Shown here: piece after piece, positions 1 through 48,178 of the stretch | Position numbering within the stretch: position 1 is the stretch's first letter | Layout of the letters: each line of letters begins with the position of its first letter | Assembly (NCBI GenBank): GCA_024762315.1 | Contig: JANTHR010000007.1 | Coordinates: 1 to 48,178 of the forward strand | DNA: 48,178 nucleotides | DNA from: Sulfurovum sp. | GTDB lineage: Bacteria > Campylobacterota > Campylobacteria > Campylobacterales > Sulfurovaceae | Reading direction: 5' to 3' | Translations under genes and position numbers: made by a program | The notes under the pieces: generated by a model | Seen by the model: the letters and a program-made list of their open reading frames with translations, nothing else | What the model was told of the DNA's origin: nothing | Database searches by the model: none

Positions 1-191
1 TCCTGTAACAAAGTCGCCTTCCCTTTTGGCACCGCCTGGAACATCTTCATCATCTTTTTGGGCTTATTCCCGGTATTCATGGATTTACCACATTTACCTG
101 CTGCACATTTTCCCGGTGCACATTTCATCTCTGCCTGTGCATACGTCATCATAGTACCTATTGCCAAGAGTGTCAACAAAATCTTTTTCAT
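1..191 (-). CDS. Small Cys/Lys-rich secreted protein, 3' end cut by window edge
   Basis: This is the N-terminal 63 residues of a gene that runs off the left edge. It begins with a typical signal peptide (MKKILLTLLAIGTMM, then TYAQA and a likely cleavage). A mature part follows that opens with a Cys-Gly-Lys motif, CAPGKCAAGKCGKS (about residues 24-37), and a Met/Lys-rich stretch (KPKKMMKMF). The start is the ATG at 191-189, preceded by AAGGAAATACA as ribosome binding site. The repeated GKC pattern resembles small copper-associated exported peptides (the HvfA-type GKCG proteins), but the protein is incomplete and no maturation genes are in view. A periplasmic metal-binding role is only an inference. 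The family is not identified. Confidence 0.7.
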   Translation of the reverse strand, partial: MKKILLTLLAIGTMMTYAQAEMKCAPGKCAAGKCGKSMNTGNKPKKMMKMFQAVPKGKATLLQ

Positions 192-246
192 TGTATTTCC
201 TTATAGTTTTAATAATTTATTTTAATATTGTAATGTTAAATTAGTG

Positions 247-576
247 TTAATAAAGCCTATGGACTTCCTCAAGCATATTATCAACCGTAATATCATCTCC
301 GTGAGATGTCAAAAAGTCGGTCAGACACTTCTCTGAGGCTTCCATTCCCCCCTCTTTTTCAATTTCAACCAATTTTTTATAAAGCGATCCAATATATCAG
401 TCACATGTTTGGATATCTTCTTTCTTGACGCTTTGTACCCTGTTGCTTTACCGTTCTCGTCCCTAAGTATGTCAAAGTCAGTGAAGACCCAGTAGTATCT
501 TCCGTCTATTGCAAGGTTCTTAACTGCGGCAATAAAGTTGTGTCCATTCTTCATTGATGGATTCTGGTCTTTTCAT
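247..576 (-). pseudogene. Decayed PAS-domain sensor protein
   Basis: This is the remains of a small PAS protein of the kind common in Campylobacterota. The start is seen at the ATG 576-574 behind TGAGGAAAAAA, reading MKRPESI. After about seven codons the reading frame changes and jumps straight to the second half of a PAS fold (NGHNFIAAVKNLAIDGRYYW, then TDFDILRDENGKATGYKASR). About 60 residues of the PAS N-terminal half therefore appear to be deleted. A second lesion is a single missing base in the T-run at 373-378 (an A-run on the coding strand). Restoring it lets the frame continue as KKLVEIEKEGGMEASEKCL... to a TAA at 249-247. That tail matches the C-terminal helix typical of these proteins. 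Only the 77-residue central part (554-321) remains open. An FNR-type box lies upstream. Confidence 0.75.
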
Positions 577-686
577 TTTTTTCCTCAAATTACAATTATG
601 TACGAATAGGTTTAGGGCATACTAAACCAAACATTGTCGCCCAATCAATAACAATAAGATGAACTTATCATCATCAAACACTCTTC

Positions 687-692
687 ATTATA
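687..692 (-). promoter_or_regulatory. Candidate -10 element downstream of the FNR box
   Basis: The minus strand reads TATAAT at 692-687. It lies about 30 nt downstream of the centre of the FNR-type box at 716-729, which would put that box near -42 relative to a start around 680. Transcription would run towards the PAS remnant at 576. Confidence 0.5.
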
Positions 693-715
693 ACTAAACA
701 GGATCATGACTATCA

Positions 716-729
716 TTGATTTGTATCAA
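716..729. promoter_or_regulatory. FNR/CRP-family operator, perfect TTGAT-N4-ATCAA
   Basis: The sequence TTGATTTGTATCAA is a perfect dyad matching the FNR half-site consensus TTGAT-N4-ATCAA. It sits in the 200-base gap between the histidine kinase gene and the PAS pseudogene. Together with the TATAAT at 692-687 on the minus strand it has class II activator geometry. Which FNR/CRP-family protein binds it cannot be told from this window. Confidence 0.6.
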
Positions 730-780
730 GAATTTAACACTTCATATTGTTTTAAATGGGATTTTGTAGAACTTTAAAAG

Positions 781-1620
781 TTAGAGATGAACTGTTTTAC
801 CCAAATTTAAAAGTACTGAAGTACCTTCATTCTTTTGTGATTTTATCTGGATATCTATCCCCTCTTCATCACAATAGGCTTTAACCAAAGCAAGTCCTAT
901 GCCTTCTCCTTCTTTTTTACTGTCACCCTGATAATAACGTTCATAGACACGCAATAGCTGCGTCTCATCCATGCCTATACCCCTGTCTGTAATGGTTAAT
1001 ACCGTGTTATTTAAATGTATGGCAACAGGTGAATTTTTAGGAGAGTACTTCATGGCATTCATCAGTAGATTATCGATCATCTTCTCAAAGCCGATCTTGT
1101 CTGCCTTAATCATCACGTCTTCACAAAGCAGATCAAAACGGTTTCTCTCAAATGCCTCAAAGACCTCTATACGTTCCTGCAATAAACTATTTAAAGAAAA
1201 AGTCTCTTTTTCGATGGGGTGTATCTCTTTGTTAATACTGTAAACCAGTTCCCTGTAGAGTCTTTCAAGTCTTATGGATGACGACTCTATCCGCTCCAGG
1301 CGTTGCAGATTTTTTTCATCTAGTGTACGTTTTTTCAACATTGAAGTATTGGCTTTTATGGTGGAAAGAGGAATGTTGAGTTCATGAAGTATTTCTGAGC
1401 TGAGTTGTGAAAGACTCTCATCAAGCTGGGCTTTGGGAGCCAGCAGATGTGTAGAGATAACATACCCCCATCCTACAGCCAAAATAAGTACCATGCCACC
1501 CGCAATGAGAAAATTGGTCTCACTGAACCCTTCGTTCTTTAAAAACCAATAGAGAAAACTCAAAAGCATCGCTACACTTGTAAAATACCCCAATGCAGCA
1601 AGCAGCGTCTTCTTCTTCAT
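781..1620 (-). CDS. Sensor histidine kinase, two-membrane-segment type
   Basis: This is a 279-residue membrane histidine kinase paired with the response regulator just upstream. It has two hydrophobic segments near the N-terminus (about residues 5-27 and 36-57) with a very short periplasmic loop between them. A HisKA domain follows, with the phospho-accepting His in ILHELNIPLS (about residue 79). The ATPase domain has the N-box (NLLMNAMKYSP), the G1 box DRGIGMD and the G2 box GEGIGLAL. There is no HAMP or PAS domain, so it may sense through its membrane part. The frame is open to a GTG at 1638. The ATG at 1620 is preferred because its ATGA overlaps the regulator's stop codon and the membrane segment then starts at once. 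The signal is unknown. Confidence 0.9.
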   Translation of the reverse strand: MKKKTLLAALGYFTSVAMLLSFLYWFLKNEGFSETNFLIAGGMVLILAVGWGYVISTHLLAPKAQLDESLSQLSSEILHELNIPLSTIKANTSMLKKRTLDEKNLQRLERIESSSIRLERLYRELVYSINKEIHPIEKETFSLNSLLQERIEVFEAFERNRFDLLCEDVMIKADKIGFEKMIDNLLMNAMKYSPKNSPVAIHLNNTVLTITDRGIGMDETQLLRVYERYYQGDSKKEGEGIGLALVKAYCDEEGIDIQIKSQKNEGTSVLLNLGKTVHL

Positions 1621-2279
1621 GGCTGATCCATTACCCACTTATACCCTATTCCCCGTACATTGGAGATAGCTTGAGGGAAATATTTTTTAAGTTGCGTAAT
1701 GTAAACCCTAAGTGATCCGTCACTTGCATTCTGCCCTGCAGCCCAGAGTCTGTTTTTGATCATATCACTACTCACCACTTCGCCACCGGCTTGCAGAAGT
1801 AGTACCAGTAACTCTACAGCTTTTTGTGTTACGTCAAGTGCCTCATCATGCAAGTACAATGTTTTTGAAACCATATCAAGGGTGTACTCACCAATGACGA
1901 CTCTCTCTTTCCTTACCTGCCGACGCAACAAGGCTTGAATACGAAGCAGAAGCTCATCAAGATCAATAGGTTTTCTCATATAATCATCTGCACCTGTTTC
2001 AAATCCTTGCGTTAGAGATGCTTTATCATCTCTGGATGTTAAAAAGATAACAGGGGTAAGATCACCGCTGTCCCGAAGTTTTTTCAGTAGATCAAATCCA
2101 TTCTCATAAGGAAGATTTACATCAAAAAGATAGAGATCATAAAGTTGCTCGTAGGTAAGTTCAAGTGCCGAATAAGGGTCTAATGCCGTATGAACTGTAA
2201 AGCCTTCTTCTTCCAAAAAATCTTGAAGGGTTTCGTTGAAGAGTCTGTCATCTTCCAAAAGGAGTATTTTAGTAGCCAA
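1617..2279 (-). CDS. OmpR-family response regulator
   Basis: This 220-residue DNA-binding response regulator is the partner of the downstream kinase, whose ATG overlaps its TGA. The receiver domain (about 1-120) has the acidic pair ED-D (residues 9-11), the phospho-acceptor Asp53 (LFDVNLP), Thr81 and Lys103 (RKPID). The C-terminal winged-helix domain (about 130-218) ends with the characteristic RGIGYKWV wing. Its own stop is supplied at 1619-1617. It is probably cotranscribed with fabG upstream, since the gap is only 41 bases, but that may be chance. The regulated genes are unknown; the helix-turn-helix type is OmpR/PhoB. Confidence 0.93.
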   Translation of the reverse strand: MATKILLLEDDRLFNETLQDFLEEEGFTVHTALDPYSALELTYEQLYDLYLFDVNLPYENGFDLLKKLRDSGDLTPVIFLTSRDDKASLTQGFETGADDYMRKPIDLDELLLRIQALLRRQVRKERVVIGEYTLDMVSKTLYLHDEALDVTQKAVELLVLLLQAGGEVVSSDMIKNRLWAAGQNASDGSLRVYITQLKKYFPQAISNVRGIGYKWVMDQP

Positions 2280-2320
2280 AAAAACTCCTCTCTATCTTCT
2301 CACTCCTCACGCCTTCCTCC

Positions 2321-3064
2321 TTACATGAACATCCCGCCGTTTACTTTTAAAGTCTCACCCGTAATGTAGGAAGCGTGATCAGAAAGTAAAAATGCCACTG
2401 CTTCAGCCACTTCAGAAGGATTCCCGAATCTTCCCATCGGAATTTTTGCTGTAAAGGCGTCTTTGACCTCCTCTTTAAGCACATCGGTCATCTCTGTAGC
2501 AATGAACCCCGGGGTGACTGTGTTGTATCGGATGTTTCTGGGTGCTGCCTCAATGGCAAAACTTTTCGTCATAGCGATCGTCCCGCCTTTGCTCGCAGCA
2601 TAGTTTGTCTGTCCGGCATTTCCTGTTTCACCGACAATTGAGGCAATGTTCACTACAGAACCAAAACGTTTTTTGCCCATCACTTTCACTGCTTCCCGGC
2701 ACCCTATAAAAGTTGATTTTAGGTTCGCTTCTATCACTGACATGAAATCTTCTGTTTTCATGCGCATTGCCAGTTTATCATTGGTGATCCCTGCATTGTT
2801 TACAAGGTAAGAGAGTTCCCCGTCTGCTTCTACAATGGATTTAATAGCCCCGACAAAAGCCTCTTCATTGCTCACATCAAACCCTATGATCTCTGCTTTT
2901 CCGCCTGCGTCTTCTATGTCTGCTTTCACACTGTTAGCTTCAGCTTCGCCACTTCTATAATTTACCCATACTTTCAGCCCCATAGCTGCTAGTGTTTTTA
3001 CTATCTGAGCACCGATCCCTCTGCTCGCACCTGTAACCAAAACATTATTACCTGTAAATTTCAT
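2321..3064 (-). CDS. fabG: 3-oxoacyl-[ACP] reductase FabG
   Basis: This cytoplasmic short-chain dehydrogenase reduces 3-ketoacyl-ACP with NADPH in type II fatty-acid elongation. The 247 residues match the family length. The cofactor loop is TGASRGIG (residues 11-18), and NNAG is at 89-92. The catalytic tetrad is Asn114, Ser142, Tyr155 (YAASK) and Lys159. The end GGMFM is typical of the epsilon group. The start ATG at 3064 follows TAAAGGGTAAAG. In many Campylobacterota fabG is followed by acpP. Here it is followed by a two-component system, and no acpP is in the window. Confidence 0.95.
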   Translation of the reverse strand: MKFTGNNVLVTGASRGIGAQIVKTLAAMGLKVWVNYRSGEAEANSVKADIEDAGGKAEIIGFDVSNEEAFVGAIKSIVEADGELSYLVNNAGITNDKLAMRMKTEDFMSVIEANLKSTFIGCREAVKVMGKKRFGSVVNIASIVGETGNAGQTNYAASKGGTIAMTKSFAIEAAPRNIRYNTVTPGFIATEMTDVLKEEVKDAFTAKIPMGRFGNPSEVAEAVAFLLSDHASYITGETLKVNGGMFM

Positions 3065-3114
3065 CTTTACCCTTTAAAATATTTGGAGTTATTGTAGCAT
3101 AAAAGCACTCAAAT

Positions 3115-3279
3115 TAATCACGCAACGCATGCCAATATTGTGGTAAACGTCTTTGAAAGTAAAGCGATTGTCCTCGATCTCATCAAGCGTAGAGACGATT
3201 TTTTTCTGAAGAAGTCTGTGCCAGGGGGCAAACCGCATTTGCCGACTTTGTTTCGTTTTTTTCTCTTATGAAGTGAAAC
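3115..3279. repeat. Dispersed intergenic repeat, long copy
   Basis: This stretch fills most of the gap upstream of fabG. Its left part (ATCACGCAACGCATGCC... then CTTTGAAAGTAAAGCGATT) and right part (TTTCGTTTTTTTC...ATGAAGTGAAAC) match the element at 11937-12046 base by base with scattered changes. An extra 50-60 bases in the middle include the small inverted repeat GGCAAACCGCATTTGCC. No coding potential is evident. Confidence 0.6.
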
Positions 3280-3335
3280 GGTGACAGAATCTCACTCTCT
3301 TAGGAAAAAAACAGAAAGGATGCCTGAGTGATTAT

Positions 3336-3674
3336 CTAACACTCAAACAACTTATTCTTAATATCCTCAAATATCTTATAATCCTCCGGACTGATCTTGT
3401 CGGAGTAGATGATATGATTGAGTTGTTCCATAAGATGGTATTTTGAGAGTTTGTCTTCACAAAGTGCCTGATTGATGATTGCAATGTGCTCATCCAGGTC
3501 ATACTCCCTTTTCATGATGTCACGAAGAAACGTTTTTGCTTCCTGGGGATCACACTCAAAATTCTCTCCCATCAGGTCACAAAAAAGAGGTGCCTCTTTT
3601 TCTACATCTCTATGATCCACCTTAATAATATGAGCCAAAAGTGTACCGACTGATTCTTTTATCTTTCTATTCAT
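3336..3674 (-). CDS. TerB-like (tellurite-resistance B type) domain protein
   Basis: This is a 112-residue, all-helical acidic protein without signal peptide or membrane segments. The pattern LLAHIIKVDHRDVEKEAPLF, then the helix with AKTFLRDIMKREYDLDEH and a final IIYSDKISPEDYKIFEDI, is that of the TerB/DUF533-like fold. TerB proteins are thought to bind Ca2+ or act in membrane-linked stress complexes, but the function is not defined in this group. The ATG at 3674 is chosen because AGAAGGAGAAATATTTT precedes it. An in-frame ATG at 3701 lies upstream of that ribosome site, inside a duplicated leader. It stands alone between fabG and gpmI. Confidence 0.75.
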   Translation of the reverse strand: MNRKIKESVGTLLAHIIKVDHRDVEKEAPLFCDLMGENFECDPQEAKTFLRDIMKREYDLDEHIAIINQALCEDKLSKYHLMEQLNHIIYSDKISPEDYKIFEDIKNKLFEC

Positions 3675-3677
3675 AAA

Positions 3678-3711
3678 ATATTTCTCCTTCTTACAGAGCA
3701 AAGCCCTGCAA
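3678..3711. repeat. 34-bp direct repeat, copy 1 (leader of the TerB-like gene)
   Basis: The 34 bases ATATTTCTCC...CCCTGCAA are repeated exactly at 3754-3787, 76 bases away. This copy contains the ribosome binding site of the TerB-like gene (AAGGAGAAATAT on the minus strand). Confidence 0.85.
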
Positions 3712-3753
3712 GAATTCCTCTCACTAAAGCTTCGCCCTTGTGGCTCAGAAATT

Positions 3754-3787
3754 ATATTTCTCCTTCTTACAGAGCAAAGCCCTGCAA
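3754..3787. repeat. 34-bp direct repeat, copy 2
   Basis: Identical to 3678-3711. The duplicated unit again holds an AAGGAG sequence on the minus strand, but no ATG follows in a long frame. It therefore looks like a tandem duplication of the leader region of the TerB-like gene. Confidence 0.85.
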
Positions 3788-3792
3788 CCCAT

Positions 3793-3814
3793 TTATTTGG
3801 ACCCTTCCAAATAA
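3793..3814. terminator. Perfect 9-bp inverted repeat after gpmI
   Basis: TTATTTGGA and TCCAAATAA are separated by four bases, 50 bases past the gpmI stop (minus strand). There is no clear T-run after it in the gpmI direction. It may be a weak terminator or a protein-binding dyad. Confidence 0.4.
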
Positions 3815-3864
3815 CAATAATTTAATCATACTATGAAAAAAAGATTTAGTCAAACTGTCTTATA

Positions 3865-5346
3865 TTATATTAACGGTTCATCCATCTCTTCGGGTATCTC
3901 CAACCCCATCAGTTTAAGTACGGTCGGTGCAACATTGTTCAATCCGCAGCCCTCTTTGACCTTCTCTACACCTTCAGCCAAAACAAAACACCATACATCC
4001 CCTACCGTATGGTTTGTAAGTATATGTCCTTGGGCATCGCACATCTCTTCACAGTTCCCATGATCAGAGGTAAGTACAATAGCATATCCATCCTTTTTGG
4101 CTTTTTCTATGATCTTCCCAAGTTCTGTATCGACGGCATTTACCGCCTTACATGCAGCATCATAATTTCCGGTATGCCCTACCATGTCTCCATTGGCAAA
4201 ATTCACCACGATGAAATCATAACTCTCATCCATAGCTGTTCTTACTGCTTCACCTACCTCAGGGGCAGACATTTCAGGTTGCATATCATAGGTTTTCACA
4301 TCCGGACTTGGGATAAGCACACGACTCTCACCGATCATCGGCTCTTCTATTCCACCGTTAAAGAAAAATGTCACATGCGCATACTTCTCTGTTTCTGCAG
4401 TATGTAACTGTCTGAGTCCTGCATTCGCAATGACTTCAGCCAAAGTGTTTTCAGGCGCCTTTTTGGGGAAAAGCACAGGATATGGGAAAGAGGCATCATA
4501 CTGTGTCATTGTCGCTATATGCAGGGGAATGAACTTACGCTTAAAAGCATCAAAGCTTGGATCTCCCAGGGCAGTCGTTATCTCGCGTACTCTGTCCGAA
4601 CGGAAGTTGGTCACAATGACCGCATCGCCTTCTTTCATCCCTTCATACACCTCAAAGGCTACAGGCTCTATGAACTCATCGGTCTCATTCTTCGCATAAC
4701 TCTCATCAACGTAGGCTTCAGGGCTCAAGGTCGTTTTGGGGGTCGCTTCGGCAATGGCACGATACCCTTTCTCTACCCTTTCCCAACGGTTATCCCTGTC
4801 CATCGTGTAAAATCGTCCGCCTATACTGGCAATGGTGACATCTTCATCCGTGATCGCTTCTATCTGTTCTATATATGTTTTAGCAGAAGTAGGACTGACA
4901 TCCCTGCCGTCTGTTATAAGATGTAAAAAAACTTTTTTTCCTCTTGCTTTTGCCAATTTGGCAAACCCTATGGTATGTTTTATGTGGGAATGCACCCCTC
5001 CGTCACTAAGCAGACCGATCAGATGTACACGTTCACTTTTCTCCAGGGTGTCGTTCAACGCCTGATTCTCCTCAATGCTTCCGTCTTCCAGTGCAAGTGA
5101 GATCTTCACAAGATCCTGATACAAAACACGGCCGGCCCCTATGGTCATATGCCCTACTTCAGAGTTCCCCATCTGTCCTTCAGGGAGTCCGACACTGAGT
5201 CCATAGGTCGAGATAAGTGCTCTGGGTGCTGTTTCAAACAGTTTATCATAGGTAGGTTTTTGGGCGCCTTCAAAAGCGTTGCAGCTGCTGTGAGGCTTAT
5301 AACCTATGCCGTCAGTGATGATTAAAAGGGTTTTTTGAATACTCAT
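3865..5346 (-). CDS. gpmI: 2,3-bisphosphoglycerate-independent phosphoglycerate mutase
   Basis: This enzyme interconverts 3- and 2-phosphoglycerate in the cytoplasm using two metal ions (usually Mn2+). The 493 residues are within the iPGAM range. Metal ligands begin with Asp12 (ITDGIG), and the phospho-serine nucleophile is Ser62 in [10 protein letters not shown]. The second-domain signature [10 protein letters not shown], the RDVSPTS loop and the C-terminal metal site [11 protein letters not shown] are all present. It works with gap-pgk-tpiA found 13 kb away. The gene is transcribed alone, and its start diverges from mraY with a 72-base gap. Confidence 0.96.
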
Positions 5347-5418
5347 AATTTGTCTCTTCGTATTTTTTATTGAAATAATAGTAGAATAAACTTTCTAAAT
5401 CTTTAATGAAAGCTGCCA

Positions 5419-6477
5419 ATGCTATATGAATTCTCCCAATTTTTAGATATCAATCTTTTTGGATATATCTCTGTACGTGCAGGTTTTGCATTTTTTATTG
5501 CATTTGTCCTCACCCTGCTGATCATGCCGAAATATTTAGCCTGGGCCATTTCCAAAAAAGCCAATCAGCCTATCAGCAAATATGTCCCTGCACACGAAGG
5601 GAAACGCCATACACCGACGATGGGGGGAGCCGTCTTTTTGGTAAGCACCATCATTGCTGCACTGCTTGCCGTTGATCTGTCCAATATCTATATCTGGGGA
5701 GGGCTTATTACCCTGGTCGGTTTTGGACTTGTCGGATTTCAGGATGATCTGGGAAAGGTCATCTCAGGTAACAACCTTGAAGGCCTCACTGCGCGTGGCA
5801 AGATGGGGCTTTTGGCTGTCATTGCAGCCATAGCTACCGGATTGCTGCTTTATACCGGTTTCCCTACAGAGTTCTATATTCCTTTCTTTAAAACACCGCT
5901 TTTTGATATGGGCTACTTTGCTCTTCCTTTCTGGGTACTCGTCTTTTTGGCCACCACCAATGCCGTAAACCTCACAGACGGACTTGACGGACTGGCAACC
6001 GTTCCTTCTGTCATAGCCCTTTTCTCTCTGGGTGCTATCATCTATGTGACAGGGCATGCCATTTTCAGCCAGTACCTTCTTGTACCTAACATTAAAGGTG
6101 TAGGAGAGGTCATGATACTGGCTTCGGCGCTTGCAGGAGGATTGCTTGGATTCCTCTGGTACAACTGCTACCCTGCAGAAGTTTTCATGGGAGACACGGG
6201 AAGCCTTGCCATTGGTGGTTTTCTTGCCTATCTTGCCATTTTAGGTAAAAGTGAAGTCCTGCTCATTCTCATAGGGATCATTTTTGTTATAGAGACCGTC
6301 TCGGTTATTTTGCAGGTAGGAAGTTTTAAACTCCGTGAAAAACGCATTTTCCGCATGGCACCCATCCACCACCACTACGAACTCAAAGGCTGGGCAGAGA
6401 ACAAGATCATCGTGCGTTTCTGGATGATCTCATTTATTGCCAACATTCTAGCGTTGATCTCGTTTAAATTCCGTTGA
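5419..6477 (+). CDS. mraY: Phospho-N-acetylmuramoyl-pentapeptide transferase MraY
   Basis: This integral membrane enzyme links UDP-MurNAc-pentapeptide to undecaprenyl phosphate, giving lipid I of peptidoglycan synthesis. The 352 residues form about ten membrane helices. The family motifs are in order: the KRHTPTMGG loop (about 62-70), the DD pair in [17 protein letters not shown] with catalytic Asp residues, [11 protein letters not shown], and the cytoplasmic [12 protein letters not shown] motif near the C-terminus. It is followed 186 bases later by murD, the same order as in the division/cell-wall cluster of other bacteria but here reduced to two genes. Confidence 0.97.
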
Positions 6478-6481
6478 TTCC

Positions 6482-6510
6482 GTAGGGGCGGATCACCGTG
6501 TCCGCCCATG
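6482..6510. repeat. GTAGGGG-type palindromic repeat behind mraY
   Basis: GGGCGGA (6486-6492) and TCCGCCC (6501-6507) form a 7-bp stem just after the mraY stop. The outer GTAGGGG start resembles the palindromes found at 13919, 17462 and 29254. It may end mraY transcription, although no T-run follows. Confidence 0.5.
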
Positions 6511-6542
6511 GGATGCAAAACGGTGTTTTTATGATTGGGGAT

Positions 6543-6588
6543 TTGATTGTGAAATAATAGTTTGGATATAATTTGATGAAAATATAAT
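6543..6588 (+). promoter_or_regulatory. Candidate tandem promoter of murD
   Basis: Two TATAAT boxes are present at 6567-6572 and 6583-6588. A TTGATT (6543-6548) lies 18 bases before the first. The region is AT-rich and lies 75-120 bases before the murD start, after the mraY palindrome. Confidence 0.45.
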
Positions 6589-6663
6589 ACCACATATTCT
6601 GTTTCAAACAATAACCATAGGTTGCTATAGTGATCGACTTCTGAGGAATAACAAGGAATCATA

Positions 6664-7950
6664 ATGAACAAGCCAATTTTATTCGGCTACGGTCTAACAA
6701 CGAAAGCGATTGCCAAAAAATTAGGTGGTGGCTGTACCTTTTTTGATGATAACTGCAAAGAGACTTATGTAGACGAAAATAACAATACCATCAACCCCTC
6801 TTCTCTTTTTAATCCAGATGAGAGTGAATTGGAAGTCACTACCCCAAGCCTGCCACCCAAGCATCCTCTTATCCAAAAAGCAAAAAACCTTTTGAGTGAA
6901 TACGATTACTTCTTAGGTAATGAGAAATTAGCAATGAGCAATGAACAACCGAAAATGGAGGCAGCACAAAGCAACGCAAACAATCATTACTCATTTGAAA
7001 GGCAAAAGCCTTTCACCATTTGGATATCCGGTACCAACGGTAAAACCACCACCACCCAAATGCTCACCCATCTTCTTGAAAAAAGAGGAGCGGTCAGCGG
7101 AGGAAATATCGGCACGCCTCTGGCAGACCTGGATGTGCAGGCACCCATCTGGGTACTGGAGACGAGCTCTTTTACCTTGCACCACACACATACAGCATCT
7201 CCCGACATCTATCTGCTGCTTCCCATTACACCCGATCATCTGGACTGGCATGGCACACCGCAAGCCTATGAAGCAGACAAACTCAAACCTCTGCTTACCA
7301 TGAAAGAGGGGGAACTGGCACTCGTGCCAAAAGGCTTGAACCTTCCCAAGACCAATGCTTATGTTGTAGAGTATGACAGTAACAATTTTTTGTGTGACTA
7401 TTTTAACCTGGATGCTTCAAAACTGAATTATAAAGGTGCATTTCTGCAGGATGCCCTGCTCTCCCTTGCCATCACCAAAGTACTTTTTGATGAGACGGAC
7501 TATACGCTGCTCAATACCTTTAAAAGAGATGCACATCGTCAGGAAGAGTTTTATGATGCAAAAGGAAGACTTTGGATCAACGACTCAAAAGCCACCAATC
7601 TTGATGCTACCATCCAGGCTGTAAAAGCTTATGCCAACAGACATATACATCTCATCATCGGTGGTGATGACAAAGGGGTGGATCTTGCACCGCTTTTTAA
7701 AGAGATGAGAGGACTTAACCTTACACTATATACTATAGGGGCAAATAATGACAAACTTCTAACCCTTGCAAAAACCTATCAGATTGATGCAGTGGCCTCT
7801 AAAAATATTGAAACTGCCATAGTAAAGATAGACAAGGTGCTTACCAATGAACAGGTTGCACTTCTTTCACCTGCGGCTGCCAGTTTCGATCAGTTCAACT
7901 CCTACAAACACAGAGGGGAGACATTTATAAACTTGGTAAAAAACCTGTAA
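6664..7950 (+). CDS. murD: UDP-N-acetylmuramoylalanine--D-glutamate ligase MurD
   Basis: This cytoplasmic Mur ligase adds D-Glu to UDP-MurNAc-L-Ala using ATP. The 428 residues include a short Rossmann-like N-domain, the ATP loop GTNGKTT (residues 123-129), the DHLDWHG motif and the C-domain signature HRQEEF. It ends with LLSPAAASFDQFNSYKHRGE, diagnostic of MurD. Residues about 86-115 (from LGNEKLAMSNEQ to NNHYSFER) form an extra polar stretch just before the P-loop. Its DNA is made of short AGCAATGA-type repeats, so it looks like an in-frame repeat insertion. The start ATG at 6664 is preceded by AACAAGGAATCATA. Confidence 0.95.
   Translation: MNKPILFGYGLTTKAIAKKLGGGCTFFDDNCKETYVDENNNTINPSSLFNPDESELEVTTPSLPPKHPLIQKAKNLLSEYDYFLGNEKLAMSNEQPKMEAAQSNANNHYSFERQKPFTIWISGTNGKTTTTQMLTHLLEKRGAVSGGNIGTPLADLDVQAPIWVLETSSFTLHHTHTASPDIYLLLPITPDHLDWHGTPQAYEADKLKPLLTMKEGELALVPKGLNLPKTNAYVVEYDSNNFLCDYFNLDASKLNYKGAFLQDALLSLAITKVLFDETDYTLLNTFKRDAHRQEEFYDAKGRLWINDSKATNLDATIQAVKAYANRHIHLIIGGDDKGVDLAPLFKEMRGLNLTLYTIGANNDKLLTLAKTYQIDAVASKNIETAIVKIDKVLTNEQVALLSPAAASFDQFNSYKHRGETFINLVKNL
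6918..6948. repeat. AGCAATGA-type short repeat tract inside murD
   Basis: The DNA reads TAATGAGAAATTAGCAATGA followed by GCAATGAACAA. It is built of slightly varied 8-9 base units. Similar tracts lie at 13035-13069 and 27620-27651. Here the tract stays in frame with murD. Confidence 0.55.
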
Positions 7951-8028
7951 AGAATAGATTTTTGCAAAAAATCATACAAAAAATTTTAATTTTTAATTTT
8001 TAATTGTTAATTCTTAAGGTTTTGCTGT

Positions 8029-8034
8029 TATAAT
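8029..8034 (+). promoter_or_regulatory. Candidate -10 box for tRNA-Phe
   Basis: TATAAT lies 37 bases before the mature 5' end of the tRNA, in the context CTGTTATAATTTCAGCC. A poor TTGTTA (8004-8009) is 19 bases upstream. Confidence 0.5.
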
Positions 8035-8070
8035 TTCAGCCACTTAAATGCATATCTTGTCTTTAAGTAC

Positions 8071-8146
8071 GGCTCCATAGCTCAGTTGGTAGAGCAAAGG
8101 ATTGAAAATCCTTGTGTCGGCGGTTCGATTCCGTCTGGCGCCACCA
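8071..8146 (+). tRNA. tRNA-Phe (anticodon GAA)
   Basis: This is a 76-base cloverleaf with encoded CCA. The acceptor arm is GGCTCCA with TGGCGCC. The D-arm is GCTCAGTTGGTAGAGC. The anticodon stem is AAGGA/TCCTT with loop TTGAAAA giving GAA. The T-arm is GGCGG-TTCGATT-CCGTC. The fourth acceptor pair is T opposite C, a mismatch. It stands alone between murD and the porin gene. Confidence 0.95.
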
Positions 8147-8360
8147 TTCTTCATCACTACATCAAAAAAACATATAAAAATTTTCCAATAGTTAACAAAA
8201 AGCTTAAATTTCTATTTACTTTTCTTAAAAAACAGCCTTTTTCTGCCTAAAAACACTCTTTTATGTTATTTAATATAAATTTAAGTATCCCCCAACACAC
8301 CGTATATAGGGCACTTCCTGATCGATTTATTAATTTTTCGTTAACTTTTCGTTTATTTTA

Positions 8361-8390
8361 TTGACTTTTATTAACTTTGTGTGTTATAAT
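8361..8390 (+). promoter_or_regulatory. Strong sigma-70-type promoter of the porin gene
   Basis: TTGACT (8361-8366) and TATAAT (8385-8390) are separated by 18 bases in a T-rich context. They lie 35-65 bases before the porin start, which has a strong AAGGAG site. Confidence 0.75.
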
Positions 8391-8424
8391 TCGTTTGTAT
8401 TCAAAAAAAATCAAGGAGATTACA

Positions 8425-9687
8425 ATGAAAAAAACATTATTACTTTCAGTAGTAGCGTCAACAATGATTATGGCTGGTGGAGATATCGCTCCAGTTGAGC
8501 CAGTAGTAGAAACTCCGGTAGTTGCAGAAGCATCTGGTTGGGATTTCGGTGGACAAGGTGTAGTTTATTATCAAACAAGAGATACTCATCATGATGATCT
8601 TTTCGAAAAAGAAGTTTCAGGTGCAGCAGCAGGTCTTCAAGTACATGGTGTGAATAAAGATATCTTTGCAGGTATCGGTGCTGGTTTTGAAGTAAGTGGT
8701 ATTTCTGACCTTTATCTTGCTCCAGAAGTTGTTAGCTACTTGGTACAAAGTGCAAACAATGGTGTAAATGCGGAAGACTTACTAAATAACAGAGGATCAG
8801 TAGATTCAGGTGCTGAGATCACTCAAGCTTACTTGACTTATGCATTTGGTAATACAAGCATCAAACTTGGTCGTCAACAACTTCCAAAAGCACTTTCTCC
8901 ATTTGCTTTCTCTGAAAGTTGGAATGTATTTAAAAACACATATGATGCAGCATTGGTTGTAAATACTGATCTTCCAGACACAACTGTTGTATTAGCAAAT
9001 GTTAAAGGTGCAAACCATGTTTTAGCTCTAGGAAACTTTGACGAAGTAAATGCTAATGACGGTGCCTATATGCTAACTCTTCAAAACAAATCTGTTGAGA
9101 ACCTGACCTTAACTGGTACTGCATACTTCCTTCCAAACCTTTTTGCTAATCTAGGTTATAATAAAGATGATGCAACTATCCTTTGGGGTGATGCTAAATA
9201 CAACATGGATACATTTAATGTAGCACTTCAAGGTGGTACTGTAATGGGTGATATGGTAGCAGCAAATGCCAACGATACAGTTGCATTCGGTGCAAAAGTT
9301 GGCGGAAACTTCGGTATGTTTGATGCTTCTTTGGCATACTCAAATGTAAATGATGGTAATCTTGGTATCCATAATGTTGGTGGTGTAAAAACTCCACTTT
9401 ATACTCAAATGATCCTTAATCAAGATGCTATCCGAACTGACAACGACACTTTTGTTGCTAGAGTTGGAGCAGAAGCACTTGGTGGTAAATTTGGTTTAGC
9501 AGTTGATTATACTAAAAACAATGCAACAGGTGGTGAGGATTATACAGAAGTTGATCTTACTTATAAAACTAAAGTATTCAACGACTCTACATCAGTATTC
9601 GCTGGATATGTTTATACTCAGCAAGATGGTGTAAACCATGATGATGCACAAAACATGATCCGTGTATGGGGTAGATATAACTTCTAA
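8425..9687 (+). CDS. Major outer-membrane porin, Campylobacterota type
   Basis: This 420-residue outer-membrane beta-barrel has a signal peptide (MKKTLLLSVVASTMIMAGG). A short acidic Pro/Val/Glu linker follows, then alternating amphipathic strands, ending in an aromatic residue (VWGRYNF) as needed for barrel assembly. Motifs such as AYLTYAFGNTSIKLGRQQLP are those of OprD/MOMP-like porins of this phylum. The ATG at 8425 is chosen over in-frame upstream codons because TCAAGGAGATTACA precedes it and the signal peptide starts there. Codon use is strikingly T/A-ending and uniform, which fits very high expression. It has its own promoter and a Rho-independent terminator. The substrate is unknown; general diffusion is likely. 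Confidence 0.88.
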   Translation: MKKTLLLSVVASTMIMAGGDIAPVEPVVETPVVAEASGWDFGGQGVVYYQTRDTHHDDLFEKEVSGAAAGLQVHGVNKDIFAGIGAGFEVSGISDLYLAPEVVSYLVQSANNGVNAEDLLNNRGSVDSGAEITQAYLTYAFGNTSIKLGRQQLPKALSPFAFSESWNVFKNTYDAALVVNTDLPDTTVVLANVKGANHVLALGNFDEVNANDGAYMLTLQNKSVENLTLTGTAYFLPNLFANLGYNKDDATILWGDAKYNMDTFNVALQGGTVMGDMVAANANDTVAFGAKVGGNFGMFDASLAYSNVNDGNLGIHNVGGVKTPLYTQMILNQDAIRTDNDTFVARVGAEALGGKFGLAVDYTKNNATGGEDYTEVDLTYKTKVFNDSTSVFAGYVYTQQDGVNHDDAQNMIRVWGRYNF

Positions 9688-9718
9688 GAACTTCTCTTAA
9701 AAGTTTACACCAACACTT

Positions 9719-9758
9719 AGAGTCCAGGTTTTTGCCTGGCTCTAGCTTCTTTTTTTTC
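9719..9758 (+). terminator. Rho-independent terminator of the porin gene
   Basis: The stem AGAG-CCAGG / CCTGG-CTCT has one bulged base and a loop of T/G. It is followed by AGCTTC and eight T residues. It lies 30 bases after the porin stop. Confidence 0.85.
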
Positions 9759-9806
9759 CATTCATTTTACATTTTTTCAATCTTATATCTTTACCAAACT
9801 TTTCGC

Positions 9807-9838
9807 TATAATGCTGAAAAAGTCTAATGTGCTATAAT
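9807..9838 (+). promoter_or_regulatory. Candidate promoter(s) of the mntA/hepT pair
   Basis: TATAAT occurs twice, at 9807-9812 and 9833-9838. The second has an extended TG before it (TGTGCTATAAT). Either could serve the following start at 9856. Confidence 0.45.
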
Positions 9839-9855
9839 ATATAGAAAGGATGATA

Positions 9856-10149
9856 ATGCTTAGTAAAGAGAATATTTTACAATACCTTAAAGAGTATAAA
9901 TCCCTGAAACAGGACACTTACAGCATTTCCAAAATAGGCATATTTGGAAGTTATGCCAGAGATGAAGCAGATGAAAACAGTGATATAGACATTGTAGTGG
10001 ACTTTAAGAAAGCTGACCTGTATAACCAAATAAGTATTATGCAAGAGCTAGAAGAGCACTTTCATAAACATGTTGATGTTATAGCACTATGGAAACGTAT
10101 GAATCCCAAACTTTTATCTCGTATACAAAAAGATGCTATCTATGTATGA
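9856..10149 (+). CDS. mntA: MntA-type minimal nucleotidyltransferase antitoxin
   Basis: This is a 97-residue minimal nucleotidyltransferase. The catalytic signature GSYARDEADENSDID has the GSxxR and DxD elements, and VDVIALW supplies the third acidic residue. In HepT-MntA modules this protein blocks the HepT toxin by adding AMP to its conserved tyrosine. The second of two close ATG codons (9856) is preferred because the AAAGG site is at a workable distance from it. The downstream gene overlaps its stop codon. This enzyme appears intact while the partner is frameshifted. Confidence 0.88.
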   Translation: MLSKENILQYLKEYKSLKQDTYSISKIGIFGSYARDEADENSDIDIVVDFKKADLYNQISIMQELEEHFHKHVDVIALWKRMNPKLLSRIQKDAIYV

Positions 10150-10526
10150 CATTTCTCTTGTTTTAGATATATTAGAAGATATTCTTACTGCAACCAACAC
10201 CATCATATCTCGTTGTTCTAAGGCTAACTTGCATGGATGACTTTTTAGATGATGAAGATGGTCAAATGCTTTTAGACAGTATATGTATGCTTCTCATCGC
10301 CGTGGGTGAATCTGTGAAACAAATAGATAAAATTACAGATAACTCTCTACTAATACAATATCCATCTGTACCATGGAAAAAAGTAGCTGGCATACGGGAT
10401 ATACTTTCGCACCATTACTTTGATTTAAATGCTGAAGTAGTCTATGGACTTTGTCAAGACCATATTAAAGATTTAAACAATACATTGCAACAAATACACA
10501 ATGATCTAAAATCATCAAAAAAATAA
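10142..10526 (+). pseudogene. hepT: HepT-type (DUF86) toxin with a one-base frameshift
   Basis: The gene opens at ATG 10142, overlapping the mntA stop. It reads MYDISLVLDILEDIL...SKANLHG before a TGA at 10238-10240. The rest of the family sequence continues one base further on, from about 10233, as MDDFLDDEDGQMLLDSICML. It ends at 10526 with the conserved RNase motif RDILSHHYF (R-x4-H-x-Y type). One extra base near 10231-10236 would explain the shift. HepT proteins are HEPN-fold RNases whose loss would disarm the module. It could also be a sequencing error, or translation could restart at 10233 to give a 97-residue protein lacking the first helix. Confidence 0.75.
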
Positions 10527-10596
10527 AAATCCAATATATAGAGATATCAAATGACGAACACTATAAGAATTAAAATTCAATGCAGGGAGGTACTAA

Positions 10597-11916
10597 ATGC
10601 CGAGTCGTAAAAAACTACACCTCGTCAGCCTAGGCTGCACCAAAAACCTTGTAGACAGCGAAGTAATGCTGGGACGCCTCAAAGAGTATGAGATCACTGA
10701 TGACAATACGCAGGCAGATGTGATCATCGTCAATACCTGTGGGTTCATTGATGCTGCAAAAGAAGAGAGCATCAACACAGTACTGACCCTGCATGATGAA
10801 CGTAAAAAAGACTCTATTTTAGTCATGAGCGGTTGTCTAAGCGAGCGCTATAAGGAAGAGCTGCAGGCAGATATGCCCGAAATAGACATCTTTACAGGAG
10901 TCGGGGACTATGAGAAGATCGATGAGCTTATCGCTTCCAAACAAAGTACTTTTAGTCCAGAAGTCTATCTTGCTACTGAGACATCTGGAAGGGTCATTAC
11001 AGGCTCAAACTACCATGCCTACATCAAGATCGCTGAGGGGTGCAATCAGTCCTGCTCTTTTTGTGCCATCCCCAGCTTCAAGGGCAAACTGCATTCGCGT
11101 TCACTCTCTTCCATAGAAAAAGAGGTAAAAATGCTTGCTGAGCAGGGTTTTTATGACTTTTCCTTCATCTCCCAGGACAGTTCCAGCTACGGAAGGGACA
11201 TGGGGCTTCAAGACGGGCTCATTGACCTCATCAAAGCAGTGGAAGCCATAGAGGGTGTCAAAAGTGCCAGAATTTTATACCTCTATCCAAGTACGACCAC
11301 GCTTGAACTCATCGATACCATTGCAGACTCAAACATTTTTCAGACCTACTACGATATGCCTATCCAACACATCGATGACAAGGTTCTTAAAACCATGAAA
11401 CGCGGCTTTGGAGAGAAGAAGACCATCGAACTGCTGGAATACATGAAAAGCAAGCCCGGTGCCTTTCTGCGTACCTCTGTCATTGCGGGACATCCTGGCG
11501 AAACAGAAGAAAATTTTGAGAAACTTTGCAACTTCATGGAAAGTTTCGGCTTTGACCGCTTCAACACGTTCCACTACTCCAATGAAGAGACTACCACTGC
11601 TTACAGCATGGAGCAGATCCCCCAGGAGATCATCGACGAAAGAGCTGAAATACTCGGAGAGATAGCTGAAGCCTCCACACTCAGATCATTGGAAAAAATG
11701 GTAGGACAAACCGTTACTCTCGTCATAAACGGAGAGAGCGATGAACATGAATACCTCCTGAGTGCCAGACCACTTCTCTGGGCAGTGGACATCGATGGAG
11801 AGATCCTCATCAACGATACTTCAGATCTGCCGATTGAGTATGGTAAAATGTATGAAGCAAAAATTACCGAGTTAGTAGGGACTCAATTACTTGCCACACT
11901 CATTAAATCACACTAA
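10597..11916 (+). CDS. rimO: Ribosomal protein S12 methylthiotransferase RimO
   Basis: This radical-SAM enzyme adds a methylthio group to an aspartate of ribosomal protein S12. The 439 residues include the N-terminal UPF0004 domain with cluster cysteines 14, 48 and 80. The radical-SAM motif C149-x3-C153-x2-C156 lies in EGCNQSCSFCAIPS, and a C-terminal TRAM domain follows (about 375-437). The opening HLVSLGCTKNLVDSE separates RimO from MiaB, which is also present in this window. The ribosome site GGGAGGTACTAA precedes the ATG. It stands between the frameshifted hepT and tilS. Confidence 0.95.
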   Translation: MPSRKKLHLVSLGCTKNLVDSEVMLGRLKEYEITDDNTQADVIIVNTCGFIDAAKEESINTVLTLHDERKKDSILVMSGCLSERYKEELQADMPEIDIFTGVGDYEKIDELIASKQSTFSPEVYLATETSGRVITGSNYHAYIKIAEGCNQSCSFCAIPSFKGKLHSRSLSSIEKEVKMLAEQGFYDFSFISQDSSSYGRDMGLQDGLIDLIKAVEAIEGVKSARILYLYPSTTTLELIDTIADSNIFQTYYDMPIQHIDDKVLKTMKRGFGEKKTIELLEYMKSKPGAFLRTSVIAGHPGETEENFEKLCNFMESFGFDRFNTFHYSNEETTTAYSMEQIPQEIIDERAEILGEIAEASTLRSLEKMVGQTVTLVINGESDEHEYLLSARPLLWAVDIDGEILINDTSDLPIEYGKMYEAKITELVGTQLLATLIKSH

Positions 11917-11936
11917 TACACGAAGTGTGTTTATTT

Positions 11937-12046
11937 TAATCACGCAAAGCGTGTCCCTGTCGTGGCGAACGCCCTTGAAAGCGGAGCGATTCGAGAGCCA
12001 CGACGCTTTTTTGCTTCGTTTTTTTTAAAAAAATGAAGAGAGAAAC
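11937..12046. repeat. Dispersed intergenic repeat, short copy
   Basis: The element lies between rimO and tilS. It contains a CACGC-AAA-GCGTG hairpin and a larger stem TCGTGGC...GCCACGA around a CGCCCTTGAAAGCGGAGCG core. It ends with CTTCGTTTTTTTT. Its flanks and core match 3115-3279. The stem plus T-run could act as a rimO terminator. Confidence 0.65.
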
Positions 12047-12075
12047 AATACCACACATTGAATAAAGAGGAAATA

Positions 12076-13059
12076 ATGCTAAATATAGATACAAATAATC
12101 TACAAAGCAAAAAAAACCTTTTAGCATTCTCCGCAGGCATAGACTCCTCAGCCCTGTTTTTTCTACTCCTAGAAAACAACATCAAATTCGACATCGCTAT
12201 TGTAGACTACAACATCAGAGAACAGAGTAAAAAAGAGCTGTCCCATGCCAAAGCATTGGCAAAAGAACATAAACTCTTCTGTCATACCATTCAAGCACCC
12301 AGGTTTGATACGCACTTTGAAAGCAAAGCACGAAAATTCCGCTATGAATTCTTTGAGTCTCTCATCCGGACAGAGGGATATGACAACCTCATCACTGCCC
12401 ATCAGCTGAATGACCAGCTTGAGTGGCTGCTGATGCGCCTGACTAAGGGAGCGGGGCTTTCCGAGCTTATAGGGCTGGAACCTGTAACGCAACGAGAGCA
12501 TTATACTTTGCTCAGACCGCTCCTTGAGTACAGCAAAGATGAACTGCTTGCTTATCTGAAGAAGAACAATTACCCCTATTTCATCGATGAGAGCAACATT
12601 GATGTAAAGTATGAGCGTAACCTTTTTAGAAAACAGTTTTCTGATCCTCTTATAGCAAAGTACAAAGAGGGGATCAAACGCAGTTTTGATTACTTGAGAA
12701 AAGATAAAAGATCTCTTGAAAAAGATTTTGAAATAATTTACGCACAAAAAAAGTTAAAAATCATCAAACTACATTCACTCTCTGCAACAGCCAAAGCAGC
12801 CGACCTTACTTTAAAAGAGCTAGGCTACCTACTTTCAGCATCACAACGCCAAGAGATAGAAAAAGAGCAAAGCCTCGTCATAGGAGGAGAATGGGCGGTA
12901 GAAATACAAGATGCTCTGCTCTACATTGCCCCTCATGTGACAGTTGATATGCCAAAAAAGTTTAAAGAGGAATGCCGTATCGCTAAAATCCCATCAAAAA
13001 TCAGACCCTATCTTTTCCAAGAAAACATAAACTTCTCATTACTCACTGCTAGTTGCTAG
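12076..13059 (+). CDS. tilS: tRNA(Ile) lysidine synthase TilS
   Basis: This enzyme converts C34 of the CAU-anticodon isoleucine tRNA to lysidine with ATP, changing both codon reading and charging. The 327 residues include the PP-loop ATPase motif SAGIDSS (Ala in place of the second Gly of the usual SGGxDS). The conserved TAHQLNDQLEWLLMRL and RPLLEYSKDEL blocks and NLFRKQF are also present. It is shorter than the E. coli enzyme, as usual in this phylum. The ATG at 12076 is chosen because AAGAGGAAATA precedes it; the frame is open upstream from a TTG. The last codons lie in a short-repeat tract. Confidence 0.9.
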   Translation: MLNIDTNNLQSKKNLLAFSAGIDSSALFFLLLENNIKFDIAIVDYNIREQSKKELSHAKALAKEHKLFCHTIQAPRFDTHFESKARKFRYEFFESLIRTEGYDNLITAHQLNDQLEWLLMRLTKGAGLSELIGLEPVTQREHYTLLRPLLEYSKDELLAYLKKNNYPYFIDESNIDVKYERNLFRKQFSDPLIAKYKEGIKRSFDYLRKDKRSLEKDFEIIYAQKKLKIIKLHSLSATAKAADLTLKELGYLLSASQRQEIEKEQSLVIGGEWAVEIQDALLYIAPHVTVDMPKKFKEECRIAKIPSKIRPYLFQENINFSLLTASC

Positions 13060-13069
13060 TTGCTCACTT
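13035..13069. repeat. Short-unit repeat tract across the tilS/xerH stop codons
   Basis: The plus strand reads CTCATTACTCACTGC followed by TAGTTGCTAGTTGCTCACTT, repeated 8-9 base units. It contains the stop codons of both convergent genes (TAG at 13057-13059, TGA at 13066-13064 on the minus strand). It resembles the tracts in murD and at the prenyltransferase start. Confidence 0.55.
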
Positions 13070-13897
13070 GCCTGCCAACGGGTGAGCCTTCATATATTCC
13101 TGCATCTTCTTCACCGAACCAAGCTTTGTATAGACCTGTGTGGTTGCCATGGTGGCATGTCCCAAAAGTTCACTCACATCTGCGATGCGTGCACCATTGT
13201 TAAGCAAGTGTGTTGCAAAAGAATGACGCAGCTGGTGTGGTGTTGCTTTGATCCCCGAAGCTTTAAAAAGTTTAGTGATCCTATAGCGTAACTGGGCAGC
13301 ATTCATGGGGGCATTACCCTTTTCAAAAAGGTACTTTTTGGGCATTGTCTCTTTTACATAAAGTTTGACAAGCTGTTGCAGCGCTTCCAAAAGCGGTAAC
13401 TCTCTTACTTTATTACCTTTACCATGGATCTGCACCCACCCCTCTTTAATATCTTCGAGTTTTAACTCACTCAACTCAGAGATACGCAACCCCAGGCCGT
13501 ATAACATAGAAATAAGCAATTTCTCCTCTAAATTAGCCCTACCCAATACTTCTGTTATGTAAGTCTCTTCAATAGGCTTAGGGAGGCTTTGAGGCACTTT
13601 AATGGACTCATCTGCAATAAGTTTGATCTGCATGCGACACTGATCTTCCAGATACTTCACAAAAGAGCGTACCGCAGAGAGTTTTTTAACAATGGTCTTT
13701 TTGCTGTTTTTGACAATAGCAAAGCGAAAAGGAGTAATATCCAACACCCATTCTCCCTCTTCCTTATAAAAGTGGCTCACCTCTGCCATTTGACGCAAGG
13801 CGATTTCATAGGTTTCAACCGTAGTTTCAGAATATCCGCGTACATCAAAAAGGTACGCAAGAAAATCTTCATTGTAAGCTTGAAGTTTTTCTTTCAT
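13064..13897 (-). CDS. xerH: Xer-type tyrosine recombinase
   Basis: This 277-residue tyrosine recombinase has an N-terminal SAM-like core-binding domain (about 1-100) and a catalytic domain. The full active-site set is visible: Arg138 (GLRISEL), Lys160 (HGKGNK), His221 and Arg224 (HQLRHSFATH), His247 (LLGHATM) and Tyr256 (TTQVYTKL). In Campylobacterota a single Xer recombinase (XerH) resolves chromosome dimers at difH. The length, lone position among core genes and absence of phage genes suggest that role rather than a mobile-element integrase. I see no certain dif site beside it. The start ATG at 13897 follows TTAAGAGGTAGAT. Confidence 0.85.
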   Translation of the reverse strand: MKEKLQAYNEDFLAYLFDVRGYSETTVETYEIALRQMAEVSHFYKEEGEWVLDITPFRFAIVKNSKKTIVKKLSAVRSFVKYLEDQCRMQIKLIADESIKVPQSLPKPIEETYITEVLGRANLEEKLLISMLYGLGLRISELSELKLEDIKEGWVQIHGKGNKVRELPLLEALQQLVKLYVKETMPKKYLFEKGNAPMNAAQLRYRITKLFKASGIKATPHQLRHSFATHLLNNGARIADVSELLGHATMATTQVYTKLGSVKKMQEYMKAHPLAGK

Positions 13898-13918
13898 ATC
13901 TACCTCTTAAATATTTCA

Positions 13919-13945
13919 AGGGTGTTGTCAAAGACAACACCCTAC
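13919..13945. repeat. Perfect 11-bp palindrome AGGGTGTTGTC-AAA-GACAACACCCT
   Basis: The arms 13919-13929 and 13933-13943 pair perfectly. The right end CCCTAC supplies the TAG stop (13944-13942) of the minus-strand acyltransferase gene. It shares the AGGGTG...CACCCTAC outline with the elements at 17462 and 29254. It can act as a terminator hairpin between the acyltransferase and xerH. Confidence 0.7.
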
Positions 13946-14562
13946 ATAATTGTATTCTTTAACATCTGGGCTAACAAATACGCTCTTGCTTCCTTATGCT
14001 CCATTCCCTCAAGAGAGATACTCTGTATATAAAAATCCACTTTTGTAAAAGGCTTGGGAATGACAAATCTATCCCAACTCTTTAACTGCCAATAATTCTC
14101 AGCTTTAAAATTCATCACAAAAACAGGGAGTTTACTCTTAAGCGCTAACCCTATGGCTCCGTCGCTCATATGGTGTCTGGGCCCCTTTGGTCCATCAGGC
14201 GTGATGAGCACCTCTTCACCTCTTCGGATGCTTTTAAATGCCTGGAGCAAAACTTTCTGTGCACCTTTTCTGCTCGAACCTCTCAGTGGTCTTATACCAA
14301 GTAAATTCAGTGTGCCTGCAATGAGTGATCCGTCAAAATGGGAAGAGATAATGGCAGAAGCCGGATGATTTTTGTGAATTTTTCTATATGCTTGAGGACT
14401 CATAAAAAGTTCACCGTGCCAACAGACGCAGACATGTTGCTCTTCGCCTATGGATGTGATGAAATGGAATTTCTTAAACGTAGTATACCAAACGATACGC
14501 ATCAAAAGATAGGCAACAGGGGGAATGACTACCTGCCCTGCTTGCCGCAAAAGATCTTTCAT
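13942..14562 (-). CDS. DUF374 lysophospholipid acyltransferase-like protein
   Basis: This 206-residue membrane-associated protein has one hydrophobic segment near the N-terminus. The DUF374/LPLAT pattern is HGELFMSP (in place of the usual HxxxxD), SSHFDGSLIAG, then RGSSRKGAQK and the clear signature TPDGPKGPRH. Relatives are found beside lipid A and outer-membrane lipid genes and are thought to transfer acyl groups to glycolipids; the true substrate here is unknown. It follows miaB with an 8-base gap. The same pair, with the HP0268 homologue, is a conserved neighbourhood in Helicobacter as I recall it. Its stop codon is inside a palindrome. Confidence 0.82.
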   Translation of the reverse strand: MKDLLRQAGQVVIPPVAYLLMRIVWYTTFKKFHFITSIGEEQHVCVCWHGELFMSPQAYRKIHKNHPASAIISSHFDGSLIAGTLNLLGIRPLRGSSRKGAQKVLLQAFKSIRRGEEVLITPDGPKGPRHHMSDGAIGLALKSKLPVFVMNFKAENYWQLKSWDRFVIPKPFTKVDFYIQSISLEGMEHKEARAYLLAQMLKNTIM

Positions 14563-14570
14563 ATTCTGAC

Positions 14571-15869
14571 CTAAAGCAGTACACCATCAAGTGCACCCCT
14601 GGAAGTTTTAGTGATCTTCACATCCAAGATCTTTCCTAAAAGCTCTTCACTGCCTTCTACAAATACAAGTTTTCCATCATCAGAGCGCCCTGATACTCTT
14701 CCGTTGGCCTTTAACTCATCGAAGTAGACTTGATGTACTTTGCCTAACTGGGCATCCATGATCTCATCCAGGATCTCTGTATGTCTTGCTTGCAGTCTGC
14801 TAAGTCGTTCGCCGGCAAGCGCATTATCTATCTGCCCTTCAAATGCTGCTGCTTCCGTGTGAGGCCTTGGTGAATATTTGAATGAGAACATCTGTTCAAA
14901 ACGTACTTTCTCAAGCACATCCATCGTATCTTCAAAATCCGTATCGCTCTCCCCCGGAAAACCAACAATAATATCGGTAGAGATCGTCGCCTCCGGGCAA
15001 AGCGTACGTATCTTTTCACAACGGTTCAGAAAATTCTCTTTGGTGTAACCGCGCTTCATCGCTTGAAGCAGTGAAGTTGAACCGCTCTGTAAAGGTACAT
15101 GTATCTGTTTACATATTTTAGGGTTGGATGCAAATTCCCGTATGAATTCATCATCCATGTGCAATGGGTGTGGAGACTGGAACCTGATACGCTCCAGGCC
15201 GTCTATAGCCGATACCTTGCGCAAAAGTTGCGTAAAATCACATTTCTCATCAGAAGAGCCGAAACGTCTTCCGTAATTATTGACATTCTGCCCTAACAGC
15301 ATTACCTCTTTGGCACCGCTTTTTACTGCTTTGGTGATCTCCTGTACAAGCAGGTCACTTGGAATGGAAACCTCATCCCCACGTGTTGCAGGAACGATGC
15401 AGAAGGTACAGGATTTGTCGCATCCTATGGAGATATTCACCATGGCTTTAAAGGGATTGGTTCTGTATTCACCAAAAGCATAGGTGCTTTCATCAAAATC
15501 CGTATCTACTTCTACAGCATGCTTTTTGTCTACCACCTCTGTGATCTTGGATACATTCCTTGCACCCAGGACAAAATCCACAGAAGGTGCTCTTTTAATG
15601 ATATCTTTTCCCAAATGGCTAGCAGTACACCCACAGACGCCTATCTTGGCACCCTCTTTTTTATGTTTGTTAAAGACACCTATTTCCGAAAAGAGTTTTG
15701 CCACAGGCTTTTCTCTGACAGAACAGGTATTGATGATAATAAGATCTGCTTCGGAAAGTTCCTGGGTAAGTTCGTAAGGTTCTTTTTGGTTCAGCTCAGC
15801 GATCATATGCTCGCTATCGCGTACATTCATCGCACAACCAAGTGTTTCTATAAATAATTTTTTAGACAA
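14571..15869 (-). CDS. miaB: tRNA-2-methylthio-N6-dimethylallyladenosine synthase MiaB
   Basis: This radical-SAM enzyme adds the methylthio group to i6A37 of tRNAs, acting after MiaA (also in this window). The 432 residues include the UPF0004 domain with Cys12, Cys49 and Cys81. The radical-SAM motif C150-x3-C154-x2-C157 lies in [14 protein letters not shown], and a C-terminal TRAM domain follows (about 370-430). [15 protein letters not shown] and INTCSVREK are typical of MiaB, not RimO. It is the second gene of a run HP0268-like / miaB / DUF374 on the minus strand, 15 bases after the first. Confidence 0.96.
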
Positions 15870-15884
15870 ATAATGCTCTTCTGT

Positions 15885-16124
15885 TTACACTATGATGTGT
15901 ACTTCATAAATATATTCATTGTCATCCAGTCCGTATTTTACTTCACGCATATAGACAGAATAACCTTTCTCTTCAAAATACTCGATCAACTCTTTCAATT
16001 CTTTGTGCGAGTTGTCTTTATCAAAATAAAATATAGATCTCTTCGCTAGCTCATCTTCTAATTTTTTCAACTCAATCGTTTTTGGTTTCGCTTTAAGTGT
16101 TGTTCTAGCTAGTTTTAATTTCAT
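15885..16124 (-). CDS. HP0268-family small protein (Smr-like fold nuclease)
   Basis: This is a 79-residue basic/acidic protein, MKLKLARTTLKAK..., with IFYFDKDNSHKELKELI and the end EYIYEVHIIV. It matches what I recall of H. pylori HP0268, reported as a small metal-dependent nuclease. The position directly upstream of miaB is also the same as in Helicobacter. There is no signal peptide or membrane segment. The ribosome site AAAGGAAATATAG precedes the ATG. The cellular role is not settled; the linkage to tRNA modification genes may hint at RNA metabolism. Confidence 0.8.
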   Translation of the reverse strand: MKLKLARTTLKAKPKTIELKKLEDELAKRSIFYFDKDNSHKELKELIEYFEEKGYSVYMREVKYGLDDNEYIYEVHIIV

Positions 16125-16174
16125 CTATATTTCCTTTAAATTTTCTATTCAATTATCAATTTTATTATACTTTA

Positions 16175-16203
16175 TTTTCAGTAAAGGTTCGATTAGATAT
16201 AAT
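16175..16203 (+). promoter_or_regulatory. Candidate promoter of nusA
   Basis: TATAAT at 16198-16203 is preceded at 17 bases by TTTTCA. It leaves a leader of nearly 90 bases before nusA. The leader carries no clear hairpin. Confidence 0.45.
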
Positions 16204-16297
16204 GCGAATCTACAAAAACACTACCTCCTGGACGTTCTTAACACTGTTATGTTACCTCTTGTAGCGGTATGATTGGAATTATATATAAAAGGAATTT

Positions 16298-17464
16298 ATG
16301 ATGGAAAAAATATTAGACATTATTGAAGCGATCGCTCATGAAAAAAATATCTCAAAAGAGAATGCCATTGACGCATTTAAAGAGGCTTTGATCAATACTG
16401 CAAAAAAACTCACCAGCTACACAAGTAACTTTGAAGTGCTTATTGATCATGATACCAAAACATATTCAGTCAACAAAGTCATCACTGTAGTAGCAGATAA
16501 TGACGAACAGCTTTTTGTTGAAGTGGGCAAAGAAGAGAACAAAGAAAAAATACATTCTGATGCATTTATCTCTCTTTCTGAGGCAAAAGAGTTTGATGAC
16601 TCTCTTGAGATAGGTGATCAACTTAAAGAAGAATTCATTCTTGAAGAACATGGCCGTACCGCTTCTGCAAATCTCTTCAGGGAACTTGAATACCATGTAC
16701 AAAGGCGTATAGAACAAGATCTTTTTGAGAAGTACAAAGAAAAAGTCGGCACGGTCATGCTGGGTACCGTCAACCGTGTAGATGCCGATGACAATACCCA
16801 TGTGGAGATAGGAGAACTCAAAGGGATCCTTACGCAGCGAAACCGTATCAAAGGTGAAAAATTCAAACGTGGTGATACCATCAGAGCATTACTTCGCTAT
16901 GTCAGTGTCGATCCCCAATACGGCCTTTTTCTTGAACTGACGCGTACTTCACCTAAGTTCCTCGAAGCACTCATGGCAAATGAAGTGCCGGAGATAGATG
17001 ATAGTGTTGTTGAGATCGTTGCAGCTGCAAGAATCCCTGGAGAGAGAGCAAAAATAGCCCTTAAAACAGAGCAGATGAATGTAGATCCCATTGGTGCTGC
17101 TGTCGGTGTAAAAGGGGTCAGGATCAATGCGGTAAGCGAAGAACTTAACGGTGAGAATATTGACTGTATCGAATATTCACCTATTCCGGAGGTTTTCATT
17201 ACCAGAGCACTCAGTCCTGCAATCACACAAAGTATCAAGGTAGATGCTGAGGAGAAAAAAGCGCTCATCAATATTACCGGTGATCAAAAAGCAAAAGCGA
17301 TCGGTAAATCAGGTATCAACATCCGCCTTGCCTCCATGCTGACAGGATATACCATAGAGCTCAATGAAGTGGAAGGTGTCACAGAAAGACAACCGGAAAC
17401 AGCAGAGAGTGGAGAAGCAGAGAAAACAAAAGATACGTCGGCGTTGGCAGACCTCTTTAAATAG
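16298..17464 (+). CDS. nusA: Transcription termination/antitermination factor NusA
   Basis: This protein binds RNA polymerase and nascent RNA and tunes pausing, termination and antitermination. The 388 residues contain an N-terminal polymerase-binding domain (about 1-125), an S1 domain (about 132-200, GTVNRVDADDNTHVEIG) and tandem KH domains (about 200-365). The KH motifs are GVKGVRINAVSEEL and IGKSGINIRLAS. There are no C-terminal acidic repeats, only a short charged tail ending LADLFK, as usual in the phylum. Two adjacent ATG codons start the frame; AAAAGGAATTT precedes them. The stop TAG lies in a palindrome shared with convergent tpiA. Confidence 0.96.
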   Translation: MMEKILDIIEAIAHEKNISKENAIDAFKEALINTAKKLTSYTSNFEVLIDHDTKTYSVNKVITVVADNDEQLFVEVGKEENKEKIHSDAFISLSEAKEFDDSLEIGDQLKEEFILEEHGRTASANLFRELEYHVQRRIEQDLFEKYKEKVGTVMLGTVNRVDADDNTHVEIGELKGILTQRNRIKGEKFKRGDTIRALLRYVSVDPQYGLFLELTRTSPKFLEALMANEVPEIDDSVVEIVAAARIPGERAKIALKTEQMNVDPIGAAVGVKGVRINAVSEELNGENIDCIEYSPIPEVFITRALSPAITQSIKVDAEEKKALINITGDQKAKAIGKSGINIRLASMLTGYTIELNEVEGVTERQPETAESGEAEKTKDTSALADLFK

Positions 17465-17495
17465 GATGCAGTGTGCGGTTGCCGCCGCACCCTAC
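17462..17495. terminator. Palindromic element TAGGATGC...CGCACCCTA between nusA and tpiA
   Basis: The inner stem GTGCGG (17473-17478) / CCGCAC (17485-17490) sits between two convergent genes. The left end TAG is the nusA stop and the right end CTA is the tpiA stop read on the minus strand. It resembles the elements at 29254 and 13919 and may serve as a two-way terminator. Confidence 0.6.
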
Positions 17496-18181
17496 GAAAG
17501 TACCATTTTAGAAAAACTTTCTGCATCAAGTGATGCACTTCCAACAAGAACACCGTCAACACCGCGAATACTAATGATCTCTTTAATATTGGCCGGTTTG
17601 GCACTTCCACCGTACAGTAAAGGTTTTTGCACAGTTCTTTTCAAGGCTTCATGTGTCGTAGATATCTCTTCAGTTGTGGCACTGCGCCCGGTCCCAATTG
17701 CCCAGATCGGTTCATACGCAACGATCAATTTTTCATAAGAAGTATCTATGCCCTCAAATTGCGCGAGAAGATACTCGATCACCTCTTCGTCACCCTCTTC
17801 GCGTATATGCAGCGGTTCACCGATACAATATATTATCTCAAACCCATGCTCTTTAAAAAAGCTGAATTTCCGGGCTACTTTCTCCTGCGATTCACCCAAA
17901 AGTTCACGTCTTTCACTGTGTCCTATGAGGATCGTTCCTATATCAAACTCTTCAAGCTGTTCCAGTCCTATCTCACCGGTATATGCCCCATTTTTTGCGG
18001 GATATGCATTTTGTGCCCCTATGGTAAAATTGCCTTCATAGCCATCTAATGCCGTTGAGGGAGGGAAGATATAGACTTTATCATCTGGATGCTTTGCAAG
18101 CAATTTTTCGTTTAAAGCTTCGATATACTCATGTGTGCTTTTGCGGGTATGGTTCATTTTAAAATTGGCTGCAAATATCAT
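17492..18181 (-). CDS. tpiA: Triosephosphate isomerase
   Basis: This enzyme interconverts dihydroxyacetone phosphate and glyceraldehyde 3-phosphate. The 229 residues are shorter than the usual 250, as in other epsilon species. The key residues are the Lys of ANFKMN (residue 7), the catalytic His in IGHSERRE and the catalytic Glu in AYEPIWAIGTG. The phosphate loop is YGGSAKPAN and VDGVLVGSASL. It is the last gene of the gap-pgk-tpiA run on the minus strand, 86 bases after pgk. AAAAAGGAAACAG precedes the ATG. Confidence 0.96.
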   Translation of the reverse strand: MIFAANFKMNHTRKSTHEYIEALNEKLLAKHPDDKVYIFPPSTALDGYEGNFTIGAQNAYPAKNGAYTGEIGLEQLEEFDIGTILIGHSERRELLGESQEKVARKFSFFKEHGFEIIYCIGEPLHIREEGDEEVIEYLLAQFEGIDTSYEKLIVAYEPIWAIGTGRSATTEEISTTHEALKRTVQKPLLYGGSAKPANIKEIISIRGVDGVLVGSASLDAESFSKMVLS

Positions 18182-18234
18182 CTGTTTCCTTTTTCTAAAA
18201 AATATTTTTTAATGATCATTCATAGTTATGATAC

Positions 18235-18253
18235 TCCCAAGCTCAACCTGGGA
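18235..18253. repeat. TCCCA...TGGGA hairpin between pgk and tpiA
   Basis: TCCCAAGCT-CAA-CCTGGGA is an imperfect inverted repeat. It resembles the widely dispersed TTCCCAAGCT...AGCTTGGGAA palindromes of many bacteria. It could reduce read-through between the two genes. Confidence 0.4.
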
Positions 18254-18267
18254 ATAGCGTGAAGGAG

Positions 18268-19470
18268 TCACACAATGATAGCATCTAATGCTTCCAGGCC
18301 CGGTAAAACTTTTCCTTCTATCAGCTCCAAACTTGCACCACCGCCTGTACTCACAAAGGTCATTTCATCAACATCCCCTGCTTTTTGTGCCACATCCGCC
18401 GTATCACCACCGCCAACAATCGTAGTAGCATGCGTATCTGCAATATTGTGTGACATTTTAATGCTTCCTTTGGCAAACCTGTCCATCTCAAATACACCCA
18501 TTGGTCCATTCCAGATGATCGTTTGGGCATCATTGAGGACTTCACGGAAAAGTCTACTCGATGCAGGACCGATATCTAAGCCCATCCACCCTTTTGGGAT
18601 CTCCTGGGAAGGGACATATTTGGTTGCAGTGTTTTCCGAAAATTCCGTTGCCACGACAAGATCAACAGGCAGATAGAATTTTACACCCGCCTTTTTGGCT
18701 TTATACATAATGGCTCTGGCATCATCAAGCAGATCATTTTCCACAAGCGAATTCCCTATCTCATACCCCTGCGCTTTAAGGAAAGTAAATGCCATACCTC
18801 CTCCTATAATCACTTTGTCCACTTTTTGAATAAGATTGGTCAAAGCCTGCAGTTTGCCTGAAACCTTACTTCCCCCTACAACAGCGATGAAAGGGCGGAC
18901 AGGGTCCTCTATTACTTTATGGAAGAAAGTCACCTCTTTATTCATAAGGAAACCTGCTGCTTTATGTTCACTGTCGAACTCTTTGGTCATAGCATAAATA
19001 GAGGCATGCTTTCTGTGGCATGCACCAAAAGCATCATTAATGTATACATCGGCGAAAGAAGCCAACTGTTTTGCAAAAGTTTCATCATTTTCTGTTTCGC
19101 CCGCTTCATAACGGAGATTTTCAAGCAACAAAACATCACCTGGCCCCAGAGAAGCTGCTTTCGCTTTGGCATCAGGCCCCACAACATCATCTGCCATAAT
19201 GACATTTTTAGCAAGTTTTAAAAGTGTTTGTAGTCTGGTAGCAACAAAAGCCAAAGAATATTTTTTGTCATATTTACCGGCTTCAGGCCGGCCATAATGT
19301 GATGCCAGAATTATTTTACACTCACGGTCTAGACAATAACGGATTGTTGGCAAAGCAGCACGTATTCTTCTGTCATCGGTGATGTTCCCGTCAGCATCTA
19401 CTGGCACATTAAAATCACAACGTATAAATACCCGCTTACCTGCAATATCCAAATCTTTTATCGTTTTCAT
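18268..19470 (-). CDS. pgk: Phosphoglycerate kinase
   Basis: This enzyme catalyses the reversible transfer of phosphate between 1,3-bisphosphoglycerate and ADP. The 400 residues have both lobes: the N-terminal substrate lobe with [12 protein letters not shown] (about 14-25), the HYGRPEA and [13 protein letters not shown] motifs, and the nucleotide lobe with [20 protein letters not shown] and the phosphate loop [11 protein letters not shown] follow. It sits 13 bases after gap and is clearly cotranscribed. With gap, tpiA and gpmI it covers the triose part of glycolysis/gluconeogenesis. Confidence 0.97.
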
Positions 19471-19483
19471 TATCTTCTCCCCT

Positions 19484-20476
19484 TTATTTACTAATATATA
19501 CAGCCATATCTACCAGACGACATGAGTATCCCCACTCATTGTCATACCACGAAAGTACTTTTACCATATTGTCGCCTATGACCTGAATTGTGTCAAGAGC
19601 AACTACGGAACTTTGCGCTTCCCCTACGAAATCCTGAGAAACCCTGTACTCTTCATCTACACCCAAAATACCTTTATGTGCGCCTGTACTTGCTGTTTTA
19701 AATGCTGCTTTTACTTCATCAAGTGTCGTCTCTTTACGCAATGTTACTGTGAGGTCCACCATAGAAACATCAGGTGTCGGTACTCTGATCGCCTGCCCAT
19801 TGAGTTTCCCTGCAAGATTCGGCAGTACTTTTGATATTGCCTTGGCGGCACCTGTCGTTGTCGGTACAAGATTCACCGCACCTGAACGGCCTTTTCTCGG
19901 ATCTTTTTTATGTTTTGCATCCAAGATAGGCTGAGATGCCGTATAGGAGTGGATCGTAGTCATCAACCCTTTTTCTATGCCAAAAGCATCATCAAGCACT
20001 TTTGCTACCGGTGCGAGACCATTGGTCGTACAACTTGCATTCGAAACAACGGCTTCGCCTGCATACGCTTCTTCATTCGCTCCTATGACAAAAGTGGCTG
20101 TATCATCTTTGGCCGGTGCCGAAAAAACCACTTTTTGGATGCCGTTGTCAAGGTAAGGCTGTACACTCTCTTTCGTTAAAAATGCCCCTGTACACTCCAG
20201 GACGATCTGGGCTCCTGTTGAAGCGAAATCGATTTTATCCAGTTCACGCTCTGCAAAGATCTTTGCTTTGGTCTCCCCGATATGAAGATAACCGTCTGAT
20301 ACGCTCACATCCTTACGGCTTCCATGTACTGAATCATACTTCAGGTTGTACTCAAGCATCTCTTCCGTTCCGCTTGCATTGACAGCCACCAGTTCTATAT
20401 CATCTCTGTCTGCAATGATGCGTGCCACACATCTTCCAATTCTTCCCAATCCGTTAATTGCTACTTTTACAGCCAT
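19484..20476 (-). CDS. gap: Glyceraldehyde-3-phosphate dehydrogenase, GapB-like cofactor site
   Basis: This 330-residue type I GAPDH is the first gene of the gap-pgk-tpiA run. It has the Rossmann motif INGLGRIGR (residues 7-15), the catalytic Cys in [12 protein letters not shown], the catalytic His in TIHSYTASQ and the C-terminal [10 protein letters not shown]. After the second beta strand the sequence is VAVNASG. The aspartate that follows Asn in NAD-specific enzymes (ND) is Ala here. B. subtilis GapB, which uses NADP(H) in the gluconeogenic direction, also has NAS at this place as I recall it. NADPH-dependent biosynthetic use is therefore likely but not proven. CTAAGGAATAAAA precedes the ATG. 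Confidence 0.95.
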
Positions 20477-20548
20477 TTTTATTCCTTAGAGTTTATTATG
20501 CAAAACTATGTTAAGATTACACAACTTTACAATAAATGAGGTTATTAT

Positions 20549-21115
20549 TTGGTTAAACAGGGTAAGCCGAGGGTAGCAATTTTTGGTGGGAGTTTCGACC
20601 CTCCACACAAAGGGCATCAACGAATCGTAGAAATTGCTCTTGAAGCACTGGATATCGACAAACTGCTTGTTATCCCGGCCTATTTGAACCCTTTCAAGAT
20701 ATCTTCGATGGCAAGCGCTGAACAACGTTTAAAATGGTGCCATATACTTTTTGATGACATTCCCGATGTTATCGTAGATGACTATGAGATAAAGGAAGGC
20801 AAAAGCATACCAACCTCACAAAGTGTAAAACATTTCAACATGGCCTATGATGTAAAATATCTCATTATCGGTTCTGACAACTTGTCAACATTGACAAAAT
20901 GGCATGAGTTTGAATGGCTCAACAGCAATATCATCTGGGTCATCATTACCAGGGACGACCATCATTTAAAGACGGATCATCTTAGAAAATGGAAGATCTT
21001 AAAGCTTGATATACCGATGAGCTCTACAGCCATACGAGATAAAAAAGATCTAAGCTATGTTGACAAAAAAATTAAAGAATCGGTAAAAAATGTACTGGAA
21101 GGACACCATCAATGA
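20549..21115 (+). CDS. nadD: Nicotinate-nucleotide adenylyltransferase NadD
   Basis: This enzyme makes deamido-NAD from nicotinate mononucleotide and ATP. The 188 residues have the nucleotidyltransferase motif GGSFDPPHKGH (HxGH type) near the N-terminus and SSTAIRD in the second half, plus IIGSDNLSTLTKWHEFE. The start is the TTG at 20549 behind GAGGTTATTAT; no ATG lies at a suitable place. It diverges from gap with a 72-base gap and overlaps rsfS by ATGA. The nadD-rsfS pairing is conserved across bacteria. Confidence 0.93.
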   Translation: MVKQGKPRVAIFGGSFDPPHKGHQRIVEIALEALDIDKLLVIPAYLNPFKISSMASAEQRLKWCHILFDDIPDVIVDDYEIKEGKSIPTSQSVKHFNMAYDVKYLIIGSDNLSTLTKWHEFEWLNSNIIWVIITRDDHHLKTDHLRKWKILKLDIPMSSTAIRDKKDLSYVDKKIKESVKNVLEGHHQ

Positions 21116-21459
21116 CAATCGAAGAGAGAATTGAGAGTATTGTAAAAATACTTGATGAGAAAAAAGCTGAAGAGATAGAAGTATTCAATCTGGATAATGC
21201 AGATTATATTGCTGACCGTGTAGTGATCGCCAATTCACTCAACCCAAAACACACACAAGCACTTTTTGATCATCTGAAAGAAGAACTCAGGCCAAAGGGA
21301 GAGACATTTCTTCATTCTGATGTAAGTGATGAGTGGATCGTTGCAGATCTTGGTGATATACTGATACACATCATGATACCTGAATACAGACAGCGCTATT
21401 CACTGGAAACATTTTTAAGCGAATTGGTTGAAAATCAACAAAAAAACAAAGAAGCATAA
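21112..21459 (+). CDS. rsfS: Ribosomal silencing factor RsfS
   Basis: This 115-residue protein of the RsfS/Iojap family binds ribosomal protein L14 and keeps the subunits apart when nutrients are short. The family core is seen as FNLDNADYIADRVVIANSLN, then DEWIVADLGDILIHIM and the C-terminal YRQRYSLETFL. Its ATG overlaps the nadD stop (ATGA), so translation is coupled. The convergent small membrane protein gene ends six bases downstream. Confidence 0.94.
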   Translation: MTIEERIESIVKILDEKKAEEIEVFNLDNADYIADRVVIANSLNPKHTQALFDHLKEELRPKGETFLHSDVSDEWIVADLGDILIHIMIPEYRQRYSLETFLSELVENQQKNKEA

Positions 21460-21464
21460 AGCCT

Positions 21465-21794
21465 CTACCCCAGGATCCCATGCCTGGAGCCCTCTAGAAA
21501 TTCCAAAAGTAAAAAAAGTCCTATGGTTACAATGGGGGAGAACATTATCCACCAGTAATATTTTTCTTTTATTAAATAGAATATCAATCCACCCCAAGCA
21601 ATGATGAGCAAAATGATATGTGCTATAAAAACAGGAATGACAGGACGGGTCACATTACCTACCGCAGCCAAGGAGATGATCACCCCGAATGTTGCTATAG
21701 CAATGAGGAGTTTTTTTATATTTCTGTTTCTGGTGTATTGAAAGAAAATGATTCCAAAAGTAGCCAATATGACTAAAATAATAAGTGCTTTCAT
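21465..21794 (-). CDS. Small four-helix membrane protein, unknown
   Basis: This 109-residue hydrophobic protein has about four membrane segments (roughly residues 2-19, 28-48, 53-74 and 80-98). Short basic links contain YTRNRNIKK, and a YLIKEKYYWW turn is present. No family is recognised. It sits between rsfS (convergent) and argS (upstream, same strand). The ATG at 21794 follows TATAAAGGGCAAAA, a good ribosome site, so it is likely real. Confidence 0.7.
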   Translation of the reverse strand: MKALIILVILATFGIIFFQYTRNRNIKKLLIAIATFGVIISLAAVGNVTRPVIPVFIAHIILLIIAWGGLIFYLIKEKYYWWIMFSPIVTIGLFLLLEFLEGSRHGILG

Positions 21795-21808
21795 TTTTGC
21801 CCTTTATA

Positions 21809-21833
21809 AGGTGCGGCAGCAACTGCATCCTAC
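21809..21833. repeat. Degenerate GTGCGG...CATCCTAC element behind argS
   Basis: The gap between argS and the small membrane gene contains AGGTGCGGCAGCAACTGC followed by ATCCTAC. It matches the outline of the palindrome at 17462 (TAGGATGCAG...GTGCGG) read on the other strand. Only a 4-bp core stem (GCAG/CTGC) remains. Confidence 0.4.
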
Positions 21834-21837
21834 AGTT

Positions 21838-23535
21838 TTACAACTTATCCACAACTTCAATCCCAAGTATATCAAGCCCTTGCTTAATCGTCTTTGCTGC
21901 AAGGTCGGCCAATTGCAAACGGCTCATTTTTGTTGCTTCGTCTACCCCTTCTTTCAGAATAGGGTTGCGTTCATAAAAGCGCATGAAGAGTGTTGCCAAC
22001 TCATAAAGATATGCTGTGATATGGTTTGGTGCAGCATTCTCCGCCGCCTGCTCAAGCATGTCCTCAAAACGCAAAAGCATGACCGCAAGACGCTTCTCCA
22101 GATCATCACCGATGATGATCTCTCCCTTGATCTCTCCGTGGTGCTTTCTGAAAATACTCTGTATCCTTGCATAGGCATACTGCATATAGAGCGAGGTATT
22201 CCCTTCAAATGAGAGCATTTTATCCCAATTGAAGATATAATTGGATTCACGGTTAATGGCAAGGTCTGCATACTTCACCGCACCGATCCCAATGACCTTT
22301 GCCAATCTCTCTACTTCCTCTTCTGAGTATCCTTCTTTCTCTTTAATAGTATCTTTTGCTCTGACAACAGCTTCGTCAAGCAGATCCACCAGCTTGACAG
22401 TACCGCCGTCACGTGTTTTAAAAGGTCTTCCGCTTTTATCCATCATCATTCCAAAAGCTACATGCTCAAGCCTTACATCTTCGGGTACAAAACCCGATTC
22501 TTTCGCTACTTTGAAAACCTGTTTAAAATGGCCTGCCTGTCTTGCATCAACCACATAAGAGATGCGCTTGGCTCCCAATACATTGGCTCTGTATCTAAGT
22601 GCTGCCAGATCGGTAGTAGCATACAGATAGCCTCCGTCACCCTTCTGGACGATCACCGGGATTTCTTCGCCTTCCAAAAATACACACTGTGCACCGTCAC
22701 TCTCCTTAAGAAGATTCTGCTTGATCAGGTCTTCAATGACCTGAGGAAGATCTTCATTGTAAAAACTCTCTGCCTTGACATCATCACGTGTCAACTTGAC
22801 ACAAAGCTTACTGTAGACATCTTCACAGTGTCCCAGTGAAATATCAATGAACTTTTGCCAAAGGTTGAGGCAGTGCATATCGCCACTTTGGATCTTGACC
22901 ACATACTCTCTGGCCTTGTTTGCAAAATTCTCATCCTCATCAAATCGTTTTTTGGCATCTTTGTAGAACTGTTCAAGATCTCTGAGGCATACTGAACCGT
23001 CTTCCCCTGTCTCTTCAAGATAGGCGATAAGCATGCCGAACTGTGTACCCCAATCCCCTATATGGTTTTGGCGTATCACCTCATCTCCCAGGAACTCAAG
23101 CAGGTTTGCCAGTGTGTCACCAATGATCGTGGAACGCAGATGCCCTACATGCATCTGTTTTGCCATGTTCGGACCGGAGTAATCCACTACTACTTTCACA
23201 GGATTCTCTTTCTTGTTCACTCCCAGTCTTTCATCATTCAATGCAATTTGACACTGTTTCGCTATCCACAAAGGATTGATCCAGAGATTAATGAATCCCG
23301 GTCCTGCGATCTCTGCTTTAGCAAGTATGCCTGTCAAGTCGAGATTTTCTACGATCATTTCTGCAATATGACGCGGATTTTTACCCAGTTTCTTTGCCAA
23401 TGCCATAGCACCGTTGAACTGGTAATCCCCGAATTCAGGTTTTGTCGCTTCAGAAACAGACATTGCATTTTCATTAATATTTGCCTTATCAAAAGCTTGT
23501 TGTATGGTTTTATTTATCTGCTGTTTTAATTTCAT
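21838..23535 (-). CDS. argS: Arginyl-tRNA synthetase
   Basis: This class Ia synthetase charges tRNA-Arg; a tRNA-Arg(GCG) gene lies 2 kb upstream. The 565 residues include the N-terminal Add-1 domain (about 1-95) and the HIGH-type motif HVGHLRSTIIGD (about 134-145). The KMSKS equivalent is MMMDKSGRPFKTRDGG, and a C-terminal anticodon-binding DALR domain ends DILGIEVVDKL. It heads a block argS-tatA-gmk-Glu-rich protein whose order is also found in H. pylori (HP0319-HP0322 as I recall). Confidence 0.97.
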   Translation of the reverse strand: MKLKQQINKTIQQAFDKANINENAMSVSEATKPEFGDYQFNGAMALAKKLGKNPRHIAEMIVENLDLTGILAKAEIAGPGFINLWINPLWIAKQCQIALNDERLGVNKKENPVKVVVDYSGPNMAKQMHVGHLRSTIIGDTLANLLEFLGDEVIRQNHIGDWGTQFGMLIAYLEETGEDGSVCLRDLEQFYKDAKKRFDEDENFANKAREYVVKIQSGDMHCLNLWQKFIDISLGHCEDVYSKLCVKLTRDDVKAESFYNEDLPQVIEDLIKQNLLKESDGAQCVFLEGEEIPVIVQKGDGGYLYATTDLAALRYRANVLGAKRISYVVDARQAGHFKQVFKVAKESGFVPEDVRLEHVAFGMMMDKSGRPFKTRDGGTVKLVDLLDEAVVRAKDTIKEKEGYSEEEVERLAKVIGIGAVKYADLAINRESNYIFNWDKMLSFEGNTSLYMQYAYARIQSIFRKHHGEIKGEIIIGDDLEKRLAVMLLRFEDMLEQAAENAAPNHITAYLYELATLFMRFYERNPILKEGVDEATKMSRLQLADLAAKTIKQGLDILGIEVVDKL

Positions 23536-23567
23536 TCATTTTCCGTATGTGAGTGGAATAGTGTAGT

Positions 23568-23584
23568 AGATAGCAATGCTATCT
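23568..23584. repeat. Perfect inverted repeat AGATAGCA-A-TGCTATCT
   Basis: Two perfect 8-base arms around a single A lie in the tatA-argS gap. The shape is that of a protein-binding dyad or a tight hairpin. Confidence 0.5.
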
Positions 23585-23596
23585 GAAGTTCTAAAA

Positions 23597-23617
23597 GCTA
23601 AACGCTGAACGCTTAGC
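23597..23617. repeat. Inverted repeat GCTAAACGCTGAACGCTTAGC
   Basis: GCTAA and TTAGC flank two AACGCT units. It lies just after the tatA stop on the minus strand and may be a terminator or a remnant of AACGCT-type repeats. Confidence 0.4.
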
Positions 23618-23624
23618 ACTTATT

Positions 23625-23846
23625 TTAAGCATTTTCGCTTTTTTTCTCTTCTACCGAAGCTTCGACTTTCGGCTCTTCTTTGGAAGCGATCTCTTTAGGC
23701 TCTTCTTCATCCTCTTTGATCGCTTTCTTAAAATCTTTAATACCTTTGCCCATACCTTTTGCTAGATCCGGTATCTTTTTCGCTCCAAAAAGTAGTACAA
23801 CGATCGCCAAAACGATCAACAACTCCGGCATACTTGGCATACCCAT
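23625..23846 (-). CDS. tatA: Twin-arginine translocase subunit TatA
   Basis: This 73-residue protein forms the pore part of the Tat system that exports folded cofactor-containing proteins. It shows the classical plan: a short N-terminus ([10 protein letters not shown]), one membrane helix ([11 protein letters not shown]) and the [17 protein letters not shown] amphipathic helix. A Glu/Lys-rich tail follows. It lies between gmk and argS, as in Helicobacter. No tatB or tatC is in the window. Confidence 0.96.
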
Positions 23847-23914
23847 GATTTATCCTTTATCTACACCCTAAGTGGATATAATTTTAAAATTTTAATAATT
23901 ATACTTAAAAATGT

Positions 23915-24550
23915 TTAACCCAACCCTACTTGGCCTAGCCATTGCTGAATAAATTTCTCTTGATCTTCTTTGCTCTGTTTGAGCCTTGCCGCTTTTGCTA
24001 TAATCACAAATTCTCTTGCAGCTGCATCTACCGTGTCATTGATAATGGTAAAATCATACTCTCCTACAGCGAGTATCTCCTCTTTGGCATTTTCAATACG
24101 CTGAACAATGACACTCTCGTCATCCGTACATCTTGCTCGGAGTCTTGTTTCCAGCTCATGCAGCGTAGGCGGTGTGATGAATGCAGAAGTGGTAATATCG
24201 TTCATTTTGGCACGTACGAGCCTGTGTCCCTGTACATCAATATCGAAAATAACCAATTTGCCCGCATCGAGTGCTTCCCTTACAGGTTTGAGTGATGTCC
24301 CGTAATAATTGCCATGTACCTGAGCATATTCCAGAAAGTTACCCGCTTTAATGTCTTCTTCGAAACTCTCTTTTGTTACAAAAAAATAGTCCACACCATT
24401 CTCTTCACCTATTCTGGGTGCACGTGTTGTTGTGGAAATGGAAAAATAATACTCACCTATCTCAGCTGAGGCTGCATTGATAATGGTGCTTTTCCCCGCA
24501 CCGCTTGGACCAGAAAGTACTAAAATAGCACCTTTATGTAAGTTCTGCAT
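23915..24550 (-). CDS. gmk: Guanylate kinase
   Basis: This enzyme phosphorylates GMP to GDP with ATP. The 211 residues have the P-loop GPSGAGKST (14-22), the GMP-binding SISTTTRAPRIGEENGVDY block and FLEYAQVHGNYYGTS. The Walker B-like IFDIDVQGHRLV and the lid region with Arg residues (LETRLRARCTDDE) are also present. The start ATG at 24550 touches the stop codon of the upstream Glu-rich gene, so the two are surely cotranscribed. Confidence 0.97.
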   Translation of the reverse strand: MQNLHKGAILVLSGPSGAGKSTIINAASAEIGEYYFSISTTTRAPRIGEENGVDYFFVTKESFEEDIKAGNFLEYAQVHGNYYGTSLKPVREALDAGKLVIFDIDVQGHRLVRAKMNDITTSAFITPPTLHELETRLRARCTDDESVIVQRIENAKEEILAVGEYDFTIINDTVDAAAREFVIIAKAARLKQSKEDQEKFIQQWLGQVGLG

Positions 24551-25387
24551 CTACTTTTTATCCTTAAAGTCGATCTTGATAGTCACCTCCGCGTCTTTAA
24601 GAAGCTTCTTGATCTTCTTGATCTTCATTCCCTCAACAGCTGTAATGAGCGCCTCTTCAAAAGTAAAAGCTTCTTTGTCTTTTTTGCTTTTTTTAGACTT
24701 TTTTTCACTCTTCTTGCCGGACTTCATGCTTTTTTCTTTCTTCTCTTTCGGAACTTTTTCACTCAGTGTTTCAACATACTCCTCTTCAGAGATAATCTCC
24801 AGACCGTCTGCTTCAAGCTGCTGCTTGATCGCTTCTACTTTGCGTGCTTCATACCCTGCTTCGTCAAACGCTTCCTCCTTTGTCTCCTCATCTTCATCCA
24901 TTTCCAAAAGCGCTTTGATCTTCTCTATCTCATTGCTGTCCAATACGTTTGTATCCTCAGCCCTGTCTATCTCTTCTTGTGCGGTATCTTCCGCGTTCTT
25001 ACTCATTATGTCGTTTTCAGAGGCAAGAGGAAAAATAGACGGCATCTCTGTTACTTCCTCCATACGCTCACGCCCTTCCATACTCTTAAGTACTGCACGT
25101 ATCTGAGAAGGCAAGAAAGGTTTTTTGATAATGGTATCGAACTGTTCCGTAATCTCCTCATTTGCCTCGGTACTGGATAAAAATACTTTTTTACGTATCA
25201 TAAGGTTGGAGAGTACTCTTTTTGTCTCATCATCATAGGACCTGTCATCTACAAAGACAACACTGTACCTGTCATGTGCCACATCACCCACATTCTCCAC
25301 CTCTTCCAAAACAATATCTTGTTCACGCATACACAGCGATATAAGCCGAGAGACCACAGGGTTGGAATTGATGAGTAAAATATTCAT
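24551..25387 (-). CDS. Glu/Lys-rich protein with a degenerate receiver domain
   Basis: This 278-residue protein has an N-terminal CheY-like fold (about 1-110). Its strands (MNILLINSN, YSVVFVDD, KKVFLSS) and the conserved KKPFLPSQ Lys-Pro are kept. The acidic pair of true receivers is replaced by Asn/Ser, so phosphorylation is doubtful. The rest is highly charged, with EEEY, KEKKEKSMKSGKKSEKKSKK and similar blocks, and a conserved-looking C-terminal end (FTFEEALITAVEGMKIKKI). Position next to gmk matches the H. pylori poly-E-rich protein HP0322, as I recall it. The ATG at 25387 is chosen over the in-frame TTG at 25402 because the GGAG site lies between them. The role is unknown. Confidence 0.78.
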   Translation of the reverse strand: MNILLINSNPVVSRLISLCMREQDIVLEEVENVGDVAHDRYSVVFVDDRSYDDETKRVLSNLMIRKKVFLSSTEANEEITEQFDTIIKKPFLPSQIRAVLKSMEGRERMEEVTEMPSIFPLASENDIMSKNAEDTAQEEIDRAEDTNVLDSNEIEKIKALLEMDEDEETKEEAFDEAGYEARKVEAIKQQLEADGLEIISEEEYVETLSEKVPKEKKEKSMKSGKKSEKKSKKSKKDKEAFTFEEALITAVEGMKIKKIKKLLKDAEVTIKIDFKDKK

Positions 25388-25416
25388 AACAGAATGCTCC
25401 AAAAAGTAATAATACG

Positions 25417-25422
25417 ATTATA
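25417..25422 (-). promoter_or_regulatory. Candidate -10 box for the Glu-rich/gmk operon
   Basis: TATAAT on the minus strand lies 30 bases upstream of the start at 25387, in an AT-rich stretch. No good -35 is seen. The remaining 180 bases up to the tRNA gene show no gene. Confidence 0.4.
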
Positions 25423-25601
25423 GTATAGATTTGGTTAGGGGTTGATGTTTCAAATGATACATACACTATACTTGTTCATCTGTTCAAGTTTGAAATAATT
25501 TGGCTTTTTCTTAGTTGTATTCAGATTTTACCTGCTTTTTATGAGGTATACATCAGGTACATCGAACAAAAACATGTGAAATATGTATATAAATAAAAAA
25601 G

Positions 25602-25678
25602 TGGTACACTCTACAGGATTCGAACCTGTGACCTTCGGTACCGCAAACCGATGCTCTATCCAGCTAAGCTAAGAGTGC
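25602..25678 (-). tRNA. tRNA-Arg (anticodon GCG)
   Basis: This is a 77-base cloverleaf with encoded CCA on the minus strand. The acceptor is GCACTCT/AGAGTGT (a G-T first pair). The anticodon stem is TCGGT/ACCGA with loop TTGCGGT, giving GCG for CGC/CGU codons. The T-arm is ACAGG-TTCGAAT-CCTGT. A GCG anticodon instead of the usual ACG means no A-to-I editing is needed here. Confidence 0.93.
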
Positions 25679-25710
25679 ACTGTTTTGTAGATGCGATATT
25701 TGGTGAGCGA

Positions 25711-25739
25711 ATTGTATCGAAAAAACCTTTATTTTTCAA
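25711..25739 (-). promoter_or_regulatory. Promoter of tRNA-Arg
   Basis: On the minus strand TTGAAA (25739-25734) and TACAAT (25716-25711) are separated by exactly 17 bases. They end about 33 bases before the tRNA 5' end. The -35 lies inside the last codons of the upstream glycosylase-like gene. Confidence 0.65.
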
Positions 25740-26427
25740 GTAAATTCATGGTGCCAAAGAGTTCCAAAGCATTTTCATTGTGAACAAATGTATGGTTATA
25801 AGGATGTTCCACCTCTATGGTTTCGAACATTTCAAGCCGAAGCTGCTTTTTCAATGCTTTGGCATGCGTTCCGAACAATATGAGCTTTGGGGCATCCTCC
25901 TGCAGTTGTTCTAAAAGTGCCTGCATAAAAGGTCTCCATGCTTTGACATGTTTGGAGGTGCTCTTTTTATCTGTAAAAATAAGTGCCGTATTTAAAAGCA
26001 GGACACCGTTCTTTTCAAAATTCATACGTAATTCCTGTATGGTATGAATGAGCTCTTCTTTGTTTATTTTCGCAATGGCTTCCTGGGAGAGATCCTCTTT
26101 TAGGTCACCCCTTGCAACCAGTGCCATCTTAATAAAATTCCGCAGACTTGTGGCACGGTTCACCTCTTTGCTTAAGCCCCTGTGCGAAAAAAGTGTTTTC
26201 ACCTTTTCATCAATGAATGCATATCCCCCTGCACTCTCTTTGCGAGGGTAAGGGTCCTGCCCAAAAAGGATATATTTTACGTTTTCTTTTTGAAGTGTTT
26301 TAAACGCGTTCAGATAGCGGGTTTTAGAAGGAAAATAGCCGTTATCTTCTTCCAAAAAGGCTTGGTATTCCCGGTCTAAACTCCCATAGGCTTGTGAGAG
26401 GACTGCTTCCCAGCTGCTATGAGGCAC
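25729..26427 (-). CDS. Uracil-DNA glycosylase-like protein (family 1 related)
   Basis: This 232-residue protein has the UDG-fold plan: the water-activating motif FGQDPYPRKESAGGYAFID (about 55-73), the central strand GVLLLNTAL, and a late histidine motif EHPYNHTF where family 1 enzymes have HPSPLS. The changed last motif and the GQDPYP in place of GQDPYH suggest a divergent member. Its preference for uracil in DNA is therefore uncertain. Base-excision repair is the likely field. The start is a GTG at 26427 that overlaps the end of the upstream coiled-coil gene by 11 bases. Confidence 0.75.
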   Translation of the reverse strand: MPHSSWEAVLSQAYGSLDREYQAFLEEDNGYFPSKTRYLNAFKTLQKENVKYILFGQDPYPRKESAGGYAFIDEKVKTLFSHRGLSKEVNRATSLRNFIKMALVARGDLKEDLSQEAIAKINKEELIHTIQELRMNFEKNGVLLLNTALIFTDKKSTSKHVKAWRPFMQALLEQLQEDAPKLILFGTHAKALKKQLRLEMFETIEVEHPYNHTFVHNENALELFGTMNLLEK

Positions 26428-26746
26428 CGGGGTGTTCTTTCTTGATCTTGTCGAACTTGATGATAAGTTCTATTTTATTGAGGGGAATACCCAATTTTTC
26501 AGAGATACTCTCTCTACTTTCTCCGGCTTCAACAAGCTGCATCACCTTATCATGCGCAGAGAGATTCTCAATGACATCTTTCACCGCTACACGTGAAGCC
26601 TCCAGATTGGAGATAGTTGTATCTTTGACGGCCAGAATTTCTTTGAGTCTTTTGACCTGCTCAGTCAATTTTCTGTTATTGTTGTATAAATATACCAATA
26701 TCAGCGCCAACACAAAAACCAATGCCAAAATAATAGTGTATTCCAT
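26417..26746 (-). CDS. Membrane-anchored coiled-coil protein, unknown
   Basis: This 109-residue protein has an N-terminal membrane anchor (residues 3-22). A coiled coil follows (about 23-65, NRKLTEQVKRLKEILAVKD). The C-terminal part, VMQLVEAGESRESISEKLGI, reads like a small helix-turn-helix used in many epsilon-group DUF6115-like proteins. No defined function is known to me. It starts one base after the prenyltransferase stop and overlaps the glycosylase-like gene, so it belongs to this minus-strand operon. Confidence 0.7.
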   Translation of the reverse strand: MEYTIILALVFVLALILVYLYNNNRKLTEQVKRLKEILAVKDTTISNLEASRVAVKDVIENLSAHDKVMQLVEAGESRESISEKLGIPLNKIELIIKFDKIKKEHPGAS

Positions 26747-27637
26747 CTAGCTCACCTCTATAATAATTAAAAATAGAAAAACAAAACCCAAATAGCCATT
26801 GACCGTAAAAAAGGCTCTGTCTATTTTTGTAAAGTCCTTATTGACAAGATAGTGCTCATAACCTAACATTATGGCAGAAAAAAGCACAGAAAGCCCGGCC
26901 CATACTCCCAACCCGGCATTCAGAACGAACAAGGCCCAGAATGCCACAGCCAGAATATGAAATACCTTTGCGATATGCATCGTATTCTTTGCACCAAAAC
27001 GTGAAGGGATGGAATGCAGATTATTGGCTTTGTCAAACTCTATGTCTTGCAAAGAGTAAAGCAGGTCAAACCCTGCCACCCAGAACATGACACCCGCTGC
27101 CAAATAGACAGACCATGCAGTGATCTCTCCGGAAACCGCTACCACTCCTGCTATGGGAGCCAAACCTAGGCTGACTCCAAGTATGAGGTGGGCGGCTGCA
27201 GAAAAACGTTTAAAGAGTGTATAGGCAGCCAATACCATCAAGATAGGCACTGCCAGCTTAAATGCCAGATCATTGATAAAATAGGCCACCATAATAAACA
27301 TGAGTGCATTGATAACTATAAACCCCAGCATCTGTGTATGACTGACCCTGCCGTCTACAGACGGGCGTCCTTTGGTACGTGGATTGAGAATGTCGATATC
27401 CCTGTCAAGATAGCGGTTGACCCCCATGGCAAAGTTACGTGCCGTCACGGCTGCAAGTGTCCCCAGAAAGAGTAATTTCCAACCAAACCATCCTGACCTG
27501 CTGTTCAAATAGGAAGCCACCACCATAGCAATAAAAATAAACGGTAACGAAAACACAGAGTGCTTGAACATCACCAATTCAGAAAAATCATTTAACTTCT
27601 CCAGAAAACCTTTTTTCTTTAACTGCTCACTGTTCAC
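26747..27637 (-). CDS. mqnP: UbiA-family prenyltransferase, probably MqnP of menaquinone synthesis
   Basis: This integral membrane enzyme attaches a polyprenyl chain to an aromatic acid. The 296 residues form eight or nine membrane helices. The two Asp-rich motifs NRYLDRDIDILNPRTKGRP (about 73-91) and YSLQDIEFDKANNLHSIP hold Mg-diphosphate. Campylobacterota make menaquinone by the futalosine route, where the UbiA homologue is MqnP; that assignment is by family and phylum, not by a unique motif. The start used is a GTG at 27637 that lies in a short repeat tract; the true start could be a few codons away. It follows pssA by 16 bases. Confidence 0.88.
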   Translation of the reverse strand: MNSEQLKKKGFLEKLNDFSELVMFKHSVFSLPFIFIAMVVASYLNSRSGWFGWKLLFLGTLAAVTARNFAMGVNRYLDRDIDILNPRTKGRPSVDGRVSHTQMLGFIVINALMFIMVAYFINDLAFKLAVPILMVLAAYTLFKRFSAAAHLILGVSLGLAPIAGVVAVSGEITAWSVYLAAGVMFWVAGFDLLYSLQDIEFDKANNLHSIPSRFGAKNTMHIAKVFHILAVAFWALFVLNAGLGVWAGLSVLFSAIMLGYEHYLVNKDFTKIDRAFFTVNGYLGFVFLFLIIIEVS

Positions 27638-27651
27638 TGTTACTGCTCACT
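27620..27651. repeat. GTGAACA/GTGAGCA short repeat tract at the prenyltransferase start
   Basis: On the minus strand the tract reads GTGAGCAGTAACAGTGAACA followed by GTGAGCAGTT. It covers the gap after pssA and the GTG start plus the first residues (NSEQ) of the prenyltransferase. The units resemble those at 13035-13069 and 6918-6948. Confidence 0.55.
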
Positions 27652-27653
27652 TT

Positions 27654-28211
27654 CTATGGGTGCGGGATTTTAAGTTTAGAGTTCATGGACCAGGCGATCA
27701 CGATCACCAGAAGGGTAATAATGCTTACTGATGTAATAATGCCATTACTGAAAAGCAAATAGAGCACCCACAGCAAGATTGCTCCAAGAGGTGTAGGCAC
27801 CCCCTCAAAATACTTAGCCACCTCTCCGGCATCTACTTTGAGATTGAACTCTATTAGTCTTCTCAGCCCTGAGATGATGTAGGCTATAAACACCAATCCT
27901 ACGATCAATTCTTCCACACCGCTTGTCATACCGCTTTTAAGTGCATAAAAAAGTAGAAATGGCGGCATTACCACAAAAGAGAGGAAATCTGCAAAACTGT
28001 CCAGTTGTATACCGAATTCTGTAGAAAGATTGTATTTACGTGCCAATTTTCCGTCAATGATATCACAGGCACCTGCCATCCATGCCAGGATAATAGCTGT
28101 AAAGAAATCGCCTTTTACGATAAAGTAGATCGCCACTACACCCAATGCCACATTCAGATATGTGACCAGATTTGCTATATTAAAACGATTGTTCTTGTCA
28201 AAAAGATCCAT
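27654..28211 (-). CDS. pssA: CDP-diacylglycerol--serine O-phosphatidyltransferase
   Basis: This membrane enzyme makes phosphatidylserine, precursor of phosphatidylethanolamine. The 185 residues contain the CDP-alcohol phosphotransferase motif in CDIIDGKLARKYNLSTEFG then QLDSFADFLSF (DGxxAR...G...DSxxD). The VVMPPFLLFY segment that follows is typical of type II PssA, not of PgsA. Six or so membrane helices are seen. The ATG at 28211 is preferred over one at 28226 because AAGGAATAG lies between them. The gene diverges from miaA and leads the run to the prenyltransferase. Confidence 0.87.
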   Translation of the reverse strand: MDLFDKNNRFNIANLVTYLNVALGVVAIYFIVKGDFFTAIILAWMAGACDIIDGKLARKYNLSTEFGIQLDSFADFLSFVVMPPFLLFYALKSGMTSGVEELIVGLVFIAYIISGLRRLIEFNLKVDAGEVAKYFEGVPTPLGAILLWVLYLLFSNGIITSVSIITLLVIVIAWSMNSKLKIPHP

Positions 28212-28354
28212 TCTATTCCTTATCATCTAAAGTAGTATTTTACCTTTTTTGGGGTTATGGTATGATTACGCTATGACAAGAATTATAAGTATTAAAATAC
28301 ATTGCAACATATCACTAAATGATTTGTGTAAAATTCAGTACAGTGAGGCACTCC

Positions 28355-29257
28355 ATGCCAAATCTTGAACATATCAAGCAATTGGCACTCATTGGCTCAA
28401 CAGCATCAGGTAAAACCTCTCTTGCCATTAAGGCAGCACAACACCTGGATGCACATATACTCTCTTTGGATTCACTCTCCATTTATAAAGAGATTGACAT
28501 CGTATCAGCCAAGCCGACCCCGGAAGAACGACAGGGGATCAAACATTTTGGTATCGACTGCATTTACCCAAATGAAGATTTTGATGTAACGACTTTTATA
28601 GGCCTGTATCATGAAGTCTACAGAAGGTGTCAGGAGGAAAAGAAGAATCTTGTCATTGTCGGCGGTACCAGTTTTTATCTCAAGATGCTCTTAGAAGGTG
28701 TGAGCGAACTGCCTTTTATAAGCGAGGAGATAAAAAATGAGACCAATAAATATCTGCTTGATCTTCCCAAAACTTATACATGGCTGCTTGATCTTGATCC
28801 GGAGCATATGTCCAAAATAAAGAGTAATGACAGCTACCGTATAGAAAAAGCACTCAATATTTATTTGGAAACCGGACAGATACCGTCTGAGTATTTTAAG
28901 ACTTATCCCCCTCAGCCTGTGATCACCGCTTCTTTACCCATCTACCAGATCGAGTGGAAGAGAGAAATATTGCGTGAACGTATCGCTTTACGTACCAAAA
29001 TAATGGTAGAAAATGGATTGATAGATGAGATATGCGGGTTAGAGAAAAAATATTCACGTACTCCCCATTGCATGAAAGCCATAGGTATTAAAGAGACTTT
29101 GGCTTATCTTGACGGCATCTATTCTAAAAATGAGATGATTGAAAAGATCACTACGAATACTGCACGTCTTGCCAAAAGACAAAAGACATTCAACAGTTCC
29201 CAGTTTGAAAATGTAACAAAGGGAAGTGTGAGAGAGTTGGAGAAAATACTTTTGTAG
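28355..29257 (+). CDS. miaA: tRNA dimethylallyltransferase MiaA
   Basis: This enzyme transfers dimethylallyl to A37 of tRNAs reading UNN codons, the substrate step for MiaB encoded at 14.6-15.9 kb. The 300 residues include the P-loop IGSTASGKTSLA (about residues 12-23), LDSLSIYKEIDI, SAKPTPEE, and the VGGTSFYLKMLLEG signature. AIGIKETLAYL and TARLAKRQKTF lie near the end. The ATG at 28355 is favoured because GTGAGGCACTCC precedes it; an in-frame ATG at 28319 has no ribosome site. Its TAG stop is part of a palindrome. Confidence 0.94.
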   Translation: MPNLEHIKQLALIGSTASGKTSLAIKAAQHLDAHILSLDSLSIYKEIDIVSAKPTPEERQGIKHFGIDCIYPNEDFDVTTFIGLYHEVYRRCQEEKKNLVIVGGTSFYLKMLLEGVSELPFISEEIKNETNKYLLDLPKTYTWLLDLDPEHMSKIKSNDSYRIEKALNIYLETGQIPSEYFKTYPPQPVITASLPIYQIEWKREILRERIALRTKIMVENGLIDEICGLEKKYSRTPHCMKAIGIKETLAYLDGIYSKNEMIEKITTNTARLAKRQKTFNSSQFENVTKGSVRELEKILL

Positions 29258-29281
29258 GGTGCGGTGGCCACCGTACCCTAC
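29254..29281. terminator. 14-bp-arm palindrome between miaA and nuoN
   Basis: GTAGGGTGCGGTGG and CCACCGTACCCTAC pair with a single mismatch and no loop. The left end supplies the miaA TAG stop. It separates convergent miaA and the 17-kb nuo operon and is the best copy of the GTAGGGTG palindrome family in the window. Confidence 0.7.
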
Positions 29282-29284
29282 GAA

Positions 29285-30775
29285 TTAATATCCACTTGCA
29301 CTGATCATATAGTACAAGTAAGAGATCAGCGGTTGTATATAGAAGATCGATCCAATGGTTGCTATCGTCGCCAGTCCTATCACTGCCATAAGCGGCTTTG
29401 AAAGGTTATAGTAAACGGTATCTACACTTTTGACCGGCTCTTTGAGGAACATAAATACGATCAATTTTAGGTAATAGTATGCTGCTATAGCAGAGTTTAG
29501 ACCCATTACGATCGCCAACCATACATATCCGGAATTTACTGCTGCCTGCATAACGTAGATCTTACCCCAGAAGACAGAGAAAGGAGGCACACCTGCAAGA
29601 GAAAGCATGAACAGTCCCATGATCACAGCACCTATTGGCATAATATTGATAAGTCCTGCAAATTTCTCATAAGGATTGTCATATCTGGCACTGAATCGTC
29701 TCACTTTATGACGGGAGATCCATAACATCGCAAAGGCTCCAAGGTTCGTGAACATAAAGAGTGCGTAGTAAAGGAATATCGCTGTTGTTCCTTCTGTTGT
29801 ATCCAGTGCCAATGCCGCCATAATGAAACCGGCGTGCGAGATGGATGAATATGCTAGCATACGTTTTACATCTTCCTGTACCAGTGCCATGATGTTTGCC
29901 AATGTCATAGTAAGTACTGCCATTACCAAAATAACAATTCTGACCCACTCAATACCAAGATCAATGTACATCCCGAAAATTCTGATAGAAACAACAAATG
30001 CTGCTATCTTCGGCACAACCGACATATACCCTGCAAGTGGTGCAGATGCACCTTCATAGACATCCGGTGCCCAGGTATGGAACGGAAAAAGCGAAAGCTT
30101 AAATGCAAAGGCAGCGAGTAACAGTACTGAAGCACCGAAGATAGAGATCATGATCCCAGTTTCATTTAAACGTACAGCTAGTACTTCTGCTACTTTATAA
30201 AGTTCAATACTTCCTGTGAGCCCGTAGATCACTGCAGAACCCATTGCATAGAATGCAGCAGCAAGTGCACCCATAGTAAAGTATTTCACCGCAGCCTCAT
30301 AAGAGTTTGCTCTGTTATGAAGCGCAATCAGTGTATAGAGTGCAAGCGATGCTGTTTCAATACCTACAAAGATAAGAATAAGGTTGTCACTTGTCACCAT
30401 GAACTGGAATCCTGCGATCATGAACAAGAAGAGTGCAAAGAATTCAGGATAGGAATACTCATGGAACCTTTTTGATGTCAACGCAAGCGGAATGAAGATC
30501 ATGGACCCTACAATAATCATGAGCTGTGAAATAATGGAAATTCCATCGATCAGCATCACATCAAAGAATCCGCGTTCGTTGACATTAAGTCCAAGTACGG
30601 CACCAAAGTCTATCACTAACATCAGAAGTGTCAACATCACATAAAGAGATTTATGTAATTTATCATTGACAAGGTCAAGTACTAAAATGATCAATCCGCC
30701 TGCTATTGCAATAAGCATCGGTGCAAGCGTAATAAGATTAAGACTTTCCAGACTTACATTAATAGGCTGTAACAT
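29285..30775 (-). CDS. nuoN: Complex I subunit NuoN
   Basis: This is one of the three antiporter-like proton-pumping subunits of the membrane arm. The 496 residues form about 14 membrane helices. The proton-path Glu and Lys residues lie in FVGIETASLALYTL and FAFKLSLFPFHTWAPDVYEG, and DVKRMLAYSSISHAGF and LAGVPPFSVFWGK follow. It is the last nuo gene. Its start codon shares a base with the nuoM stop (TAATG), and a strong palindrome follows its end. Confidence 0.96.
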   Translation of the reverse strand: MLQPINVSLESLNLITLAPMLIAIAGGLIILVLDLVNDKLHKSLYVMLTLLMLVIDFGAVLGLNVNERGFFDVMLIDGISIISQLMIIVGSMIFIPLALTSKRFHEYSYPEFFALFLFMIAGFQFMVTSDNLILIFVGIETASLALYTLIALHNRANSYEAAVKYFTMGALAAAFYAMGSAVIYGLTGSIELYKVAEVLAVRLNETGIMISIFGASVLLLAAFAFKLSLFPFHTWAPDVYEGASAPLAGYMSVVPKIAAFVVSIRIFGMYIDLGIEWVRIVILVMAVLTMTLANIMALVQEDVKRMLAYSSISHAGFIMAALALDTTEGTTAIFLYYALFMFTNLGAFAMLWISRHKVRRFSARYDNPYEKFAGLINIMPIGAVIMGLFMLSLAGVPPFSVFWGKIYVMQAAVNSGYVWLAIVMGLNSAIAAYYYLKLIVFMFLKEPVKSVDTVYYNLSKPLMAVIGLATIATIGSIFYIQPLISYLYYMISASGY

Positions 30776-32301
30776 TACTTAACCTCCTTTGTTGATTTGG
30801 CTTCTTTTATCATATCTTTAGCCCCATGTGTAATAGCTTTTTCATCCATAAATGTCAACATTGCTTTGACTGAATGATCGATCGGAGCAAGTACCGGCTT
30901 AGGATACACACCCAGCCAAACAACAATAAGCACCAACGGTATCAAGGACCATGTCTCTTTTGCATCAAGGTCTTTGAGTGTTTTGTTCGCCTCATTGGTA
31001 ACAGGTCCAAAGAAACTCTTTTTGTATACTGCCAGCATATAGATGGCTCCTATAATAATGGATGTACCTGCAAGCACTGTCATAATCGGCGAAACTTGGT
31101 AGAAACCAAGAAGTACCAGGAACTCCCCAACAAAACCGATTGTCAGAGGCAATCCGACTGCTGCCATTAGCATAATACCAAAGATCACCGCATACTTAGG
31201 CATTACGGATGCAAGTCCGCCGAATTCATCCATCATTTTTGTATGTCTTCTGTCATAGATTACACCTACTAGCATAAACAGTGCACCCGACACGATACCA
31301 TGAGAGAGCATTTGGAAGACAGACCCCCCGATACCTTCTGCATTCATAGCAAAGATACCAAGCATGATAATACCCATATGTGAAACTGATGAATATGCTA
31401 TCACTTGTTTCATATCTTTTTGGGCATATGCGACCATGGCCGTATAGATAACCATAATAATGGAGAGTACTGCGATCGGCGTGATCATCATAACGGATGC
31501 ATCCGGGAACATAGGAAGCGAGAATCTTACAAATCCGTAGGTACCCATTTTAAGAAGTACCGCAGCAAGTATCACTGAACCAATCGTCGGTGCCTGACCG
31601 TGCGCATATGGTAGCCATGTATGGAATGGGAACATCGGTACCTTGATCGCAAAACCAAGGAAGAATGCTGCAAACAACCATAACTGGTAATTGACAGGCA
31701 GTACCAACGCATACCAGTCTGTGATCGCAAAGCTCCATACCCCGGTAAGGTTATGATATACATACGCTACGAAAAGCATACCTACCAGCATGATCAATGA
31801 GCCCGTAAAGGTATAGAGGAAGAACTTGATCGAAGCATAAACTCTCAAAGGTCCACCCCATGCACCGATGATATAGAGCATCGGAACCAATGAAAGTTCC
31901 CAGAAAAGATAGAAGATGATCGCATCAAGCGCAACAAATACACCTACCATTGTCATTTCAAGAAAAAGAAGTGTAACGATCATATTCTTCACGTTTTCTG
32001 TAATACTCATACTCATCATACCGATCAGTGTCATAAGCGTTGCCATAATAATAATAAACAGTGAAATACCGTCAACTCCCAGGTAATAGGTAACACCGAA
32101 ATCCGGGATCAAAGGGATCAACTCCACAAATTGCATTCCTGCATTGGCAGTATCAAAACTGAACCATAGCCACAAGGAGAGTAAAAACTCTATCGCTGCT
32201 ACAGTGATACCATAGGCTCTAGCACTCTCTTTATCTACAACAAATCCTAACAATCCAGCGATTGCCGGGAAAAATACTAATACACTTAAAATATTATCCA
32301 T
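30775..32301 (-). CDS. nuoM: Complex I subunit NuoM
   Basis: This antiporter-like membrane subunit has 508 residues and about 14 helices. The conserved Glu is in FYLFWELSLVPMLY, and the Lys and following residues are in GFAIKVPMFPFHTWLPYAH. DMKQVIAYSSVSHMGI and LPLTIGFVGEFLVL are the later signatures. It shares a base with nuoN and begins 9 bases after the nuoL stop. It acts with NuoL and NuoN in proton translocation. Confidence 0.97.
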   Translation of the reverse strand: MDNILSVLVFFPAIAGLLGFVVDKESARAYGITVAAIEFLLSLWLWFSFDTANAGMQFVELIPLIPDFGVTYYLGVDGISLFIIIMATLMTLIGMMSMSITENVKNMIVTLLFLEMTMVGVFVALDAIIFYLFWELSLVPMLYIIGAWGGPLRVYASIKFFLYTFTGSLIMLVGMLFVAYVYHNLTGVWSFAITDWYALVLPVNYQLWLFAAFFLGFAIKVPMFPFHTWLPYAHGQAPTIGSVILAAVLLKMGTYGFVRFSLPMFPDASVMMITPIAVLSIIMVIYTAMVAYAQKDMKQVIAYSSVSHMGIIMLGIFAMNAEGIGGSVFQMLSHGIVSGALFMLVGVIYDRRHTKMMDEFGGLASVMPKYAVIFGIMLMAAVGLPLTIGFVGEFLVLLGFYQVSPIMTVLAGTSIIIGAIYMLAVYKKSFFGPVTNEANKTLKDLDAKETWSLIPLVLIVVWLGVYPKPVLAPIDHSVKAMLTFMDEKAITHGAKDMIKEAKSTKEVK

Positions 32302-32310
32302 CTCTTCTCC

Positions 32311-34209
32311 TTAACCTAACATCGCCGAGAGTGCTGCAACTACCAAGAGCAATACGCCACCAACAGCCATCCAATTCAGATAGTTTGAAAGGTTACCTGT
32401 TTGCATCTTTCTTGAACCGTCACCACTTTTATAAAGAAGTTTGGCAATGCCGTCTACCGTTGCATCGACAATCTTCATATCTACATCTTTCCACATATGT
32501 TCAGAAATCATCGCATACGGTTTGGAGATGAACTCTTCATACAAATTCGGAATATAGTATTGATTCGCAAGGAGTTTGTAGATAAAGCTGTTTTCAACTT
32601 TCTCATCTCTTACAAGTTTTTTAGCATATTTTTTGTATGCCAATATAATACCACTTACTGCAAAAGCAAGAACCACAAGGCCCAATAGCCATGCAATATG
32701 ATGTGTATGTTCACTCATGTGATATTCCGGCAGGAGCTTGGTCACAAAATGCTCAAAGCTTCCCATTCCAAACCCTGCAATGACTGCCAAAATGGCTAAG
32801 GGTGACATTGCAACAAGTACGAACTTGTACATTTCATGAGGGTGAATACCAAATGCTTTATATCTTTCATCACCTTCAAAGGTCAGGAATACCTGCCTGA
32901 AACTATAGAAGGCCGTCATACCTGCAGTGACCACCAAGATGGCCCAGAGTACCAGGGTACCCTCATTAAATGCTGTCTCAATGATCGCATCCTTGGAAAA
33001 GAAACCTGCGAAGAACGGGATTCCTGCCAATGCAAGTGAAGCAACACCCATATAGATATAGGTCCACTTCATTGTTTTTTTCAATCCACCCATTTTAAAG
33101 ATGTCAAGCTCATCATGCATTGCATGCATCACGTTACCTGCACCAAGGAACAGCAGTGCTTTGAAGAATGCGTGTGCCGCAAGATGGAACAGTGCGATCC
33201 AATAGGCACCAAGTCCTGCAGCAGCGAACATATACCCCAACTGAGAGAGTGTTGAGAATGCAATAATTCTTTTCAAATCCCTGTTCACCAGTGCCATAGA
33301 TGCCGCAAAGAATGCAACAAATGTACCAAGCGCTGCGATAAAGTAACTTATTTCAGGTGTCATAGAGAACAGAGGGTTGGCTCTGACCACCAGGAATACC
33401 CCTGCTGTTACCATGGTAGCTGCGTGAATCAATGCAGAAACAGGTGTAGGCCCCTCCATGGCATCTGTAAGCCATGTATGGAGCGGGAATTGTGCTGATT
33501 TACCCATTGCTCCGATAAAGAGCGCAACAGCCGCAGCATTAAGGATCGTTCCGCTTAGCTGAGGCAGTGCAGAGAAAACAACATCGTATTGAAGGCTTCC
33601 TACGTTCCAGTAGAGGATAAAGAGTCCGATCAGCATACCAAGGTCAGCGATCCGGTTCATGATAAATGCCTCATTTGCCGCCCATGATGGAGAAATAGAA
33701 GGATTTTCTTCTCTTGTGACATCTGCTTTGTGATACCAGAAACCAATAAGCAGCCAAGAACAGACACCAACTCCTTCCCACCCGATAAAGAGTCCTGCGA
33801 AGTTATCTGACATGACAAGGATCATCATGGAGAAAACGAATGCTGACAGATAGGAGAAAAATCTGTTGAAACTCTTATCATGATCCATATATCCTATAGA
33901 ATAGATATGAACGACTGTTGAGACCAATGTGACAACTGTCATCATGGTTACAGAGACCTGATCCACTATGAAACCGAACGGGATCGTCAGATCACCTGCA
34001 GAGATCCATTCCATCATTGTTACATGGATACTGGCACCTGTATGGTAGACATGGTATGCCAATGTTGCAGAGGCAACAAATGAGATGAAAAGCAGCATGG
34101 AAGCTACAATTCCTACAAATGTCTGCCTTGGACTCATGCCGAAAAGCGCTGAGAACATAGAGCTTGCAAACGGAGCAAAAAGTGCTATATATACTAAAGA
34201 TTCCATCAT
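32311..34209 (-). CDS. nuoL: Complex I subunit NuoL
   Basis: This is the most distal proton-pumping subunit, 632 residues with about 16 helices. A long C-terminal amphipathic lateral helix is expected around residues 520-590, where LYEEFISKPYAMISEHMWKD is seen. The family motifs are FIGWEGVGVCSWLLIGFW, GKSAQFPLHTWLTDAMEGPT and DLKRIIAFSTLSQLGYM. Its ATG shares a base with the nuoK stop, implying translational coupling. Confidence 0.97.
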   Translation of the reverse strand: MMESLVYIALFAPFASSMFSALFGMSPRQTFVGIVASMLLFISFVASATLAYHVYHTGASIHVTMMEWISAGDLTIPFGFIVDQVSVTMMTVVTLVSTVVHIYSIGYMDHDKSFNRFFSYLSAFVFSMMILVMSDNFAGLFIGWEGVGVCSWLLIGFWYHKADVTREENPSISPSWAANEAFIMNRIADLGMLIGLFILYWNVGSLQYDVVFSALPQLSGTILNAAAVALFIGAMGKSAQFPLHTWLTDAMEGPTPVSALIHAATMVTAGVFLVVRANPLFSMTPEISYFIAALGTFVAFFAASMALVNRDLKRIIAFSTLSQLGYMFAAAGLGAYWIALFHLAAHAFFKALLFLGAGNVMHAMHDELDIFKMGGLKKTMKWTYIYMGVASLALAGIPFFAGFFSKDAIIETAFNEGTLVLWAILVVTAGMTAFYSFRQVFLTFEGDERYKAFGIHPHEMYKFVLVAMSPLAILAVIAGFGMGSFEHFVTKLLPEYHMSEHTHHIAWLLGLVVLAFAVSGIILAYKKYAKKLVRDEKVENSFIYKLLANQYYIPNLYEEFISKPYAMISEHMWKDVDMKIVDATVDGIAKLLYKSGDGSRKMQTGNLSNYLNWMAVGGVLLLVVAALSAMLG

Positions 34210-34511
34210 TATCCCCTCATATTCGCAAGATCATCAAGATCAAGGCTTCCATATCTTTTATACAGTACGATCAAAATACCAAGTCCGACTGCTACTTCAC
34301 TCGCCGCGATAGCGATCACGAAAAATGCAAACATTTGGCCTGTCAGATCATTGTAATAATGTGAGATCGCTGCAAATGCAATATTTACTGCATTGAGCAT
34401 CACTTCTGTTGCGAAGAAAAGCATTAAAAGATTTCTTCTTCTTAGCACACCCACTAATCCTATGGAAAAGATGAGCGCTGAGACGACAAGGTAATGAGTT
34501 AAACCTATCAT
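34209..34511 (-). CDS. nuoK: Complex I subunit NuoK
   Basis: This 100-residue membrane subunit has three helices. It contains the two buried Glu residues of the proton path (FFATEVMLNAVNIAF and AIAASEVAVGLGIL) and the RRNLLMLF turn. It overlaps nuoJ by ATGA and nuoL by one base, so all three are translationally coupled. Confidence 0.96.
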   Translation of the reverse strand: MIGLTHYLVVSALIFSIGLVGVLRRRNLLMLFFATEVMLNAVNIAFAAISHYYNDLTGQMFAFFVIAIAASEVAVGLGILIVLYKRYGSLDLDDLANMRG

Positions 34512-35077
34512 TTTGCATCCTTTAGTGTCATTATTTCATCATCTGCACTGGTATCCTCAGTAAGACTCTGGTCCATTTTTTTACCTGCAAGGATGATCCC
34601 TGCAATCATTGCTACAAGTAGCATCACAGCAGCCACTTCAAACGGGACAAGATACTTCGTGAAAAGTACGATCCCTACGTCCTGTGCATTCCCTGCACCT
34701 TCATGCATAGGATAAAGTGCCTGAATTGCATCACTGTGAATCGGTGCTGCAAACATCAGTACCAGAACCAATGCACTCAAACCGCCAAGCAAGAACACCA
34801 ATCCTGCATTGGTATTTTTCTCTTTAATATCTCTTGTGGCATCAAAGAACATCATCGCAAATGAATAGAGTGCCATTACGGCACCTACATATACGATGAG
34901 CTGAACGACACCAAGGAAATCTGCACCCAGAATAAAAAAGAATCCTGAGATAAGCACCATCCCTGATGCCAGTGCCGTCATTGCATAAAGTACATTTTTA
35001 CTCATGACTGTCACAAGGAAAAGGCCTATTGTTAAAACCGAAAATAGGTAAAAGGCTACTATTTCATACATTTCCAT
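34508..35077 (-). CDS. nuoJ: Complex I subunit NuoJ
   Basis: This 189-residue membrane subunit has five helices. The conserved FLGVVQLIVYVGAVMALYSF carries the flexible pi-bulge helix that links quinone chemistry to the proton path. The polar tail EDTSADDEIMTLKDAK is longer than in E. coli. It starts 5 bases after nuoI and overlaps nuoK. Confidence 0.95.
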   Translation of the reverse strand: MEMYEIVAFYLFSVLTIGLFLVTVMSKNVLYAMTALASGMVLISGFFFILGADFLGVVQLIVYVGAVMALYSFAMMFFDATRDIKEKNTNAGLVFLLGGLSALVLVLMFAAPIHSDAIQALYPMHEGAGNAQDVGIVLFTKYLVPFEVAAVMLLVAMIAGIILAGKKMDQSLTEDTSADDEIMTLKDAK

Positions 35078-35082
35078 CCCTC

Positions 35083-35706
35083 CTAATACGCTAACGGCGT
35101 TGGTTTAATGTTGTCATCTGCATTCGGTGACACAGCACCAAATCCGTCATACTCTTGTTGCAAGTTTAGTTTGTCGATAGGTGTCAACATATCTTCAAAA
35201 AGTGAAAAACTCGCTCTCTGCTCAGAAGCGTTCTCATATCTTGGACCGTGTACGATCGCAAGTTCAGGACATACTTCTGCACAATATCCGCAGAAGATAC
35301 AACGACCGAAGTTGATCGTATATTCACTTACTTCTTTGCGCTGGTTTTCATCATATCTTGTATCCATTGTGATACAGTTGGAGATACATATCTTCTCGCA
35401 AAGTCCGCACCCGATACATCTGTAGTGACCGCTTTCAAGCAATCTGAGCATATCATGGATCGCTCTGTATCTTGGAGAGATAGGAAGCTTCTCGAACGGA
35501 TACTTCACCGTATGCATCTGCCCTCTAAAAAGTGCATTGATCATCTCTCTGAATGTTACCCAGAGTCCTACAATAAGCTCTCCCTTAAATGTCCTTTTTA
35601 CGACTTGTTTAAACTGGCACCATCCGCTCTTCGGTGTTTCACCCAAGTCAAGCATCTTGTAGTTCTGCGTGCCTACATTTCTATTTTTAAATTGTTCTAA
35701 ACCCAT
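35083..35706 (-). CDS. nuoI: Complex I subunit NuoI (two [4Fe-4S])
   Basis: This 207-residue peripheral subunit carries clusters N6a and N6b, which pass electrons towards NuoB. The ligands are C97-x2-C100-x2-C103-x3-C107 (CIGCGLCEKIC) and C136-x2-C139-x2-C142-x3-C146 (CIFCGYCAEVCPE). The N-terminal region (about 25-80) contains an amphipathic helix that lies on the membrane. The gene has a 9-base gap after nuoH. Confidence 0.97.
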   Translation of the reverse strand: MGLEQFKNRNVGTQNYKMLDLGETPKSGWCQFKQVVKRTFKGELIVGLWVTFREMINALFRGQMHTVKYPFEKLPISPRYRAIHDMLRLLESGHYRCIGCGLCEKICISNCITMDTRYDENQRKEVSEYTINFGRCIFCGYCAEVCPELAIVHGPRYENASEQRASFSLFEDMLTPIDKLNLQQEYDGFGAVSPNADDNIKPTPLAY

Positions 35707-35715
35707 ATTCTCTCC

Positions 35716-36747
35716 TTACACCATCATCACAATACCGGTGATCACAACATTGATCACCGCAATTGGCATCAATACTTTCCAGCACAGCCACATCAACTGA
35801 TCCGGTCTTACATGCGGCCAAGCAGCCCTTACCCATAACATCAAGAAGAAGAAGAATCCAACTTTCAAGATAATTGTAAGCCATCCTAGTCCACCTTCAC
35901 TGTATCCCCCGAGGAAGACGATCGCTGCAATAATAGAGATTGTGATCATGTTGGCGTACTCACCAATGAAGAACATACCCCATCTCATCCCTGAATATTC
36001 CGTTGCATATCCGGAAACTACCTCTGCCTCATGCTCAAGGAGATCGAATGGTGTTCTGTTCGTCTCTGCAAATCCAGCAATGAGGAAAAGTACAAAGGCT
36101 ACGGGCTGTTGCCAGATAAGCCATGATCCGATCCCTCCTGATTGCGCATTATTAAAATCTACAAACGAAAGTGAACCGACAAGCATGATCGGTGCAAGGA
36201 TCGAGAGCCCTGTCACCACTTCATAACTCAAGAACTGTATAGCTGTTCTTGCAGCCCCGATGATACCCCATTTATTGGCTTGTGACATACCGGCCAACAG
36301 AGGTCCGTAAAGTCCTGCTGCCATCATCCCCAATACAAACAGAATACCAATATTCAGGTCTGATGCAATGGAAGGAACAAAAATACCGCCAAGAAGAGGT
36401 ATGAATTCAGGTATGGTAAAATCCGGGAAAACCGGAACAGCCGACAGCGCAACAAAGGCTGTGGCTGCAGTAATAGCCGGTGCTACCATGAAGATCAGTT
36501 TATTTGCATTTTGTGGAACTATATCTTCTTTGGTAAAGAGTTTGATACCATCTGCAATAAGTTGCAGCAATCCATAGGGGCCCACGTGCATAGGACCTAA
36601 CCTTCTTTGCATAAATGCAAGTACTTTTCTTTCAATAAACGTACCAAATCCTGCTATAGCCGAAATAACAGCCAGGATCAAAACCGCTTTGATAAGTGAG
36701 CCCACCCATGTGACTTGTGGCAAATTTTCTACGAGTGTTGTTTCCAT
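35716..36747 (-). CDS. nuoH: Complex I subunit NuoH
   Basis: This 343-residue membrane subunit forms most of the quinone tunnel with NuoB and NuoD. It has about eight helices. The signature GTFIERKVLAFMQRRLGPMH is near the N-terminus. The quinone-site loop AGFAETNRTPFDLLEHEAE continues into SGYATEYSGM. It begins one base after the end of the second nuoG. Confidence 0.97.
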   Translation of the reverse strand: METTLVENLPQVTWVGSLIKAVLILAVISAIAGFGTFIERKVLAFMQRRLGPMHVGPYGLLQLIADGIKLFTKEDIVPQNANKLIFMVAPAITAATAFVALSAVPVFPDFTIPEFIPLLGGIFVPSIASDLNIGILFVLGMMAAGLYGPLLAGMSQANKWGIIGAARTAIQFLSYEVVTGLSILAPIMLVGSLSFVDFNNAQSGGIGSWLIWQQPVAFVLFLIAGFAETNRTPFDLLEHEAEVVSGYATEYSGMRWGMFFIGEYANMITISIIAAIVFLGGYSEGGLGWLTIILKVGFFFFLMLWVRAAWPHVRPDQLMWLCWKVLMPIAVINVVITGIVMMV

Positions 36748-36748
36748 A

Positions 36749-39205
36749 TTACACCTTTCTCATTGTTACTGTTTTGTATCTGGACTTACCAAATAGACCA
36801 TAGACATCCTGAGCACTTTTGAAATCACTAAGCGCAGCGATATCACCATCCATTCTTTCATCTGCAATGACATCCACTGTTATGCGCCTGTCTCCAAAAT
36901 CTATCTCGACCTTGTTTCCAAGCGCTTCTGCTCTGGCAGGACTTGCATAGAGACCAAATGCTTCAAAAATCTCATGTGCTTTATCACTGAAGTCATTGAA
37001 CTGCCTTTGTGGATTGCATCTGTAGACGATCTCACCTTCAGGCACGATAGACTCATCTATCTTGTCCACTTTGATCTCTTTTGCTTTTTTGCTTTTTGAT
37101 GTAAGCTGATAGCCTCTATTCTCTGTCCCGTTATTAAGATAACCATTCGGAAGCGTATCAAACTCAACTGACTTGAATCCTTTTTCTACTGGAAGCTTCA
37201 CGGTCCAATCGATCGTCTCATCAGGTGCACCGATAAGTGCTTTCATGATATCATTAAGCTCATATCCTTTGTATTCCAAAGCTGCATTGGTAGGTGTTAC
37301 TCTTTTATGCATATTCGTCAAGGTACCCTCTTGCTGGTTCATTGCCGGCATGTCAAGATCTCCATCAGCCAATGCTGAAAGTTTAAAGTCTCCATTCTCG
37401 TTATAGCCGATGGTGTATCCCGTTGCTTCCTCATCAAGATCACAGATGAGTGCAACTCCCAGAGAATTTGTTTTAGGCGGGATCATCGCTACACGCACAG
37501 ATGAAGTCTGTTCGATGAGTGCAATAAGTTTTGCAATGTTCTCTGCCTTTTCATGGAAATACAGGTCTTCGCCGATAATGAGAGAAAATGATTCTTTCTT
37601 CTTCATTATTTTCTCAAATGAATCCGCAAAAGCATCACTCTGTTTACCAAGAAGTTCTACCAGGCCGTTCTTTTCGACAGTAACCTCTTTCTCAACCATT
37701 TCGGGTACTTTTTTGCTTATCTCTTTTTCTTCACCTGTCTCTTCATCAACTACAGTTTCGGTGACATCTTTCATCACCTTCTCTTTAATAGTCTTAGTAC
37801 CTGAAGTTTTAAAACCTGCAATATACTCTTTGACATCAGCAGGTAATTTATCCGCATCTGCAAAAAGATCAAGGATCAAATAAAGTGCTGCCTCTTCCAG
37901 TCCGACCTTATGCGTAAAAATTTCTACATTTTTACCAAAAGTAGGAACAAGATTATCACCTACAGGATGGAAATAAAGCCCTGCACCTTTATTCATTTTC
38001 TGGACATTGTTAAATGCATAACGTGCATTGGGATTATCATTTCTCAATGATGCACCAACGCTCATGACAAAATCCGTCGCCATTACTTCCTTGAAATCAT
38101 AACTGTATAGGGATTGTCCCGATGCATCACTGTAGGCACTCAAGAATTTCTGGAATGCCTGTGCATCCGGATTCACAAGTTTCAGCCCCATTTTTTCTTT
38201 AAGTGTCTGAAGCATTAAGGCTTCTTCGTTCGTGATCACAGAGTTAAACCGTATACTCTCCGCTTTTTTGAACGCTTCAACGGCGGCAGCAAATGCTTTT
38301 TCATCTTTGCCCGCTGTACGGTTCTCAAAATCATATCCGAAACGTCCCGCACCGCAAAGAGAAACATAGTTCCACTCATTGGTCACGCGGAAGATCTTCT
38401 CATCTCTGTCTTCAATAGAAGCAGGTTTTGTCTCATAATAGATTTGGCAACCGCTACTGCAGTGTGCACAGGTAGCAGGTGTGCGTTTTAGGTCCCATGC
38501 GTTTGAGGTATAGACGAAATCTCTGCTTGCCAAGGCGCCTACCGGACAAACAGCGACACATTCACCACAGTCTGAACAGTTGGTGTACTCCGTGCCGTTA
38601 CTTGGTGCAATAATAGATTTTTGAAGCTTGTTCCACATTGCATAGGCATCTTTGGGCATGGTATCTTTAAAGCCTTTATCGAGTGCTTCTCCACCTCTTT
38701 TGGTTGTAGAGATAGCTGCATCACCTATCATATCTTTACAAACAGTTGTACACCTTTCACACACGATACAAAGTCCTGCATCATAATGCAGTACCGAAGA
38801 CCAATTTGTTGTTTCTCTTTTGGTATCCGGGATCATGTATGACTGTGAATCTACACCTAATTCCAAAGTGTAGTTCTGAAGTTCACATTCACCACTTTTG
38901 TCACACACACCACACTGAAGCGGGTGATTCACATCATATACTTCCATGATGGCACGACGCTCTTCAAGGATATTTGGTGTATCCACAGTAATTTCCATGC
39001 CCTCTTTGACTTTTGCATTACAGGCATACACCTGCTTTCCGTCAGCTTCTACAAGACAAATACGACATGCCAATGTTGGCGAACATCTCGTCAAGTAACA
39101 AATTGCCGGAATAAAAATATCATTGGCACGTGCAGCATTAAGGATATATTCGCCCTCTTTAACTGCAAATTCTTTACCATCAATCTTAATATTGACTGTA
39201 CCCAT
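36749..39205 (-). CDS. nuoG2: Complex I subunit NuoG, second paralogue with extra 4Fe-4S site
   Basis: This 818-residue NuoG carries cysteines for a 2Fe-2S site (CYLTRCSPTLACRIC) and the His-Cys cluster HPLQCGVCDKSGEC. It then has two full ferredoxin-like sets, CIVCERCTTVC and CSDCGECVAVCP, where ordinary NuoG has only one. CAHCSSGC plus a later Cys (SLCGAGR) makes an N7-type site. The molybdopterin-like domain follows, with a Lys/Glu/Val-rich insertion at about residues 470-515. The ATG at 39205 behind GGATGGGGAAATA is chosen; it lies one base from the stop of nuoG1. The extra clusters suggest a longer electron wire or a ferredoxin-type input. Confidence 0.93.
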   Translation of the reverse strand: MGTVNIKIDGKEFAVKEGEYILNAARANDIFIPAICYLTRCSPTLACRICLVEADGKQVYACNAKVKEGMEITVDTPNILEERRAIMEVYDVNHPLQCGVCDKSGECELQNYTLELGVDSQSYMIPDTKRETTNWSSVLHYDAGLCIVCERCTTVCKDMIGDAAISTTKRGGEALDKGFKDTMPKDAYAMWNKLQKSIIAPSNGTEYTNCSDCGECVAVCPVGALASRDFVYTSNAWDLKRTPATCAHCSSGCQIYYETKPASIEDRDEKIFRVTNEWNYVSLCGAGRFGYDFENRTAGKDEKAFAAAVEAFKKAESIRFNSVITNEEALMLQTLKEKMGLKLVNPDAQAFQKFLSAYSDASGQSLYSYDFKEVMATDFVMSVGASLRNDNPNARYAFNNVQKMNKGAGLYFHPVGDNLVPTFGKNVEIFTHKVGLEEAALYLILDLFADADKLPADVKEYIAGFKTSGTKTIKEKVMKDVTETVVDEETGEEKEISKKVPEMVEKEVTVEKNGLVELLGKQSDAFADSFEKIMKKKESFSLIIGEDLYFHEKAENIAKLIALIEQTSSVRVAMIPPKTNSLGVALICDLDEEATGYTIGYNENGDFKLSALADGDLDMPAMNQQEGTLTNMHKRVTPTNAALEYKGYELNDIMKALIGAPDETIDWTVKLPVEKGFKSVEFDTLPNGYLNNGTENRGYQLTSKSKKAKEIKVDKIDESIVPEGEIVYRCNPQRQFNDFSDKAHEIFEAFGLYASPARAEALGNKVEIDFGDRRITVDVIADERMDGDIAALSDFKSAQDVYGLFGKSRYKTVTMRKV

Positions 39206-39206
39206 A

Positions 39207-41465
39207 TTATTTCCCCATCCTTTCAAACTCTAACCTGCTAAATCTATAAGAGGATAACAAAGAGCTACTTAATCCCATATCAAAAGTCGGGTTGAGTGCT
39301 ATCGTTCCTTTCATAGATGTATCAATCTTAAACACTCGATTGAACTTTACATCATCCAGCACATAAGTAATATTGTCTCCATCCTGTAATTTTGTCGCCG
39401 CCGCGAACTGCTGTGAACCCAAAAGGGCTGCTTCATCCTTCAACAATTTTGACTTTGCCGTAAATGCTGAGAACTGCTCGGTAGGATTACAGTTATATAT
39501 GATCGCTCCGTCAAAGCCTTCCAACTCTGCAATATCGTCCAGTGCTCGTTTGACAGGAACTTTTTGAGACTTTAAAAGATAGCCTCTGTATTCATTCCCA
39601 ACACTGTCAAAATAGTCAGGAAGACTATCGAATTCAATTGTTTCAAAACCTTTGTCTTTTGGCAATGCCTTTGTATAGTCTATGGTATATTCTGCATTCA
39701 CACCCAAACAATTGGCTATATCATTAAGCACATATCCGCCATACGGAAGCGCAACATGCATCGGTACAACACGTTTGTCTACAGTTGTAAGTGTCCCTTC
39801 CTGCTGATTCATAGCAGGCATGTCCAGGTCGCCGTCGCCCAGAGCAGAGAGGGTAAAATCGGCAGGTACATTATAGCCTACTGTTTTTCCCTCTACTTCA
39901 TCATTCAGGTCGCAAATGAGTGAAATACCCATAGCATTTCCTGCAGGAGGTACACAGATCACATTAAATCCTGCATACACTTCAAGAAGTGCAAGCAGTT
40001 TTGCTATCTGTGCTGCTCTTGGATGTGCATAAAGATCAGATCCGACCACCAACGAGAAGCCTGTTTTTTTAATCAGAGACTTGCGCAATAATTCAAGCTC
40101 TTCTTCTCCGATATTGCTCTCTGCACTCAAGTTTCCAATATCAAGATCGTCAATAAAGCTGCGTATTGCTTGAGGCACCTCTACCTCTTTGAGGAGAGTA
40201 TCGACTAAAAGTGCGGCTGCACCTTCTTCGCTTCCTACCTCATATTTGATGAACTGAGTAACGATATTCTGCATCTCTTTATCTTCCAGCGGATGCATAT
40301 AGGCAACCCTTGCTCTATGCCATTTGCTTGCCATATTAATATGATATTTCACTGTCGGACTGTCATCATTGATCCTCGTTCCCATCACAATGACCGCACT
40401 TGATTCTGAAAGTGCTTTAAGCGTACCGTTATAAAGATTTTTACCGCTAACAGAAGCATAGGCCTGCATAAATTTCTGATATGCTCTTGCTTCGTGGGAA
40501 ACGAGTTTAAGGCCTATCTTCTCCTTGAGCTTTTGCAAAATCAATGCCTCTTCATTTGAAACCTGAGAAGAGAAGATGACTGTCTGTGCATTTTTAAATG
40601 CATCTATAGCTTTTGCAAATGTTTCTGTATCTTTTGTAACGCCTTCATTGGCATAATCAAAACCGTATCTCCCGGCACCGCAAAGCGTAGAAAACTCAAA
40701 ATTATTGGTGACGCGATAGATCCGGTCATGCTTCACTTCATAATTCATTTGGCATCCACCGCCACAATGTGGACAGGAAGAAGGTATCTTGGTCAATTCC
40801 CAGGCATTGGAAGTATATTTAAAATCTGTACTTACCAATGCACCAACAGGACACACGGCTGCCGCTTCACCCAAAGATGCGTAGTTCTTCTCCTGCTTCG
40901 TATTGATGATCGTTGATCCGTATCCGCCGAACTTCACCTTAAGTGCTTCGTCTCCAGTAATCTCTGTAGAGACTCTGACACATTTTTCACACATAATGCA
41001 AAGTGCCGGATCGTACGAGACATGTCCCCAATTCTCTACAGGACGATGCTGATCTCTGGCAGTAAATGCCTGTGCTTCAAGACCGAATTCCATGGTTTTG
41101 TTTTGAAGATCACATTCCCCGCTTTTGTCACACACACCACATTCTAGAGGATGATTAACATTATAGAGCTTCATAATATTTTGGCGTTCTTCGTAAATGT
41201 CTGCATTGTTGGTATGAATGACCGCACCATCGGTTGCTTTCTCCTGGCAGGAGAGGATCATGCCATCTACACCTTCTACTTCTACCACACACATACGACA
41301 TGAGCCAATAGGCAGTACCTTGGTAAGGTAGCACATGGTAGGAACGTAAATATCATTCTCTCTTGCAATCTCCAAAATGGTCTTTCCGAAGGTACTTTGA
41401 CATACTTTACCGTCAATCGTTACGGTGATAGCTTTACCTTTATTTATCGAATTATGTATACTCAT
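39207..41465 (-). CDS. nuoG1: Complex I subunit NuoG, first paralogue
   Basis: This 752-residue NuoG has the 2Fe-2S ligands (CYLTKVLPIGSCRMC plus a later Cys), the His-Cys cluster (HPLECGVCDKSGEC), the N4-type CIMCEKC with a distant CPVGAL cysteine, and an N7-type CPHCGGGC...STLCGAGR. The second ferredoxin cysteine set seen in NuoG2 is missing. Both paralogues share MPAMNQQEGTL in the large C-terminal domain. The start is the ATG at 41465, one base from the stop of the flavoprotein gene; the frame is open for 62 more codons upstream, but these overlap that gene and show no family similarity. Confidence 0.93.
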   Translation of the reverse strand: MSIHNSINKGKAITVTIDGKVCQSTFGKTILEIARENDIYVPTMCYLTKVLPIGSCRMCVVEVEGVDGMILSCQEKATDGAVIHTNNADIYEERQNIMKLYNVNHPLECGVCDKSGECDLQNKTMEFGLEAQAFTARDQHRPVENWGHVSYDPALCIMCEKCVRVSTEITGDEALKVKFGGYGSTIINTKQEKNYASLGEAAAVCPVGALVSTDFKYTSNAWELTKIPSSCPHCGGGCQMNYEVKHDRIYRVTNNFEFSTLCGAGRYGFDYANEGVTKDTETFAKAIDAFKNAQTVIFSSQVSNEEALILQKLKEKIGLKLVSHEARAYQKFMQAYASVSGKNLYNGTLKALSESSAVIVMGTRINDDSPTVKYHINMASKWHRARVAYMHPLEDKEMQNIVTQFIKYEVGSEEGAAALLVDTLLKEVEVPQAIRSFIDDLDIGNLSAESNIGEEELELLRKSLIKKTGFSLVVGSDLYAHPRAAQIAKLLALLEVYAGFNVICVPPAGNAMGISLICDLNDEVEGKTVGYNVPADFTLSALGDGDLDMPAMNQQEGTLTTVDKRVVPMHVALPYGGYVLNDIANCLGVNAEYTIDYTKALPKDKGFETIEFDSLPDYFDSVGNEYRGYLLKSQKVPVKRALDDIAELEGFDGAIIYNCNPTEQFSAFTAKSKLLKDEAALLGSQQFAAATKLQDGDNITYVLDDVKFNRVFKIDTSMKGTIALNPTFDMGLSSSLLSSYRFSRLEFERMGK

Positions 41466-41466
41466 A

Positions 41467-43476
41467 CTACACCGCCACCATTGAAATATAATAACAACGC
41501 ATGCATCTTTCCGCTTCTGCAATCGCCTCTTCACCGGTAAAGCCGAGATTAACCTCTTTGTTATTGTCTTTACGCTCATCCACATCCAGTTTTTCACTGA
41601 CTGCCCGAGGAAGCCCCGGCATCCAGCCGGTAATCTTCTCTTTTTTGTCATAGACCCTGAGCTTGTTCAGGTGATCTTCCATGATCTCATCATCGGTCAA
41701 TGTACATTTTCCGTCATAAATATAGCGGCTGATCACAGAAGCTGCACGTCTAGCCTGACCTACAGCATTTACAATGGTCATAGGTCCATATTCACAGTCT
41801 CCTGCAGCAAAGAGGCCTTCACGTGAAGTCATATAGTCTTTGCCATTGGTCAAGATAGAATTCCATGAGGTCATCTCTATATTCCACTCGTCCGGAAGTA
41901 TCTGTGTATCAAGTGCCTGAGAGACTGCAGGAATGAGATAATCACACTCTATCTCAAAATCTGCACCTTCTATCTTCACAAGCTGTGCTCTTCCACCATC
42001 TGGGTCAGGAACCAGTTCAAAACGATTGACTTTCAGCTTCGTGATATTCTCACCATCATCAAAGATCTCTTCAATAGCTGAATGAAAAATAAACTCAACG
42101 CCCTCTTCTACGGCCTCATGATACTCCTCATAGGTTGTATTGCGAATGATCGTCTTTTCATCACGACGGTAGAGCATGATCACCTTTTTGGCACCTTCAC
42201 GGATGGAACATCTAACAACATCCATAGAGGTGAACCCGCCACCGACACAAACAACAACTTTATCTTTCAACTCATTGGATGCCGGTGCACCTATTTGATA
42301 CTTATGCCAAAGATTCACTTTGTCAAGCATGGAGATCGCACCCCAGTAACCACCCATTTTCGGATTTTCATTCTCGGCACGAACTTTTTTAGAGAGTCTT
42401 GCACCAAACCCAAGCAGCGTTGCGTCATATTCAGCTTCGATCTCTTTAAGTTTTTGGGCATCTACTCTACAGTTATTCGTAATACTTACAGCTTCCATCT
42501 CAAGTACCAGATCGATATCTTTTTGGTATTTCCCAATAGGCATACGATACTCCGGTACTCCTACTGCAACTTCTCCGCCATTTACAGGCAATTCTTCAAA
42601 AATATGGGACTCTATACCTTCAAGTGCCAAATAATATGCTGCCGTAAGCCCTGCAGGTCCAGCACCGATGATGGCTACTTTCTTCCCGTCATTTCTCAGT
42701 GGTTTAGGCTCATGAGGATGCAACCAGGGAAGTTCATGGTCTGTCTCATAATCAGCACCTATACGCTTGAGCTCCATAATTGAGATAGGTTCATCCAGAT
42801 TCATACGACGACAGGCATCTTCACAAGGGTGAGGGCAGACACGTCCACAGGTATGTGCCAATGGCATGGTCTGTCTTGTTGCGGCTAAAGAGTCTGTAAA
42901 GATCATATCTCTTACCCCTTCAATATACGCAGGTATATCTACATGTGCCGGACACATATCGGTACATGGCGCCGTAACTTTGGCAATATAATTTGTATCA
43001 CCATTATAATGTTTGGATGGCATTTGCTGATCTATACAGGTATTGAACTGCTCGTTATAATACTCCATGAGATCCAAAATAGGTTTGGGTACGGTCTTTC
43101 CTATTTCACACTTTGAAGTTGTCATCATGGTTTTGGAGATCTCTTTCAGGTGTGCGATATCGTCATGTGTTCCTTCACCCCGTGCAATTTTGTCGAGCAA
43201 ATCATAAAGGATCCTGCCTCCCCAACGTCCCGGAGCACAGCGGCCGCATGCTTCTGAGTACTCCTGGTACTGTGCAGCATATTGCGAAGCCAACTCCACC
43301 GCATCTATATCTTCATCAAAGATGGCAACACCATCCCAACCGATAAATGCTTTTGAGTTTTTGTCCCCATGATAGGTTTCAGGCAGTTTAAACCCTGATT
43401 CAACCCACTCATCGGACGGTTTACCGCGATTATCGATAAATTCATCCCTCCAAGTAGAGAATACTATTCCTGACAT
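41467..43476 (-). CDS. NuoF-like Fe-S domain fused to a GltD-type FAD/NAD(P) oxidoreductase
   Basis: This 669-residue protein stands where nuoF should be. Residues about 60-145 resemble the C-terminal cluster domain of NuoF (EACGRCAPGRWGGRILYDLL, then SKCEIGKTVPKPILDLM). Of the four usual ligands only Cys77, Cys80 and Cys123 remain; the third is Gly83. From about 165 it is a GltD-type module: Cys171/175 and CGRVCPHPCEDAC (210-222) for two 4Fe-4S clusters, GAGPAG for FAD (271-276), a second Rossmann motif GGGFTSMDV (412-420) and AAGDC. The NuoF FMN domain is absent. It overlaps the E-like gene (TAATG). It probably feeds electrons from NAD(P)H or ferredoxin into complex I; the donor is not shown by sequence. 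Confidence 0.88.
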   Translation of the reverse strand: MSGIVFSTWRDEFIDNRGKPSDEWVESGFKLPETYHGDKNSKAFIGWDGVAIFDEDIDAVELASQYAAQYQEYSEACGRCAPGRWGGRILYDLLDKIARGEGTHDDIAHLKEISKTMMTTSKCEIGKTVPKPILDLMEYYNEQFNTCIDQQMPSKHYNGDTNYIAKVTAPCTDMCPAHVDIPAYIEGVRDMIFTDSLAATRQTMPLAHTCGRVCPHPCEDACRRMNLDEPISIMELKRIGADYETDHELPWLHPHEPKPLRNDGKKVAIIGAGPAGLTAAYYLALEGIESHIFEELPVNGGEVAVGVPEYRMPIGKYQKDIDLVLEMEAVSITNNCRVDAQKLKEIEAEYDATLLGFGARLSKKVRAENENPKMGGYWGAISMLDKVNLWHKYQIGAPASNELKDKVVVCVGGGFTSMDVVRCSIREGAKKVIMLYRRDEKTIIRNTTYEEYHEAVEEGVEFIFHSAIEEIFDDGENITKLKVNRFELVPDPDGGRAQLVKIEGADFEIECDYLIPAVSQALDTQILPDEWNIEMTSWNSILTNGKDYMTSREGLFAAGDCEYGPMTIVNAVGQARRAASVISRYIYDGKCTLTDDEIMEDHLNKLRVYDKKEKITGWMPGLPRAVSEKLDVDERKDNNKEVNLGFTGEEAIAEAERCMRCYYISMVAV

Positions 43477-43823
43477 TACTCAGCCTTCTCTTGGTTTTCA
43501 GATTTTGCTTCTGCAGCTTCTGCTTCTAATTTTTCTTTTTCGGCAGCAATTCTTGCAGCTTCTATTTTTTCCGCTCTGGCTTTTCTTGTTTCATCATCTA
43601 CTTTTTTCACAACGATCGTCCAGTCTACTTCATTGAATTTCAATGAATTCATAAGATCATGTCCTGTTGCTCTTACAAAATCTGCAGATTTCTGAATGTG
43701 AGAAAAATCACCTACTTCAAAAAGAAATATACCTACTTCTCCTACTTTGAGGCCTTGATCGATAAGCTCTGCCATTCTGTCATAAAAGTCATCTTTTAAA
43801 TGTCTTAAATCATATCTTTTCAT
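43476..43823 (-). CDS. Epsilon-type NuoE substitute (HP1264-like)
   Basis: This 115-residue protein has no NuoE cysteines. It reads MKRYDLRHLKDDFYDRMAEL and has a thioredoxin-like stretch VGEVGIFLFEVGDFSHIQKS, then an Ala/Glu/Lys coiled coil (about 80-115). As I recall, H. pylori HP1264 and C. jejuni Cj1575c hold the same place between nuoD and nuoG and replace NuoE. It has an 11-base gap after nuoD and shares a base with the flavoprotein gene. It probably docks the unusual input module on the complex. Confidence 0.82.
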   Translation of the reverse strand: MKRYDLRHLKDDFYDRMAELIDQGLKVGEVGIFLFEVGDFSHIQKSADFVRATGHDLMNSLKFNEVDWTIVVKKVDDETRKARAEKIEAARIAAEKEKLEAEAAEAKSENQEKAE

Positions 43824-43834
43824 TTATGCTCTCC

Positions 43835-45064
43835 TTAACGATCGACTTCACCGAATACGATATTGGTAGAACCGATGATCGTAACGACGTCTGCTATATA
43901 GGTACCTACAAGTATCTCTTGCAATAGCCCTGTGTGAAAGAAACTAGGTGCTCTACACTTCAGTCTGTAAGCATACGGCTCACCTTCTGATTTGATGTAG
44001 AAACCAAGTTCACCCTTTGGTGATTCGGTTGGCACATAGACTTCACCTTTTGGCGGTCTCATTCCCTGTGTGACCAATACAAAGTGCTGCATCAAAGCAT
44101 AGTTCTGTGTCATGATCTCCTCTTTTGGGGCAGAGATGTACTCTGGTGCATGTGCCATAAGCTGTGGCTCTGTTTTGCTATACATAGGCATGAGTTGCCT
44201 TAATATTCTAATAGACTGTGTCATCTCTTCCATATAAAGTCTATAACGTCCGTAAGAGTCACACCTGTCACTTACAGGGATGTCAAAATCAAGTTCACCA
44301 TACAATTCATACGGCTCTTCTTTTCTAATATCCCAATTGATTCCTGAACCTCTAAGCATAGGTCCCGTACATCCCCAGGAAAGTGCATCTTCTGCAGAGA
44401 TCACCCCTACATCCTCAAGACGCATCTTCCAGATACGGTTCTCTTGAAGCAGTGCATTATAGGTATGCTCAAGTTCATACTCTACTTTACTGCAAAACGA
44501 GGAAAGTTTCTCTATCCATCCAGCAGGCAGGTCCAAGGGAACCCCACCGATACGCACGGCAGAGTGTGTCAATCTGGCTCCGCAATAGTCTTCCATAAGA
44601 TCCATCGCATATTCACGTTCACGGAAGGCGTAAAGGAATACCGACATCGCCCCGACATCCAATGCATGTGTTGCGATGAAGAAAAGGTGAGAGATGATAC
44701 GGTTAAGCTCAAGCAGCATCGTCCTGATCACCTGAGCACGTCTCGGTGCTTCAATACCTAAAAGCTTCTCTACTGCCAGTGCATAGGCATAGTTGTTTGA
44801 TGTAGAGGCAATATAGTCCAGTCTGTCCGTGGTTGGCAGGAATTCATTGTATGTCATATTTTCTGCCATTTTTTCGATACCTCTATGCAGGTAACCGATA
44901 TCCGGATAGGCTTTGACCACCTGCTCGCCGTCAAGTTCCAGTACAAGTCTCAACTGTCCGTGTGCCGAAGGGTGCTGAGGACCAAAGTTGATCACCATGG
45001 TATTGTCATCTCGTTCGAAATTAAGGTTTTCAAAAAACGGTGTTAATTTATTTGGTTGTTGCAT
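43835..45064 (-). CDS. nuoD: Complex I subunit NuoD
   Basis: This 409-residue subunit is related to the NiFe-hydrogenase large subunit but lacks its metal cysteines. With NuoB it forms the quinone-reduction site. Motifs are [16 protein letters not shown] with the site histidines, [26 protein letters not shown] and the end [13 protein letters not shown]. NuoC and NuoD are separate genes here (as in Helicobacter), not fused as in E. coli. It starts 9 bases after nuoC. Confidence 0.97.
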
Positions 45065-45073
45065 ACTCTCCCC

Positions 45074-45859
45074 TTACTTTCGCTCATCCAGCTGTTTGCC
45101 GGCATTTTTGTTATAGTCAACCAGCAGTTCGCTACTGTACTCGATCGCCTGTTCTTTCTCGCCTTCAGAGATATCTGCACCGAACGGTACTTCATATCCG
45201 ACTCTGGAGAAACGCTTCGTATCATATCTGTCAATGCGTGCAGGGTCTCTGTTTTCCGGCCCAATCACGTCTCTGTACTCTTTACCGAAAATCTTATCGA
45301 CCTCATACCATGAAGCAAATTCATCCCCATGAAGCGGATAGGTTTTAAGCAGTGGATATCCCTCCCAGTCATCAGGCATAAGGATACGTTTAAGGAATGG
45401 GTGATTATTGACATAGATACCGAACATATCATACATTTCTCGCTCAGCAAAATTGGCCGATTTATACAAAGAAGTGATACTTTCGATCGCTTCACCTTTT
45501 TTAAGGCGACATACAACTCTTACTCTTTTGGCTTCAGCAATATTAAGCAGTTGGTAAAAAAGTTCAAACTCTCCATCCTGTGCCAGATAATCTACCGCTG
45601 ACTGCTCTGAACATTGTGTGTAACCACATTTTTCTTTAAGAATTGTCATGATCTCAAGATTTTTCTTTGCATCTATATGGACGACCAATGTATCGATCTC
45701 AATATAGGATTCTTTGGCTTTTTTTCCTAAAGCTTTAACTACATCAGCAAAGTGCGACCCTTCTTCTACTTCGGATCTTGGGACTCTAGGAGCCACCCAA
45801 AATCTGTCTGTATAGTATGATTTACCCTGAACATTGTCTTTTGGTACGTATTTTCTCAT
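45074..45859 (-). CDS. nuoC: Complex I subunit NuoC
   Basis: This 261-residue peripheral subunit has an extended N-terminal region (about 1-50) before the usual 30-kDa domain. The signature EREMYDMFGIYVNNHPFLKRI, then LMPDDWEGYPLLKTYPL, identifies it. Its start shares a base with the nuoB stop (TAATG). It supports the NuoB-NuoD interface. Confidence 0.96.
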   Translation of the reverse strand: MRKYVPKDNVQGKSYYTDRFWVAPRVPRSEVEEGSHFADVVKALGKKAKESYIEIDTLVVHIDAKKNLEIMTILKEKCGYTQCSEQSAVDYLAQDGEFELFYQLLNIAEAKRVRVVCRLKKGEAIESITSLYKSANFAEREMYDMFGIYVNNHPFLKRILMPDDWEGYPLLKTYPLHGDEFASWYEVDKIFGKEYRDVIGPENRDPARIDRYDTKRFSRVGYEVPFGADISEGEKEQAIEYSSELLVDYNKNAGKQLDERK

Positions 45860-46377
45860 TACACCAACCTCAAGTTTTGTTTTGTATTGTTATTCATGTT
45901 CGCCGACTCTCTTCTGATCTTCTTTTGAAGCATCATCAGTGCATACTGTAGCGTCTCAGGTCTGGGAGCACACCCAGGAAGGTAGATATCTACAGGGACG
46001 ATACGGTCAACCCCCTGAACCGTTGCATAGGTGTTAAACATTCCACCCGTATTAGCACAAGAGCCCATAGAGATAACCCATTTAGGTTCTGTCATCTGAT
46101 CATACAGACGTCTTGCAAACTCAGCGTGTTTTTTAGAAAGTGTTCCTGCCAAAATCATCACGTCTGCCTGTCTTGGAGAAGCTCTAAAAATTGTTCCCAT
46201 ACGGTCAAAGTCATAACGTGATGCTCCGGATGCCATCATCTCGATCGCACAACATGCGAGTCCATAGGTAAGCGGCCAAAGTGAATTTGAACGCCCCCAG
46301 TTCACGAGTTTGTCTACCGAAGTCAATGCTATCGGCAAGCCTGCTGCTGAGGCATAATTTACTTGATGCTGTGCCAT
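45859..46377 (-). CDS. nuoB: Complex I subunit NuoB (cluster N2)
   Basis: This 172-residue subunit carries the last cluster, N2, which reduces quinone. Its four ligands are visible: the tandem Cys42-Cys43 ([10 protein letters not shown]), Cys107 (MGSCANTGG) and Cys136 (PGCAPRPE). A polar tail [13 protein letters not shown] follows the core. Its start lies inside nuoA (19-base overlap), a usual sign of coupled expression. Confidence 0.97.
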
Positions 46378-46748
46378 TCAAGTGCTCCTTTCTTCCATGC
46401 ATATACGAACCCAATCGCAAGTAATAGTATAAATAAGATCATTTCCGCAAAACCGAACCAACCAAGCAATTTAAAGTCAATCGCCCACGGGAACATAAAA
46501 ATGATCTCTACATCAAACAAGATGAACAGAAGTGCGATCAGGTAAAATTGTGCCGAGATCGTGTTTGGCTGTTTAGTGACTTCCGGTCCACATTCATAGA
46601 TCGTTAGCTTAAGCTTTTCTGTATCAAGTTTCGCCAGCTTTCTACTGACTAGTCTTGCCAAAAATAGTGTGGCAGGAAAAGCCACACCTGTCAGAGCAAA
46701 TAGAACAAATACACCAAAATACGGGTGTTCTGTAATTACATGAGTCAT
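46359..46748 (-). CDS. nuoA: Complex I subunit NuoA
   Basis: This 129-residue, three-helix membrane subunit is first in the operon. The conserved YECGPEV loop (with the quinone-site cysteine) and the [17 protein letters not shown] helix with its acidic residues are clear. ATAAGGGGATCAAT precedes the ATG at 46748. All 15 genes down to nuoN follow with gaps of at most 11 bases. Confidence 0.96.
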
Positions 46749-46940
46749 ATTGATCCCCTTATTTAATCAATTCCCATTCCCTACCATGTAGAGAATTCTC
46801 AGAATATTACTTTTATACTAGCTGAAAGATAATTAAAGTAATTTGGTCTGAATTTGCTTTAAAAGGTTTGTTTTCAGGGATGTAACTATGTGAAACAGAA
46901 AAAAGTGCTACAATGTCAAAAAATAATTTAAAGGTTATGA
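46749..46940. promoter_or_regulatory. Divergent promoter region nuoA / rhodanese
   Basis: This 192-base AT-rich gap is between two diverging transcripts. On the plus strand an extended -10 (GTGCTACAAT, 46905-46914) precedes the rhodanese gene by 27 bases. On the minus strand TATAAA at 46817-46812 could be the nuo -10, but no good -35 is seen. No FNR-type dyad is visible here. Confidence 0.4.
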
Positions 46941-47345
46941 ATGAAAAAATATACAAATATACTTTATTGGTTAGCTATGGCAGGTTTAGTGGTTTACTTT
47001 GCCTACTCAAAAGGATGGATATTTGCCAACTTTGAATCCATTACAGCAAAGCAGGCCCAGACTTTACTGGAAAATGATCAAAATGTAACACTTTTGGATG
47101 TCAGGACCATAGAAGAATTCAAAAGCGGCCATTTACGTGATGCAAAACTCATCCCGCTTTCTGAACTGGAAGACAATCTTGACAAACTCAAAGCTGACAA
47201 GAACAAAAAGATCATCGTTTACTGCCGCAGTGGTAGCCGCTCTGTTTCTGCTTCACGCATCTTAAAAGAAAATGGTTTTACGCCACTGAATGTCAAGGGT
47301 GGTATCATTCAGCTTATGGGAGCCAAAGCGGAGATAATCAAGTAA
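46941..47345 (+). CDS. Membrane-anchored rhodanese-like sulfurtransferase
   Basis: This 134-residue protein has an N-terminal membrane anchor (about 5-22) that puts the rhodanese domain in the periplasm. The domain shows LLDVRTIEEFKSGHL and the active loop YCRSGSRS with catalytic Cys95 and a short six-residue loop of the single-domain type. Single-domain rhodaneses carry persulfide sulfur. In a sulfur-using member of the phylum it may handle polysulfide, but that is inference. AAAGGTTATGA precedes the ATG. Confidence 0.88.
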   Translation: MKKYTNILYWLAMAGLVVYFAYSKGWIFANFESITAKQAQTLLENDQNVTLLDVRTIEEFKSGHLRDAKLIPLSELEDNLDKLKADKNKKIIVYCRSGSRSVSASRILKENGFTPLNVKGGIIQLMGAKAEIIK

Positions 47346-47346
47346 T

Positions 47347-47562
47347 CTATTTGGTAAGTGCTTCAAGTCTCTCTTTTAGTTCTCCGCTTTCAAAAGGATT
47401 TTCCATGGTGATAGTCGCATCTGGGAGCTGGAAGTAAAGTACACCATTTTTTGTATGCGAATTCGGTATACCATTTTCCAAACTTTTTCTTTGTGCTTCT
47501 CGGACTGCATCATTGGCGATTTGCTGTATCATGTCATCTGTTATTTCTATTTTTTTAGTCAT
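47347..47562 (-). CDS. Small hypothetical protein
   Basis: This is a 71-residue acidic soluble protein: MTKKIEITDDMIQQIANDAV, a turn GIPNSHTKNGVLYFQLPDAT, and a C-terminal helix ELKERLEALTK. No family is recognised; the pattern (helix, short hairpin, helix) could be a small regulatory or antitoxin-like protein. The ATG at 47562 follows TAGAGGATTTGAC; an in-frame start at 47589 lacks a site. Its stop is one base from the rhodanese stop (convergent). Confidence 0.6.
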   Translation of the reverse strand: MTKKIEITDDMIQQIANDAVREAQRKSLENGIPNSHTKNGVLYFQLPDATITMENPFESGELKERLEALTK

Positions 47563-47598
47563 GTCAAATCCTCTATAAACTCTTATCATTTTGTATTA

Positions 47599-48085
47599 TT
47601 AAAACAGTGTTGGGGTATATCCATTGTCTTTAGGAGGGTAAAATAGACCTATGATTGTAAATGGATTGCTTGTCCAGCCATGCATTTGCTTCATAGTGCC
47701 TAAATAAAGATATAATTCTCTCTTTTCTATCATCCAGAACACCTTATCTTTGATGCCTTGTTTTATATCTTTATCGCTATACTTCTTACTCTTCAAAGTC
47801 CAATAAAGCTGATTTATCTCCCAATCCAAGATATTCATTTTACTTTTTTTACCACTATTATCTTCATATTCCAATTTAATACTATAAGGTAAAGATGGCA
47901 TAGCTTTAAATTCACCCTCACAACTACTATTGTGTTCAAATAGATTTAAATTTGCATTTTTATATGCCTTTTTTTCTTCATTTGTAAACTCTTCTGTGTC
48001 TTTCGACTCGAAATAAACATGAAGAAACTTAGTCGGCTTGAACAAACAAAGAGATAGATTATTTTCTTTATTCGCAAGCGTATGT
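47599..48085 (-). pseudogene. Unknown gene cut at its 5' end by an insertion sequence
   Basis: About 162 residues read from the IS boundary: ANKENNLSLCLFKPTKFLHV, an acidic middle, and a clear end (IGLFYPPKDNGYTPTLF). The frame stays open into the insertion-sequence repeats, where the encoded residues (PAGCPHVFRRTVHIN) are plainly from GC-rich IS DNA and not from the gene. So the real start has been lost or lies on the far side of the element. The AT-rich codon use contrasts with the repeat region. No family is recognised. Confidence 0.6.
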
Positions 48086-48178
48086 TGGCGCCGGCCCCAT
48101 TTGGACACCGCGCCGGAGTTGATGTGGACAGTGCGCCGGAACACATGTGGACACCCCGCCGGAGTGCATGTGGACACT
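48083..48178. mobile_element. End of an IS21-like insertion sequence with multiple terminal repeats
   Basis: Four GC-rich units follow one another: 48088-48109, 48110-48132, 48133-48155 and 48156-48178. Each has the form GCGCCGG-(6-7 bases)-ATGTGGACAxx, with a period of 22-23 bases. On the other strand they read TGTCCACAT...CCGGCGC, the pattern of the repeated transposase-binding sites at IS21-family ends. The tip is probably TGTTGGCGCCGG at 48083. The transposase genes would lie beyond the window. Confidence 0.65.

Follow-up and report, generated by a model that had tools for sequence, protein, structure and literature searches.

A NuoF-type/GltD fusion protein as a candidate NADP(H) module of complex I in Sulfurovum and related Campylobacterota

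The window analysed here is a 48,178-nt stretch of Sulfurovum sp. contig JANTHR010000007.1, from an assembly of 2.09 Mb in 132 contigs that is 99.71% complete. Its minus strand carries a complex I operon in the order nuoA, B, C, D, X, Y, G1, G2, H, I, J, K, L. We use nuoX for an HP1264-like gene, Y for a 669-residue fusion protein and its gene, and G1 and G2 for nuoG1 and nuoG2. The core genes, nuoA-D and nuoH-L, lie together in this one operon and were assigned with Pfam: nuoA (46359..46748; PF00507, E 1.4e-32), nuoB (45859..46377; PF01058, E 1.6e-27), nuoC (45074..45859; PF00329, E 2.3e-36), nuoD (43835..45064; PF00346, E 2e-106), nuoH (35716..36747; PF00146, E 4e-107), nuoI (35083..35706; two 4Fe-4S sites, PF00037 and PF12838, named by position), nuoJ (34508..35077; PF00499, E 1.4e-32), nuoK (34209..34511; PF00420, E 1.2e-28) and nuoL (32311..34209; PF00361 and PF00662). 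Between nuoD and nuoG1 sit nuoX (43476..43823), at the nuoE position, and Y (41467..43476). Two full-length nuoG genes then follow, nuoG1 (39207..41465) and nuoG2 (36749..39205); their starts, at 41465 and 39205, are chosen ATGs, and the listed ORFs give longer frames. nuoX and Y overlap by one base, and the Y stop and the nuoG1 start are one base apart. Hence, these genes look translationally coupled.

The first-pass annotation had proposed that NuoE and NuoF are replaced in this operon by an HP1264-like small protein and by a fusion of a NuoF C-terminal domain with a GltD-type oxidoreductase holding two further 4Fe-4S sites. Each element of that proposal was borne out. The only Pfam family matched by nuoX at E<=1 is PF16514 (E 6e-40), with no NuoE family among its matches, and phmmer aligns it to HP1264 (2LXR, E 7e-26). 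The TIGR01959 NuoF profile matches Y only at profile positions 299-408 of 410; a match restricted to the last quarter of the profile indicates that the FMN/NADH part is absent. Residues 66-145 of Y match PF10589 (NADH_4Fe-4S, E 8e-20) and residues 168-575 match GltD domains, namely Fer4_20 at 168-247 (E 2e-22) and Pyr_redox_2 at 265-575 (E 1e-25). From Pfam, PDB alignments and conservation, we delimit an N3-type domain at residues 43-146 (43039..43350). The GltD module, delimited by Pfam and by sequence and structure comparison, spans residues 168-587 (41716..42975) and comprises Fer4_20 and two Rossmann domains with predicted FAD and NADP-type sites. The C-terminal RCMRC pair, C658 and C661 (41494..41505), aligns marginally (E 0.1-0.2) to the N-termini of 4ylf_B and 5jca_L. 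A separate intact nuoF elsewhere would have undercut the proposal, but the NuoF FMN domain (PF01512) has no match in the whole genome, and 9 of 14 control genomes match. A hidden NuoF is thus ruled out.

The cluster ligands of Y are constant. In all 21 aligned sequences the eight positions of the two GltD 4Fe-4S sites (C171, C175, C210, C214, C218, C222, C658 and C661) are cysteine. C77, C80 and C123 of the N3 domain are equally invariant, and the third N3 position, residue 83, is glycine in 21/21, so that three of the four N3 cysteines are present. The canonical CxxCxxC occurs in 0/34 copies of Y from one set and 0/76 from named loci (the sets may overlap). The lack of this cysteine in every copy examined indicates that N3 is remodelled across the family rather than broken in one genome, and the electron step through N3 may be broken or altered. 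Hand counts on the alignment to solved relatives place K237 opposite K170 of StnC, where NfnB has glutamate, and R311 opposite R239 of StnC and R201 of NfnB; both residues are invariant (21/21). A YRR motif, which we presume acts at the 2'-phosphate of NADP, is found in all 21 sequences and in all five solved relatives listed. The RCxxC pair of the GltD module is C-terminal in Y, as in StnC and NfnA, and N-terminal in NfnL-type GltD proteins. In one Helicobacteraceae-like genus (L087:3257-6043, L205:2385-5273) Y reaches 928-962 residues and has its N3 domain and GltD module set apart by a long insert of low-complexity sequence.

By sequence, the GltD part of Y comes closest, among solved structures, to NADPH-binding subunits from NfnABC and StnABC complexes: 9bov_A (E 8e-82), 9n5u_A (2e-69), 4ylf_B (9e-67) and StnC, 8oh5_C (2e-64). 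Foldseek with an AlphaFold model of Y returned 9bov_A, 8oh5_C and 9n5u_A as its top three. The model has a mean pLDDT of 73.6 and is weak at cluster-bearing stretches (below 50 at 168-191, 210-233, 602-632 and 634-669). A second structural aligner tied NfnABC, StnC and glutamate synthase (2vdc_G) at Z 32.4 to 29.5, so fold alone cannot choose among them. For the N3 domain the top scorers are HydB, NfnB and StnB-type subunits (E 3e-18 to 5e-14), ahead of respiratory NuoF (E 8e-10 or weaker). The FAD of StnC is described as a non-bifurcating NADPH site whose electrons pass along Fe-S clusters of NuoG type; K170 is there reported as an unusual ligand of the cluster beside the FAD, cluster C7 (PMC10482914). 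Features of such StnC/NfnA-type NADPH subunits are seen in Y: a GltD module with predicted FAD and NADPH sites, two 4Fe-4S sites and a lysine at the K170 position.

StnABC of Sporomusa and NfnABC of Caldicellulosiruptor and Thermococcus thus resemble Y in having a GltD module linked both to clusters of NuoG type and to an N3 domain like that of NuoF. The C-terminal RCxxC and the lysine are also shared, and the best scorers for the N3 domain are their B subunits and those of HydABC-type hydrogenases. In contrast to those enzymes, in which GltD is inserted into NuoG, the GltD module of Y is joined to the N3 domain, there is no FMN-bearing NuoF-like B subunit, and Y is encoded within a membrane complex I operon. 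NuoA-D, NuoG and NuoH-L are common to canonical complex I (NuoEFG), but the Sulfurovum operon differs in its two NuoG, in keeping three of the four N3 cysteines and in lacking NuoE and the FMN/NADH domain. The nuoX/nuoY complex I of Campylobacter jejuni and Helicobacter pylori (the epsilon type) shares the operon, NuoX and NuoG2, but is without Y and has only a C-terminal piece of NuoG1, NuoY. NuoI-GltD fusions (PRK13984) also combine GltD with a complex I Fe-S subunit, but that subunit is NuoI and not the N3 domain of NuoF. Other arrangements have been described among Campylobacterota: Nautilia profundicola is reported to have a different partial complex I without nuoE, F, G and K (PMC2628731), and Sulfurospirillum multivorans to have both a standard and an epsilon-type complex (PMC4585668). 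Searches of an open-licence library turned up no account of fusion Y, of the paired NuoG genes or of a NuoG origin for NuoY.

A survey of nuo operons indicates that Y is a conserved Campylobacterota subunit. At E<=1e-160, tallied by hand, Y was counted in 81 of 298 Campylobacterota genomes; NuoX occurs in 242/298 and in none of the 14 controls. The order A-B-C-D-X-Y-G1-G2-H-I-J-K-L, with split frames collapsed, is kept in 80/80 named loci, 55 of which span D to G2. In a genome scan, the best 80 of 574 relatives all carry Campylobacterota titles, and the nearest named loci are Sulfurovum MAGs with 88-92% identity in Y. The NuoF FMN domain is found in 59/298 genomes, including 15 of the 81 with Y, and is absent anywhere in the other 66. 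Flavodoxin occurs in 46/81 genomes with Y and in 150/162 genomes with NuoX but without Y (raw counts, kinship ignored). The association of flavodoxin with the lack of Y is therefore real in counts and far from exclusive, and other electron inputs exist alongside Y in many relatives. Two genomes that looked like exceptions, with NuoX and no Y (G273, G301), proved to have a solitary nuoX and no nuo genes in the sequence retrieved around it. At loci L220 and L221 nuoX stands alone, without nuo genes in the 15-16 kb fetched, and the L221 copy has a stop within the match.

Both NuoG proteins of the window were assigned by profile matches and motif alignment. In G1 the N1b, N5, N4 and N7 motifs are present, and of the paired 4Fe-4S motifs the second is lost; G2 has N1b, N5, two 4Fe-4S motifs and N7. 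Across relatives, N1b, N5, one full 4Fe-4S motif and N7 of G1 are kept in 21/21 sequences, and the second motif of the pair is complete in 18/21, being lost in the window, L069 and L071. N1b, N5 and both 4Fe-4S motifs of G2 are kept in 37/38, the sole exception (L088) being a broken reading frame without that part; N7 is kept in 23/37.

The window lacks a short HP1265-like NuoY between nuoX and nuoG and has a full-length NuoG1 there instead. A profile built from 28 proteins at the NuoY position matched 33/33 G1 sequences (E 4e-74 to 5e-18) in the C-terminal half, at 344-506 and 638-749 in G1 of the window. It matched 34/38 G2 sequences more weakly than G1, and 0/21 Y. NCBIfam gave NuoG as the best match for all four NuoY-position proteins tested. 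Together, these matches rule out NuoY as a relative of NuoF, although HP1265 has been listed as NuoF (PMC3561388). The NuoX of L084 is identical to HP1264 at 73 of 74 residues, which places its neighbour at the HP1265 position; that neighbour matches no Pfam family and, in NCBIfam, NuoG alone and weakly (E 0.0015). Among the 28 proteins, the best-conserved cysteine column reaches 8/28, and CxxC occurs in 2/28. In C. jejuni, Cj1574c with Cj1575c is reported to transfer electrons from flavodoxin (PMC4178425), and in a review of Campylobacterota respiration the genes appear as nuoXY and are connected with flavodoxin or ferredoxin (PMC6682613). Without conserved cysteines, NuoY could serve such a transfer as a dock only. 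At L213:4211-5266, NuoX and NuoY are fused in one ORF of 351 residues, which suggests that the two proteins touch.

Our main new evidence is that Y and the Fe-S half of G1 disappear together. We counted 58 operons from genomes of many genera, each with nuoB, D, H and L, out of 65 fetched loci. A G1 of 668-812 residues with an N5 motif accompanies Y in 30/30 operons. The 28 operons without Y all lack such a G1, and in every one an ORF of 215-351 residues stands at that place. Left out of the count were L075, L199, L203 and L205 (Y and G1 present; operon cut or incomplete), L192 (no Y; second operon of genome G239), L209 (a 401-base stub) and L216 (no nuo gene matched); outside the 65-locus set are L107 (a 20-base stub) and L108 (canonical NuoF complex I). 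On a quick nuo tree (LG+G4, SH-aLRT only), which does not itself give the direction of change, the Y/G1 state changes at least seven times. All seven independent pairs agree on the co-change of Y and G1 (sign test p 0.016). Since the short ORFs correspond to parts of G1, we favour loss over gain. One loss of Y falls inside the family to which the window belongs, where the Y-less L191 (G239) and the Y-bearing L193 (G128) are sisters. G239 has two nuoX operons, L191 and L192, both without Y and each with a short NuoG1 remnant. The co-loss indirectly supports a link between Y and NuoG, and points to G1 as the partner of Y among the two NuoG proteins.

The further genes sought in this genome by profile search favour complex I as a possible source of NADPH by reverse flow. 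There is no match to PntB in this genome, and none to Flavodoxin_1, which 10 of 14 controls match. Two 2-oxoacid:ferredoxin oxidoreductases are matched, and gltB is encoded together with a gltD of its own elsewhere, with no gltB beside Y. A search for ATP citrate lyase gave no match in this genome and none in any control, and so bears neither way on the carbon-fixing habit suggested in the first-pass annotation. On a 3.3-kb contig of the same assembly (L223:119-3256; G000:C117), a NuoD/FpoD-like gene lies beside a NuoI-GltD fusion at least 593 residues long, which is PRK13984-like at 641 bits against a cut-off of 946. These genes belong to another operon of complex I type that includes a GltD module, and the contig may be a contaminant. 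At two further loci (L226:4394-9144, L228:4298-9046), NuoB-like and NuoD-like genes precede one for a GltD-like protein (501 and 476 residues, respectively); at a guess, this could be a group-4 hydrogenase operon with a GltD partner.

Taking the domains and cluster ligands of Y, the missing FMN site, the operon order and the joint loss together, we consider it likely that Y is a real complex I subunit, and that together with G1 it makes up a module through which electrons enter from NADPH or leave to NADP+. We infer the docking, the specificity for NADP(H), the electron route and the direction of flow as follows. The NuoF-type N3 domain of Y would dock on NuoG1, and the GltD module would exchange hydride between NADP(H) and FAD. 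Electrons from the FAD would then move singly along the two 4Fe-4S clusters of the GltD module to the Fe-S domains of NuoG1, and from there through NuoG2, NuoI and NuoB to quinone. The enzyme would be an ion-pumping NADPH:quinone oxidoreductase. In a sulfur oxidiser it would operate mostly in reverse, using quinol electrons to make NADPH.

What of other explanations for Y? Electrons from ferredoxin or flavodoxin could enter through NuoX, as has been proposed for C. jejuni, with Y as a side entry or regulator. We regard this as possible but doubtful. It fits the retention of NuoX in most of the genomes surveyed, the reported binding of FMN by HP1264 (PMC6269979), the flavodoxin transfer described for Cj1574c/Cj1575c and the two 2-oxoacid:ferredoxin oxidoreductases of this genome. 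However, the flavodoxin form of this proposal sits poorly with a genome that has no Flavodoxin_1 match, and flavodoxin is less frequent in genomes with Y than in those with NuoX alone. It is unlikely that Y docks in the same way while the FAD of GltD uses NADH, which would make the complex a rebuilt NADH dehydrogenase. Y does occupy the operon position of an NADH module, but its nearest solved sequence relatives (StnC, NfnB/NfnL and NfnA-type proteins) handle NADPH, and YRR is invariant in Y; NADP(H) is therefore likelier than NADH as the substrate.

Y could also be an independent soluble enzyme that is merely located in the operon, such as a glutamate synthase small subunit, since glutamate synthase has GltD modules and one aligner ties 2vdc_G with NfnABC. 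As the glutamate synthase subunit of this genome Y is ruled out by the separate gltB-gltD. Given also its NuoF-type domain, its fixed place among the nuo genes and its loss together with the Fe-S half of NuoG1, independence in any form is very improbable. A bolder extension of the NADP(H) module, to which we give little credence, is a complex in which two flavins act as gates. NADP(H) would use the FAD of Y and a low-potential carrier the FMN of NuoX, with the doubled NuoG as the wire between them. The ion gradient would drive quinol electrons to both NADP+ and ferredoxin, combining complex I with a bifurcating/confurcating transhydrogenase. In Campylobacter and Helicobacter, the complexes fed by flavodoxin would then be reduced descendants, the NADPH gate and the clusters of the first NuoG having been lost several times.

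These observations bear on an old puzzle, the electron source of complex I in Campylobacterota. In their light, the NuoY found in H. pylori and C. jejuni is better seen as a vestigial NuoG lacking conserved cysteines than as a stand-in for NuoF, and electron entry in those complexes would then be expected at NuoX or NuoG2. Known input modules of complex I include those for NADH and F420H2. Input from ferredoxin or flavodoxin has also been described (PMC6682613; PMC4178425 for flavodoxin). A GltD-type NADP(H) module, if our proposal is true, would be another, and it supplies a hypothesis that directly addresses how Campylobacterota oxidising sulfur or hydrogen may make NADPH.
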